A stretch of 43,582 nucleotides of DNA from a virus. Below are positions 1-43,582 of the stretch, piece by piece (positions within the stretch are counted from its first letter, which is position 1; each line of letters opens with the position of its first letter). The stretch spans positions 1 through 43,582 of the IMG/VR virus record IMGVR_UViG_3300008266_000510; one strand, written 5' to 3'. The notes beneath the pieces were generated by a model, which saw only the letters and a program-made list of their open reading frames with translations, made no database searches and had not been told where the DNA came from. The position numbers and the translations under genes are program-made.

Positions 1-1
1 A

Positions 2-757
2 GCATTACCCACAAGTGTCTTTCCTATACTAGCAGGATTAACCGCTGGGGCTGATGTTACTGATCTATTAGGTATTGAGAAATATGAACCCCCAATTCCT
101 GCACAGATAGTGGGAGATGCAAGAAGTTTTAGTTGGCCTATAAGTAAGACTGATGAAACGCGAGTACAATTAGATGATGAGTATGGATTTATCGAAAGAT
201 TAACCGGACAACCATACTATATCAGTTTGAAATTAGATGGAACTTCTAGTACATTTTTAATTGATCCTAAAGATGAAACTTTTCATGTTTGTGGAAGAAA
301 TTATAGTTACAAAAGAAATGATACTCATACCTTCTGGAAGATAGCACAAAGATATAATATTGAGCAGAAGTTGAGGTATTTTTGGGATAAGGGCAATAAT
401 AGAATAGCAATACAAGGCGAAATCGTAGGGCCAGGAATTCAGAAAAATCCTCTTGGACTTAGCGTTCCAGATTTATACATATTTAATGTTATTGATATAG
501 CCGATAATACTAGATTTTCTTTAGGTATGTCTATGTTTATTGTTCAAGAACTTGGTCTGAAATTTGTACCAATAGTTGACAAAGGCTCAAGTTTCGCTTA
601 TACTAAGACCGATCTACTAGAGATGGCGAAGGGCAAATATAAAACCCACTTCTCTTCTGCTAAAGACTCTCAGAATCGTGAGGGAATAGTAATTCGTAGC
701 ATTTGCGGAGAGATTAGTTTTAAGGCTATAAATAATGACTTCTTACTGAAAGAGTAA
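2..757 (+). CDS. RNA ligase, DraRnl/Rnl-like (5' partial)
   Basis: ATP-dependent RNA ligase that would seal RNA nicks through a lysyl-AMP intermediate. The frame is open to the left edge, so the N-terminus is missing; a GTG at 110 is in frame but the conserved stretch LLGIEKYEPP lies upstream of it, so 110 is not the real start. Nucleotidyltransferase motif I is SLKLDGTS (Lys about residue 77 of the visible part); motif IV is EGIVIR and motif V ends in FKAIN near the C-terminus. The upstream LGIEKYEPP..KTDE.R.Q pattern is typical of ligases that carry an extra N-terminal OB-like domain, which would lie outside the window. Followed one base later by the next gene. Family call fairly sure; subfamily is inference. 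Confidence 0.8.
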   Translation, partial: ALPTSVFPILAGLTAGADVTDLLGIEKYEPPIPAQIVGDARSFSWPISKTDETRVQLDDEYGFIERLTGQPYYISLKLDGTSSTFLIDPKDETFHVCGRNYSYKRNDTHTFWKIAQRYNIEQKLRYFWDKGNNRIAIQGEIVGPGIQKNPLGLSVPDLYIFNVIDIADNTRFSLGMSMFIVQELGLKFVPIVDKGSSFAYTKTDLLEMAKGKYKTHFSSAKDSQNREGIVIRSICGEISFKAINNDFLLKE

Positions 758-758
758 A

Positions 759-971
759 ATGATTGATTTAAAGTGGTTTCATCCGTTCAATTTCGTATTG
801 TATAAAAGACCCAAAATTGATGCTGCTTGGGAACCTAGTGACGACTTATATCAGTGGGGCTTTAGTCTTGACTTGACCACCGAGATTTATTACTATACAT
901 ACGATTGGGGAGTTGGTTTTAATTTCCGGTTGCTAGGATTTGGATTTGAAATAACAAAGGTGGGAGTATAA
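759..971 (+). CDS. hypothetical protein, 70 aa, aromatic-rich
   Basis: Not recognised. A small protein unusually rich in Trp, Phe and Tyr (DLYQWGFSLDL, IYYYTYDWGVGFNF). No transmembrane segment of usual length. It sits one base after the RNA ligase stop and two bases before the next start, so it is part of the same operon. Confidence 0.6.
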   Translation: MIDLKWFHPFNFVLYKRPKIDAAWEPSDDLYQWGFSLDLTTEIYYYTYDWGVGFNFRLLGFGFEITKVGV

Positions 972-972
972 G

Positions 973-1290
973 ATGAAAACCTGTCATGGTCCTCAGCCTG
1001 TTTTTCTTATATTCTTAATGATATTAGGAGTATCAGTAGCAGTCCCATTACTATCCATACAATTTGATAGTATAGATCCTCAAAAAATATATGTTGTTAT
1101 TGATGTTACCGACAGTAACGGAAAAACTTATAGAAACTTAACAAGATCGGGTGTGGGTAATTTTATAGACTATCATCGAAACTCTTATAAATTCCATGGA
1201 AATTTTACAGAAATAACAAGAAAAGTTTCTGGAGAACAATTTTTAAAAGAAGTTCAACAGCCAGAAAAGTCTGACAATTTAGAAAGATAA
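973..1290 (+). CDS. hypothetical membrane-anchored protein, 105 aa
   Basis: One N-terminal hydrophobic segment (about residues 9-30, VFLIFLMILGVSVAVPLLSI) followed by a polar domain with YVVIDVTDSNGK, which reads as a short beta-rich soluble part. Likely anchored in the inner membrane or exported with an uncleaved signal. Function unknown. Packed between neighbours with gaps of 1-3 bases. Confidence 0.6.
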   Translation: MKTCHGPQPVFLIFLMILGVSVAVPLLSIQFDSIDPQKIYVVIDVTDSNGKTYRNLTRSGVGNFIDYHRNSYKFHGNFTEITRKVSGEQFLKEVQQPEKSDNLER

Positions 1291-1293
1291 AAA

Positions 1294-1587
1294 ATGAATA
1301 TACTAATTAGCGTACTAGGAATAGTGAATATCTTATTAGGAGTGGCCAGCATACCCCCATGTTTAATGGCCGGATTAATGGTTTTTGATGCTCCTGGCTC
1401 AACAGAAAGCATAACACATCATATAGTATCTTTTTTGTTCTTGACTTTCCCGCTAATTTGTTTAATTTGTGGAATAACAGTTTTGTGGAGTAGTAATTGG
1501 TGGTCAATTTATCTAGCCTTATTTCCTATAAGTGAGGCATCTTTAGTTATATTTATATTTTGGGTATTTTCAGGTACTTCAATATGA
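1294..1587 (+). CDS. hypothetical polytopic membrane protein, 97 aa
   Basis: Almost wholly hydrophobic; two to four transmembrane helices can be drawn (about residues 3-30, 44-62, 66-93). No signature residues. Follows another membrane protein, so the pair may act together at the envelope. The stop overlaps the next start (ATGA). Confidence 0.55.
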   Translation: MNILISVLGIVNILLGVASIPPCLMAGLMVFDAPGSTESITHHIVSFLFLTFPLICLICGITVLWSSNWWSIYLALFPISEASLVIFIFWVFSGTSI

Positions 1588-1739
1588 AACTAACCAATCA
1601 AGATTTAGATATACTAAGAGAATTACTAGAGGATAAACTCAAGAAAATAAATAACGGGCCAGAAGGAATTGAAATTCATCAGCGACCAGAAGTTTATATT
1701 AACATCATCAAGAAGATAGATGGTCTATATTTCTCATGA
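1584..1739 (+). CDS. hypothetical protein, 51 aa
   Basis: A short open frame from an ATG that overlaps the previous stop, ending in a TGA that overlaps the metallophosphoesterase start. Sequence begins MKLTNQDLDILREL and is charged and helical. Coupling overlaps at both ends are the main support for it being a gene. Confidence 0.55.
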   Translation: MKLTNQDLDILRELLEDKLKKINNGPEGIEIHQRPEVYINIIKKIDGLYFS

Positions 1740-2311
1740 TATATTTTAGTGCGGATCAGCATTTGGGGCATGGACGAATTATACAATATTGTAATCGTCC
1801 ATTTAATGATGTTCACGAAATGAACAAGACTATTCTTGACAATATAAACGAAGTTGTCAAGAGTGATGATACTCTATATATACTGGGGGATTTTTGTTTT
1901 AAAGGCAAAAAGTCATTAGATTACAGATTACGAATAAATTGTCTAGATGTTCACTTAATATTAGGTAATCATGATCGAAGAAAAGATTTTTATCCAGACG
2001 AACAGACTGTGGATATGCAGGGATTTACTTCAGTACAAGAAGTAAAAGAGATAACATATTGTAATCAAAGAATATATCTTAGCCATTATGCCCATAGAAC
2101 TTGGCCCGCTAGTCATAAAGGATCGTGGATGCTTTATGGACATACCCACTCTAAATTAGATCATGAGGATAGAACATCCAACAAATTAACTCTTGATATT
2201 GGTGTGGATAATTGTGCTAATTATGGCAAACCCTTTGGTCAACCGTTTAGTTTTAAGGAAATACAACAACTATTTAATCAGAAAATGAGGATGTTAAATG
2301 AGCGACTATGA
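1736..2311 (+). CDS. calcineurin-like metallophosphoesterase
   Basis: Dinuclear-metal phosphoesterase of the calcineurin fold. Visible motifs in order: SADQHLGH (residues 5-12), GDFCFKG (about 51), GNHDRR (about 77), LSHYAHR (about 115) and YGHTHSK (about 134), which together supply the two metal sites. At 191 aa it matches the small single-domain members common in phages and bacteria. Substrate cannot be told from the sequence; cyclic nucleotide or phosphodiester hydrolysis are options. Overlaps the genes on both sides. Confidence 0.88.
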   Translation: MIYFSADQHLGHGRIIQYCNRPFNDVHEMNKTILDNINEVVKSDDTLYILGDFCFKGKKSLDYRLRINCLDVHLILGNHDRRKDFYPDEQTVDMQGFTSVQEVKEITYCNQRIYLSHYAHRTWPASHKGSWMLYGHTHSKLDHEDRTSNKLTLDIGVDNCANYGKPFGQPFSFKEIQQLFNQKMRMLNERL

Positions 2312-2636
2312 CTATTTAAGTAGAGCTGAATTAATTGAAAAAATTATCACATTAAAACAAATTATTAGTGTTAAAAATAAAGAACAAGAAGAATATGAAA
2401 AATGCGTAGCCAGAGTAAATCCTCCAATACAAAAGAAAGTTGAAGAGCAAGATATTAAATTAAGCGATGCGTTTAAGTCTGATCTTAATAGTTTCCAGAG
2501 GATCAAAGAGTTAGAACGAACTATTGAAAAACAAAATGCAATTATCTCTATGGCTGCTGGTTATATTTCTGCTTCTAAAAGATTTAGTAGTAGTCATCCT
2601 ATGGATGTTATGAAATGGTTAATGGGAGGTATGTAA
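2298..2636 (+). CDS. coiled-coil hypothetical protein, 112 aa
   Basis: Charged and helical; residues about 10-40 and 55-85 (IKELERTIEKQNAIISMAAG) look like coiled coil. No enzymatic motif. Starts inside the end of the metallophosphoesterase gene and its TAA shares a base with the next ATG. Confidence 0.55.
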   Translation: MSDYDYLSRAELIEKIITLKQIISVKNKEQEEYEKCVARVNPPIQKKVEEQDIKLSDAFKSDLNSFQRIKELERTIEKQNAIISMAAGYISASKRFSSSHPMDVMKWLMGGM

Positions 2637-2848
2637 TGAAATATATTTATTCACTAATACTATTACTTGTTCCTCTTGGTCAACACTATACTTTAGAACC
2701 AAATACTCCAGTATGGTTTTGCATACCGGATGAACTTGGTTGGACAAGAGGAAATGTGGTACATCTATGGGGCTATTATCCTATGGTGAGTAGCGATAAG
2801 GGATTAAAAGATTTTAAAGATATTAACTGGGAGATAGGATATGAGTAA
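2636..2848 (+). CDS. hypothetical protein with signal-like N-terminus, 70 aa
   Basis: Start chosen at 2636 because GGAGG stands eight bases upstream; a longer in-frame start would overlap the preceding gene. N-terminus MKYIYSLILLLVPLGQ is a short hydrophobic segment, either a signal peptide or anchor. The rest is Trp-rich and unrecognised. Confidence 0.5.
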   Translation: MKYIYSLILLLVPLGQHYTLEPNTPVWFCIPDELGWTRGNVVHLWGYYPMVSSDKGLKDFKDINWEIGYE

Positions 2849-3095
2849 ATATAAGATCTGTAAATTCGTTAATGGCAATAACAAAGAATGGTATCAGATA
2901 CAAAAAAAAGGATGGTTGTTTTGGAGTTATTTATGTACATATGAATGGTTTAGGAATGTAGAAGTACCTCCTTTAAGAAAAATATTAACATTTGAATCCA
3001 TAGAAAAAGCATCAGAACACATTGAAATGATTAAGAACATTAAAAGAAGTAATATCATTAAGAAAGTAGAGTGTATTGATTATGAACCTAAATGA
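2841..3095 (+). CDS. hypothetical protein, 84 aa
   Basis: Basic, aromatic-rich N-terminal half (KEWYQIQKKGWLFWSYL) that looks like a small beta domain, then a charged helical tail. Unrecognised. Overlaps neighbours on both sides. Confidence 0.5.
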   Translation: MSKYKICKFVNGNNKEWYQIQKKGWLFWSYLCTYEWFRNVEVPPLRKILTFESIEKASEHIEMIKNIKRSNIIKKVECIDYEPK

Positions 3096-3618
3096 TAAAT
3101 TATACTATTGGGTAGCAATATTTGCATCTATTGGTTCAGTCTTGTGTTGGTTTGTTTTAAACCCTATTCATAAAGCAAATCTACAAAAAATAAACAAACC
3201 TCCACTATTAACCTGTATCTATTGCAAAGGTACTGGAGAAAGAATTGAAGATGTAAATAAACTCATGTTTATGGCAAAGATACAACTTTATTTTAATAAA
3301 CATATGGTGGTTGACAAATGCGAAAAGTGTGTTAAACTACCCAACGGTGAATATGATTATTGCGACGAAGTAAAAGAAAAATATGATAGTTTTTTCAAAG
3401 ACTACGAAAAAGAAGGATCAAAATTTGAGAAAACAATGTGCGGAAAATGTATGGGGGCTGGTCAATTTCAAATATTAAGTAAAAACCCCAAAACAAATAA
3501 ATGGTACACTCAAGAAGATTATGAAGAAGATGAACGAGCAAAAATTAGGGTATTACAAGAACGCAATAACAAACAATTAACTAAGGAGAAAAAACATGAC
3601 AACAACAAAGATGAATAA
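3082..3618 (+). CDS. membrane-anchored zinc-binding protein (CxxCxG pairs)
   Basis: Start set at the ATG 3082; a TTG six bases earlier is less likely. One N-terminal transmembrane helix (about residues 8-27), then CIYCKGTGE and, later, KCEKC and CGKCMGAGQ. These CxxCxG repeats resemble the DnaJ zinc-finger repeats and probably bind zinc. The C-terminus is very charged and overlaps the next gene. Function unknown; a redox or scaffold role is guesswork. Confidence 0.6.
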   Translation: MNLNDKLYYWVAIFASIGSVLCWFVLNPIHKANLQKINKPPLLTCIYCKGTGERIEDVNKLMFMAKIQLYFNKHMVVDKCEKCVKLPNGEYDYCDEVKEKYDSFFKDYEKEGSKFEKTMCGKCMGAGQFQILSKNPKTNKWYTQEDYEEDERAKIRVLQERNNKQLTKEKKHDNNKDE

Positions 3619-3781
3619 TCTAACAAAAGAACAAAAGTTTGTAATCTTCTGGCTTTATAATAGAGTGGCCCAACAGATTCCATCCAACCCTATTGATTTT
3701 GGAGACAATGATATTATTGTTAATGGAATTAATGTAACGGAAATGGTTAGAGACTTACTACAGGATAGATTGTTTGTATGA
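3596..3781 (+). CDS. hypothetical protein, 61 aa
   Basis: AAGGAG followed by an A-rich spacer precedes ATG 3596, a strong ribosome binding site. Sequence NNLTKEQKFVIFWLYNRVAQQ then an acidic C-terminal half. Similar short helical proteins are frequent in T4-like phages; no function assigned. Confidence 0.6.
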   Translation: MTTTKMNNLTKEQKFVIFWLYNRVAQQIPSNPIDFGDNDIIVNGINVTEMVRDLLQDRLFV

Positions 3782-4092
3782 ATCAAATGAATAACTTTGT
3801 AGAGCATATAAAAAATCTTAAATCTTTCTTATTAAAGCAAGAAGATCGTGAAAGACAAACAGGAAGATCAACTAGAATTATAAATCAAGCAAAACATCAA
3901 AGATCGACCGTAGTGTGTGCTAACTATAGACAAAAATTGGAATTTGAACATTTGGGGATTGAGACTATAACTCTAGAACAATACCACAAAGAAAAATGCG
4001 GATCATCAAAAACTTATTTATTTGATCACCTTACGATCTACTACATAATGGATAAGCACTATTCTCAACTGATTGAGGAATACGGAAATTAA
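3778..4092 (+). CDS. small P-loop-like protein, 104 aa
   Basis: RQTGRSTRIINQA (about residues 26-38) resembles a reduced Walker A region, followed by a short hydrophobic strand (STVVCANY) and a later FDHLTIYYIM segment. Comparable small phage proteins keep the TGR(S/T)T-R motif, but a complete NTPase site is not visible. Overlaps the previous stop by four bases. Confidence 0.5.
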   Translation: MNQMNNFVEHIKNLKSFLLKQEDRERQTGRSTRIINQAKHQRSTVVCANYRQKLEFEHLGIETITLEQYHKEKCGSSKTYLFDHLTIYYIMDKHYSQLIEEYGN

Positions 4093-4104
4093 AAGATAAA
4101 AACC

Positions 4105-4262
4105 GTGAATGTAAAATTACAGGAGTTTAAGTTTATTCTTATGTTCTTGGTCCTTCTCGACAGCATTATTTTGACAGTCTTGACAAAGAACTAGACGCTG
4201 TGGTACAATGGCACAAGGACGAAATGAATACACACTACAATGAATATGGAGAGCCAGTATGA
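4105..4262 (+). pseudogene. frameshifted small gene
   Basis: A GTG-started frame (VNVKLQEFKF) hits one disruption near 4135; after a one-base shift the sequence continues as YSYVLGPSRQHYFDSLDKE and on to a TGA that overlaps the next ATG in the usual coupled manner. Neither frame alone makes a sensible gene, but the joined product of about 52 aa does. It may be a real inactivating indel, a sequencing error, or programmed frameshifting; the T-rich site TTTATTCTTAT is compatible with slippage. Confidence 0.4.
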
Positions 4263-4489
4263 AAGACCGATTTGATCTTGAAACTGAAATAACTTTTCTA
4301 TATAACTTTTCTACTAATCTTAGAACTATTAGTGAAGGAGTTCTTGAGCATAATTTAAGTCACGATGAAATTGTTAATGCTCTTGAAGGAGTAGCAGTTA
4401 TGCTAGATTTGCAAGTTAATAAATTAAGTGATACTATGGCTCAGTGTTTTAAACTGGATCAATATTATGAGGGTAAGAATGAATTCTAA
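4259..4489 (+). CDS. hypothetical protein, 76 aa
   Basis: Helical and acidic (RFDLETEITFLYNFSTNLRTISEG). No motif recognised. Coupled to the upstream frameshifted gene by ATGA and overlapping the next start by eleven bases. Confidence 0.55.
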   Translation: MKDRFDLETEITFLYNFSTNLRTISEGVLEHNLSHDEIVNALEGVAVMLDLQVNKLSDTMAQCFKLDQYYEGKNEF

Positions 4490-4691
4490 ACTACAAAGTG
4501 ATATTGAAAATTTTATTCATAGTGTTGGACAATATATTTTAATGGAGTATGAAAACTTTTACTCTCTATTTCAGCAGTCAGATATGTTCGATTTTATCGG
4601 TAGTTATTATTTGGGTGGTAGTAATGTGCCAGATACAGCAAGGTGTGTTATTGAACTAATCCTTATGAATCATAGAGCAAACAATGATTAA
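4479..4691 (+). CDS. hypothetical protein, 70 aa
   Basis: Start chosen at 4479 because GAGGG lies just upstream and a longer in-frame start would run deep into the previous gene. Helical (MNSKLQSDIENFIHSVG) with many aromatic residues. Unrecognised. Confidence 0.5.
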   Translation: MNSKLQSDIENFIHSVGQYILMEYENFYSLFQQSDMFDFIGSYYLGGSNVPDTARCVIELILMNHRANND

Positions 4692-5100
4692 GCACTTTCC
4701 AATTACAAATACAGACAAAGTTATTGAGCATTATTCACAACGGGATGGTGTTCCTATTAGTTATGTGTGTACCACAGACTTAAAGTGGCATGATTCTCCA
4801 GAAGATATTTTTTATAGAGCAACTCCCCATCCACAATTTGGTAATAAATATTTTGCCCTAAGAGCAACTGATGATGGTTTTTATATATCTAATGCTGATA
4901 AGGTTGAGGATTTTACTTTTGGGTGTGTGAAAGATGATGATGGTAATCTACAGTATAGTCGATCTAGGCATGAATATAAAGCATTTAATAACGGCCATAT
5001 GATTGATGGTGGCAGACACTATATTAGACATAGTGGTGATATTGACGTTTATGTTGTGCGTAATGGTCAAATGGTAAAAGAGAGTAGTAATGGAACCTAA
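4684..5100 (+). CDS. hypothetical protein, 138 aa
   Basis: Begins MIKHFPITNTDKVIEHYSQRDG. A beta-rich composition with many Asp, Gly, Tyr and His; conserved-looking patch NKYFALRATDDGFYISNAD. Homologues by pattern occur in T4-like phages without known role. Overlaps both neighbours. Confidence 0.55.
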   Translation: MIKHFPITNTDKVIEHYSQRDGVPISYVCTTDLKWHDSPEDIFYRATPHPQFGNKYFALRATDDGFYISNADKVEDFTFGCVKDDDGNLQYSRSRHEYKAFNNGHMIDGGRHYIRHSGDIDVYVVRNGQMVKESSNGT

Positions 5101-5431
5101 TCTAGAATATGATTTGCTAAAAACCGATTGGATTGTACAGAAGTGTAGGGGTAGTACAGTTTACAGTCAAAATTTATACGCCGCACTATGCAATAACGAT
5201 TTTTACTATGGCGATGATGGGTGGGGTTGTTCGTGGAGAATGAGCGGTGGAATAGTAGCAGATATACGAGATTGTGGGGAAACTTATATTGATTGGTATT
5301 GTTCTGGTATGAGTAATAAGGATGGTTTTGTGGGCGAAAGTTTTATAACAGATGAAATTAGACTAGATTTACTCAAAATTGGTTGGACTATTAAAGAGGA
5401 AAAAAATGCCCAAAGTAACGATAACCTTTGA
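5090..5431 (+). CDS. hypothetical protein, 113 aa
   Basis: Residues 1-90 carry several Trp, Cys and Gly (DDGWGCSWRMSGG). Reads like a small beta protein in which residue pattern FITDEIRLDLLKIGW closes the domain. Function unknown; overlaps its neighbours. Confidence 0.55.
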   Translation: MEPNLEYDLLKTDWIVQKCRGSTVYSQNLYAALCNNDFYYGDDGWGCSWRMSGGIVADIRDCGETYIDWYCSGMSNKDGFVGESFITDEIRLDLLKIGWTIKEEKNAQSNDNL

Positions 5432-5627
5432 TTTACCAGAAGAACAGTCTGAATTTGATTGTGCTATTAATGCTGGTAAGTTTAAAAATGCAGTATGGAA
5501 TTTTGAACAACAACTACGATCTTTTTATAAATATCATCACGATTTTAAAACCGCCCACGATGCTGTTCAAGGAATTAGAGCCTGTTTTTATCAGTGTTTG
5601 AAGGAACACAATGTATCAACAGACTGA
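5406..5627 (+). CDS. hypothetical protein, 73 aa
   Basis: Start set at ATG 5406, with an AGAGG-type site upstream. MPKVTITFDLPEEQSEFDCA begins with a beta strand and then helices (WNFEQQLRSFYKYH). The pattern of a strand TITFDLPEE followed by helices is common in small phage proteins; role unknown. Confidence 0.6.
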   Translation: MPKVTITFDLPEEQSEFDCAINAGKFKNAVWNFEQQLRSFYKYHHDFKTAHDAVQGIRACFYQCLKEHNVSTD

Positions 5628-5643
5628 AGTGGTATGATATAGA

Positions 5644-5847
5644 ATGAAATTTCTAGAATTTCTAAATCTAGTTGATAGAACATACCATCTATTTAATTGG
5701 AGGTATGGACAAAGTTTAATGAATGTGCTATACTCAGTTAGTCCCAGTAAGTACGACAATTTGGTTGCTGCTGGTGAAGATTGCTACTATGATGATAGTA
5801 AGGTTCACCAAGTTATATCTAAGTTAGAAAACGAATGGAAAAATTAG
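5644..5847 (+). CDS. hypothetical protein, 67 aa
   Basis: Small helical protein (MKFLEFLNLVDRTYHLFNWR) with an acidic patch CYYDDSK. Members of this kind accompany phage nucleotide genes but no function is known. Its end overlaps the AlkB-like gene by 13 bases. Confidence 0.55.
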   Translation: MKFLEFLNLVDRTYHLFNWRYGQSLMNVLYSVSPSKYDNLVAAGEDCYYDDSKVHQVISKLENEWKN

Positions 5848-6344
5848 GATTAAAATTTGTTGCAGACTATATCTCTGTTGAAGAAGAAATTCAACTTATT
5901 ACTGATATAGAGAATTTTCGTAAAACTAATCCTAAATTGGTAGCAAATTATGGAGATAATAATTATGATAGTATTTACTTTGGAGACAGATATAAAAAGC
6001 CCATTGATGATGCTTTTGAGTCACTAAAAAATGTTTATACTAGATTAATTAAGGATAATTATATACAAGATGTTCCATTTGGGATTGCTATCAATAAATA
6101 TAAAAAGGGACAAAAAATAGCAGCACACATAGATAAACCCATTAGTGGGCCTATTGTTACGATTCTTAGTTTAGGATCAGTATCAACAATGGTTTTTAAA
6201 AAATCTAATCACTCTGCTGTTGATATAGAATTATTTCCACGCAGTATCATAAGAATGATGGGTGATATTAGAGATAATTGGACTCATGAAATTTTACCAG
6301 TAATAGATACTAGATATTCAGTAGTATTTCGGTCACTTAACTAA
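5835..6344 (+). CDS. AlkB-like 2-oxoglutarate/Fe(II) dioxygenase
   Basis: Likely oxidative demethylase acting on alkylated nucleic acid bases, or a related hydroxylase. Metal ligands are visible as H98-I-D100 (AAHIDKP) and H151 (WTHEI); R160 and R166 (DTRYSVVFR) fit the 2-oxoglutarate/AlkB arginine pair. The double-stranded beta-helix segments VTILSLGS and MVFKK lie between. At 169 aa it is a minimal AlkB-type protein. It could protect phage DNA or act on modified bases; which one is not visible. Confidence 0.82.
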   Translation: MEKLGLKFVADYISVEEEIQLITDIENFRKTNPKLVANYGDNNYDSIYFGDRYKKPIDDAFESLKNVYTRLIKDNYIQDVPFGIAINKYKKGQKIAAHIDKPISGPIVTILSLGSVSTMVFKKSNHSAVDIELFPRSIIRMMGDIRDNWTHEILPVIDTRYSVVFRSLN

Positions 6345-6351
6345 TATAGTC

Positions 6352-6972
6352 ATGCTAATAGTCAAAAAACAACCCTATAATAGTGTTTGGGTGAGCGCAT
6401 CAACACAAGATGAACTAGGATTAACTTTCATGCGTTTTCAAGAACACTATGAAAGTGCTAATCCTAGATTTCGTAATAATATTTTTACACTAGGAGAATT
6501 AAGACACTGGTATTCTGAAACATATGGCTCAAATAGTTATCATGCTCATTGGATAGGGTTCAATTTTCCCAGTAAAGTATTGGTTCCCTTTAAAGATGGA
6601 TTATTTGACCCGTTAACAACTGAAGAAAATAATCTTATACAACTATTAGGCTATCGTAAAGATCATTTCTATATTATAGGCGCTCAAACCAACGAGATAC
6701 TGCGTCATGAATTAAGTCATGCACTATACGCCTCTAATGCTAAATATAAACTAGAAATAGACTCTTTTATTTCCAAACACAAAAATAAACTTAAAAAGTC
6801 TTTATCTTATATCTTAGATAAAGGATATTGTAAAGAGGTTCTAAACGATGAACTTCAAGCATACATAACAGATAATGACGACAATGAACTGATTAATATT
6901 ACTTGTCCAACAGTAATTGCTGGTATCAACAAGATTTTTCAAAAGTATAACACAGCAGGAATAAAGAAATGA
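6352..6972 (+). CDS. zincin-like protein with HExxH motif
   Basis: Residues 118-126, RHELSHALY, contain the zinc metalloprotease signature H119-E-x-x-H123. A third ligand may come from the downstream acidic helix (VLNDELQAYITD), as in gluzincin-type enzymes. No signal peptide, so it acts in the cytoplasm or virion. 206 aa is short for a full metallopeptidase. Related phage proteins with this motif are known but not characterised. Overlaps the next gene by four bases. Confidence 0.65.
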   Translation: MLIVKKQPYNSVWVSASTQDELGLTFMRFQEHYESANPRFRNNIFTLGELRHWYSETYGSNSYHAHWIGFNFPSKVLVPFKDGLFDPLTTEENNLIQLLGYRKDHFYIIGAQTNEILRHELSHALYASNAKYKLEIDSFISKHKNKLKKSLSYILDKGYCKEVLNDELQAYITDNDDNELINITCPTVIAGINKIFQKYNTAGIKK

Positions 6973-7148
6973 AAGAAGAATTATCTGATGAGGAAAAGTT
7001 TTATTACGAATGGGTCAAAAATAATCTAGAGTATATTAATCAGCATAAAAACTCTATTGAGGTTATGAAAAAATTGTATATGATTGGTTTTTCAGACGGT
7101 TTTACCTATCAAAGAAAACTCCGAGCAGAAGAAGAATTACAAAAATGA
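6969..7148 (+). CDS. hypothetical protein, 59 aa
   Basis: Short acidic-basic helical protein MKEELSDEEKFYYEWV...RAEEELQK, starting inside the stop of the previous gene and ending with a stop that overlaps the next start. These coupled overlaps on both sides support it. Confidence 0.6.
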   Translation: MKEELSDEEKFYYEWVKNNLEYINQHKNSIEVMKKLYMIGFSDGFTYQRKLRAEEELQK

Positions 7149-7444
7149 GTCCTATGTATAATCCAGATGACTGGAGTGAAGAATTTAATATCGTATTAAA
7201 ATACGAACCAATGAGTAGTAGCACAGTAAATAAAATATTAACACAATATAAACATGATGATATTTTAAATTATATCAAAGAACTCTGGAATCTAATTGAT
7301 TATCAGAGAAAACTTATAAATGAACAAAATCAACATATTGTTGCTTTTAAACATAAAGAAGCGTGGAAAAGATACGATCTTCCCGAACAATCTTTTAAAG
7401 TTTCTGTTGACAAACCGCCGAAAGATGGTAATATGAGTTGCTAG
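7145..7444 (+). CDS. hypothetical protein, 99 aa
   Basis: Begins MSPMYNPDDWSEEFNIVLKY. Central helix with coiled-coil character (LWNLIDYQRKLINEQNQHI). No recognised domain. Confidence 0.5.
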   Translation: MSPMYNPDDWSEEFNIVLKYEPMSSSTVNKILTQYKHDDILNYIKELWNLIDYQRKLINEQNQHIVAFKHKEAWKRYDLPEQSFKVSVDKPPKDGNMSC

Positions 7445-7456
7445 GAGGCTATCTAT

Positions 7457-7708
7457 ATGCTGTGGACAGAGGTTCGTTTTTGGGCAAAATCTCATGGGTA
7501 CGAAGTTTTAAAAGATAAGGGCGATGAAGAAAAGGACGAGCCAGTAACATACTACTGGTCTAAAATTGACGACCCTAGTGTTAGTGGAGTTAGTCCAAGT
7601 GTTAGCAAACTTGCCAGGGATATTTACAACAATATTACAAATAATGCTTGGGTAGATCATCAAAAAGAATACAAGGAAAAACACATCAATGAACGTAAAA
7701 CTAATTAG
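7457..7708 (+). CDS. hypothetical protein, 83 aa
   Basis: AGGAGG with a suitable spacer precedes ATG 7457. MLWTEVRFWAKSHGYEVLKDKG looks like a small winged-helix or wHTH N-terminus, followed by an acidic loop and helix. Could bind nucleic acid; not certain. Its last 20 bases overlap the thyX fragment. Confidence 0.55.
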   Translation: MLWTEVRFWAKSHGYEVLKDKGDEEKDEPVTYYWSKIDDPSVSGVSPSVSKLARDIYNNITNNAWVDHQKEYKEKHINERKTN

Positions 7709-7796
7709 TTTAACTCCAGACGCAGAAAAAAACATAGCATATTGTGCTAGAGTGTCCAACCCAAACAATCAAGGTTTAGATAATTATGCTAAATAA
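7689..7796 (+). pseudogene. ThyX N-terminal remnant (35 codons)
   Basis: Encodes MNVKLISLTPDAEKNIAYCA and on to NYAK before a TAA. This is the first strand and helix of the flavin-dependent thymidylate synthase type usual in cyanophage and T4-like genomes (VKLIS.TPDAEK..AY.ARVS.PN). It keeps a ribosome site (AAGGA) and ATG, but stops exactly where the start codon of a different, complete thyX begins, with the two overlapping. It is best read as the stump of a replaced thyX. It may still be translated and serve to couple translation into the intact gene. Confidence 0.65.
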
Positions 7797-8412
7797 AGTT
7801 GAACTACTAGGATATTATGGAAATGATAAAATTCATGCTTGTTCTGCATGGACTAGTACATCTAGAGACTTATCGGAAGATAAGATTGATCGAATACCTA
7901 AACTATTAAAAATGTTAGCGGATGAAGGTCATCATACTCCTTTTGAAAAAAGTTATTTACATTTTTTAGTAACAACAGATATAGCATCGCACATTCATAT
8001 AATTAAACACAGAATAGGAGTAAGTGTTAATGGCGAATCTGCAAGATATAAAGAGATTAAGGAAGATCAATATTTAATTCCTGAAGATTGGCCTTTAATT
8101 TGGCAAGAACAACTTAAATCTTATACTCAACTAGGTTTGGATAAATACCATAATTGTATAGAAAGTTTAGTTAATGATTATGGTTTCGATAGAAAAAGAG
8201 CCAAAGAAAGTGCTAGATTTTTTAGACCATACAATACCCAGATTACTTCTGATGTAAGTTTTAATTGGAGAAGTTTTTATCATTTTCAATCATTACGCAA
8301 TAAACCTAATGCTCAGTTAGAAATTAGAGAAATTGCACAAACTATGTTAGATTTAGTAAAAAATATTGATAATAATCCATTTAAATATACAATAGAGGCA
8401 TTTGGATTATAA
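7786..8412 (+). CDS. thyX: flavin-dependent thymidylate synthase ThyX
   Basis: Methylates dUMP to dTMP using methylene-tetrahydrofolate, NADPH and FAD; supplies thymidine for phage DNA. The signature region is KHRIGVSVNGESARY (residues 74-88), the counterpart of the RHR...S..RY motif, with Lys for the first Arg and one residue more than the commonest spacing. TPFEKSYLHF (51-60) and SFYHFQSLRN...AQLEIREIA near the C-terminus also match the family. 208 aa is typical. The start overlaps the stop of the upstream ThyX remnant, and the 3' end overlaps a convergent HNH gene. Confidence 0.9.
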   Translation: MLNKVELLGYYGNDKIHACSAWTSTSRDLSEDKIDRIPKLLKMLADEGHHTPFEKSYLHFLVTTDIASHIHIIKHRIGVSVNGESARYKEIKEDQYLIPEDWPLIWQEQLKSYTQLGLDKYHNCIESLVNDYGFDRKRAKESARFFRPYNTQITSDVSFNWRSFYHFQSLRNKPNAQLEIREIAQTMLDLVKNIDNNPFKYTIEAFGL

Positions 8413-9045
8413 GATTTTATCTGATTTACTAATATTATCTTTAGCCCATAATGGCTGTAAATTTGTATAGTGAAAACACTTTCTCTGTTGTTCAGGATCG
8501 CTCATGTCAAAACTGGAACATGGAATTATATGGTCTATATGCCAACCATATTTTCCATAATTTTCCCAAGTCATGCCTTCTTGAAACTTATTTGCTAAAT
8601 ATGTTTTTAAATATTCAATATCACAGCCAATTAGTTCTTTAGTTTTTTCTTGTTTTATATTATTCTTAACTGCCAATCTTAATCTGCTTCTTAAACTACT
8701 TAATATTCTATATGATAAATTATTTTGATATTTATTTCTTTCATATTCTCTCTGTAATTTTCTATATTCTAAACTGGCTTTATGTCTAAGAATTTCTTTT
8801 TTATTTTTTTCATAGTAATTTTTATTATATTTTGAAGTATAGTTTTTATTATTTTTTCTATACTCATTCATATATTTTGATCTACTTTGTAAGATTGAGG
8901 TCTTGTTTTTTTGAAAATGCTGTTTATGATAAAGAGAAACGCAAGACTTACATTTTGCGTCCAATCCAAATTTTCCGCCCTTTTTCTTGTAAAAAGAAGT
9001 TAACTTTTTATTTTTGAGGCAAACGGTACATTTTTTAGTTTTCAT
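8407..9045 (-). CDS. HNH homing-type endonuclease
   Basis: The only convincing leftward gene here. Start placed at the ATG at 9045, with AAGGA upstream; a longer in-frame start is unlikely. N-terminus is a zinc-finger-like region (CTVCLKNKK, CKSC), the middle is a Lys/Asn-rich helix (residues 45-130), and the C-terminus carries the HNH fold WHIDHIIPCSSFD ... HYTNLQPLWAKDN. About 212 aa. Its end overlaps thyX by six bases. Orientation and position next to a rebuilt thyX suggest a free-standing homing endonuclease. Confidence 0.85.
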   Translation of the reverse strand: MKTKKCTVCLKNKKLTSFYKKKGGKFGLDAKCKSCVSLYHKQHFQKNKTSILQSRSKYMNEYRKNNKNYTSKYNKNYYEKNKKEILRHKASLEYRKLQREYERNKYQNNLSYRILSSLRSRLRLAVKNNIKQEKTKELIGCDIEYLKTYLANKFQEGMTWENYGKYGWHIDHIIPCSSFDMSDPEQQRKCFHYTNLQPLWAKDNISKSDKIL

Positions 9046-9094
9046 ATATTTCCTTTTAATATCAAATACACCAAAATTCAAGAATTTACTCAAA

Positions 9095-9289
9095 ATGAAA
9101 ACATTTAATATCACGGCACAGGTATTTAAAAACAGCGATTTGTCAAAACAAAATCTATTAATTAATCAGGTATTTGATGGTTCTACTTCTGAAAATGCTC
9201 TTTCTAATTTTAAATTACATTTTCCTTCTATAGAATATTCTTTAGTAAAAATTCTATCTGTTGAAGAAATTCCTCAAGAAGCGGCTTGA
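9095..9289 (+). CDS. hypothetical protein, 64 aa
   Basis: ATG 9095 opens MKTFNITAQVFKNSDLSKQN, a short alternating strand/helix pattern ending EEIPQEAA. No clear ribosome site, possibly because the HNH insertion separated it from its upstream leader. Function unknown. Its stop overlaps the -35 of the uvsE promoter. Confidence 0.5.
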   Translation: MKTFNITAQVFKNSDLSKQNLLINQVFDGSTSENALSNFKLHFPSIEYSLVKILSVEEIPQEAA

Positions 9290-9313
9290 CTTCTGCCGAT
9301 AATGCTGTATACT
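9286..9313 (+). promoter_or_regulatory. sigma70-type promoter for uvsE
   Basis: TTGACT, 16-bp spacer, TATACT. The spacer contains CCGATA, shared with other promoters of this window. AAGGAG and the start codon of uvsE follow within about 25 bases of the -10. Confidence 0.75.
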
Positions 9314-9334
9314 GTGACCAAGGAGACTCTATTT

Positions 9335-10246
9335 ATGCGTTATGGCCTCTGCTGCATCTCATTAAAACTTAAAGATCAAGGTGTTGGTCATCAGACCATG
9401 ACCTTCAAGAGATTTAATAGTTTGCCAAGACAAGAAGCACTAACTATTCTTGGCGACCGTATTCTTAACAATCTTATCACTACACGAAAAACTATTGAAT
9501 TTTGTGCTGAGAATAATTATGTCTATCGTGTTAGTAGCGATATTTTTCCACTAATTACATATGATGAGGCTAATGTATCTTTAGAAAATTTGCCTAATCA
9601 TGATGATATTCAAGATGAATTTGATAATATTGCTCTAACAATCACCGACAATAATGTTCGTGTGAGTTGTCATCCAAGTGAGTATAATTCACTCTCTAGT
9701 CTTTCAGAAAAAGTTGTTGATAAAACTATTACAGAACTGAATTTTTACAGTAGTTTTTTTGACAGAATTGGTTTGTCCGCAGATACTAATTCTCCCATGA
9801 ATCTTCATGTTCATAACAATAATGGGACTAGAGAAGAAATATCTCATAGGTTTTATCAAAACTTCAAACGTCTCGACGAAAATTGTCAAAGTCGCTTAAC
9901 GATAGAAAATGACGACAAACTTAATTGTTGGAGTGTGCGTGAATTAGTAGATATTTTTCATCCTATTACACGCATCCCTATTTGTTTTGACTATTTACAT
10001 CACAAGTGTCACCCAAATAATTTATCAGAATGTGAAGCCATCAATATGTGCTATGATACATGGCAGACCACTCCACTATTTCATTATAGTGAAAGTCGAG
10101 AGGGTAATAATCCTCGCGCTCATGCTGAGTACGCATATAATAAATTTGAGACATATGGGTTAGAGTTTGATGTTGATATGGAACTCAAAGGAAAAGATAT
10201 CGCCATTGAAAAATATGATGAGATTCTAAAGGAGACTATTGTATGA
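9335..10246 (+). CDS. uvsE: UV damage endonuclease UvsE
   Basis: TIM-barrel endonuclease that nicks 5' of UV photoproducts and other lesions. Start placed at ATG 9335 rather than the upstream ATG at 9302, because the latter lies inside the promoter and AAGGAG precedes 9335. MRYGLCCISLKLK at the N-terminus, RVSSDIFPL, RVSCHPSEY, NLHVHNNNG, LTIENDD and PICFDYLHHKCH are the metal-site segments of the family in correct order; HYSESREG follows. 303 aa is normal. It has its own promoter. Stop overlaps the next start. Confidence 0.92.
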   Translation: MRYGLCCISLKLKDQGVGHQTMTFKRFNSLPRQEALTILGDRILNNLITTRKTIEFCAENNYVYRVSSDIFPLITYDEANVSLENLPNHDDIQDEFDNIALTITDNNVRVSCHPSEYNSLSSLSEKVVDKTITELNFYSSFFDRIGLSADTNSPMNLHVHNNNGTREEISHRFYQNFKRLDENCQSRLTIENDDKLNCWSVRELVDIFHPITRIPICFDYLHHKCHPNNLSECEAINMCYDTWQTTPLFHYSESREGNNPRAHAEYAYNKFETYGLEFDVDMELKGKDIAIEKYDEILKETIV

Positions 10247-10389
10247 GTGGATGGCTAATAGCATTTACAGGATGTATATATGCTTATGTAGCAGCAGAGC
10301 AAGCATACAAAGGCAATATGGGTTTATTTATAGCATATACAGGTTACGCTTTTGCCAATATCGGTTTATATATGTTAGCAAGTAAATAG
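10243..10389 (+). CDS. small membrane protein, 48 aa
   Basis: MSGWLIAFTGCIYAYVAAEQ and a second hydrophobic stretch LFIAYTGYAFANIGLYML make two short transmembrane helices around a KGN turn. Starts in the uvsE stop (ATGA). Similar two-helix proteins are frequent in T4-like phages; role unknown. Confidence 0.65.
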   Translation: MSGWLIAFTGCIYAYVAAEQAYKGNMGLFIAYTGYAFANIGLYMLASK

Positions 10390-10399
10390 GAGATATTCG

Positions 10400-10570
10400 A
10401 TGAGCGATCTCAAAAATAGGCCCGAACCAAAAAAAATAAAGATGCCCCCACTAGTTGACCGATCACAGGAATACGATATAATGGAGGGATACGAGCCAGC
10501 CGATCACAACACTAATGAAACAGATAGCCAAGACAATACGCAGAGCATATCAGAATTGGGTTCCTTGTAA
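10400..10570 (+). CDS. small proline/acid-rich protein, 56 aa
   Basis: AGGAG precedes ATG 10400. MSDLKNRPEPKKIKMPPLVD is polar and probably disordered. It overlaps the deaminase-like gene by 56 bases in another frame, which lowers confidence, but the ribosome site is good. Confidence 0.45.
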   Translation: MSDLKNRPEPKKIKMPPLVDRSQEYDIMEGYEPADHNTNETDSQDNTQSISELGSL

Positions 10571-10973
10571 GGAAATTCGTTGTTGGCATTATTGTTCTGC
10601 TTTTGATGGAACAAAAATGATAGGTTTTGCTCAAAATAATCCTATTAAAACTCATGCTGGTGCTTATAGAATTGGTGAAAATTTTAATCTTCCCAAATAT
10701 AAAGAGCATCCGTTTTACCATGCGGAAAGTCATCTGATTTCTAAGTTACTGGATCAGTATAACTATATTGATCCTTCTTGGAATATTGTAGTGATGAGAA
10801 TTAATCGCAAGGGTTTGATTCTTGGTAGTAAGCCTTGTGAAAATTGTGATAAACTTTTACAATCTGTTGGTTTAACTGCCGTGTTTTATAGTAATGATGA
10901 TGGTAGTTTTAGTGATAGTTTTGGTGATATGGTTTATCGCCCTGACTTGACAAATTCTTTGGCTAGTGTATAA
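10515..10973 (+). CDS. cytidine/dCMP deaminase-like protein
   Basis: Zinc-dependent deaminase fold: H69-A-E71 (YHAESHL) gives the ligand and catalytic Glu, and P107-C108-E-N-C111 the two Cys ligands. The preceding helix and the strand after PCENC (GLTAVFYS) match the family. Could convert dCMP to dUMP to feed ThyX, but there is no clear nucleotide specificity motif; RNA or modified-base deamination is possible. 152 aa. A promoter for the next gene lies within its last codons. Confidence 0.78.
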   Translation: MKQIAKTIRRAYQNWVPCKEIRCWHYCSAFDGTKMIGFAQNNPIKTHAGAYRIGENFNLPKYKEHPFYHAESHLISKLLDQYNYIDPSWNIVVMRINRKGLILGSKPCENCDKLLQSVGLTAVFYSNDDGSFSDSFGDMVYRPDLTNSLASV

Positions 10974-10974
10974 T
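10947..10974 (+). promoter_or_regulatory. consensus sigma70 promoter
   Basis: TTGACA, 16-bp spacer, TATAAT: perfect hexamers, overlapping the end of the deaminase gene. No CGATA motif in this spacer. A leader of about 13 bases with GGAGG leads to ATG 10994. Confidence 0.82.
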
Positions 10975-10993
10975 TCCGCTATTGGAGGAACCT

Positions 10994-11212
10994 ATGAATT
11001 GTATTTATTGTTATCGTTCTATTCCAGATGAAAGATTAGAGTTTCTGATAGAGAATAATCGTCCTAAAACTTGCATTAATTGTTCTACCGAACAACGTGC
11101 TGTGGGTTTTATGGATTGGGAACACAAAACCGCTCCACAGTTGGTGTTAGTTCCCGCTAATGCTAAAGAGAGTATTCGTATCCTAAATAGGGCTAATAGG
11201 AGATCAAGATGA
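10994..11212 (+). CDS. DksA/TraR-like C4 zinc-finger protein
   Basis: MNCIYCYRSIPDERLEFLIE ... KTCINCSTEQRAVGFMDWEH has two CxxC pairs (Cys3/6 and Cys33/36 approx.) and resembles phage TraR/DksA zinc fingers, which bind RNA polymerase and alter promoter choice. 72 aa fits a TraR-sized protein though the N-terminal coiled coil of DksA is lacking. Start chosen at 10994 after GGAGG; an in-frame TTG lies upstream. Driven by its own consensus promoter, which suits an early regulator. Confidence 0.6.
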   Translation: MNCIYCYRSIPDERLEFLIENNRPKTCINCSTEQRAVGFMDWEHKTAPQLVLVPANAKESIRILNRANRRSR

Positions 11213-11415
11213 CTTGGCTAGACTTATATGACTATCTTAACAAACAAGCAAATCTTACACAAAATGTAGGAGAATTTAACTGGCAAGATCAAGTGATAGT
11301 TTATGATAGTTGGAACATGAAAGAATATAATTGTAATGGATTAAGTTGGATGATATCACTAAATAATCAAGACCATCATTGCCTAAATATTAATACCTCA
11401 TTGGAGAATTCTTAA
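11209..11415 (+). CDS. hypothetical protein, 68 aa
   Basis: Starts in the stop of the previous gene. MTWLDLYDYLNKQANLTQNV ... WQDQVIVYDSW, with a strand-rich second half; such short proteins recur in phages without known role. Confidence 0.55.
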   Translation: MTWLDLYDYLNKQANLTQNVGEFNWQDQVIVYDSWNMKEYNCNGLSWMISLNNQDHHCLNINTSLENS

Positions 11416-11588
11416 TGGATATAGAAATTGAGAGTCTTTTATTCAAGCAAGTAGAATGTCCTAAGAATCACCTAATGACCAAAATTATTAATCTATGGAG
11501 TAATCGATATCGTATTAATGTGTACATAGAAATCGAAGAAGATAATCTGATCAAGAAACGTATACATAGCAACTCAGTGGTAAACTAA
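11415..11588 (+). CDS. hypothetical protein, 57 aa
   Basis: MDIEIESLLFKQVECPKNHL, then NLWSNRYRINVYIEIEEDN, a small beta domain pattern seen in other phage proteins. Overlaps the previous stop by one base. Ends in another frame within the beginning of the next, start-less reading frame. Confidence 0.5.
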   Translation: MDIEIESLLFKQVECPKNHLMTKIINLWSNRYRINVYIEIEEDNLIKKRIHSNSVVN

Positions 11589-11968
11589 TCTCAAAGTATC
11601 CAGAACAATTTTCTAATTATCAATACATTGAATGCGACGATGGATGGTATGATCTTCTAGATAAATTATGCTCTTCTATCCAATCTCATCTGGATCACAG
11701 AAAAAAAACAGAAGAACCTCTTTCCTACTTTAGTTGGTCACAAATCAAAGAAAAGTTTGGTGGATTAAGAGCCTATTCTTATGGTGCAGATTCTTATATC
11801 AATGGATTAATTGCTATGGCAGAAAGTATGAGTTACAGCATTTGTGAAATTTCTGGAGAAAAAGGAAAGTTGCGTAAACAAAGAATTGGAGAAAATGGAG
11901 AGCCTATTCCTGCATGGATGAAAACCCTGTCAGATAGTGAGGCACAAAAGGCGGGATACGTTCTCTAA
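11570..11968 (+). CDS. conserved phage protein with no usual start codon
   Basis: An open frame of 132 codons with strong protein character: KLISKYPEQF, DDGWYDLLDKLCSSIQSHLD, QIKEKFGGLRAYSYGAD and SYINGLIAMAESMSYSICE. The CSSIQ..., IKEKFGGLR and AESMS patterns match a protein common in T4-like phages. There is no ATG, GTG or TTG before the conserved part; the frame begins after a TAG at 11567. It may be a gene that lost its start by indel (a link to the 57-aa frame before it is one base away), or it may start at an unusual codon such as ATC or CTG-like. Coordinates give the open frame, not a proven start. Confidence 0.55.
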   Translation, partial: QLSGKLISKYPEQFSNYQYIECDDGWYDLLDKLCSSIQSHLDHRKKTEEPLSYFSWSQIKEKFGGLRAYSYGADSYINGLIAMAESMSYSICEISGEKGKLRKQRIGENGEPIPAWMKTLSDSEAQKAGYVL

Positions 11969-11978
11969 AGAATCCCTC

Positions 11979-12006
11979 TTGACAATGCCGATACCTGTGC
12001 TATACT
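11979..12006 (+). promoter_or_regulatory. sigma70-type promoter
   Basis: TTGACA, 16-bp spacer with CCGATA three bases after the -35, TATACT. Leads to an AAGGAG site and ATG 12040. Confidence 0.8.
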
Positions 12007-12039
12007 TAGGACATAACACCTAACACAAGGAGATTCAAA

Positions 12040-12444
12040 ATGCCTCGCGGCCAGAAAATTTGTCCAAGTTGTTCTGCTATCAATGGTCCCCGTGCATACA
12101 CTTGTAAGAGTTGTGGTTCAGATTTTGCTTTCAAGCCCAAAAGCAAGGAAGTTAAAAACACCAAGATCATTAAGGATGTTAATTGGAAAGAATTGGTTAA
12201 GGGTGATCGTATAAAAGTTCGCGGTGGCCCCTATTATGTTCATAAGGGTGAATTTATCCCTATGGGTTATCGTGGACGCTTTGTGGTAGACTGTATTGAT
12301 GACAAGGGCATTAGGGCTTATGGTATTGATAAGCACGGTGGATTTGCTCATATTTATATGGGTGGAGACTTTCAAAACAAGGAAACCGGCGTATGGAAGA
12401 TTGCTCACGAAATTGTCAAACTGAAAAACAGAGAAGTGGTATAA
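12040..12444 (+). CDS. zinc-ribbon phage protein, 134 aa
   Basis: N-terminal zinc ribbon (KICPSCSAIN ... YTCKSCGSDF, residues 6-27) followed by a beta-rich domain KGDRIKVRGGPYYV ... GEFIPMGYRGRFVV ending KIAHEIVKL. This architecture is found in several T4-like phages with no known function; nucleic acid or RNA polymerase binding is a reasonable guess. It has its own promoter and a good ribosome site. The stop overlaps the next start. Confidence 0.65.
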   Translation: MPRGQKICPSCSAINGPRAYTCKSCGSDFAFKPKSKEVKNTKIIKDVNWKELVKGDRIKVRGGPYYVHKGEFIPMGYRGRFVVDCIDDKGIRAYGIDKHGGFAHIYMGGDFQNKETGVWKIAHEIVKLKNREVV

Positions 12445-12716
12445 TGAGTTTGGTTCCTCAACAACAAGAACAATTAGAAAAACTGTTAGAACATAGAGAC
12501 TCTATAGTTAGCCACTTATATCAGATTGAGCATATTTTAAAGGAATATTTTCCTGAGCAATTTGAACTAGCATATCAACATTGGATTCCTCAAATTACTA
12601 CTGCTCTTTATGAACAACCTAAGTGGCTTCCTAGAGGACAATATTCTATGGAAGATACAGTAAAGAATATTACAGATAAGGACGATGGTTCTGGTGTATT
12701 TAAATATTTGAGGTAA
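12444..12716 (+). CDS. hypothetical protein, 90 aa
   Basis: Start chosen at 12444, which overlaps the previous stop. Helical N-terminus MSLVPQQQEQLEKLLEHRDS, middle YFPEQFELAYQHWIPQI. Unrecognised, in the transcript that begins at the upstream promoter. Confidence 0.6.
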   Translation: MSLVPQQQEQLEKLLEHRDSIVSHLYQIEHILKEYFPEQFELAYQHWIPQITTALYEQPKWLPRGQYSMEDTVKNITDKDDGSGVFKYLR

Positions 12717-12719
12717 TAT

Positions 12720-13103
12720 ATGGACGAAAAACTCTATTCTATTGTTGATCTTGAAGGATACGCTAAACAGGTTAGAGAAGCGGCTGCTCAAACCTTATCA
12801 GAAAATAACAACGATAATCTTGATGATTATATCACCATCACACAACTAGTCCAGATGGTGCGTAAAAACTGTTGTGGTTTTGATGATGATAACAGACCTC
12901 TCTTAAATGAAGATATTAACGAGCAAATTTATGACTGTACTATAACTTGGATACATAATGTCGCATTAGCAAAATTGGCTGCTAAAGACTTACTAGAATG
13001 TGCTTGGGATGATAAGGCTAATGAAATGGTATTTTGGCCTAAAGAGACTGAAAATGATAAATCCGTCAAACGAAGAAATAAGAAAAAGAATAAAGAGTCT
13101 TGA
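12720..13103 (+). CDS. hypothetical protein, 127 aa, helical
   Basis: Mixed helices with ITITQLVQMVRKNCCGFD and, near the end, LAAKDLLECAWDDKANEMVFW. The tail pattern (helix, charged turn, E-x-x-FWVP/W) resembles that of the protein at 25109, suggesting the same winged-helix-like fold. Lys-rich C-terminus. Function unknown. Confidence 0.55.
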   Translation: MDEKLYSIVDLEGYAKQVREAAAQTLSENNNDNLDDYITITQLVQMVRKNCCGFDDDNRPLLNEDINEQIYDCTITWIHNVALAKLAAKDLLECAWDDKANEMVFWPKETENDKSVKRRNKKKNKES

Positions 13104-13233
13104 AGAAGAAATACATAATTACGAAACATATCTACTGTCAGAAAGTTGCAGTAGGTGTGCTGATGCTTATGCTAAGATAGAGCAATACAAGACAGAAATT
13201 GGTGAACTGATACAACTATATCATAATGATTAA
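13054..13233 (+). CDS. small coiled-coil protein, 59 aa
   Basis: Start at 13054 inside the previous gene's end. INPSNEEIRKRIKSLEEEIH gives a heptad pattern; CSRC is a single CxxC. Its stop lies three bases before the tmRNA 5' end and a candidate tmRNA promoter overlaps its 3' part. Confidence 0.5.
   Translation: MINPSNEEIRKRIKSLEEEIHNYETYLLSESCSRCADAYAKIEQYKTEIGELIQLYHND
13199..13227 (+). promoter_or_regulatory. candidate tmRNA promoter
   Basis: TTGGTG, 17-bp spacer, CATAAT, placing the start of transcription close to the first G of the tmRNA. Both hexamers deviate from consensus, so the call rests mainly on spacing and position. Confidence 0.35.
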
Positions 13234-13236
13234 TAA

Positions 13237-13594
13237 GGGGGTATAACGGTATCGATTGGATAATAGCAATTATGTTAGCAAGTAGTGGTTGATCGACCGG
13301 CCACTTTAAAAAGTCGATTAAACGCTTTAACTGGCGAAACTCAGTTAGCCCTTGCTGCCTAATAAATAAGTAGCAACAATCTTAGAAAGCGATGAAGGTA
13401 GCGTTCAAAAGATTGATGTAAAATCCTTCGGCTGCTAGAATAGCCAACGGGTTCTAGCCTGAGATTAGTTGGTACGGAAAGATGAATGTTGTTTGTTCTT
13501 TAGTCTTTCTTAAAATTTATGAATAAACTAAACTTGTAGAATATATAATGAAAATTATCGCAACACATGGGTTCGACTCCCATTACCTCCACTA
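13237..13594 (+). ncRNA. ssrA: tmRNA (SsrA), one-piece, phage-encoded
   Basis: Transfer-messenger RNA that rescues stalled ribosomes and tags the nascent protein for degradation. The 5' strand GGGGGTA (13237-13243) pairs with TACCTCC (13584-13590, one G-U); the T-arm is ATGGG/CCCAT around TTCGACT (13567-13583); A at 13591 is the discriminator and CTA follows in place of CCA, so the CCA must be added. The tag frame reads ALTGETQLALAA, then TAA TAA (13360-13365). Just before it a pseudoknot is visible: AGTGG (13284-13288) with CCACT (13301-13305), interleaved with a 9-bp helix of 13289-13297 with 13313-13321. The resume codon is most likely GCT at 13324. Length about 355 nt is normal. Confidence 0.93.
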
Positions 13595-13938
13595 TGCCTA
13601 GAAAAATTTGTACTTATTGTGGTAAAAGAAAAAACCGTAAAAGTTTTCCTAAACATAGTTTGTACAAAGATAAACTAGATACAAGATGTAAAAAATGCGT
13701 TAAAGAACATTCAAAGGTAAGAAATAAACTTCATAAAAAAGCACCAGATAAACCAGAAGTTTGTGAGTGTTGTAAAAAGATCCCCATTAAATGGGTATTA
13801 GATCATAACCATGATGATGATACTTTTCGTGGATGGCTTTGTGATAGATGCAATACCGGCATAGGAAAATTAGGAGATAATTTAGGTGGTATTGTCAATG
13901 CGATGAATTATTTTCTCTCAAGACCCAATCGCAAATAG
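13594..13938 (+). CDS. EndoVII-type HNH endonuclease next to tmRNA
   Basis: MPRKICTYCGKRKNRKSFPK is a zinc-finger N-terminus of the kind also seen in the HNH protein at 8407-9045; the C-terminal part CECCKKIPIKWVLDHNHDDD ... GWLCDRCNTGIGKLGDN is the recombination endonuclease VII family (T4 gp49-like His-Cys/HNH fold; DHNH, CDRCN). About 114 aa. It begins at an ATG whose A is the last base of the tmRNA 3' end, so no ribosome site is possible in the normal position; the upstream in-frame ATG at 13567 lies in the T-arm. Most likely a mobile endonuclease that targets the ssrA gene. Confidence 0.8.
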   Translation: MPRKICTYCGKRKNRKSFPKHSLYKDKLDTRCKKCVKEHSKVRNKLHKKAPDKPEVCECCKKIPIKWVLDHNHDDDTFRGWLCDRCNTGIGKLGDNLGGIVNAMNYFLSRPNRK

Positions 13939-13945
13939 TCGATAC

Positions 13946-13974
13946 TTGACAGCAGCATGAGCGTCTGGTACGAT
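13946..13974 (+). promoter_or_regulatory. sigma70-type promoter for DNA ligase
   Basis: TTGACA, 17-bp spacer, TACGAT. CGATAC occurs just upstream of the -35 and again at the -10. The ligase ATG follows at 14000 after AGGAG. Confidence 0.65.
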
Positions 13975-13999
13975 ACCATCAACACAGGAGACTAAACGG

Positions 14000-15316
14000 A
14001 TGACTCACGATTTTGATTATGTTTGGAAGATGGTAACTGCTCTTAGAAATACAAGCAGCACAAAAGAAAAAGAAGATATTATCAAGATTAATTGTGGAAT
14101 TTTCAATAATTCATCTGCAAATTTTGCTAAGAAAATTCTACTCTATACTTATCATCCACTTTGGCAATATCATGTAACCAGTGATAATTTAAAGAAGAAA
14201 AATTATTTGGTCGCCAGAAAGAATGAATACAAAAATTTCTTTGATCTGCTTGATGCTCTAAAGAGTCGTAAAATTACTGGGCATGATGCTATATCTGCTG
14301 TGAATAGTTTTGTCGAACATTACGCTGACTATGAGGAACTTATTCATTGTGTTTTGGATAAAGACTTGAAAACCCGTGCTGGCGATAAGATCATTAATAA
14401 GGCTATTCCAGATCATATTCCAGAATTTAGTGTAGCCTTGGCCGATAAATATAGTCCAGATATTGTAGATTGGAAAGATGAATGGTATGTTAGTCGTAAG
14501 ATCGATGGTGCTAGATGTATCGCTATTGTTGATAGTAATGGGGAGTCTACTTTTTATTCCCGCACGGGAAAAGAGTTTGATACTCTTGGTGTTGTTGCTG
14601 GTGGCATTAAGAGTTTGGGTGTTACTAATGTAGTATTTGATGGTGAACTTTGTCTTGTGGATGATGAGGGTAATGAAGATTTTCAGGGGATCATGAAACA
14701 ACTCAAAAAGAAGGATCATACCATCCCTAATCCTTCATATAAGATTTTTGATATGATTTCTCACGACGAATTTTATAGTAAGAAGGGCGAGAAGAACAAG
14801 CCTTATTCTATTCGCTATAATAATCTACGAGAAGTTATGAAAAATAATACTTGTACTTGTCTTAGTGTGCTTGGTCAAGAACTTATTAAAGATGATGATC
14901 ATTTTCAGGAGTGGATTAAAAAAAGTAAAGATTACAAGTATGAAGGACTTATGCTACGAGCAGACGAACCATATAAAGGGAAGCGTAGTAAAGATCTGCT
15001 GAAAGTTAAGAAGTTTTTTGACGATGAGTATGAAGTTATTGATGTGGAAATGGGTCCATTTCGTTATGTATTGAATGGTAAAGAGCATGAGGAAACCATG
15101 CTTTCTTGCGTAATGATTAAGCATAAAGATCATGTTGTTAGAGTTGGTAGTGGATTTGCTATTGACCAAAGACAAGAGTTTTATCAAGACCCCAAAAAGA
15201 TTCTTGGTAAAATTATTACGGTTCAATATTTTGAGGAAACTAAAAACCAAGAAGGCGGAATTAGTTTGCGTTTCCCAACATTTAAGTTTTTGCATGGGTC
15301 TGCTAGAACCGTTTAA
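14000..15316 (+). CDS. ATP-dependent DNA ligase
   Basis: Seals nicks in phage DNA. Nucleotidyltransferase motif I is SRKIDGARC with the AMP-accepting Lys167; motif III is in VFDGELCLVD (about 213-222), motif IV in YEGLMLR (about 314), motif V in DLLKVKKFFDDEYEV, after which an OB domain follows (ISLRFPTF at the end). N-terminal helical domain of about 150 residues as in T4 ligase. 438 aa is within the usual range of phage enzymes. Own promoter and AGGAG site; codon use is richer in G/C-ending codons than in neighbouring small genes. Confidence 0.92.
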   Translation: MTHDFDYVWKMVTALRNTSSTKEKEDIIKINCGIFNNSSANFAKKILLYTYHPLWQYHVTSDNLKKKNYLVARKNEYKNFFDLLDALKSRKITGHDAISAVNSFVEHYADYEELIHCVLDKDLKTRAGDKIINKAIPDHIPEFSVALADKYSPDIVDWKDEWYVSRKIDGARCIAIVDSNGESTFYSRTGKEFDTLGVVAGGIKSLGVTNVVFDGELCLVDDEGNEDFQGIMKQLKKKDHTIPNPSYKIFDMISHDEFYSKKGEKNKPYSIRYNNLREVMKNNTCTCLSVLGQELIKDDDHFQEWIKKSKDYKYEGLMLRADEPYKGKRSKDLLKVKKFFDDEYEVIDVEMGPFRYVLNGKEHEETMLSCVMIKHKDHVVRVGSGFAIDQRQEFYQDPKKILGKIITVQYFEETKNQEGGISLRFPTFKFLHGSARTV

Positions 15317-15326
15317 GAAACGAGTC

Positions 15327-15355
15327 TTGACAAGACGATACCAGTAGTGTAGAAT
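15327..15355 (+). promoter_or_regulatory. sigma70-type promoter for the glycosylase-like gene
   Basis: TTGACA, 17-bp spacer, TAGAAT, with ACGATA two bases after the -35. The following start codon is at 15386. Confidence 0.75.
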
Positions 15356-15385
15356 CGTAGCATACACGCTAACATTGGAGTTTTT

Positions 15386-16087
15386 ATGATTGTTGAGAAC
15401 ACTGTGGTCGATACCAATAAAGTTGAAATGAGCAAGACGAAGGCTGATATTTTCTTTGAGACTTTTCCTAAAGATAAGGTTGTCAAGTATAAGGAATATT
15501 GGGAGAGTGTTCGTCCTCAGAATGTTGAGGATATTTTTCGTCGCTATCTTTTCAGTTTTATGAGCGTTCATACAACATGGAAGTCTAATGTTAGTGGCTA
15601 TAACGCAATCAAAGACTTTAATGATTGGATTGATAATAAAGAACTGCTGAGAGATAAGATTAAAAGTAGTGGTTGTGGGCTATACAACAATCGCACAAAG
15701 TTTATTTGGGATTTTAAGGATAAATTTTGGTCTAATCCGAAAGACTTTTATCTAACAAACAAAAAGTATCATGTAAAAAAGAGAGATCAGATTGTCAATA
15801 ATATTTCTGGACTAGGTACTGCAAAAGTTTCGTTTGCATTAGAGCAATGCCACCCTAATGAGTGTAGGGTATTTTGTGGTGATACTCATATGCTGGAATT
15901 GTATGGCATGAAAACTCTTACTTATCAGTCTAAAAGGGGTCTTGAACAATATAAGAAAATGGAAAGACATTGGAGTATTAATTGTGGCAAATTAGGCGTT
16001 CCTCCTTATATTGCTAGATGTATTTTTTGGGATGCAAAACAGAACAAGACCGATTCTCGTTATTGGTCGTATGTATTTGAAGAATAA
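15386..16087 (+). CDS. HhH-GPD-like DNA glycosylase
   Basis: Helix-hairpin-helix protein: ISGLGTAK (residues 140-147) is the hairpin, and D166 in CGDTHM stands where the catalytic Asp of the HhH-GPD superfamily is expected; GVPPYIARCIFWD forms the last helix. This pattern occurs in phage proteins related to 8-oxoguanine or endonuclease III-type glycosylases. The catalytic Lys of bifunctional enzymes cannot be placed with certainty. No iron-sulfur Cys cluster at the C-terminus. The gene has its own promoter, and with UvsE and AlkB forms a repair set. Confidence 0.6.
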   Translation: MIVENTVVDTNKVEMSKTKADIFFETFPKDKVVKYKEYWESVRPQNVEDIFRRYLFSFMSVHTTWKSNVSGYNAIKDFNDWIDNKELLRDKIKSSGCGLYNNRTKFIWDFKDKFWSNPKDFYLTNKKYHVKKRDQIVNNISGLGTAKVSFALEQCHPNECRVFCGDTHMLELYGMKTLTYQSKRGLEQYKKMERHWSINCGKLGVPPYIARCIFWDAKQNKTDSRYWSYVFEE

Positions 16088-16239
16088 AGATTTTTGGAGA
16101 GTGGCATATAGACCATATCAAACCATGTTGTAGTTTTGATCTCACAGATACACAACAGCAAAAATTATGTTTTCACTATACCAACCTACAACCGTTATGG
16201 GCTATTGATACTCTAAAAAAGTCTGGAAAATTATTATGA
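16084..16239 (+). pseudogene. HNH endonuclease remnant
   Basis: A frame without start encodes GEWHIDHIKPCCSFDLTD, then HYTNLQPLWAIDTLKK, ending in a TGA. It is closely similar to the last 45 residues of the intact HNH protein at 8407-9045 (WHIDHIIPCSSFD, HYTNLQPLWAKDN). The N-terminal two thirds are gone, so this is the leftover of a second mobile endonuclease, on the + strand. The TGA overlaps the start of a real small gene. Confidence 0.8.
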
Positions 16240-16346
16240 GCCAAAACGGTAAAGGAAGTAAACCAAGACCTAAAAGCGTAGATTATAAAACATGGGAGAA
16301 AAACTATGAGCGAATTTTTAGAAAAAAAGCCAAGAAAAAAATTTAA
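16236..16346 (+). CDS. small basic phage protein, 36 aa
   Basis: MSQNGKGSKPRPKSVDYKTW and a Lys-rich tail. The NGKGSKPRP motif marks a short conserved protein found in many phages, of unknown function. Overlaps the HNH remnant's stop and the next gene's start. Confidence 0.65.
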   Translation: MSQNGKGSKPRPKSVDYKTWEKNYERIFRKKAKKKI

Positions 16347-16590
16347 TTGTAGTCTTTTTCTGAGATGCGGTTGTCAGAGCGAAATGCTGGTTCTAGACTA
16401 TGATCCAGAATTAGACATGGTGGATATATCAATATATGAGATATTAACTTCCTATAAATATAGAATGTCTTGGTGGCAAAAATTACGATATATTTATCAG
16501 ACGCTAAGGCATGGACAACCATATAACGATCAAATAGTCTTAAATAGGACTCAGATAGATCAACTGAAAGAGTACATTAATTCATTATAA
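16306..16590 (+). CDS. conserved hypothetical phage protein, 94 aa
   Basis: FNCSLFLRCGCQSEMLVLDY then YKYRMSWWQKLRYIYQTLRH and a final helix. The pattern of an acidic strand segment followed by W-x-x-(K/R)-L-(K/R) helix is frequent in phage genomes; role unknown. The gene ends just in front of the candidate promoter of the DUF1501 gene. Confidence 0.6.
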   Translation: MSEFLEKKPRKKFNCSLFLRCGCQSEMLVLDYDPELDMVDISIYEILTSYKYRMSWWQKLRYIYQTLRHGQPYNDQIVLNRTQIDQLKEYINSL

Positions 16591-16619
16591 ATATCCGTTT
16601 TGGTGTTATTATATTAATG
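16586..16619 (+). promoter_or_regulatory. candidate special/late promoter upstream of DUF1501
   Basis: TATAAATA at 16586-16593 and, further on, GGTGTTATTATATTAATG at 16602-16619. The second part recurs in front of the S1 protease gene (26858) and, less exactly, the head gene (39398). It is unlike the TTGACA promoters of this window. Whether it is a promoter is inference. Confidence 0.4.
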
Positions 16620-16636
16620 GCAACGGAGTTTATAAT

Positions 16637-17983
16637 GTGAAAATATCCAGAAGATCACTTATTCAAAGTGGCCTATTAGGCTACTCATCATTATCTGCAA
16701 CTGAGGTTATAGCAGAATCTAAAACTGATAATTCAGTCATACTGGTTTGGTTGCCGGGCGGGCTTTCTCAATTAGAAAGTTATGATCCTAAATCACAAGC
16801 CAAAAGCGATGTAAAGGGATTATTTAATAGTATTCCTACTAATGTGGTTGGAACTCATATTAGTGAACTATTTCCTTTACAGGCACAAATAGCAGATAAA
16901 TTTACTCTTATACGATCTATGACCCACAGATTCACCGATCATGGTGGAGGGTCCAAAAGAGTAATGACAGGAAAAGAACCCAAAGTTCCTACAGGTACTA
17001 TTAACGATACTCCATCTATAGCATCAGTAGTTTCAAAACATAACCATAATAATGGTTGTATTATTCCATCTAATATTTTATTAGCGGATGGTGGCACTAA
17101 TTCTGTTGATGAATTTGCACTAGGGTCTGCATTTTTGGGATCGTCATATGATGCCTTTATTGTTGATGGCGACCCTTCTGCTAAAAATTTTAAAGTAAAC
17201 AATATTACTATGTCAGATAGTCTTAAAGGCAGAATTGATGATAGATTACAATTGCTATCTCAAATAGATAAAATAGATAGACAATTAGATTATTCGCAAT
17301 CTATGAGTGCTATGGATAATTTTCATAAAAAGGCTTATGATTTATTAACTTCTCATGAAGTTAAAGGAATTTTTGATGTAGTCTCTGAGCCGTTATCTGT
17401 TAGAGAGAGTTATGGATTAAATGCTTGGGGTCAAAGATGTCTTATGGCAAGAAAACTAGCAGAAGCAGGCAGTAATTTCGTAACTGTAACATTAAGAAAT
17501 CCGCCAGGATCACCACCAGATCATTCGTATTATAATTGGGATTGTCATGCTGTTAATTGCGATATATTTATAGATATGAAATATAAAGCAAATTTTTATG
17601 ATCAGGCTGTTAGTGGATTAATTAATGATATCTATAATAGAGGATTAGATAAAAATATTTTAGTTGTAGTAATGGGAGAATTTGGACATACTCCTAAATT
17701 AGAATATAAAGAAGCAAGAGGTAAAATAAGAAATGGTAGAGATCATTGGTCTAAAGCATTTTCTATATTAGTATCTGGTGGTGGATTAAAAATGGGTCAG
17801 GTTATTGGCAAAACAGATGACAATGCTGCATTTGTAATTGATCGTCCTGTGACTCCAGAGGACTTGTGGGCCACGATTTATAGGCACTTGGGTATTGATG
17901 CGTCTAAAGTTATTTATGACCTCAGTGGTCGGCCAATTCCTATTTTAGCAGATGGCAGACCCATAAAAGAACTGGTGATTTAA
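16637..17983 (+). CDS. DUF1501 family protein, Tat-exported
   Basis: Alkaline-phosphatase-like fold protein of family DUF1501, common in Planctomycetota and related bacteria and very unusual in phage. Start is GTG 16637 with ACGGAG upstream (the ATG two bases earlier is followed at once by a stop). N-terminus ISRRSLIQSGLLGYSSLSA is a twin-arginine signal. Family motifs: VWLPGGLSQLESYDPK (about 35-50), LIRSMTHRFTDHGGG (about 91-105), WDCH (about 298) and VVVMGEFGHTPK (about 340). 448 aa is full length. Substrate unknown; could modify host surface or be retained cellular cargo. Confidence 0.88.
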   Translation: MKISRRSLIQSGLLGYSSLSATEVIAESKTDNSVILVWLPGGLSQLESYDPKSQAKSDVKGLFNSIPTNVVGTHISELFPLQAQIADKFTLIRSMTHRFTDHGGGSKRVMTGKEPKVPTGTINDTPSIASVVSKHNHNNGCIIPSNILLADGGTNSVDEFALGSAFLGSSYDAFIVDGDPSAKNFKVNNITMSDSLKGRIDDRLQLLSQIDKIDRQLDYSQSMSAMDNFHKKAYDLLTSHEVKGIFDVVSEPLSVRESYGLNAWGQRCLMARKLAEAGSNFVTVTLRNPPGSPPDHSYYNWDCHAVNCDIFIDMKYKANFYDQAVSGLINDIYNRGLDKNILVVVMGEFGHTPKLEYKEARGKIRNGRDHWSKAFSILVSGGGLKMGQVIGKTDDNAAFVIDRPVTPEDLWATIYRHLGIDASKVIYDLSGRPIPILADGRPIKELVI

Positions 17984-18166
17984 ATGAATATGATACAATA
18001 TCTGGCTCATGAATTAAATAATAAGGTGTTTCATCTACAAAAACTGCTCAAAGAAACAGAACTTGCTCTGGATGAATCAAAAAAAGAAAATATGAAACTA
18101 TTATCTCTTTTAGAAGCACGGAAAATTTCTCCCAATACGGAAACTGAAACAGCAGACTGTTGCTGA
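17984..18166 (+). CDS. coiled-coil hypothetical protein, 60 aa
   Basis: Follows DUF1501 without a gap. LQKLLKETELALDESKKENM forms a clear heptad pattern. Start may be 17984 or the ATG at 17990. Ends in ADCC. No function recognised. Confidence 0.55.
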   Translation: MNMIQYLAHELNNKVFHLQKLLKETELALDESKKENMKLLSLLEARKISPNTETETADCC

Positions 18167-18192
18167 AAAATAAAAAATCTCAAGTTGTGCTA

Positions 18193-18220
18193 TTGACAAG
18201 CCGATACTGTGAGATAGAAT
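18193..18220 (+). promoter_or_regulatory. sigma70-type promoter
   Basis: TTGACA, 16-bp spacer starting AGCCGATA, TAGAAT. One of the clearest examples of the spacer motif CCGATAC. It drives the 92-aa gene at 18297 through a structured leader. Confidence 0.8.
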
Positions 18221-18232
18221 GAGTTAGTCGCT

Positions 18233-18262
18233 GTGAGAGATTTGATCATGCGATCAACTCAC
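18233..18262 (+). promoter_or_regulatory. 5' leader hairpin
   Basis: GTGAG/CTCAC and, inside, TTGATC/GATCAA around a 4-base loop ATGC, with a four-base bulge on the left. It starts a few bases after the expected transcription start of the promoter at 18193, so it caps the mRNA. It may stabilise the transcript or bind a regulator. Confidence 0.55.
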
Positions 18263-18296
18263 AAAAGACAAATTTGGATATGTTTGGAGGTTGATT

Positions 18297-18575
18297 ATGG
18301 CTGAAGTTAATGTGCTTGAGAAGCAGAAGAGGATTCGTTGCTCTGACGAGGCTTTTCTTGAGGCGGTTTTTAGCAGTAAGACTTATGCTGAAGTTTCTGC
18401 TAAGACTGGGCAGAAGATTGCCACTACTATGGCTAGGTATGCCCGTGCTAAGGCGGCATTAAAGGCCAAGGGTGAGGATCTTCCTAAGATGGAAAGAGCA
18501 AAGCCTGTTAAGAGTGTGGATAATATTGAGGCTATGGCGGATTTTGTCCGTCGCCTCAAGGCTCACAAGGCTTGA
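18297..18575 (+). CDS. small basic protein, 92 aa, possible DNA-binding
   Basis: ATG 18297 is chosen since GGAGG stands seven bases upstream; a TTG six bases earlier is in frame. RIRCSDEAFLEAVFSSKTYA then VSAKTGQKIATTMARYARAK reads as a helix-turn-helix: helix (EAFLEAVF), second helix (TYAEVSAKTG), recognition helix (ATTMARYARAK). Ala/Lys-rich. Its codons end in G or C much more often than the small genes around it. It stands alone with promoter, leader hairpin and terminator. A regulatory or packaging role is possible. Confidence 0.6.
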   Translation: MAEVNVLEKQKRIRCSDEAFLEAVFSSKTYAEVSAKTGQKIATTMARYARAKAALKAKGEDLPKMERAKPVKSVDNIEAMADFVRRLKAHKA

Positions 18576-18585
18576 ACATAAATAG

Positions 18586-18668
18586 CAGCCAACTACAATC
18601 GTCCAGAGATAAAGGAACAGCATTTAATCAACCTCTTATCAACGGATATTGTAGTTGGTTGTTTTTAT
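18586..18668 (+). terminator. long-stem terminator-like structure
   Basis: CAGCCAACTACAAT (18586-18599) pairs with ATTGTAGTTGGTTG (18648-18661) over 14 bp with one G-U, followed by TTTTTAT. The loop of 48 bases can itself pair (AGATAA and AGG with CCT and TTATC). The loop is unusually long for an intrinsic terminator, so it may also be a small structured RNA. Confidence 0.65.
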
Positions 18669-18696
18669 ATCTTGTATTACTAAAAAGGAATAACTT

Positions 18697-18918
18697 ATGA
18701 AAAAGACAGAAAGTTTTTTTGAATTAAACGCCATAGGAACTAAGGTACGTTTAGAAGATGATGTGTTTGGTACTATAGTTGGGATACATATCTCTCAGAA
18801 TAATGCTATAGCCTATGAAATTGGATGGTGGAATGGACGATCTTACTCTAAGGATGCTTTCCTTCCTCATCAATTAGTTATAACTAGTGACGAAAAAATT
18901 CGTATAGGTTTTGCATGA
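18697..18918 (+). CDS. hypothetical SH3-like small protein, 73 aa
   Basis: AAAGGA precedes ATG 18697. Beta-rich: IGTKVRLEDDVFGTIVGIHI, YEIGWWNGRSYSKDAFLPHQ. The G-T-KV ... GTIVGI ... W layout resembles small SH3-type barrels. Function unknown. Overlaps the next start (ATGA). Confidence 0.6.
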   Translation: MKKTESFFELNAIGTKVRLEDDVFGTIVGIHISQNNAIAYEIGWWNGRSYSKDAFLPHQLVITSDEKIRIGFA

Positions 18919-19217
18919 ATAAGAACGCTAATCCTTTGGATTATGTGCTTAAATGTTCTGAGCAAGGACTTGTGCCGTATGACTTTGATATATTAAACGC
19001 TAAAGACGAACTGAAAAAACTTCGGGATTGTCAAAAAGAACTATCTGAACTAAAACAAATTATGTCTAATACTGTAGCATGGGGTTTGGTGAATGATCGT
19101 AAAGATATTTATGATCTAAGAACTCAACCTAATCCTTATTATGATCAAACTAAAGTAGTTTCATTATGTTGCGATCAAAACTCATTTAATAAGATTAACA
19201 ATGGTAACATATCCTAA
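18915..19217 (+). CDS. hypothetical protein, 100 aa
   Basis: Helical, with KDELKKLRDCQKELSELKQI as a coiled-coil stretch and an aromatic tail. Starts in the previous stop and overlaps the following gene by 17 bases. Confidence 0.5.
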   Translation: MNKNANPLDYVLKCSEQGLVPYDFDILNAKDELKKLRDCQKELSELKQIMSNTVAWGLVNDRKDIYDLRTQPNPYYDQTKVVSLCCDQNSFNKINNGNIS

Positions 19218-19551
19218 TAGATTCTTTTATGGTTTTTCTGTGAATGATGGCAATCATAATTCACATTTTATTCACTATATTATAGAAACCGTACATGATA
19301 TATCTGATTATAATGGAGATACTATAATTGAAAGAGTATCTCGTATGGAAGATTATTATCTGAATACCGACAGAATAGATGAACCATATTATATTGTATA
19401 TGGATCACTAAAACCAGAATTTAATGAATCTTCCAAATTTATAGCCTCTTTTGAAAATCTTAGTCAGGCTATCTGTTTGGTCGAACATTTAACTGGTAAC
19501 AAAATAGTTGAATCTGATTTACCTATTTATAGACAAAAGCATGAAAACTAA
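19201..19551 (+). CDS. hypothetical protein, 116 aa
   Basis: VTYPNRFFYGFSVNDGNHNS begins a beta-rich protein with several Asp and Tyr; FENLSQAICLVEHLTGN forms a helix near the end. No recognised family. Overlaps genes on both sides. Confidence 0.5.
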   Translation: MVTYPNRFFYGFSVNDGNHNSHFIHYIIETVHDISDYNGDTIIERVSRMEDYYLNTDRIDEPYYIVYGSLKPEFNESSKFIASFENLSQAICLVEHLTGNKIVESDLPIYRQKHEN

Positions 19552-20032
19552 ATATATAGTAGAAATACTTAGAAGCGAAGGTGCGAGCGCCCAATTTTAT
19601 TCTATTAAAGGCTCAAAAACTTTAGGCTTTAAAGAATTCTGTTCAAAAAAGACCGCACTCTATGCTTATAAGGTTCAGAAAAAATTATCTAAACTAGGTT
19701 TAGCCCCTAAAGTTTATGTTAAAATTAAACGAGTTCCCATTCATAATCATAATGAGTCTACTAATTGGGGATTCGTTACTCAAAAGGCAAGAATTCTAGG
19801 GCATAAATATTCTAGAGAAAAAATACAAACTCTTGTTGATAAAATATTCGACAAAACAAATTTAAAGTTTTGGGACTGCCATTCTTGGAATATTGGCAGA
19901 TTAAATAACAAGTATGTTTGCATAGATACTGGTAGGGAAAGTTTTGATAGCAATTGTAACGCTTGGGGAAATGTTGACCCAGGTCCAAAATGTGACTATT
20001 GTTTAAAATATAAATGTAAATGCGAGGAATAA
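19541..20032 (+). CDS. compact protein-kinase-like protein
   Basis: Start at 19541, just before the end of the previous gene. Elements of a kinase fold are in order: a Lys in GFKEF (about residue 29) after a strand, a helix LYAYKVQKKLSKLGLAPKVY, a hinge-like WGFVTQKA, then FWDCHSWNIGRLNNKYVCID, where D-C-H-x-W-N and I-D-T-G resemble the catalytic loop and the DFG site of small phage kinases. The C-terminus has Cys pairs CDYCLKYKCKC, possibly zinc-binding. It is much shorter (163 aa) than usual kinases, so activity is uncertain. Confidence 0.5.
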   Translation: MKTKYIVEILRSEGASAQFYSIKGSKTLGFKEFCSKKTALYAYKVQKKLSKLGLAPKVYVKIKRVPIHNHNESTNWGFVTQKARILGHKYSREKIQTLVDKIFDKTNLKFWDCHSWNIGRLNNKYVCIDTGRESFDSNCNAWGNVDPGPKCDYCLKYKCKCEE

Positions 20033-20035
20033 TAT

Positions 20036-20347
20036 ATGCCTTATGTAGATGAAGATGATAGAGAAGAATTAGATTTTTGTATTGACCAATTAACTAATTG
20101 TTTACGCGTTATGAAACACCCCCTGAATAATCCTCATGATTTTAGCATATATCTAGGTAGAATAAACTATTGTTTTTCTAGAATAATTAGCGGGTTGATG
20201 GGTAATCCATCTTATGCTAAGATAGCAATGATTACTGGTGTATTAGAGAATATTAAACAAGAATTTTATCGTCGCGTAGCATCACCATATGAAGATAAAA
20301 AGATTTTGGAATATGGAGATATAAAAGAATATAAAAAACTTAGTTAG
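20036..20347 (+). CDS. DUF6899-like conserved protein, 103 aa
   Basis: MPYVDEDDREELDFCIDQLT at the N-terminus, LGRINYCFSRIISGLM in the middle and ENIKQEFYRRVASPYEDKKI near the end match the conserved helical family with MPYI..E.R.., G.LNY and FYRR..APYE.KK. Its members occur widely in phages and bacteria, function unknown. Helical. Confidence 0.7.
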   Translation: MPYVDEDDREELDFCIDQLTNCLRVMKHPLNNPHDFSIYLGRINYCFSRIISGLMGNPSYAKIAMITGVLENIKQEFYRRVASPYEDKKILEYGDIKEYKKLS

Positions 20348-20356
20348 GAGATTATT

Positions 20357-20707
20357 ATGTCTAGAGATTATGATGATATTATTAAAGAGATAACTAAAAG
20401 TAATAAAGAAATTCATAATATGGATAAGAGTTTTTCTAAAGATATAGACTCTCTTCAAAAGAATATTAAGACGATAGAGACTAAGTTAGCCAAAATAGAT
20501 GCTACTCTTGAAAAAGTATACGATCTTTTAACTGCTATAACTGTTTTTATAGAAGAAGCAGAAGAAGATGAAGAGGTTGACGAAGATTCAGAAGATTGGA
20601 CCCCTTATGATGAAAGAAATTTTTCATATGAGGACGATGAAGAAGAAAATACAGATAGTGATTATGGTCTAGAAAATGATTGGGAAGATCATAATGATGA
20701 TAACTAA
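20357..20707 (+). CDS. coiled-coil protein with acidic tail, 116 aa
   Basis: AGGAG precedes the ATG. DKSFSKDIDSLQKNIKTIET forms coiled coil over about residues 10-65; from about residue 70 the chain is nearly all Asp, Glu and Ser. Acidic tails also appear in the rIIB-like protein and the gene at 24665. Confidence 0.6.
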   Translation: MSRDYDDIIKEITKSNKEIHNMDKSFSKDIDSLQKNIKTIETKLAKIDATLEKVYDLLTAITVFIEEAEEDEEVDEDSEDWTPYDERNFSYEDDEEENTDSDYGLENDWEDHNDDN

Positions 20708-20958
20708 TGGCTAGTTTAGCGTTAATAGTGGCATTTATATTTTTAGGAATGATATTCTGTGGCCCATTAGTGCTGCTGTTAAATAGAGTAAATATATTAC
20801 CTAGAATAATTATTCAATTATTATCTACTGTTTGTATAGTTTATGGATTTTGGTGGATAATCACTCTTGTTACCCCTATTCGCTGGCTAGGATTATTGCC
20901 CATATATTGTGGGTGGTTAGCCATAAAAACTAAAGAGAGGACACTTGACAGTCGATAG
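20707..20958 (+). CDS. small membrane protein, 83 aa
   Basis: Shares a base with the stop of the previous gene. Three hydrophobic stretches (about residues 3-25, 30-55 and 60-72) make a polytopic inner-membrane protein. Its end overlaps the -35 and -10 region of the rIIA promoter. Confidence 0.55.
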   Translation: MASLALIVAFIFLGMIFCGPLVLLLNRVNILPRIIIQLLSTVCIVYGFWWIITLVTPIRWLGLLPIYCGWLAIKTKERTLDSR

Positions 20959-20972
20959 CAGTATGGTACGAT
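20945..20972 (+). promoter_or_regulatory. sigma70-type promoter for rIIA
   Basis: TTGACA, 16-bp spacer, TACGAT; TCGATA stands one base after the -35. Leader of about 40 bases to ATG 21016 with GGAG. Confidence 0.75.
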
Positions 20973-21015
20973 AGGAGCATCACAGGAACCTTGGTTAAAC
21001 ACTTGGAGACAAACG

Positions 21016-23682
21016 ATGAAGTTGGCAGACAGGACAGTTGAGACTCATAGCACTGGCATTAAGAGTGAGTCTGGTTTCACTATTGCACAAACCAGCAAAA
21101 TGTTTAAAATCTTGTCAGACTCGCTGTATTCTGATAAGGTTATGGCCGTTATTCGTGAACTATCAACCAATGCTTATGATAGTCATATCGCTTCTGGCAA
21201 TAAGAATCCATTCAAGGTGATTCTGCCGAATGCTGCTAATCCTAACTTTGTAGTGCGTGATTATGGTACTGGTCTTAGTCAGGCCGATATGGAGAACCTG
21301 TATACAACATACGGGGCTAGTAACAAGAATACTAGTAACGATTTTGTTGGTTGTCTTGGTCTTGGTAGTAAGAGTCCTTTTGCTTATACCAAGAGTTTTA
21401 CCACCAGTTCTTATTTTAACGGCCAAAAATATACTTATGTAGCCGCTATTGATGACTCTGGAGTGCCAACGCTGAATCTGTTTAATATCTCAGAAACAGA
21501 TGAGCCTAATGGTCTAGAGATTAGTTTTGCTGTAAAGCAATATGACTTTGCTGAATTTAGCAGTAAGTCTATGCGTATTTTTCACTATTTTAAGATGAAG
21601 CCAATTATTGAGGGTGGCGTACTCAATAATCTAAAAGATCACAAGTACAGTAATCGTAGTATTGTTTTGAGTGGTGATGGATGGAGAGTTTGTCGTCTAA
21701 ATAACGATGCTAATTATTATCCCAATGTTCATCATCATATTGATAGTGGTATTGTGGCACTTATGGGTAATATTGCATACCCTGTTAAGGCTAGTCAGAT
21801 TATTGGTGAGGATAAGCAGACCACTAATGATGCTATTCAGCGTTGGAATCGTGCTTTTCAAAAGGCCGATATCGACAGTTGGAAAAGTTTTGTTAATGAA
21901 ATTATCAATCAGAACCTTTATCTGGAACTTGACTTTAGTATTGGCGAATTGGAAATGGATGTTTCCAGAGAAGGCTTACAGTATACTAAAGACGTAATTA
22001 AGACCTTGCGTGAAAAGACTCAAGAGATTTATCTTGAGATGAAGGAAGAATTTAGCAAGAAAATTTCTGCCGCTAAAACTAAGGTAGAAGCAATTACACT
22101 ATATTATACCCTTAATGATCTTGCTGGAGGATGGGGTGTTGGTGCTGAGTGGACCGATAGTAATGGTAAGAAGCATAATATTAATTCTGGAACAGATCTA
22201 GAATATAAGATTGCTGCCGGAAAGAGTATGTACGTTTTTAACTATCGTACTGCTGGCTATCGTTCTCGCCGCATGGTTTATCAGACAAATAGTATTCATC
22301 ACAATACTCTTACTGGTAAGGGAGAATACTATTGGAATAGCCAGAAAAAGACAGGCGAACTATCCTTCTTTGTTTGCGACATTAAAACAGAAGAAACAGC
22401 AAAGAAGATTGTTACTAGATATTGCAACGAGAAGAATTGCTTTGCATATCTAATGATTGATACCAAAGATCATACTAAAGTTGGTGAAGGTTTTGATGAT
22501 CTTATTACTGATGTTGGTTCTCATAATATCAAGAAGGTTTCAGATTACAAAGACCTTATTAAGAATAATGGTCCTCGTAAGTCTAGCAATAGAGGTTCTA
22601 CTGGCGTTATTAGTGATCAAGATGTATTCTTTATTTATGGTCAATCTAAGAATAGTGGAACAATTTCTTCTGTTTATAACGATGCGACATATCTGCGTAC
22701 TCTCACAGAATCTGAACTAGAAGATTTTGAAGATAGTACGGATATTGTTTATGTGCCCATTACGCGATATAGTAGCGATAGTGGCTATCCATCATTAATG
22801 GGCTTAAACAAGATTATCTCTGATAGTTCTTTGTCTACTATGGTCAAAGAATTGTTTGGATCAGTCAAAATATATGCTATTAAGAGTAACTTTGTTAAGA
22901 AGTTGCAGAACAGTGGATATAATATGATTGATTTTAATAAGTTTTTCAAGACTCAACTAAAGAAATTGGCAAGCGGCACATTTGGTCAAATGGCCGAATA
23001 CAATAGTCTGGTTCAGTTTTGCAAAAACGAAGATGCTAAGATGAGCAAAGACAGTGGATATGGATATGGGTCTATGGAGAAACAGTTTGTGTTCCATATG
23101 CTAAATATTTTTGGTCTAGATTATAGTAAGCATCTAAATAACAAAGATTTGACCGATGCTATAGATCATTGTCTGGTCATAGAGTTTTTTGCTGATACTG
23201 TTCATCGTTCTAATTTTGATATTGCTCGATTTACTCAGAAAGAGTATTTTGATCATATTACCAAACTACTAAATAAGATCGGTATCACCAGTATTGATAG
23301 TAAAAAGATCAAAGATAGTAATATTGCATACAATACTCTGAGTCGTGCAATTGAACACACTATGTACAATTCGCTAGATCATGATGTTGTTTCTGAATGT
23401 CTGGAAATTATTAAGCCAGATATGACCAAGAAGCATACTCTGCCAAAGATTAGTGATATTAAAAATCTAATCAAGATCGGGCTTGACAACAACCCGATAC
23501 TGAAGTATATTGTTGGTAGTCACAGCGTTAGTGGTAATCTTAGGGATTTGCAATTGTCTAACGATCCTGTTTCTCAACTGCAAGAACGAAATTACTATTA
23601 TAGAAATAGCAACAAGCCTTGGCTGGCAACTCTAAGTGATGTGGATTCTCTTAGAAAGCAAATTGGTAGTTTGGTTAAGTAA
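21016..23682 (+). CDS. rIIA: rIIA-like GHKL ATPase
   Basis: Homologue of T4 rIIA, an ATPase of the GHKL class acting at the membrane in lysis control and superinfection exclusion. N-box IRELSTNAYDSH (E48, N52), DYGTG (82-86) and GLGSKSPF (about 114-121) are the ATP-binding motifs. 888 aa exceeds T4 rIIA (about 725) and includes a long C-terminal region (residues 450-888) not assigned. Own promoter, and G/C-ending codons are frequent. Directly followed by rIIB as in T4. Call is confident on the ATPase, good on orthology through the rIIB neighbour. Confidence 0.88.
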   Translation: MKLADRTVETHSTGIKSESGFTIAQTSKMFKILSDSLYSDKVMAVIRELSTNAYDSHIASGNKNPFKVILPNAANPNFVVRDYGTGLSQADMENLYTTYGASNKNTSNDFVGCLGLGSKSPFAYTKSFTTSSYFNGQKYTYVAAIDDSGVPTLNLFNISETDEPNGLEISFAVKQYDFAEFSSKSMRIFHYFKMKPIIEGGVLNNLKDHKYSNRSIVLSGDGWRVCRLNNDANYYPNVHHHIDSGIVALMGNIAYPVKASQIIGEDKQTTNDAIQRWNRAFQKADIDSWKSFVNEIINQNLYLELDFSIGELEMDVSREGLQYTKDVIKTLREKTQEIYLEMKEEFSKKISAAKTKVEAITLYYTLNDLAGGWGVGAEWTDSNGKKHNINSGTDLEYKIAAGKSMYVFNYRTAGYRSRRMVYQTNSIHHNTLTGKGEYYWNSQKKTGELSFFVCDIKTEETAKKIVTRYCNEKNCFAYLMIDTKDHTKVGEGFDDLITDVGSHNIKKVSDYKDLIKNNGPRKSSNRGSTGVISDQDVFFIYGQSKNSGTISSVYNDATYLRTLTESELEDFEDSTDIVYVPITRYSSDSGYPSLMGLNKIISDSSLSTMVKELFGSVKIYAIKSNFVKKLQNSGYNMIDFNKFFKTQLKKLASGTFGQMAEYNSLVQFCKNEDAKMSKDSGYGYGSMEKQFVFHMLNIFGLDYSKHLNNKDLTDAIDHCLVIEFFADTVHRSNFDIARFTQKEYFDHITKLLNKIGITSIDSKKIKDSNIAYNTLSRAIEHTMYNSLDHDVVSECLEIIKPDMTKKHTLPKISDIKNLIKIGLDNNPILKYIVGSHSVSGNLRDLQLSNDPVSQLQERNYYYRNSNKPWLATLSDVDSLRKQIGSLVK
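23483..23511 (+). promoter_or_regulatory. candidate internal promoter for rIIB
   Basis: Inside the rIIA coding region: TTGACA, 17-bp spacer with CCGATA, TATATT, about 200 bases before the rIIB start. Same spacer motif as the other promoters. It could also be chance, since it encodes ordinary residues. Confidence 0.45.
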
Positions 23683-23707
23683 TCACAGGAAACTAAGGAG
23701 ATTTATA

Positions 23708-24580
23708 ATGAGTGTTCCATTTATGTTTGTTGACGGTAATTTGACTCTTGTTCTTAACAATAAGAGTTATCAGGTGTTGCCAGATCATCTAAACTATAAG
23801 ATGATTCTGGAAGTTCTACCTACTGCTAGTGCAGATGAACTGCTAGAGATGGTGGATATTCAAAAGGCCGTGACAGTTTATAGTCAGGGTCTTGTGGAGA
23901 TCAAGGAAGGTCGTGTTCTTTATGATAACGAAGAAGTACATGGTAGTATCAGTAAGCGTATTCTTGAGTTTATGAGCAAGGGTCTGCCATTTCAGCCTCT
24001 TGTTAATTTCTTGAATAACTTGATGGATAATCCTAGTATGCAGAGTCAGCAGGAACTATATGATTTCCTAGAGCATGAGCATCTGCCAATTACTGAAGAT
24101 GGTCATTTTCTAGCATATAAGGCTGTTCGGTCAGATTATATGGACAAGTATGCTGGCAAGTTTCGTAACAAGGTTGGCGATATTTGTAAGATGACTCGTT
24201 CAAAGGTTGATGATAATCGTAGTGTGGGATGTTCTCAGGGACTTCATGCTGGGGCATTGAATTATGTTGCGTCTTATGGTAATGTAGATGCTGGTGATAA
24301 GATCGTGATTGTTAAGATCAATCCTAAAGATGTAGTGAGTGTTCCTAGTGATTGTAATCATGAGAAACTTCGCACCTGCCAATATGAAGTTGTTGGAGAG
24401 TATCAGGGCGAATTGCTCAAGCCTCTTTACTCTGCTAATTTTAATGAAGATGATTATAATGATGATGAAGACGAGTATGATAATGACTATGATTGGGGAT
24501 GGAATGACGATGAAGAAGATATAGATGATGATTTTTATGCTGAACAAGAGGATGAAGAGGACTACGACGATCAATATTGA
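23708..24580 (+). CDS. rIIB: rIIB-like protein with acidic tail
   Basis: Partner of rIIA. Start at 23708 after AAGGAG; earlier in-frame start lies in rIIA. MSVPFMFVDGNLTLVLNNKS, LPFQPLVNFLNNLMDNPS, ITEDGHFLAYKAVR and LHAGALNYVASYG ... KIVIVKINPKDVVSVP match rIIB-type proteins. Length about 290 aa. From about residue 240 the tail is nearly pure Asp, Glu, Tyr and Asn with a few Trp, coded by a repetitive GAT/GAA-rich stretch, unlike T4 rIIB. Confidence 0.85.
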   Translation: MSVPFMFVDGNLTLVLNNKSYQVLPDHLNYKMILEVLPTASADELLEMVDIQKAVTVYSQGLVEIKEGRVLYDNEEVHGSISKRILEFMSKGLPFQPLVNFLNNLMDNPSMQSQQELYDFLEHEHLPITEDGHFLAYKAVRSDYMDKYAGKFRNKVGDICKMTRSKVDDNRSVGCSQGLHAGALNYVASYGNVDAGDKIVIVKINPKDVVSVPSDCNHEKLRTCQYEVVGEYQGELLKPLYSANFNEDDYNDDEDEYDNDYDWGWNDDEEDIDDDFYAEQEDEEDYDDQY

Positions 24581-24584
24581 TCGT
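24567..24584. repeat. 18-bp perfect palindrome
   Basis: ACGATCAATATTGATCGT is its own reverse complement; it overlaps the rIIB stop and stands eight bases before the tRNA-like element. It could be an operator, a site for a dimeric endonuclease, or a 7-bp hairpin with loop ATAT. Confidence 0.6.
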
Positions 24585-24591
24585 TGGAGGA

Positions 24592-24646
24592 AGATGGTCC
24601 GCTGGGCGGATACTAGTTAAAGAGCGGTTCGATTCCGTTACCATCT
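24592..24646 (+). ncRNA. tRNA-like element without D-arm
   Basis: AGATGGT (24592-24598) pairs perfectly with ACCATCT (24640-24646) as a 7-bp acceptor stem; AGCGG/CCGTT around TTCGATT is a T-arm. Only 24 bases lie between acceptor and T-arm, too few for D-arm plus anticodon arm. They can form a 5-bp/7-base anticodon-like arm (GCTGG, loop GCGGATA, CTAGT) with linker CC and a five-base variable loop TAAAG, as in D-armless tRNAs, giving anticodon GGA. But loop position 33 is C and position 37 is T, unusual for a working tRNA. The alternative fold CCGC/GCGG is a D-stem. So it is either a decayed tRNA or a tRNA mimic for processing enzymes. Confidence 0.55.
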
Positions 24647-24664
24647 TTTAAGGACTTATATACA

Positions 24665-25099
24665 ATGCACGAAGATTATGATGATCATGACTATGATGAT
24701 GAGGACTACTATGATTATGATGATAATGACCAGTATGATCCTTACAAGTTTTATTTCAAGTTTGATGTGGGTGCAGACTCACCAATATCAGATATGATTA
24801 ATAAATGGTTTAATCTTAGTCAAGACTCTTTCAATGGATTACACTGGTATAGTTTTCCAACAAATATTGATGGTTGGCCTGTAATTAAGTTTCCTGTGAG
24901 TAGTTGGAATCCCAATACTGGCAAGGATAATTCCTTCCAGTATTTGGGGTCCAATTATCAAGGATCACCCATATGGAAAAAAAAGTATTTCGTATATAAT
25001 CCTCTAAATATAGAGTATAAATTACATTTACAGCAACACGCTACACATTTTATACAACAACCGACATATTACAAAGGAATGTTTGATATACTCAACTAA
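24665..25099 (+). CDS. hypothetical protein with acidic N-terminus, 144 aa
   Basis: The first 27 residues are almost all Asp, Tyr, His and Glu (HEDYDDHDYDDEDYYDYDDN), like the rIIB tail before it. The rest, FYFKFDVGADSPISDMINKW and onwards, is aromatic-rich and unrecognised. The two acidic stretches face each other across the tRNA-like element, suggesting duplication or recombination in low-complexity DNA. Confidence 0.6.
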   Translation: MHEDYDDHDYDDEDYYDYDDNDQYDPYKFYFKFDVGADSPISDMINKWFNLSQDSFNGLHWYSFPTNIDGWPVIKFPVSSWNPNTGKDNSFQYLGSNYQGSPIWKKKYFVYNPLNIEYKLHLQQHATHFIQQPTYYKGMFDILN

Positions 25100-25108
25100 G
25101 GAAAAATT

Positions 25109-25528
25109 ATGAGCGAATGGTTTGTAGTTAAAGACAAAGATCATTTAATAGAATCAACCAGAATATTAGTATTTAATAGTTTTGGTAATACAGAATCTAA
25201 TGTTAAACTAAGTATTAATTCACAAGACCAAGAAGAATTAGATACTATATTATCTTTCAATGAAACTGAAAATATTATGATGCCACATTTGCGTAAGCAA
25301 AGAAATAAACGCACCAACGCAGAAAGATATCTATTAGAAGATAAGCAATATCAAGAAATCATTCAATTACTTGGATCTCGTATGGTTAGTAATATTCTAC
25401 ATGGTCTAGTAAAGAAGGGACTAGTAGAATCAGCATTTGATACTGAATGTAATGATTTTATTTTTTGGGTGCCAGACTTGGAAAAGGGCTTAGAGTCAAA
25501 TGAAGAAAACAAACCAGAAACCGATTGA
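25109..25528 (+). CDS. hypothetical protein, 139 aa, winged-helix-like tail
   Basis: AAGGAA precedes the ATG. C-terminal half YLLEDKQYQEIIQLLGSRMV ... GLVKKGLVESAFDTECNDFI, then FWVPD, looks like a winged helix; a similar ending occurs in the protein at 12720. Overlaps the Zn-ribbon/RuvA-like gene by 29 bases, placing it in the operon with ruvB. Confidence 0.55.
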   Translation: MSEWFVVKDKDHLIESTRILVFNSFGNTESNVKLSINSQDQEELDTILSFNETENIMMPHLRKQRNKRTNAERYLLEDKQYQEIIQLLGSRMVSNILHGLVKKGLVESAFDTECNDFIFWVPDLEKGLESNEENKPETD

Positions 25529-25898
25529 ACACGATGTACACCTAAAATATTTGTGTAAGAAGTGTGGTCAAATTCATTGGCTATCTCTTAAAGAGTCGTC
25601 TACCAAACACTTTAAAATTGTTTGTGACTGTGGTAATATTTTTGGAGTAAAGCGAACATCCAGAATCAAGATTCTGTATTCTAAAGTTTCCAAAACTTCT
25701 ACAACCACTAAATCACCACCTACTTCAACTCCACAACCTATTCCCGACTCTTTATTGTCACAAGGAATTGGTGTGTTGTTGCCCTATGGCTTTACAAAAA
25801 AAGAAGCCAGTGAACTGTTAGAGAAAACGTATATGCTGCATCCTACACAGGATATAGCGTCTTTGGTTAAAGAATCATTATCTTCATTAAGGAACTAA
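25500..25898 (+). CDS. zinc ribbon plus RuvA C-terminal-like domain
   Basis: N-terminus has a zinc ribbon, C19xxC22 (YLCKKCG) and C42xC44 (VCDCGN). A Ser/Thr/Pro linker of about 25 residues follows. The last 45 residues (LLSQGIGVLLPYGFTKKEAS ... DIASLVKESLSSL) resemble RuvA domain III, the UBA-like part that contacts RuvB. Full RuvA has OB and tetrameric junction-binding domains, which are absent. Two bases separate it from ruvB, so it may be a loader or DNA-specificity factor for that helicase. Domain call is inference. Confidence 0.55.
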   Translation: MKKTNQKPIEHDVHLKYLCKKCGQIHWLSLKESSTKHFKIVCDCGNIFGVKRTSRIKILYSKVSKTSTTTKSPPTSTPQPIPDSLLSQGIGVLLPYGFTKKEASELLEKTYMLHPTQDIASLVKESLSSLRN

Positions 25899-25900
25899 TT

Positions 25901-26806
25901 ATGGCAAACTATCTTAGACCATCATCTTTTGACGAAGTAATCGGCCAAGGCGATACTATCAACCGTCTAAAAATCATGGTGAGAGGCTGTTTAAAATCTG
26001 GAGGGGTGCTACCTCATGTTTTAATTGACGGGCCTCCTGGCCTTGGTAAAACGACAATAGCGGGTGCTATAGCGAACGAGTTGGGGGTCAACTTGTATAC
26101 GCTCAATGCGGCCAATATCCGTAGCATCAAGAACATCCTTCCGTATTTAATGAGCATATCTCCACGATCAGTATTGTTTATTGATGAGATTCATAGACTG
26201 CCTAAGATTGTAGAAGAATTTCTATATCCAATCATGGAGGATTTTGTTCTTAGTATTACTGTGAAAGATGATAATGATAAAGAACAACCAACAACTATTG
26301 ATCTTCCGGCCTTTACATTGGTAGGAGCAACAACTAGCGGTGGCAGTTTGAGCCAGCCTTTCTATGATCGTTTTATCATTAAAGAACATCTATCTTTTTA
26401 TAACCTGAGTGAGTTAGCCAAACTAGCAGGATTGACAGCAAACAAACTCGGACTAATGATAGACGACTATAGTCTTGAGCAAATTGCTATGAGGAGTAAA
26501 GGTACTCCTAGAATTTTGCAAAGTAGGTTGCACTGGTATAGGAATTATATCATGTGTGAAAAAGATACTAAGAATGATATTGATGCTATTTTTCAACTAC
26601 AGGGTATAGATAGTCAGGGATTAGATGTATATGATAGATTGTACCTAGATATTTTGCGTAAGGCTAAAGGAAATCCTTTAGGATTGAAAACCATATCTTC
26701 TATGACAGGAATAGCCATAGAGACTATTGAAAATAGTATTGAGCCTTATCTTGTAAGAGCTGGATTTATTCAGCGCACACCAAAAGGAAGAATTATAGTA
26801 AAATAG
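25901..26806 (+). CDS. RuvB-like Holliday-junction branch-migration helicase
   Basis: AAA+ motor of RuvB type. YLRPSSFDEVIGQ at the N-terminus, Walker A GPPGLGKTT (44-52), Walker B LFIDEIHRL (92-100), sensor GATTSGG (about 147), and PFYDRF with the Arg finger, then LTANKLGLMIDDYSLEQIAM and SKGTPRIL (AAA+ lid), and a C-terminal winged helix (GFIQRTPKGRIIV). 301 aa against about 335 in bacteria. Cellular RuvB proteins are rarely carried by phages. It would drive branch migration of recombination or replication intermediates before EndoVII-type cleavage. Confidence 0.88.
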   Translation: MANYLRPSSFDEVIGQGDTINRLKIMVRGCLKSGGVLPHVLIDGPPGLGKTTIAGAIANELGVNLYTLNAANIRSIKNILPYLMSISPRSVLFIDEIHRLPKIVEEFLYPIMEDFVLSITVKDDNDKEQPTTIDLPAFTLVGATTSGGSLSQPFYDRFIIKEHLSFYNLSELAKLAGLTANKLGLMIDDYSLEQIAMRSKGTPRILQSRLHWYRNYIMCEKDTKNDIDAIFQLQGIDSQGLDVYDRLYLDILRKAKGNPLGLKTISSMTGIAIETIENSIEPYLVRAGFIQRTPKGRIIVK

Positions 26807-26840
26807 AGACTATATAATAGTATTAATAATTCAAAGAATA

Positions 26841-26873
26841 GCTAAATATAACATATCGGTGTATTATATTATG
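26841..26873 (+). promoter_or_regulatory. candidate special/late promoter upstream of the S1 protease
   Basis: TAAATAT followed by GGTGTATTATATTATG (26858-26873). Very close to the element in front of DUF1501 at 16602-16619, with only single-base indels. The S1 protease ATG follows 35 bases after it. Confidence 0.4.
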
Positions 26874-26907
26874 CGATTTTTGTTTCACGATAATGGAGTA
26901 TTCCACC

Positions 26908-27645
26908 ATGAAACGCATAATATTACTATGGTTATTTTTGATATGCTCAATTTCTTATGGTGGTACTGGTAGTCCCGACACGCCAGATGATAAATATGTA
27001 GATTATGGCAAAAAATTTACATCAGTAGTAAGAATTTGTGGTTCATATAAAAATAATCCACAAGAACAATACTGTGGATCAGCGGTGATTATTAGTCCTC
27101 ACTATATTGTGACTGCTGCTCATGTTGTCAGGGGTTCTAGGTCTTGTCATATAGTATTAAATAATAAAAACTATGAAATTACTCAAGTTGTCGCCCACCA
27201 AGACTTTGAAAAAGATACTTTAGATAGTGCTGATATTGCAGTAGGGTATAGTAAGGAACCTATGAACCTAGACTCTTATCCTGAACTTTATACTGAACAA
27301 GACGAAAAAAATAAGTCATGTGCATTATCTGGATTTGGTTTTGCTGGTAATTTTAATAGTGGTGCAACATTTAGTGACGGTGAAAGAAGAGCTGGTACTA
27401 ATGTAATAGATTATGTAAATAAGGGGCTATTATTTTGCTCTCCATCAAAACCCCAAGAAAAAAACACAACTAGATTAGAATTTCTAATTGCTAGTGGAGA
27501 TAGTGGTGGTGGTCTTTTTATAGGTAATAAATTAGCTGGTATTCATTCATTTATTTTTGCAGATAAAAACCTAAGTCAGATTATCTTACTGAATCAGCAC
27601 ACACTAGAATTAGTAAGTATGCGGATTGGATTAAGGAAAACATGA
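26908..27645 (+). CDS. exported trypsin-like (S1) serine protease
   Basis: Start at 26908, with GGAG upstream (an earlier in-frame ATG at 26893 overlaps that ribosome site). KRIILLWLFLICSISYGGTG is a signal peptide. Catalytic His72 in VTAAHVV, Asp109 in DSADIAVGY, and Ser in SGDSGGGLF about residue 201 are all present. About 245 aa, the usual size of a single S1 domain. The product should be exported to the periplasm or medium and cut proteins there, perhaps at lysis or against surface proteins. Its codon use fits its neighbours, so the gene is not a very recent arrival. Confidence 0.88.
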   Translation: MKRIILLWLFLICSISYGGTGSPDTPDDKYVDYGKKFTSVVRICGSYKNNPQEQYCGSAVIISPHYIVTAAHVVRGSRSCHIVLNNKNYEITQVVAHQDFEKDTLDSADIAVGYSKEPMNLDSYPELYTEQDEKNKSCALSGFGFAGNFNSGATFSDGERRAGTNVIDYVNKGLLFCSPSKPQEKNTTRLEFLIASGDSGGGLFIGNKLAGIHSFIFADKNLSQIILLNQHTLELVSMRIGLRKT

Positions 27646-27646
27646 A

Positions 27647-28588
27647 ATGAAACGCAATGATTATTCTCTATTACCATATACTAGACAAGATATATATGGA
27701 TTATCTCCAAAAGTTAGTCAAATTTTAGGGTGGGAAATTATTCAGTTTGATATTGTTGAGCAATGGAAGTATTGTAGTGGTGATGATGTTATTGTGGCGG
27801 TGATAGATACTGGTTGTGATTTAGATCATCCAGATTTATCTAAAAATTTATTACAAGGAATTAATCTTATAGACTCTAAAAAAGACCCAATAGACGATAA
27901 TGGTCATGGCACTCATGTGTGTGGCACTATAGGAGCATCTCATAATAGTATAGGCATGGTTGGTGTAGCGCCAAATACCAAAATTTTACCTATAAAAGCA
28001 TTAGATGGTGCTGGATCTGGTAGTAATAAAGATATTGCAAGAGGTATAGTTTATGCTGCTGATAGGGGATCGAATTTGATTGCTATGTCTTTAGGTTCTC
28101 CAAATTTTTCTCAAGCTCTGTATGATGCAATAATTTATGCTACTAAGAAAAATAGTATTATTTTTTGTGCTGCTGGTAATGCTGGAGAAAATACTCCAAT
28201 CATGTATCCAGCAAAACATAAAGAGACCATAGCAATAGGCTCTATTGATCGTAACCTGAATAGATCAACATTTACTTGTAAGGGTGAAGAATTAGATTTT
28301 TTATGTCCAGGACAAGATATATTTAGTTGTGTACCAAATAATACATATGCTATTATGAGTGGAACTAGCATGGCTAATCCATTCGCTGTTGGTTGTGCCT
28401 CATTAGTATTGTCTTTTTATAAATCACAAAAGCAAGAACATAAACTTTCTTCTAAAGAAGACTATATTAATTTATTCAAACAAATGAGTAAGAGTCTGAA
28501 AAATAGCAAATATGCGGGAAAGAAAGAGTATGAAGGATATGGTATAATATACCCAAGTATAGGTAATATTACTGCCCCACCTGCATAA
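27647..28588 (+). CDS. subtilisin-like (S8) serine protease
   Basis: Catalytic Asp54 (AVIDTGCD), His87 (NGHGTHVCG) and Ser in SGTSMANP (about residue 240) are intact; AMSLGS and CAAGNAGE supply the substrate and oxyanion regions. No signal peptide and a short N-terminal extension, as in intracellular subtilisins. 313 aa. It starts two bases after the S1 protease stop, so both come from one transcript. It may process other proteins of the phage or the host in the cytoplasm. Confidence 0.9.
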   Translation: MKRNDYSLLPYTRQDIYGLSPKVSQILGWEIIQFDIVEQWKYCSGDDVIVAVIDTGCDLDHPDLSKNLLQGINLIDSKKDPIDDNGHGTHVCGTIGASHNSIGMVGVAPNTKILPIKALDGAGSGSNKDIARGIVYAADRGSNLIAMSLGSPNFSQALYDAIIYATKKNSIIFCAAGNAGENTPIMYPAKHKETIAIGSIDRNLNRSTFTCKGEELDFLCPGQDIFSCVPNNTYAIMSGTSMANPFAVGCASLVLSFYKSQKQEHKLSSKEDYINLFKQMSKSLKNSKYAGKKEYEGYGIIYPSIGNITAPPA

Positions 28589-28612
28589 TTAATAGTAGCA
28601 AATCTTTGCCCT

Positions 28613-28646
28613 GTCAAGTGCTTATTTTTTAAGTTGCCGACTTGAC
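28613..28646. promoter_or_regulatory. inverted repeat overlapping a -35 box
   Basis: GTCAAGT (28613-28619) and ACTTGAC (28640-28646) form a 7-bp inverted repeat; the right arm contains most of the -35 TTGACT of the promoter at 28642. A T-rich tract (28624-28630) lies between the arms, so it could alternatively be a hairpin or weak terminator after the S8 gene. Confidence 0.4.
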
Positions 28647-28670
28647 TTCGGGCATGGCAAGTGTTATAAG
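28642..28670 (+). promoter_or_regulatory. sigma70-type promoter
   Basis: TTGACT, 17-bp spacer, TATAAG. It precedes the small acidic/basic gene at 28681 and the sugar gene region. The spacer holds no CGATA motif. Confidence 0.55.
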
Positions 28671-28680
28671 TATGTATCAG

Positions 28681-28881
28681 ATGAAACAAACAATGAACTA
28701 CGACGATAACAATAAACCTAACAAAAGAAAAAGAAATCCAGCAAAAAAGAGCACTAAGCACTTTTTTGATGATGATCAATTTCTCAAACAAAAAATCAAT
28801 AAGGACTTTAAGCAAAGGAAAAAATCCATCGTAGAAGACGATGATGATTGGAAAAATTGGAATAATGAACAATACGAATAA
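28681..28881 (+). CDS. small charged hypothetical protein, about 66 aa
   Basis: Lys/Asn/Asp-rich (NKPNKRKRNPAKKSTKHFF ... IVEDDDDWKNWN). Start uncertain: ATGs at 28672, 28681 and 28693 are in frame downstream of the promoter and none has a strong ribosome site. Probably disordered; may bind nucleic acid. Ends 17 bases inside the next gene. Confidence 0.45.
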   Translation: MKQTMNYDDNNKPNKRKRNPAKKSTKHFFDDDQFLKQKINKDFKQRKKSIVEDDDDWKNWNNEQYE

Positions 28882-29617
28882 TATTCATTATGTATTTGGT
28901 TTACGTCCAGATTTTGGTGGCAAACCTTGGTCTTATTGTCATTATTTATCAGTAAAATCTGCTGCTACTATCAATTCAGGCAGTAATATCTATTTCTGGC
29001 ATGAACATGAGCCAGAAGGAGAATGGTGGGATAAAAGTAAACAATACCTCATACTAAAACCAATAAAAGCTCCCACATCTATATTTGATAGACCACTATT
29101 ACACCATGCACATAAGGCGGATGTAATTAGGCTATTAGCATTAAAAGAATTTGGTGGAACCTATATTGATAGCGATGTGATTTGTCTCAAGCCATTTGAT
29201 ACAATACAACATTGTGGCTTTTGGGGAGGCAAGCAGTATGACTATGGATTATGTAATGCGACTATGGGAGGATGTAGTGGGGCCTTATTTATTGATTTAT
29301 GGTTAGACACATTCAAAACTTTCAGAAGCCAAGGTTGGGACCAATACTGGGATGAACACGCAGTCAAGATTCCGAGACAACTATCACAAATATATCCTAA
29401 TTTAGTAACAGTTTTAGATCAAGAACTTTTTTTCTGGCCCTTTTGTCATCAAATAAAAGATATCTTTGAGAGTGATAAACCCAAATATCTACAAAGATCA
29501 TATTCAGTACATTTATGGGAAACAATATCTTGGAACTGGCTGAGTCAATTAACTCCAGATACTATAAATCGAAATAGTGAATTAGGAATTATTCTACAAG
29601 AAAATAATATTATATGA
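28865..29617 (+). CDS. DXD-type glycosyltransferase (Och1/Gly_transf_sug-like)
   Basis: Start at 28865; two earlier in-frame ATGs lie inside the preceding gene. HAHKADVIRLLALKEFGGTY followed by IDSDVICLKPFD (DSD) is the sugar-nucleotide binding core of the GT32-like family; WGGKQYDYGLCNATMGGCSG follows and VHLWETISWNW ends the domain. 250 aa. It likely adds a hexose to a glycan or protein. Start of a region with several other sugar genes. Confidence 0.8.
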   Translation: MNNTNNIHYVFGLRPDFGGKPWSYCHYLSVKSAATINSGSNIYFWHEHEPEGEWWDKSKQYLILKPIKAPTSIFDRPLLHHAHKADVIRLLALKEFGGTYIDSDVICLKPFDTIQHCGFWGGKQYDYGLCNATMGGCSGALFIDLWLDTFKTFRSQGWDQYWDEHAVKIPRQLSQIYPNLVTVLDQELFFWPFCHQIKDIFESDKPKYLQRSYSVHLWETISWNWLSQLTPDTINRNSELGIILQENNII

Positions 29618-29847
29618 TACGCAAAATTAAAACATTCTTGAAATCCTTATTATTTCATATTCATGCTGGTTTACCAAAAAGTAGTCAGGCAGAAATTAAT
29701 CGCAGATATGATATTTGTATAAGTTGTGATAGTTTTGACACTGTTCATTCTCAATGCAAACAATGTGGATGTAATATTAATAATAAGAAAATGTTTATGA
29801 ATAAATTAGCGTGGGCAGACCAAAAGTGTCCTCTTAATAAGTGGTGA
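29614..29847 (+). CDS. small Cys-rich zinc-ribbon protein (DUF6171-like), 77 aa
   Basis: Overlaps the previous stop. RYDICISCDSFDTVHSQCKQ then CGCNINNKKMFMNKLAW and CPLNKW: the CxxC ... CxxCGC ... CP.(N/D)KW layout is a recurring small phage zinc ribbon. Preceded by a basic amphipathic N-terminus. Role unknown. Confidence 0.6.
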   Translation: MIRKIKTFLKSLLFHIHAGLPKSSQAEINRRYDICISCDSFDTVHSQCKQCGCNINNKKMFMNKLAWADQKCPLNKW

Positions 29848-29850
29848 AAT

Positions 29851-30399
29851 ATGAAAACAGCTCAAACTCAATATCATAAAAGTAAAATTAATTATGTGCG
29901 TGGCAATCTATTTGATTATGCTCATGATTATACCAAACAGGGTAATAGAGGGTGCAGCGTTATAGTACCTCATGTGTGCAATAACTCTAATGCTTTTGGT
30001 GCAGGTTTTGCTGGTGTATTAGGCGACAAATATCCTATAGTTAAAGAAAACTATCACCTTTTAGGTTCAACATTTTTAAAGAATAATCTTGGATATGTGC
30101 AGTTTGTTGAGGTTAGTAAAGATAATACTTATGGCCACAAACTAATATTTGCGAATATGATTGCTCAGAATGGTTTAATTTCTAAGACTAATCCTAGACC
30201 GCTAAATTATTATGCATTATGCAAAAGCATGAGTAATGTATATCGTTATATTACAACTAACTTTTCTTCTGATAATAAAGTTGAAATTCATGCTCCAAAA
30301 TTTGGTAGCGGTTTGGCTGGTGGTAATTGGAAATTTATTGCTGATCTAATAGACGACATATGGTCAAATTATCCAGTATTCGTATATGAGTACAAATGA
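29851..30399 (+). CDS. macrodomain protein (ADP-ribose binding)
   Basis: NYVRGNLFD (about residues 15-23) is the first strand, VIVPHVCNNSNAFGAGFAGV (38-57) the phosphate/ribose loop region, and IHAPKFGSGLAGGNW (about 148-162) the second loop, in the same order as in macrodomains that bind or hydrolyse ADP-ribose (Poa1/ALC1 type with N-N and GxGLAGG). 182 aa, nearly the domain alone. It could remove ADP-ribose from phage or host proteins, or bind ADP-ribose-1''-phosphate. It sits before the actin-like ATPase. Confidence 0.75.
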   Translation: MKTAQTQYHKSKINYVRGNLFDYAHDYTKQGNRGCSVIVPHVCNNSNAFGAGFAGVLGDKYPIVKENYHLLGSTFLKNNLGYVQFVEVSKDNTYGHKLIFANMIAQNGLISKTNPRPLNYYALCKSMSNVYRYITTNFSSDNKVEIHAPKFGSGLAGGNWKFIADLIDDIWSNYPVFVYEYK

Positions 30400-30695
30400 T
30401 ACCAGATAATATTATTATATATCTACTAGTAGTTCTGAATATTATACTGGTGGCTCTTGGGTATTTATTAGGCAGATTACATAATGGTAATACAGACTAT
30501 GTTTATAGTATCGGTAACAAAAAGAACAATTCAACAGCACCATCCAAAACACCTATACAAATCAATGAACAAAAATTTGTGACTGATATTAAAACAGACA
30601 ATATAGAGAAAAAATTTGAAACCTTGGGTGATACTAAAACAAGTGAAGAAAACATATCATCAGCAATCAATAAACTAAAGAATATGAAAGGGTGA
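30396..30695 (+). CDS. single-pass membrane protein, 99 aa
   Basis: MIPDNIIIYLLVVLNIILVA and LGYLLGRL give one N-terminal transmembrane helix; the remainder is polar and probably flexible, ending in a short helix (AINKLKNMKG). It overlaps the macrodomain gene and ends four bases before the actin/Hsp70-like gene, so it could be its membrane anchor. Proposed role is inference from position. Confidence 0.55.
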   Translation: MIPDNIIIYLLVVLNIILVALGYLLGRLHNGNTDYVYSIGNKKNNSTAPSKTPIQINEQKFVTDIKTDNIEKKFETLGDTKTSEENISSAINKLKNMKG

Positions 30696-30699
30696 AATT

Positions 30700-31704
30700 A
30701 TGGCAATCGGATTAGACGTTGGTACAAGTTATATTGTGGCTTCTAGAGAAAATAATGGCAATGTGGAATATAAGGACTTTAGAGACGCTTTTTATATTAT
30801 TAAGCCAACAACACCAGTAGCCACCAAAATGATTGAGAAAGGACTATCTGGTAAGATTTTCATTAAGGATAGTGATGGTTCTTTTATTATTCTTGGTAAA
30901 GACGCTTTAGAAAAAGCTATAGAAAGAAATGATACGGCTAAACGCCCAATGTATCGTGGAGTAGTTTCAGCCAAAGAAAAAGACGCTAAAAGAATTCTAG
31001 CTTTTATTCTTAAAGAAGTTGTTGGAACAGCCTCAGAACCCAATGAACCACTAGTTTTCTGCGTTCCTGCACAACCAGTTGATCAAGATGATGAAGATTT
31101 TGATGTTGGATATCATGAAGATGTAGTAAAGACTGTGCTAGCAGAATGTGGCTATAATGCTCGTGCTATTAATGAAGCAGAAGCTCTGTGTTATGCGGAA
31201 CTAGAATCCGATGATTATACTGGCATTGGAATAAGTTGTGGAGCAGGAATGACGAATGTTTGTGTGATGCTTAACGGCGAGCCAACTGTGGTTTTTAGTA
31301 CCACCAAGAGTGGCGATTGGATTGATCGTATGAGTGCCGTAGCCACAGGAGAAACGGACAGTGTTGTTCAGGCTGAAAAAGAGGGCGGCGATTTTAAAAT
31401 TGGCGAACCAAATGATAATCCTGTGTTGTCCGCAGTTTCAGCATATTATGAAAGATTAATTGACTATACAACCAAGCAACTATCTGCTGCACTATCTAAT
31501 CATAAATCATTACCCAAATTTAAAAATCCCATTAAAATTGTGATTGCTGGGGGAACATCACAAGCAAAAGGATATATTAGTAATTTTCAAATGAAACTGA
31601 ACGACAATGGTTTTCCATTACAAGTTAAAGAAGTGGTTCACGCTAATGATCCACTCCATGCGGTATCGAAGGGTTGTCTGATAGCATCAAAGGCTCTATC
31701 ATAA
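30700..31704 (+). CDS. actin/Hsp70-superfamily ATPase
   Basis: Phosphate-1 motif IGLDVGTSYIVASR (residues 3-16), phosphate-2 GIGISCGAGMTNVCVML (about 172-188), and adenosine motif IKIVIAGGTSQAKGY (about 284-298) define the actin-fold ATPase. INEAEALCYAELESDD and SGDWIDRM lie between. 334 aa matches MreB/ParM-sized filament formers, with similarity in pattern to uncharacterised actin-like proteins of bacteria. It could form filaments or work as a small chaperone-like switch; the flanking TM proteins suggest a membrane site. Confidence 0.75.
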   Translation: MAIGLDVGTSYIVASRENNGNVEYKDFRDAFYIIKPTTPVATKMIEKGLSGKIFIKDSDGSFIILGKDALEKAIERNDTAKRPMYRGVVSAKEKDAKRILAFILKEVVGTASEPNEPLVFCVPAQPVDQDDEDFDVGYHEDVVKTVLAECGYNARAINEAEALCYAELESDDYTGIGISCGAGMTNVCVMLNGEPTVVFSTTKSGDWIDRMSAVATGETDSVVQAEKEGGDFKIGEPNDNPVLSAVSAYYERLIDYTTKQLSAALSNHKSLPKFKNPIKIVIAGGTSQAKGYISNFQMKLNDNGFPLQVKEVVHANDPLHAVSKGCLIASKALS

Positions 31705-31838
31705 TGACAGAGATCTTATTAATATTTTTTATAGTTTTGGGTTTGAGTGTTGGTATTTTAGATTCGTTTCGTAAACTAGAAAATAATACAACTATTATTA
31801 AGCATTCTAGCATATTTAATTACTGGCTAGGGAAATAA
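31704..31838 (+). CDS. small membrane protein, 44 aa
   Basis: MTEILLIFFIVLGLSVGILD is a single transmembrane helix followed by a short basic tail. The ATG overlaps the ATPase stop (TAATG). Second small TM protein flanking the actin-like ATPase. Confidence 0.6.
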   Translation: MTEILLIFFIVLGLSVGILDSFRKLENNTTIIKHSSIFNYWLGK

Positions 31839-31839
31839 A

Positions 31840-32700
31840 ATGACTGATATAGAACAAATCATACTTGTAACAAAACCATATCAAGAATCTTACGAAGAGA
31901 AAGTAAGATCAGGACAACAATTTTTATCTAATCAAAATATAATATTTACAGGACTTGTGAGAGATGCTGAAACTGTTTTAGAAAAGAATATTTCTAAACT
32001 TGAGAATTTTGCTCGGAAATACTGCCATAGCTATAAAATAGTTTTATATGAAAATGATTCTATTGACAATACAAAAAATATACTAAAAACTTTATCTATT
32101 CAGAATCCAAACATACATATCATATTAGAGACTTTGTCAAGACCTAAGTTTGGCCCAGTGAAAGACAAAAGTAGAACAGAAGCACTAGCCGAATATCGTA
32201 ATAAATGTCAATCATTGATTAAGTCTCAATATCCTGATACAGATTTTATTATAACAATAGATTTGGATTTTCAAGACTTTAGCGAAAATGGTTTATTTAA
32301 TTCTTTTGGTTGGCTACAAGAAAATGCTGATATAGGAGGTATGTCAGGTAATAGTTTTGCATTAAGGTCACTTTTTAATCAGTCGCAAGCTTTATGGAAT
32401 TATGATAGTTGGGCTTATCGTGGATCGTGGTGGGAAGATACCACACGATTTAACAATTCACCTTATCAAACTTATGATAGTTCATTATGGTTTGGATTAT
32501 GGCTACCACCAAGAGGATCAACGCCATTTAAAGTTAATAGTGCATTTGGTGGATCTTGTATATATCGCTCAAAATATTATTTTAATGGAATTTATGGTGG
32601 ACAAGATTGTGAGCACGTAGTATTCCATTATAATTTATATCAACAAAATAATTTTAATTTATATCTAAATCCATCACAAATTATGCTATTATCAATGTAA
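31840..32700 (+). CDS. glycosyltransferase, GT-A, ANP1/CAP59-like
   Basis: FTGLVRDAETVLEKNISKLE then YKIVLYENDSIDNTKNILKT is typical of glycosyltransferases of the fungal mannosyltransferase CAP59/ANP1 type; ITIDLDFQDFS holds the Asp pair for metal and nucleotide-sugar. The later HVVFHYNLY part fits the acceptor domain. 286 aa. Starts one base after a small TM gene. Confidence 0.65.
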   Translation: MTDIEQIILVTKPYQESYEEKVRSGQQFLSNQNIIFTGLVRDAETVLEKNISKLENFARKYCHSYKIVLYENDSIDNTKNILKTLSIQNPNIHIILETLSRPKFGPVKDKSRTEALAEYRNKCQSLIKSQYPDTDFIITIDLDFQDFSENGLFNSFGWLQENADIGGMSGNSFALRSLFNQSQALWNYDSWAYRGSWWEDTTRFNNSPYQTYDSSLWFGLWLPPRGSTPFKVNSAFGGSCIYRSKYYFNGIYGGQDCEHVVFHYNLYQQNNFNLYLNPSQIMLLSM

Positions 32701-32718
32701 ATCAATACGGAACATAAA

Positions 32719-33078
32719 ATGTTTGTTATAAAAAAATGGGGTTATGAATTTTGGATTGAAAATAATAATAAATATTGTGGTAAACATTTACATATAATAC
32801 CAACCAGATTTTGCTCGGCACATTATCATAAAAATAAACAAGAGACATTTTATGTCATAAATGGTGAATTATTATTAGAATACTCATCAGATCAAAGTAT
32901 AGAAACTTGGCAATATGGGGTTAAACATAAAAAGATATTGAAGTCAGGCGATTCTTTTACTATCATGCCAAATATTGTACACAGATTTTCTAGTAATCTT
33001 AATACCCCTTGTGATTTTATAGAAATTTCTACATATCATAGTGATGATGATGTTTATAGGATTATAGAAAGTTTCTAA
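32719..33078 (+). CDS. cupin, sugar-phosphate isomerase-like
   Basis: Single cupin barrel: KKWGYEFWIENN, then SAHYHKNKQETFYVINGELL (metal ligands H, H, E) and ILKSGDSFTIMPNIVHRF (last His). It resembles the C-terminal isomerase part of mannose-6-phosphate isomerase and related phage cupins. 119 aa. Position before HAD and HldE-like genes puts it in sugar-nucleotide synthesis; its exact substrate is open. Confidence 0.65.
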   Translation: MFVIKKWGYEFWIENNNKYCGKHLHIIPTRFCSAHYHKNKQETFYVINGELLLEYSSDQSIETWQYGVKHKKILKSGDSFTIMPNIVHRFSSNLNTPCDFIEISTYHSDDDVYRIIESF

Positions 33079-33371
33079 TGATCTATTATATAGATATCGA
33101 TAATACTATATGTCATACCATTGATAGTAATTATTGGAGGGCTAAGCCCCTAAAAGATAGAATTACTAAAATCAATAATCTCTTCCATGCGGGACACACA
33201 ATAATATATTGGTCTGCTAGAGGATCACATTCTGGTAAAGATTGGTATGATTTTACAGATCAGCAACTTAATGACTGGGGATGCCTAAGACATAAGCTAG
33301 TTCTACAAAAGCCAGCATATGATATATTTATTGATGATAAAGTTATAAATACAAAGGACTTCTTTGAATAA
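33078..33371 (+). CDS. HAD-superfamily phosphatase, small
   Basis: YYIDIDNTICHT has the nucleophile D5 and the second Asp D7; YWSARGSHSGKDW supplies the Ser/Thr motif and IFIDDKVIN the acidic motif. At 97 aa it lacks a cap domain. It may dephosphorylate a sugar phosphate, e.g. in heptose synthesis, but it is not clearly GmhB. Overlaps the cupin gene by one base and the kinase by one. Confidence 0.7.
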   Translation: MIYYIDIDNTICHTIDSNYWRAKPLKDRITKINNLFHAGHTIIYWSARGSHSGKDWYDFTDQQLNDWGCLRHKLVLQKPAYDIFIDDKVINTKDFFE

Positions 33372-34138
33372 TGAAACATATAGCAGTTATTGGAGAAGTA
33401 TGTACTGATGAATATATATTTGGTCAATGTGATAGAGTGTGTCCAGAAGCTCCATCATTATGCTTTAATCACAATAATAAGAAACATACAAATGTAGGTA
33501 TGGCTGGTAATGTTTATAGTAATTTAGTGTCGCTCAATAACAATAGTTATCTATTTAATATAGATTTAATAGCACCAGTATCGGACATTATAAAAAGAAG
33601 ATTTGTAGATACTAGATATAACAGTGTAGTATTTAGAGAAGATATTAATGATAGTGTATCAAAAATAGATTTACATAAATATGTTTTTAATCAGTATGAT
33701 TGTATTGTTTTTGCGGATTATTGCAAGGGCTTTTTATTAGAATCAGATATACAATATATTTGTGAACAAAAAAAGAATACTTGTATTACGTTTTTAGATA
33801 CTAAAAAACAACTTAAAAGTCTAGCTCCTTATATTAATTTCATAAAAATTAATCATCTTGAATACAAGAATAATATGCAATATTTAGATATTATTACTGA
33901 ATATGCAAAATTAATAGTGACATACGGCGAAGAAGGAGCAAAAGCATTTACAAAAACAGATGTCAAACACTATCCTTCTAAGAAAGTAATTTTAAGAGAC
34001 GTTTGTGGTGCTGGTGATACATTTTTAGCAGCATTAGTATTTAATTATTTGGATACAAATAATATAGATATGGCTATAAATTTTGCTAATACTTGCGCAT
34101 CAAAAGTAGTCTCACAAGTTGGTGTGGCTACTATATGA
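33371..34138 (+). CDS. HldE-like heptose-phosphate kinase (PfkB family)
   Basis: IAVIGEVCTDEYIFGQCDRV then CPEAPSLCF is the typical start of HldE/RfaE kinase (GD..LD.Y..G...R.SPEAP); VGMAGNVYSNL the sugar-binding GGA-N, FADYCKGFL (DY-KG) and VCGAGDTF the catalytic GAGD near the end. 255 aa, shorter than the bacterial kinase domain of about 320. Expected to make heptose-1,7-bisphosphate from heptose-7-phosphate, feeding the nucleotidyltransferase coded next. Confidence 0.8.
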   Translation: MKHIAVIGEVCTDEYIFGQCDRVCPEAPSLCFNHNNKKHTNVGMAGNVYSNLVSLNNNSYLFNIDLIAPVSDIIKRRFVDTRYNSVVFREDINDSVSKIDLHKYVFNQYDCIVFADYCKGFLLESDIQYICEQKKNTCITFLDTKKQLKSLAPYINFIKINHLEYKNNMQYLDIITEYAKLIVTYGEEGAKAFTKTDVKHYPSKKVILRDVCGAGDTFLAALVFNYLDTNNIDMAINFANTCASKVVSQVGVATI

Positions 34139-34494
34139 CAACAGTTTGGACGAATGGATGTTTCGATATCCTACATATAGGACATATCGAATTGTTTAAA
34201 TACGCTAGATCTTTAGGGGATCAACTAATTGTTGGTATTGATAGTGATAATAGGGTTCGATCCCTAAAAGGCACATCTCGTATTAAATATATAGATAATG
34301 TTGTGATTTTTAATTCTGATACTGAACTAAAGGAAAATATTAAGATATTTCATGTTGATATGATAGTTATTGGTGATGATTATAAAGATCGATATGTAAT
34401 AGGATCTGAATTAGTGAAGAATATAATTTTTATGCCAAAAATTTTAAATATATCAACCACATCTATTTTAGAAAGAATACATTCAGATGCATGA
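34135..34494 (+). CDS. HldE-like nucleotidyltransferase
   Basis: Start at 34135 within the kinase stop (ATGA). VWTNGCFDILHIGHIELFKY (HIGH motif) and VGIDSDNRVRSLKGTSR are the ATP-binding and family signatures of the ADP-heptose synthase C-terminal domain; ISTTSILERI is the last conserved segment. 119 aa. In bacteria, kinase and nucleotidyltransferase are normally one protein; here they are two overlapping genes. Transfers AMP (or CMP) to heptose-1-phosphate or a similar sugar. Confidence 0.82.
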   Translation: MTTVWTNGCFDILHIGHIELFKYARSLGDQLIVGIDSDNRVRSLKGTSRIKYIDNVVIFNSDTELKENIKIFHVDMIVIGDDYKDRYVIGSELVKNIIFMPKILNISTTSILERIHSDA

Positions 34495-35407
34495 TCTTGA
34501 TATTATCCATAACTTCTATAAAGATATCAATAAAAAAGTATCTTATCCTATTGACTTTCAAAACTTTACACTTATTAATGCCAATACTGGCATTGGTGAT
34601 GCCCTATCTTTATATATTATAGACTCACCTATAAAAGACAATAATATTAAAGTAATAGTTCAACATCCTTCGATAGTTCAAGAATTAGCACAATATAACA
34701 ATTATATACCAACAATTAATCATCAACATAATTGGTATAGTAGTATAATAAGCGTATTAGATATTCAATTATACTCTAATTTTGGTGGTCATTTTTTACA
34801 AAAAAATCAACAATTTCTAGGCTTAGATACTGATATAATACCGAGACCTAAATTAGTATCTAGTGCTCAAATAGAATCTAATAAAGTTGTTATGACTTTT
34901 GACAAAGGAATTGTGCATCAACAACATATACATCCTAGAGCTAGAATTATATACGATGAATCAAAACAAATTATTCAAACATTTATTAATAATCATAAAC
35001 ATCAATATCGTTTTGTGGAAGTTGGTAAGTATTCTTTAGGTCTTGATAATGTAGAAAATAAAACTAATATAGGTATACGCGGCACGGCAGATGAAATAGC
35101 GTCATGCGAATATTTTTTTGGTAATCATAATGGATTAATGCATATCGCAGCAGGTTTAGAAAAAAAATCTATTATTATTGTGAATTTTCCTAGTGCCAAA
35201 GATATTATCTTACCGTGTCTCAAAAAAGTAAATATACCAGATATTGATTGGTTATATCCACAAAACACACATCTGCATCAAGATAATGACGGCCTATTAG
35301 TCAAGAAACTTACATATGAAAACATACAAAAGGCATTTAATGGTGAAATATATCCATTTTTTCAAAATAATTATATTTTTAATACCTTTCAAAATTTAAT
35401 GAGTTAA
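34487..35407 (+). CDS. GT9-like (heptosyltransferase-type) glycosyltransferase
   Basis: GT-B fold. IRGTADEIASCEYFFGNHNG followed by LMHIAAGLEKKSIIIV resembles the nucleotide-sugar-binding C-terminal domain of family 9 (D-S...HiAAal), the LPS heptosyltransferases. 306 aa, slightly short. Coming right after HldE-like genes, it could use ADP-heptose as donor. Recognition is moderate, since GT9 is diverse. Confidence 0.65.
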   Translation: MHDLDIIHNFYKDINKKVSYPIDFQNFTLINANTGIGDALSLYIIDSPIKDNNIKVIVQHPSIVQELAQYNNYIPTINHQHNWYSSIISVLDIQLYSNFGGHFLQKNQQFLGLDTDIIPRPKLVSSAQIESNKVVMTFDKGIVHQQHIHPRARIIYDESKQIIQTFINNHKHQYRFVEVGKYSLGLDNVENKTNIGIRGTADEIASCEYFFGNHNGLMHIAAGLEKKSIIIVNFPSAKDIILPCLKKVNIPDIDWLYPQNTHLHQDNDGLLVKKLTYENIQKAFNGEIYPFFQNNYIFNTFQNLMS

Positions 35408-35409
35408 TT

Positions 35410-35874
35410 ATGTCTAATGAAACTAAAAAAGCGTCTAATAGAAGGAAAAATACTTGGTTATATAATAAAATATTCTCAGGTTATGGTATAGATATAGGCT
35501 GTGGATCGGATATACTGAATAAAGAACAAGAATTTCCAAATATTATTCAAGTGGATCCTTTTGATATAGAGCATGGAGATGCTCAATATATAAATCAATT
35601 TGTTCACAATCAATATGATTTTGTGTATAGTTCTCAATGTTTAGAGCATATGTATGATCCTTTTATTAGTATTAAAAACTGGTGGTCGATAGTCAAACCA
35701 GGAGGGTATTTGATTTTAAGCGTTCCAGATGAAGACCTGTACGAGCAAGGGATTTTCCCTTCTAGGTGGAATACTAATTACGACTATTCTATTGTAAATA
35801 CTGATCAAACAAGAAGTGATGCCGAAGCTTTTATTGAAGTTATACTAAAAAAGGAAAATAACAAATGCATATAA
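35410..35874 (+). CDS. SAM-dependent methyltransferase (class I)
   Basis: YGIDIGCGSDIL (about residues 27-38) is the SAM-binding glycine loop, VDPFDIEHGDAQ the acidic loop, DFVYSSQCLEHMYDPF the motif-4 region, and VKPGGYLILSVPDEDLYEQ the final strand. 154 aa, a truncated but common phage form. In a sugar cluster it may methylate a glycan. Confidence 0.8.
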   Translation: MSNETKKASNRRKNTWLYNKIFSGYGIDIGCGSDILNKEQEFPNIIQVDPFDIEHGDAQYINQFVHNQYDFVYSSQCLEHMYDPFISIKNWWSIVKPGGYLILSVPDEDLYEQGIFPSRWNTNYDYSIVNTDQTRSDAEAFIEVILKKENNKCI

Positions 35875-36503
35875 AATTTAATTCAGAAGACTATGAAAAA
35901 ATTATAGAAATAGCAGATTCGTTTTGTAAAGACATAACCGATCAGTTTGGTTGTGATATAGCAGAAATTCATTTGCTTATATATAAGCTTATAAGCACTT
36001 TAAAACCAAAAACATATGCGGAAATAGGCTCTCATGCTGGCAGGTCCGCTTTTTTTGCAAGCGTAGCCAGTTCAGAATTTGAAACTGAAATATATTGTTT
36101 TGACAAACCCAATGCCGGTTGGGGAGGAGTTCCAAATACACAGCTTTTTTTAGAAAAGACCCTTAATACAGTAGCTCATAACAGATATCAAATATATTAT
36201 GGAGATTCTCATAGTGACCTTATAAAAGAAAAAATAAAAGAAAAAATATATGATTTATTTTTAATAGATGGAGATCATTCACCGGATGGTATGATGGCGG
36301 ATTTTGCTGTTGTTTGGGAAAATGTTAGGTCTCAAGGTTTGATTATTATAGACGATTTGTTTCATCATCCAGATCTCGATGTTGCTTTTGATAAAATAAT
36401 TTTAGATTATAAAATTGATACATATATAAAATATATAAATAGCGATGCTATTGATTACAGTAGAATACTGCATAGAGGAGTCGGGATAATTCAAAAACCA
36501 TAA
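35865..36503 (+). CDS. SAM-dependent methyltransferase (Methyltransf_24-like)
   Basis: YAEIGSHAGRSAFFASVASS (SAM loop), IYCFDKPNAGWGG (acidic residue binding), YDLFLIDGDHSPDGMMADF, then LIIIDDLFHHPD: the I-D-G-D-H motif is typical of the O-methyltransferase-like sugar methyltransferase group. 212 aa. Overlaps the previous gene by ten bases. Confidence 0.78.
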   Translation: MHIKFNSEDYEKIIEIADSFCKDITDQFGCDIAEIHLLIYKLISTLKPKTYAEIGSHAGRSAFFASVASSEFETEIYCFDKPNAGWGGVPNTQLFLEKTLNTVAHNRYQIYYGDSHSDLIKEKIKEKIYDLFLIDGDHSPDGMMADFAVVWENVRSQGLIIIDDLFHHPDLDVAFDKIILDYKIDTYIKYINSDAIDYSRILHRGVGIIQKP

Positions 36504-36528
36504 ACCTAAAATAAAAAAAGAAAGATTA

Positions 36529-36666
36529 TTGAAATTAGAATCTTACGTTGCTGCTTTGCGGGGATCTGCTAAAATAATGAGGATATTGGGTTTGAGACTG
36601 ACTTATGCATTTCAAAATTTATTTGAGCATACTAGTGGGCTAATTAAAATAACGAATGATGAATAG
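36529..36666 (+). CDS. possible small gene with TTG start, 45 aa
   Basis: A frame TTG AAA TTA... gives LKLESYVAALRGSAKIMRIL and continues to a TAG in the next gene's start region. AAAGAAAG is a weak ribosome site. The helical character and fit between its neighbours support it, but the start is not proven; otherwise the 150 bases before 36656 hold nothing else. Confidence 0.3.
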   Translation: MKLESYVAALRGSAKIMRILGLRLTYAFQNLFEHTSGLIKITNDE

Positions 36667-37189
36667 ACTAAACAATCAAAGAGTTTATCTGGCTGGTGCT
36701 ATGGATAGGGTAGCAGATAGAGGCTCCACATGGAGAGATAATATTACGCCTTTCCTAGAAAATATTGGAGTTATAGTATTTAACCCAATCAAAAAACCAA
36801 CAGACATAGGATTAGAAGATAATGATAGTCATGCTGTTAAAACTAAACTAAAACAGCAACGACGATATGAAGAACTATCATCTATGATGAAAACTATTCG
36901 TAGTGTGGATCTACGATTAGTTGATATTAGTGATTTTCTGATAGTTAATCTTGATTTGGACGTTCACCCATGCGGCACATATGAAGAAATGTTTCTTGCA
37001 AATCGTTCAAAAAAACCTATAATTATTCATGTAGAGCAAGGTAAGGAACATACACCGGATTGGCTCTTTGGAACCATTCCTCATCAAATGTTTTTCTCAA
37101 ACTGGAAAGATATAGAACATTACCTAACTCATATCAATAGCGATGAAAATATAGATACCTATAATCGTTGGCGATTCTTTAATATGTAA
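36656..37189 (+). CDS. nucleoside 2-deoxyribosyltransferase-like protein
   Basis: VYLAGAMDRVADRGSTWRDN (about 10-29) is the nucleoside-binding start and DISDFLIVNLDLDVHPCGTY followed by EEMFLANRSKKPIII the active-site end, where CGTYEE holds the catalytic Glu. Enzymes of this type exchange bases between deoxynucleosides or hydrolyse deoxynucleotides. 177 aa. Next to GMP reductase in a nucleotide pair; may change the nucleotide pool. Confidence 0.7.
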   Translation: MMNRLNNQRVYLAGAMDRVADRGSTWRDNITPFLENIGVIVFNPIKKPTDIGLEDNDSHAVKTKLKQQRRYEELSSMMKTIRSVDLRLVDISDFLIVNLDLDVHPCGTYEEMFLANRSKKPIIIHVEQGKEHTPDWLFGTIPHQMFFSNWKDIEHYLTHINSDENIDTYNRWRFFNM

Positions 37190-37193
37190 TTAT

Positions 37194-38327
37194 ATGCAAA
37201 AACTAATTAACGAAATAAAACTAGATTTTGATGATGTTTTGATTAGACCAAAAAGGTCCACACTCAACAGCAGATCAGAAGTTGATTTATCAAGAACCTT
37301 CAAGTTTGCACATTCTCCTAGAGAATTAACTTGTGTGCCGATTATGGTTGCTAATATGGATACTGTTGGAACAGTAGGTATGGCTAAGTCATTAACACAA
37401 CATAAAGCGATAACCTGTTTACATAAGCATTATGACTCAGACACTCTGATTAAGCTATTTACTTTAAAACCATCTACTGAGCTGATATGGTATTCTACAG
37501 GAACTTCTCAAAAAGATTTATCAAAACTAGAAGGGGTTTTTTATACTATCAGAGCAAGTGGTGGGTATATTCCTAATGTGTGCTTGGATGTGGCAAATGG
37601 ATATACAGAACAATTTGTCAAAACTGCCGCACACTTACGCAAATCTTTTCCAGAAATTATTTTAATGGCTGGGAATGTGGTTACTCCAGAAATGACTGAA
37701 GAACTTATTCTTCATGGCAAAGTTGATATAGTCAAGGTTGGTATAGGCTCAGGTAGTGTTTGCACCACACGTTTAAAAACGGGCGTGGGATACCCTCAAT
37801 TGAGCGCTATAATGGAATGCGCCGACGCTGCTCATGGTCTAAAAGGTCATTTATGTAGCGATGGAGGATGTAAAATTGTTGGAGATATTTGTAAGGCATT
37901 TGGTGGTAATAGTGATTTTGTAATGCTTGGTAGTATGTTTGCTGGAGCGGATGAGTGTGAGGGAGAATGGGAATATGAATATCGCGGAGCCATAATTAAT
38001 AACGACAACACTGTACTCTGTGAGTGGTGGCAGCCGAACGATCCTGGTTCACAAACAGAAAAAAGAAAAAAAACGTTTAAGTATTATGGAATGAGCAGTA
38101 AAAACGCGATGGACAAACACCATAATGGAGTAGCAGATTACAGAACAGCAGAGGGTAAATGTGTTACTGTTCCATATAAAGGACCAGCATCAGAAATTAT
38201 ACAAGATATCTATGGTGGCTTAAGAAGCGCATGCACATATATTGGAGCAAATAATATAAAAGATTTTGGCAAAAAAACAACATTTATACAAGTTAATAAC
38301 ACTCATAATAAGGTATATGAAAAATGA
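37194..38327 (+). CDS. guaC: GMP reductase (IMPDH/GMPR family)
   Basis: Reduces GMP to IMP with NADPH. LDFDDVLIRPKRSTLNSR at the N-terminus, MVANMDTVGT, then VKVGIGSGSVCTTR (about residues 181-194) with the catalytic Cys in SVCTTR, CSDGGC and MLGSMFAGADE (about 245-255), YYGMSSKNAMDKH, and YKGPASEIIQDIYGGLRSAC. The CBS domain of most IMP dehydrogenases is absent, favouring GMP reductase; 377 aa. Rare in phages. Overlaps the next gene by four bases. Confidence 0.82.
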   Translation: MQKLINEIKLDFDDVLIRPKRSTLNSRSEVDLSRTFKFAHSPRELTCVPIMVANMDTVGTVGMAKSLTQHKAITCLHKHYDSDTLIKLFTLKPSTELIWYSTGTSQKDLSKLEGVFYTIRASGGYIPNVCLDVANGYTEQFVKTAAHLRKSFPEIILMAGNVVTPEMTEELILHGKVDIVKVGIGSGSVCTTRLKTGVGYPQLSAIMECADAAHGLKGHLCSDGGCKIVGDICKAFGGNSDFVMLGSMFAGADECEGEWEYEYRGAIINNDNTVLCEWWQPNDPGSQTEKRKKTFKYYGMSSKNAMDKHHNGVADYRTAEGKCVTVPYKGPASEIIQDIYGGLRSACTYIGANNIKDFGKKTTFIQVNNTHNKVYEK

Positions 38328-39397
38328 ATATTTTTTCTCCAGTTAGTGCGCATACAGGATATGGTTTAGTTGGATATAATATATGGAAACATATCTATAA
38401 TCATAGTCCTGAGAAGACCACATTATTTTTACAAGGACAAGGTAGTTTTGAACAAAATTGGGATATATCTGCCTTAAAACAAAGTATTGATAATAGAATT
38501 CATTTTAATAAAGATGCTCCATGCTTTAAGCTATGGCATGGTAATGACTTATTTACTAGAACTATTGGTAATTCTAAGTATGGAGTATTGTCATTTTTTG
38601 AAATTGATAAACTAACTCCTATAGAAAAAGTAAGCTATAATAGTGCTGATATTATTATGATGCCATCATTATGGGCAAAAAATGTCTTAGAAAATAATGG
38701 TGTGACCAAACCAATAGTAGTTATACCACAAGGCGTAGATACCACTATTTTTAATGGACTAGTTTCGCCTCCAGATAAAGAAACCAGAAACACATTTGTC
38801 TTTTTAAATGTAGGCAAGTGGGAAGTACGTAAAGGTCATGATATATTAGTAGATATGTTTAATAATGCTTTTAATGAAGAAGATGATGTGGAATTATGGA
38901 TGATTAATCATAATCCTTTTTTAAATAATGAACAAACTAAACAGTGGGGTGAATTATATTCGTCATCTAAATTGGGTTCAAAGATTAGATTTTTTCCACG
39001 ACTACCAGATCAAGCAACATTGTCTAAAGTTATGTCATATGCTGATTGTGGAATATTTCCATCAAGAGGAGAAGGATGGAATAATGAAGCTTTAGAGATG
39101 ATGGCAATGAATAAACCAGTTATTATCACAAACTATTCGGCGCACACACAGTTTTGCAATAAAGATAATTCATATTTAATTGATATTCAAGAAACAGAGT
39201 CTGCATTTGATAATATGTGGTTTCATGGCGAAGGTAATTGGGCCACAATTGGTCCTGATCAAATAGACCAAAGTATAGAACATATGAGATATGTCTATAA
39301 AAATAATATTAGAACAAATCCTAGTGGACTACAAACAGCACAAGATCATTCTTGGACTAAAACGGCCAATAGCATCATATCTACTATGTATAGTTAA
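38324..39397 (+). CDS. GT4-like glycosyltransferase
   Basis: FVFLNVGKWEVRKGHDILVD (about residues 162-181), FFPRLPDQATLSKVMSYADC and GIFPSRGEGWNNEALEMMAM are the donor-binding domain of family 4, with E-G-W-x-x-E as the catalytic/phosphate motif. N-terminal half has YGLVGYNIWKHI. 357 aa is typical. Last gene of the sugar region; transfer of a sugar from a nucleotide donor to unknown acceptor. Confidence 0.85.
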   Translation: MNIFSPVSAHTGYGLVGYNIWKHIYNHSPEKTTLFLQGQGSFEQNWDISALKQSIDNRIHFNKDAPCFKLWHGNDLFTRTIGNSKYGVLSFFEIDKLTPIEKVSYNSADIIMMPSLWAKNVLENNGVTKPIVVIPQGVDTTIFNGLVSPPDKETRNTFVFLNVGKWEVRKGHDILVDMFNNAFNEEDDVELWMINHNPFLNNEQTKQWGELYSSSKLGSKIRFFPRLPDQATLSKVMSYADCGIFPSRGEGWNNEALEMMAMNKPVIITNYSAHTQFCNKDNSYLIDIQETESAFDNMWFHGEGNWATIGPDQIDQSIEHMRYVYKNNIRTNPSGLQTAQDHSWTKTANSIISTMYS

Positions 39398-39416
39398 TTG
39401 GTGTAATCAAATTAAA
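39398..39416 (+). promoter_or_regulatory. weak copy of the GGTGT..ATTAA element
   Basis: TTGGTGTAATCAAATTAAA, 14 bases before the ATG of the head gene and after the GT4 stop. It matches TTGGTGTTATTATATTAAT at 16601 in most positions. If the element is a late promoter, this would be a logical place; the fit is only partial. Confidence 0.3.
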
Positions 39417-39429
39417 TAGGAGATACTAT

Positions 39430-39939
39430 ATGCCAATACCAAAAAGAAAACAAAACGAAGACAAAAACACTTATGTGTCTCGTTGCATGGGTAATGAGAC
39501 GATGAAAAAGGACTATCCAGACTCAAAACAAAGAGTAGCCATCTGTTTAGGACAAACACGCACAAAAAGTAATCTCATAGAAGAAGTTCATGATGAGCTT
39601 TTTGCTAAAAATTGTTCATGGGATGATGAGTGGGATGAGTTTGTATGGGAAGTAGAAGCTAAAGAGATTTTTGATGAAGAAGGCAAGAGTTTAGGATCAG
39701 AATATCAGGGGAGAAAAGTAACACTAAATAAGCCCTTTAGAACACCAGATGGTCCAAAGAAATTTGCTGTTTATGTAAAAAATGAAAGTGGTAATGTTGT
39801 GATTGTACGTTTTGGTGATCCTAATATGAAAATCAAGAAAAATATTCCAGAGCGTAGAAAAAGCTTTAGGGCTCGACACAATTGTGATAATCCGGGTCCA
39901 AAATTTAAAGCCCGATATTGGGCTTGTAAGTCATGGTAA
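39430..39939 (+). CDS. head-associated phage protein (DUF6321-like)
   Basis: PIPKRKQNEDKNTYVSRCMG ... YPDSKQRVAICLGQ is the short motif seen in T4-like capsid-related proteins. C-terminus VIVRFGDPNMKIKKNIPERR then FRARHNCDNPGPKFKARYW is the conserved ending of a widespread phage family found near capsid and protease genes. 169 aa. AGGAG precedes the start. The exact role is unknown. Confidence 0.68.
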   Translation: MPIPKRKQNEDKNTYVSRCMGNETMKKDYPDSKQRVAICLGQTRTKSNLIEEVHDELFAKNCSWDDEWDEFVWEVEAKEIFDEEGKSLGSEYQGRKVTLNKPFRTPDGPKKFAVYVKNESGNVVIVRFGDPNMKIKKNIPERRKSFRARHNCDNPGPKFKARYWACKSW

Positions 39940-39961
39940 TAAAAAAATAAGGAGAATAACT

Positions 39962-40450
39962 ATGTCTGAACGCATCAAAGATATTTTAAATTCTGTTAAT
40001 GAAACTCTTCATAACACAAAATCTCAAGATACTGACTTTACTGAAGTTGAAGAAATGGAAGTTGAAAGTCCAGAAATGGAATTGATGGAATATAAAAACG
40101 ATTTTTATCAAATGAGTGTTGGTGCCATAAAATCAATTGCCACACACGCAAATGTTATCCTACAAGCATTAGATAATCCTAGCGTAAAGGAAGCCTTGAC
40201 AGAAAGCTGGCTACAGGGTAAAATCGCCGTGACCGAAGATTATATGATCACGATCCACAATTTTGTCATGTTTGGTAAAACAGAAACCGATACTGAAGGT
40301 AGCGTTTCTGAACACGCCACAAATGGCGATAAACCTGGACTGTGGGATAATATTCGTAAGAAAAAGGAAAAGATGGGCAAAAATTATCGACCAGCTAAAC
40401 CTGGAGATAAAGATAGACCCGATCCAGAACAATGGAAAAAATTAACTTAG
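39962..40450 (+). CDS. head-associated or scaffold-like phage protein
   Basis: Start at 39962 with AAGGAG ten bases upstream; a longer in-frame start would overlap the previous gene. Acidic N-terminal region (DTDFTEVEEMEVESPEMELM), helical middle, and a conserved basic tail WDNIRKKKEKMGKNYRPAKP and GDKDRPDPEQW found at the C-terminus of many phage head-related proteins. 162 aa. Function not established. Confidence 0.6.
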   Translation: MSERIKDILNSVNETLHNTKSQDTDFTEVEEMEVESPEMELMEYKNDFYQMSVGAIKSIATHANVILQALDNPSVKEALTESWLQGKIAVTEDYMITIHNFVMFGKTETDTEGSVSEHATNGDKPGLWDNIRKKKEKMGKNYRPAKPGDKDRPDPEQWKKLT

Positions 40451-40456
40451 TAGTTA

Positions 40457-40471
40457 ATTAGTATAAATACT
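40457..40471 (+). promoter_or_regulatory. TATAAATA late-promoter-like box in a palindrome
   Basis: TATAAATA (40462-40469) is identical to the T4 late promoter box and is part of TAGTAT-AA-ATACTA, a 6-bp inverted repeat. It stands about 30 bases before the sigma factor gene. Such AT-rich boxes also occur by chance, including inside coding regions here (5526-5533 and 16455-16462). Confidence 0.4.
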
Positions 40472-40499
40472 AGGACTCTTATTAAGGATTAAATAAAAC

Positions 40500-41156
40500 A
40501 TGATAGATATTGTATCTGTTGGTAATCAAAAATTATCTTATAAAGACCATGCTGATATTCAATTTGAGTCTTTACCATTCTATTTAGAATTAGCACAAAA
40601 AGCCATATCTAAATTTGGTAAGAACTTTTCTGCAAATATTAGCAAGGAAATGTTGAGAAGTGAGGACGCTATAGCGTCGGTAGCAAACTGTATAATGATG
40701 GCAGATTGGAGATGGGATAAAGATCGGAAGGGAGATTCTGGTTTACAAAAAACTAAATATTCTTATAGAAATCAGTGCGCTATTTGGGCAATCAAAAGCT
40801 ATATCAGCCGTAAGAAGAATAAAAAGAGTAAAAGAGGTATCGAGATCAATGGCTGCTATGATAGCGAACAAGATTACTCATTATTAGATATCTTATGTAT
40901 TGAAAATGAATGTCCAGTTGAAACACTACAAAATAAAGAAGAAGATCAAAATCTTAAAAATTATTTTAAGCAAATATTAGATCCTAACAATAAATTGCTC
41001 TCAGAAAGACAGTCTCAATATATCAAAATGTATTATTTTGAGAATAAGACATTTGCTGAAATCGGCAAAAGGTTTTCTGTAACCAGAGAGGCCGTAAGAC
41101 AAGGTATCAAAAAGGCAATTATAAAAATTAAGGAGGTTAGCGAAGCACATGCCTAA
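40500..41156 (+). CDS. sigma70-family (gp55-like) sigma factor
   Basis: Likely late sigma factor of the phage. Region 2-like helices: SEDAIASVANCIMMADWRWD and KYSYRNQCAIWAIKSYISRK (about 60-110), a short linker, and region 4: LLSERQSQYIKMYYFENKTF, AEIGKRFSVTREAVRQGIKK, a clear helix-turn-helix. 218 aa, near T4 gp55 (185 aa). T4 gp55 lacks region 4, so this form is closer to the gp55-like proteins of other phages. AAGGA precedes the ATG. Expected to direct host RNA polymerase to late promoters such as TATAAATA-like sites. Confidence 0.8.
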   Translation: MIDIVSVGNQKLSYKDHADIQFESLPFYLELAQKAISKFGKNFSANISKEMLRSEDAIASVANCIMMADWRWDKDRKGDSGLQKTKYSYRNQCAIWAIKSYISRKKNKKSKRGIEINGCYDSEQDYSLLDILCIENECPVETLQNKEEDQNLKNYFKQILDPNNKLLSERQSQYIKMYYFENKTFAEIGKRFSVTREAVRQGIKKAIIKIKEVSEAHA

Positions 41157-41547
41157 TGTTAAAATATTATTGAGTGTTATTAGTGCGGAACCAACAAGAA
41201 ATGAAAAATACGTCTTATCTTCAACAGATCATCAAATAATATTCCCATCATTTGAATTAGTATCTGGTGATAAGATTGAAGATGAAATTATAAATTTTTT
41301 GGGTAATTTTTTTGGACCACTAGCCCTGAAAGGCCACGCCTCCAGTTTAGGATTGTTGAGTGTGAATCATCATAATGTTCAAAATCTGCTAGACTGCAAA
41401 AATACCATATATATACTATATGGTTTAGTAACTCATAAACTACCAATTTATAATTCTGGTGTGGTATGGAAATCTTTTAATTTTTTAGATCTATCTATAC
41501 CAAATGAACTAGCAATTATTGGTGAAACTATCAGATTAGGATTTTAA
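41149..41547 (+). CDS. hypothetical protein, 132 aa, possibly Nudix-like
   Basis: VKILLSVISAEPTRNEKYVL and ELVSGDKIEDEIINFLGNFF have an alternating strand-helix layout reminiscent of Nudix proteins, but no GxxxxExxxxREUxEExGU box is visible. Overlaps the sigma factor gene. Unrecognised in any confident way. Confidence 0.5.
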   Translation: MPNVKILLSVISAEPTRNEKYVLSSTDHQIIFPSFELVSGDKIEDEIINFLGNFFGPLALKGHASSLGLLSVNHHNVQNLLDCKNTIYILYGLVTHKLPIYNSGVVWKSFNFLDLSIPNELAIIGETIRLGF

Positions 41548-41874
41548 ATGATATTAAGCATATTCAAAAAAATATTTAATAAAAAATCACAAAAAATTAC
41601 TAAATTAGAATTTAATCTTGATGATAGTATAATCAATACAATCTTTTATCATTATGACGAAACCACTGAGGATGCCCATAAAATAGCTAACATAATTTAT
41701 GCTTTAAATACAGGATTATTATCAAAACAAATTATAGATAGTATAATTAGTCTGAAAACTAATAATAAACAATTTATTACAGATATTTTAAGTAGAATAA
41801 ACTATTTAAGCACCTTAACATTAGATAATGTTGTAGTAACTCCACTGGAAACTTTTAATAAAAATGCAAAATAA
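41548..41874 (+). CDS. hypothetical protein, 108 aa
   Basis: Helical and Lys/Asn/Ile-rich: MILSIFKKIFNKKSQKITKL and TEDAHKIANIIYALNTGLLS. A basic amphipathic start may touch the membrane. Overlaps the next gene by eleven bases. Function unknown. Confidence 0.5.
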   Translation: MILSIFKKIFNKKSQKITKLEFNLDDSIINTIFYHYDETTEDAHKIANIIYALNTGLLSKQIIDSIISLKTNNKQFITDILSRINYLSTLTLDNVVVTPLETFNKNAK

Positions 41875-42292
41875 TCCTACTATAGTTTGGGAAAAATGGG
41901 TTGATCCATACGGAAATAATCCAGAAGATATAGAGTGGCCAGGATATGATTCTGATCATATTATTGATGATCATGATGAAGAATCTGAACACAAGCCTAA
42001 AGTTAGCAAAATTAATGCTATAGTCACTTCGATGGGTATTATTCCATTTAATGAACATACAGATTGTAGTAAAATTTTTAATTTTTGGGTAGGACACACC
42101 AATTTTAGTATTACTCAATATATTGCTCATATTTTGCAGTCTATAGAGGGGGTTGAGACTTTGGATATATTTACTAGATATAGATTTAGAATAGCATTTG
42201 GTAAGGCGTTTGATGATAGACAAGTGATGGATACTATAAATAGTAAAATCAAAACATTATTTATCACAAATGCCAATGAATCCGAATTTTGA
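41864..42292 (+). CDS. conserved phage protein, 142 aa
   Basis: Acidic N-terminus (WVDPYGNNPEDIEWPGYDSD), then IVTSMGIIPFNEHTDCSKIF, FWVGHTNFSITQYIAHILQS and LDIFTRYRFRIAFGKAFDDR, a segment pattern (T-R-Y-R-x-R-I-x-F-GKAF) that I know from T4-like cyanophage genomes as a conserved protein without function. Overlaps neighbours. Confidence 0.62.
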   Translation: MQNNPTIVWEKWVDPYGNNPEDIEWPGYDSDHIIDDHDEESEHKPKVSKINAIVTSMGIIPFNEHTDCSKIFNFWVGHTNFSITQYIAHILQSIEGVETLDIFTRYRFRIAFGKAFDDRQVMDTINSKIKTLFITNANESEF

Positions 42293-42947
42293 ACAAAAAT
42301 TATCCAATATCCATCATTATGGTATTGATCCAGAAAATAGAGAAATATTTCTCCATTCACACATGATGGATTGCGAGGATGAAAATGGCGTAGATTATAG
42401 ATGTGCTGTGACTTTTGAAAAAAATTTACGCTACCTTAATACCATATCATTTGATCCTATTATTATACATATGCATATGCCGGGCGGCGATTGGTCGGAT
42501 TGTTTGGGTATATATGACGCTATGCAACACTCACAATCTCCCATTGCCTGCGTAGCATATGCTAAAGCAGAATCTGCTAGTGGTGTTATTTTCCAAGCGG
42601 CCGATCTGAGAATATTAATGCCTAATGCATATATGCTTATTCATTATGGGTCTTTATCACTAGATGGTGAACACAAAGCGGCCCTTAGTAATCTAAAATG
42701 GAACGAACAAGAAGCATCAAAAATGATAGAAATTTTTACAGAGAAATGCTGCTTGTCTCCAATGGCTAAAGAAAAAATGTGGAAAAAATCAATGATAAAA
42801 AAACATATAACCTCCCAACTGTCTAATAAATCAGATTGGATACTTACAGCTAACGAATCGGTGTATTATGGTTTTGCTGATGGTATATTTGGCACATCAC
42901 CATATCAATCCATAGAACACATCAAGAAAAAATTAGCGAAAAAATAA
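42270..42947 (+). CDS. ClpP-like serine protease
   Basis: Crotonase-fold protease of ClpP type. MPGGDW (about residues 70-75) is the strand-loop near the oxyanion hole, AKAESASGVIF (98-108) carries Ser102 as likely nucleophile, MLIHYGS (122-128) the His125, and ESVYYGFADGIFG near residue 205 is the family's final motif (E-A-V-x-Y-G-L-x-D-x-I). 225 aa. Near head genes it could be a prohead protease; it could also act with a Clp ATPase on tmRNA-tagged proteins. Start may be at 42270 or 42276. Confidence 0.8.
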   Translation: MPMNPNFEQKLSNIHHYGIDPENREIFLHSHMMDCEDENGVDYRCAVTFEKNLRYLNTISFDPIIIHMHMPGGDWSDCLGIYDAMQHSQSPIACVAYAKAESASGVIFQAADLRILMPNAYMLIHYGSLSLDGEHKAALSNLKWNEQEASKMIEIFTEKCCLSPMAKEKMWKKSMIKKHITSQLSNKSDWILTANESVYYGFADGIFGTSPYQSIEHIKKKLAKK

Positions 42948-43276
42948 TGTTTATAGAATACTATATTACTAATATAGACGAAAAAGAAATTGAACTAAAA
43001 AATAATATAGAACAAATTATACAATACCCCATATCAGGCATAGTAGCGTCTCATCCACAAAGCAAATTTATAAAAAAAAATTTTCCTAATATTCGTACCG
43101 GTTGCTTTGTAGATTATCCCATAGCTAATAATGATATTGATCGTAGACCAGATTTAATCAAAGACGCAATCAGTATTGAATGTAATTATATTAATATTAC
43201 CATTTACAATAGTATTAATGCCTGTTTTATTATTGAGATAGGCACATGCTATAGTATTGTCTTCGATATTATCTAA
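42947..43276 (+). CDS. N-terminal half of a DeoC-like aldolase, cut by inverted repeat
   Basis: MFIEYYITNIDEKEIELKNN ... GIVASHPQSKFIKKNFPNIR then GCFVDYPIANNDIDRRPDLI has the layout of a deoxyribose-phosphate aldolase-like TIM barrel. From about residue 86 (after base 43203) the sequence loses family character and stops at 43276. The natural continuation is found on the opposite strand at 43204-43478. So as written, this gene is broken; it is most likely whole in the true genome. Confidence 0.5.
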   Translation: MFIEYYITNIDEKEIELKNNIEQIIQYPISGIVASHPQSKFIKKNFPNIRTGCFVDYPIANNDIDRRPDLIKDAISIECNYINITIYNSINACFIIEIGTCYSIVFDII

Positions 43277-43582
43277 AAACAGTCCCGTTGAAGGATATAT
43301 GGTATTGATCTGATTTTCTAATAGAATTTCACAAACCTTTAATAATAGCTGGTGATCAAATTTACGATATTCTAGAATATATCTTAATTCTATAGAATGG
43401 GAGTTACAGATATCTAAATTTTTTTTTATATCTTCTCTAAATTTATTATATTTTCTATTAATAATATAATAGAATGGTATGGTAATATTAATATAATTAC
43501 ATTCAATACTGATTGCGTCTTTGATTAAATCTGGTCTACGATCAATATCATTATTAGCTATGGGATAATCTACAAAGCAACC
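43100..43582. repeat. 104-bp perfect inverted repeat, 275-bp spacer
   Basis: 43100-43203 is the exact reverse complement of 43479-43582, ending at the right edge of the window. The spacer is 43204-43478. Inverting the spacer restores a longer reading frame of the gene at 42947. Either a foldback (chimera) at the end of an assembled sequence, or a real invertible segment. Confidence 0.9.
43204..43582 (-). pseudogene. C-terminal half of the DeoC-like aldolase on the opposite strand
   Basis: Read from 43582 leftward, the frame starts with the repeat arm (GCFVDYPIANNDIDRRPDLI) and continues through IPFYYIINRKYNKFREDIKK, RYILEYRKFDHQLLLKVCEI and TIYPSTGLFLDNIEDN, the order expected of the second half of a DeoC-type barrel; the Schiff-base Lys of T-S-T-G-F enzymes is replaced by Tyr (IYPSTGLF). 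It is incomplete at the N-terminus on this strand. Joined to residues 1-85 of the gene at 42947 it would give one protein of at least 200 aa. Confidence 0.5.

Follow-up and report, generated by a model that had tools for sequence, protein, structure and literature searches.

tmRNA is a bacterial RNA that frees stuck ribosomes, and a gene for it in a phage genome raises the questions of whether it is genuine and complete, and of what use it might be to the phage. The locus considered here lies in a linear viral record, 43,582 bases long (IMG/VR IMGVR_UViG_3300008266_000510), which was analysed at its full length and is called the window below; its assignment to a phage rests on its IMG/VR origin and on matches that point to RIIA, DNA ligase and Endonuclease VII (Endo VII) genes. 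The original prediction, made from the letters alone, placed a complete tmRNA gene (ssrA) at 13237-13594 and named ARAGORN and a covariance-model search as its checks. Both were run. ARAGORN found one RNA gene in the window, a one-piece tmRNA at 13237-13592 on the plus strand, and no tRNA genes. Rfam RF00023 matched the window a single time, at 13237-13594 and over the entire model (1-374 of 374), with 103.7 bits (E = 1.4e-39) against a gathering score of 47, and no RNA family besides tmRNA exceeded threshold anywhere in the window. The match is significant, so the tmRNA call stands with its coordinates, and ARAGORN and the written-out pairing also recover the 7-bp acceptor stem and the T-arm that had been described. 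The two-helix pseudoknot seen ahead of the resume codon is likewise present, ending 14 nt before that codon. Two other gene forms were rejected: the permuted two-piece form, as the gene order is one-piece in both ARAGORN and Rfam, and the intron form, as the T-loop reads TTCGACT without a group I intron. The window thus holds a genuine, complete one-piece tmRNA, apparently a working copy, with the following parts (percentages are cells paired in the alignment of 69 relatives introduced below).

13237..13594, plus strand: tmRNA (ssrA) gene, by ARAGORN, Rfam RF00023 and sequence
13237..13243, plus strand: acceptor stem, 5' strand GGGGGTA, pairs with 13584-13590
13239 with 13588, plus strand: G3-U70 wobble, G-U in 69 of 69 aligned sequences
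13259..13282, plus strand: long helix P2, 5' side, pairs with 13533-13559 (helices 2-4: 82.1, 90.1 and 100%)
13284..13318, plus strand: pseudoknot PK1 (helices 5 and 6: 98.6% and 96.6%)
13333..13365, plus strand: tag frame GETQLALAA with TAA TAA, by ARAGORN and conservation in relatives
13352..13376, plus strand: hairpin P5 over the tag end and stops (helix 7: 96.9%)
13377..13429, plus strand: pseudoknot PK2 (helices 8 and 9)
13434..13472, plus strand: pseudoknot PK3 (helices 10 and 11)
13477..13528, plus strand: pseudoknot PK4 (helices 12 and 13)
13533..13559, plus strand: long helix P2, 3' side (helices 2-4)
13567..13583, plus strand: T-arm ATGGG-TTCGACT-CCCAT (helix 14: 98.8%)
13584..13590, plus strand: acceptor stem, 3' strand, by written pairing and covariation
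13591, plus strand: discriminator A73, no encoded CCA (C-T-A comes next)

The resume codon is GGC (13333-13335) in both the ARAGORN call and the Rfam alignment, and the tag read from it is GETQLALAA (13333-13359), followed by TAA TAA. ARAGORN therefore agrees with the ALAA end and two stops first noticed by eye; the tag originally given, ALTGETQLALAA, was three residues too long. The codons GCU UUA ACU before GGC are non-coding, because the stretch ahead of GGC is shifted by one base in eight of 83 distinct relatives, which would break the frame. Across these 83 phage tmRNAs residues 4-9 are QLALAA without exception, with synonymous variation at five of the six codons, the exception being leucine 5, which is TTA throughout; hairpin P5 takes in the end of the tag, so that the codon constraint is partly structural. 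Residue 2 is variable (E, T, V, N, K or A) and residue 3 is T or N, such that the family also includes GTNQLALAA, GVNQLALAA and further tags. The resume codon is GGC in 82 of the 83, residue 1 being Gly in these and Ser in one, a sister phage (L002:9238-9595) with 100% ligase identity to the window, whose resume codon is AGC and whose tmRNA was uncalled by ARAGORN and matched by Rfam at 97 bits.

Covariation among relatives carries much of the case for the structure. Full-length tmRNAs were present in 157 of 239 phage loci; 83 were distinct, and 69 were left after reduction at 97% identity and aligned, the window representing its identical twin. With the four-pseudoknot structure written from the window, 94.7% of 5975 cells were paired, compared with 37-51% when partners were slid by one to three columns, a gap that is large even though drawing the structure from one of the aligned sequences favours it over the slid versions. 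Changes on both sides occurred in 62 of the 87 drawn pairs, including three of five and five of six pairs in the two helices of PK1 and all five in the T-arm, and none of 500 shuffles attained any of five measures. All four pseudoknots (helices 5-6 and 8-13) are backed by compensatory change. Such change in the acceptor stem and PK1, which the original prediction had set as its own test, is abundant and leaves the tmRNA unrefuted. Of the 87 drawn pairs, three fail in half of the aligned set or more. In helix 2 it is the innermost pair (45 of 69), in helix 8 of PK2 a single pair (35 of 69) and in helix 13 of PK4 the outermost (59 of 69). Recurrence in relatives, with compensatory changes throughout, places the tmRNA beyond chance. 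G3-U70 is the alanine identity pair, and it is retained: acceptor pair 3 stays G-U in every aligned sequence while pairs 4-7 swap among G-C, C-G, U-A and A-U. All 83 distinct tmRNAs have A directly after the acceptor, and none encodes CCA.

How widely the gene is shared was assessed from its neighbourhood. A search of IMG/VR with the neighbouring DNA ligase (14000-15316) gave 435 related stretches, of which the best 80 were fetched, and a search with the tag pattern matched 51 stretches. Among 129 loci, ARAGORN called 81 tmRNAs (the window's included) and a profile built from 49 distinct tmRNAs matched 110; the 19 misses are all ligase loci, 10 with less than 1 kb of DNA before the ligase and nine with more, the longest being L020, which has 4.5 kb upstream of the ligase and is without a match. 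Because the tmRNA precedes the ligase by 0.6-5.7 kb, short loci may simply end too soon to include the tmRNA. By length of DNA before the ligase, it was found in 33 of 33 loci with at least 5 kb, 42 of 43 with at least 3 kb, 47 of 51 with at least 2 kb and 58 of 67 with at least 1 kb. Within the 80 ligase loci, all 46 that include the upstream marker gene carry the tmRNA, with identical strand and order. All 16 related records examined have a match, 15 above the cut-off and the sixteenth an interrupted gene described below. The tmRNA is a core gene of a large-phage family, and the claim that this phage brings its own working tmRNA is, by this conservation and covariation, well supported.

A wider set comprised 387 phage loci, many of which overlap as stretches of one contig; the profile matched in 326 of them, at full length in 278. 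Of the 48 incomplete matches, three come from the interrupted contig and 15 sit at the end of a locus; the remainder are mostly divergent tmRNAs that the profile covers in part. When ten divergent loci were submitted to Rfam, nine matched the whole model and the tenth (L201) was cut by its contig start. A second, more divergent phage group has the tags GEVSTLALAA, GEVTLALAA or GEVNLALAA (15 loci read). This group comprises several of L196-L232, on contigs of up to 238 kb; its tmRNAs lie beside a related Endo VII gene and are largely missed by ARAGORN. Viral contigs L599, L597 and L602 have tmRNAs far from the window's in sequence, yet their tags, GNNQLALAA or GNTQLALAA, are nearly identical to it. 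Used directly as a query against 50,697 phage records, the window tmRNA found no match; two weak partial matches of its first 52 nt, in two records of one Acinetobacter phage, lie under a protein gene and were discarded.

The gene is tightly packed between coding genes, which in the window are arranged as follows.

11979..12006, plus strand: sigma-70-type promoter-like site TTGACA-16-TATACT, preceding the gene run that holds the tmRNA
13000..13233, plus strand: small open reading frame, its stop codon ending 3 nt short of the tmRNA 5' end
13594..13938, plus strand: Endo VII-family gene (Pfam PF02945, 1.2e-10; phrog_2633, 6.8e-20), nuclease activity predicted

The Endo VII ATG begins 2 nt past the tmRNA discriminator base and has no Shine-Dalgarno-like sequence (25 of 57 checked start codons in the window have one). 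Among the 83 distinct tmRNAs, Endo VII lies within 400 nt downstream in 46, within 10 nt in 32 of these and at exactly 2 nt in 13; conversely, 177 of 185 loci with Endo VII also carry a tmRNA. A frame open for at least 40 codons (start codon optional) ends within 10 nt of the tmRNA in 35 of the 83, and 29 are without such a frame within 300 nt. Many relatives (for example L011:7264-7339 and 14139-14212) have a tRNA-Ile(TAT) before the tmRNA and a tRNA-Leu(TAA) after the ligase.

Promoter-like sites were defined as at least 10 of 12 matches within 150 nt before a gene. One site stands 61 nt before the gene at 12040, and 61 of 62 distinct relatives have one ahead of the homologous gene; another stands 54 nt before the ligase, as in 103 of 104 distinct relatives (shuffled rate 3-4% for both). 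Corresponding values are 21 of 78 relatives for the tmRNA itself (shuffled 7%), five of 94 for Endo VII (shuffled 5%), and 27 of 72, 22 of 75 and five of 40 for the genes at 12393, 12720 and 13000 (shuffled 2-6%), which points to inner starts in some relatives. In the window, both the tmRNA and Endo VII lack such a site in the preceding 150 nt, and weaker 9-of-12 sites lie at 12326, at 12931 and, inside the tmRNA, at 13413. The number of sites in this stretch is near chance (11 versus 8.1, s.d. 2.5), so it is their conservation that counts. We infer a single transcript in the window, running from about 11979 through Endo VII, from which the tmRNA would be cut.

Elsewhere in the window, a DUF1501 protein is encoded at 16637-17980 (Pfam, 3.3e-79); the DUF1501 genes of relatives belong to differing subfamilies and occupy different places near the ligase. 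An actin-like protein at 30700-31701 matches Pfam Volactin (3.9e-63), a haloarchaeal family. On the minus strand at 8407-9114, a 235-codon frame looks by eye like an HNH endonuclease and has no Pfam match at E 0.001. At 42270-42944 lies a ClpP-fold serine protease, for which PHROGs puts head maturation protease first; its Ser, His and Asp align with those of a ClpP chain, which we take to be the catalytic residues of ClpP.

The identity of the host bears on any role. A search of genome contigs with the ligase alignment found no relative, and host inference relied instead on DUF1501, for which eleven phage proteins, headed by the one from phage L059, were aligned. The best 80 matches listed in genome contigs were 67-81% identical to the L059 protein; 78 of the 80 titles name planctomycete taxa, mostly Planctomycetaceae and some Pirellulales, several come from lakes, and two say only 'bacterium'. 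The window's own DUF1501 protein is 37% identical to that of L059, so its host is approached through relatives, whose genes suggest that the family probably infects Planctomycetota. A tmRNA exceeded the cut-off in 24 of 35 searched genomes among the 80, and SmpB was found in 11 of 13 searched genomes of this putative host lineage. ARAGORN read 22 tags in 30 host-lineage loci: AEAQFSLAA in 13, AEARFSLAA in four, AEAQFALAA in two, and three others.

These bacterial RNAs resemble the phage RNA in part. Tags in Planctomycetota MAGs are likewise of nine residues and end in LAA, Q stands at position 4 in 15 of 22, the acceptor GGGGGCG occurs in both sets, and CCA is encoded in neither (none of the 22 has it). 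In contrast, their resume codon specifies Ala where the phages have Gly, and in a tree that sets 69 phage tmRNAs beside 56 from bacteria the two stay apart, the phage RNAs grouping as a single clade at the end of a long branch (0.65, support 0.859) outside the host lineage; by this tree, the phage gene may or may not derive from the host. The window tmRNA is 45-51% identical to the 22 host-lineage tmRNAs, and the best planctomycete DNA match to it among 294 sampled genomes covers 38 query bases at 89%. With the phage profile (nhmmer, pieces summed), the top eight host-lineage tmRNAs scored 86-94 bits and other Planctomycetota loci at most 63, in an uneven sample of loci whose one 69-bit score belongs to a phage contig (L523). 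The tag pattern matched nine of 199 Planctomycetota genomes and the reversed control pattern matched more, so only loci read by ARAGORN were used. Six of the nine were so read, and four end in QLALAA; such tags in genomes filed under Planctomycetota are ANTQLALAA, AKPQLALAA and GNNQLALAA, some on short contigs that are possibly misbinned (4.4 kb for GNNQLALAA).

The original prediction described phage tmRNAs as rarely reported, which the literature does not bear out: one survey counts them in 402 of 18,146 phages (2.3%; PMC9004378), and they are reported from huge phages, said to include SmpB too (PMC7162821), from Bradyrhizobium elkanii phages (PMC12656738) and from mycobacteriophage IkeLoa (PMC9670876). 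Their roles are offered as proposals in the available excerpts of PMC9004378, PMC7162821 and PMC12656738. The tmRNA of OM43 phage Melnitz is permuted and two-piece, related to alphaproteobacterial ones, carries a predicted glutamine riboswitch and lies just 3' of an early promoter (PMC9004378), whereas that of the window is one-piece, has a Planctomycetota-like tag and adjoins Endo VII. Unlike the huge phages, none of 16 records related to the window phage (54-223 kb) has SmpB, although these records are linear and often fragments, so that the gene could sit in a missing part. With one-piece bacterial tmRNAs (RF00023) the window RNA shares the acceptor with G3-U70, T-arm, P2, four pseudoknots, resume codon and LAA-ended tag, and it differs in being phage-borne and in having no promoter-like site close before it. 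Our search, over papers available in part, found none on a planctomycete-phage tmRNA, which is not proof of absence. Phage tmRNAs are thus already known, and what is less ordinary here is the tight operon position.

We consider it probable that this is a one-piece, core-gene tmRNA of large tailed phages of Planctomycetota that works in the normal way and sustains ribosome rescue during infection. The RNA would probably be read as part of the phage gene run, from the sigma-70-type promoter about 1.2 kb upstream, and excised from that transcript by host tRNA-processing enzymes. Host AlaRS would charge it with alanine through G3-U70, and host SmpB would bring it to stalled ribosomes, where a template swap at GGC 13333 would add (A)GETQLALAA and free the ribosome, the tagged product passing to host proteases. 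Rescue would in this way be maintained as cut or incomplete messages pile up, and keeping ribosomes running, one of the two roles first proposed, seems the likeliest.

The other of those roles, tag switching, would have the phage RNA serve mainly to give rescued products a different tag, directing them to another protease or adaptor or letting them escape. Phage tags (GETQLALAA, GTNQLALAA, GVNQLALAA and others) do differ from those of the host lineage, the window's own tag departing from AEAQFSLAA at four of nine positions, and 13 of 16 related records carry a gene for a ClpP-fold protease; yet the phage tag and the commonest host tag share their length, Q4 and the LAA end, residues 2 and 3 vary among phages, QLALAA tags exist in genomes filed under Planctomycetota, and the best PHROGs matches of the ClpP-fold protein are head maturation proteases. 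Tag switching has weak support, and as the main role we think it unlikely. A pairing of phage-owned ClpP with the tmRNA to tag and degrade was set aside except within that explanation, given what PHROGs favours. The low identity to the 22 probable host tmRNAs would also suit a divergent, resistant spare that answers host nucleases inactivating tRNAs or tmRNA, and a related proposal exists for phage tRNAs (PMC10264068); we hold this to be distinctly improbable. The phage RNA might instead shut rescue down by competing for SmpB or ribosomes with the tmRNA of the host. There is a precedent in phage DS6A, whose tag-less tmRNA is reported to act in E. coli as an inhibitor of the endogenous one (PMC11915505), but a resume codon kept in 82 and a tag frame kept in all 83 of the distinct tmRNAs are expected of an active tagger rather than a decoy, and we give the idea very little credence. 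Finally, ssrA is a common integration site (PMC9004378, PMC11915505), from which a relic of integration or imprecise excision might derive; against a complete gene that covaries over a diverse family and whose place in the gene order is unchanged in all 46 loci with the upstream marker, such a passenger is scarcely credible.

To the probable reading, a working tmRNA that sustains rescue, we add a tentative one concerning Endo VII, which we regard as possible though on balance doubtful: that tmRNA maturation is coupled to Endo VII expression, and that Endo VII-type genes of this family also use the tmRNA gene as a landing site. With no promoter-like site nearby and a gap of 2 nt, 3' cleavage by tRNA-processing enzymes would leave a nearly leaderless Endo VII message (5'-CU-AUG). 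The landing-site part draws on a 100.5-kb contig, L048, in which the profile matches the tmRNA in two pieces (7942-8048 and 8637-8922) separated by a 628-nt insert (8013-8640) within PK1; the interruption is known from this one contig, and misassembly is possible. The insert has a 19-nt inverted repeat at its ends and encodes a 179-codon Endo VII-family gene (phrog_2914 and phrog_2633, 7.7e-27), for which, among the best 80 loci, only the L048 contig exceeds 53% identity. Nine junctions were tried for joining the flanks, and each time ARAGORN read a complete tmRNA, its tag GNTQLALAA; the profile scored 338-350 bits over the joined piece, whereas the two separate pieces gave 283 plus 54. Folding of the region 7988-8690 surpasses that of shuffled sequence (z = -7.4, 20 shuffles), and within the landing-site reading the insert may be extruded from PK1 as a hairpin. 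A group I intron was rejected, as no intron family matched at either threshold. No other tmRNA interrupted in this way was found among the 48 incomplete of 387 loci. The arrangement is none of the three main gene forms in the available excerpts of PMC11915505, where introns among 97,179 tmRNAs are reported from the T-loop alone, with the caveat that others elsewhere could have escaped notice.

If the coupling is true, making a rescue RNA and making a DNA-junction nuclease would be one event. The tight packing between coding genes makes it directly testable whether a phage tmRNA is excised from a polycistronic message and whether such a cut governs translation of the gene that follows, and with an alignment of this size and diversity one can ask where in the tag selection acts. 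More generally, in a large phage lineage, probably one that infects Planctomycetota, tmRNA can be fixed across the whole clade rather than carried as an occasional passenger.
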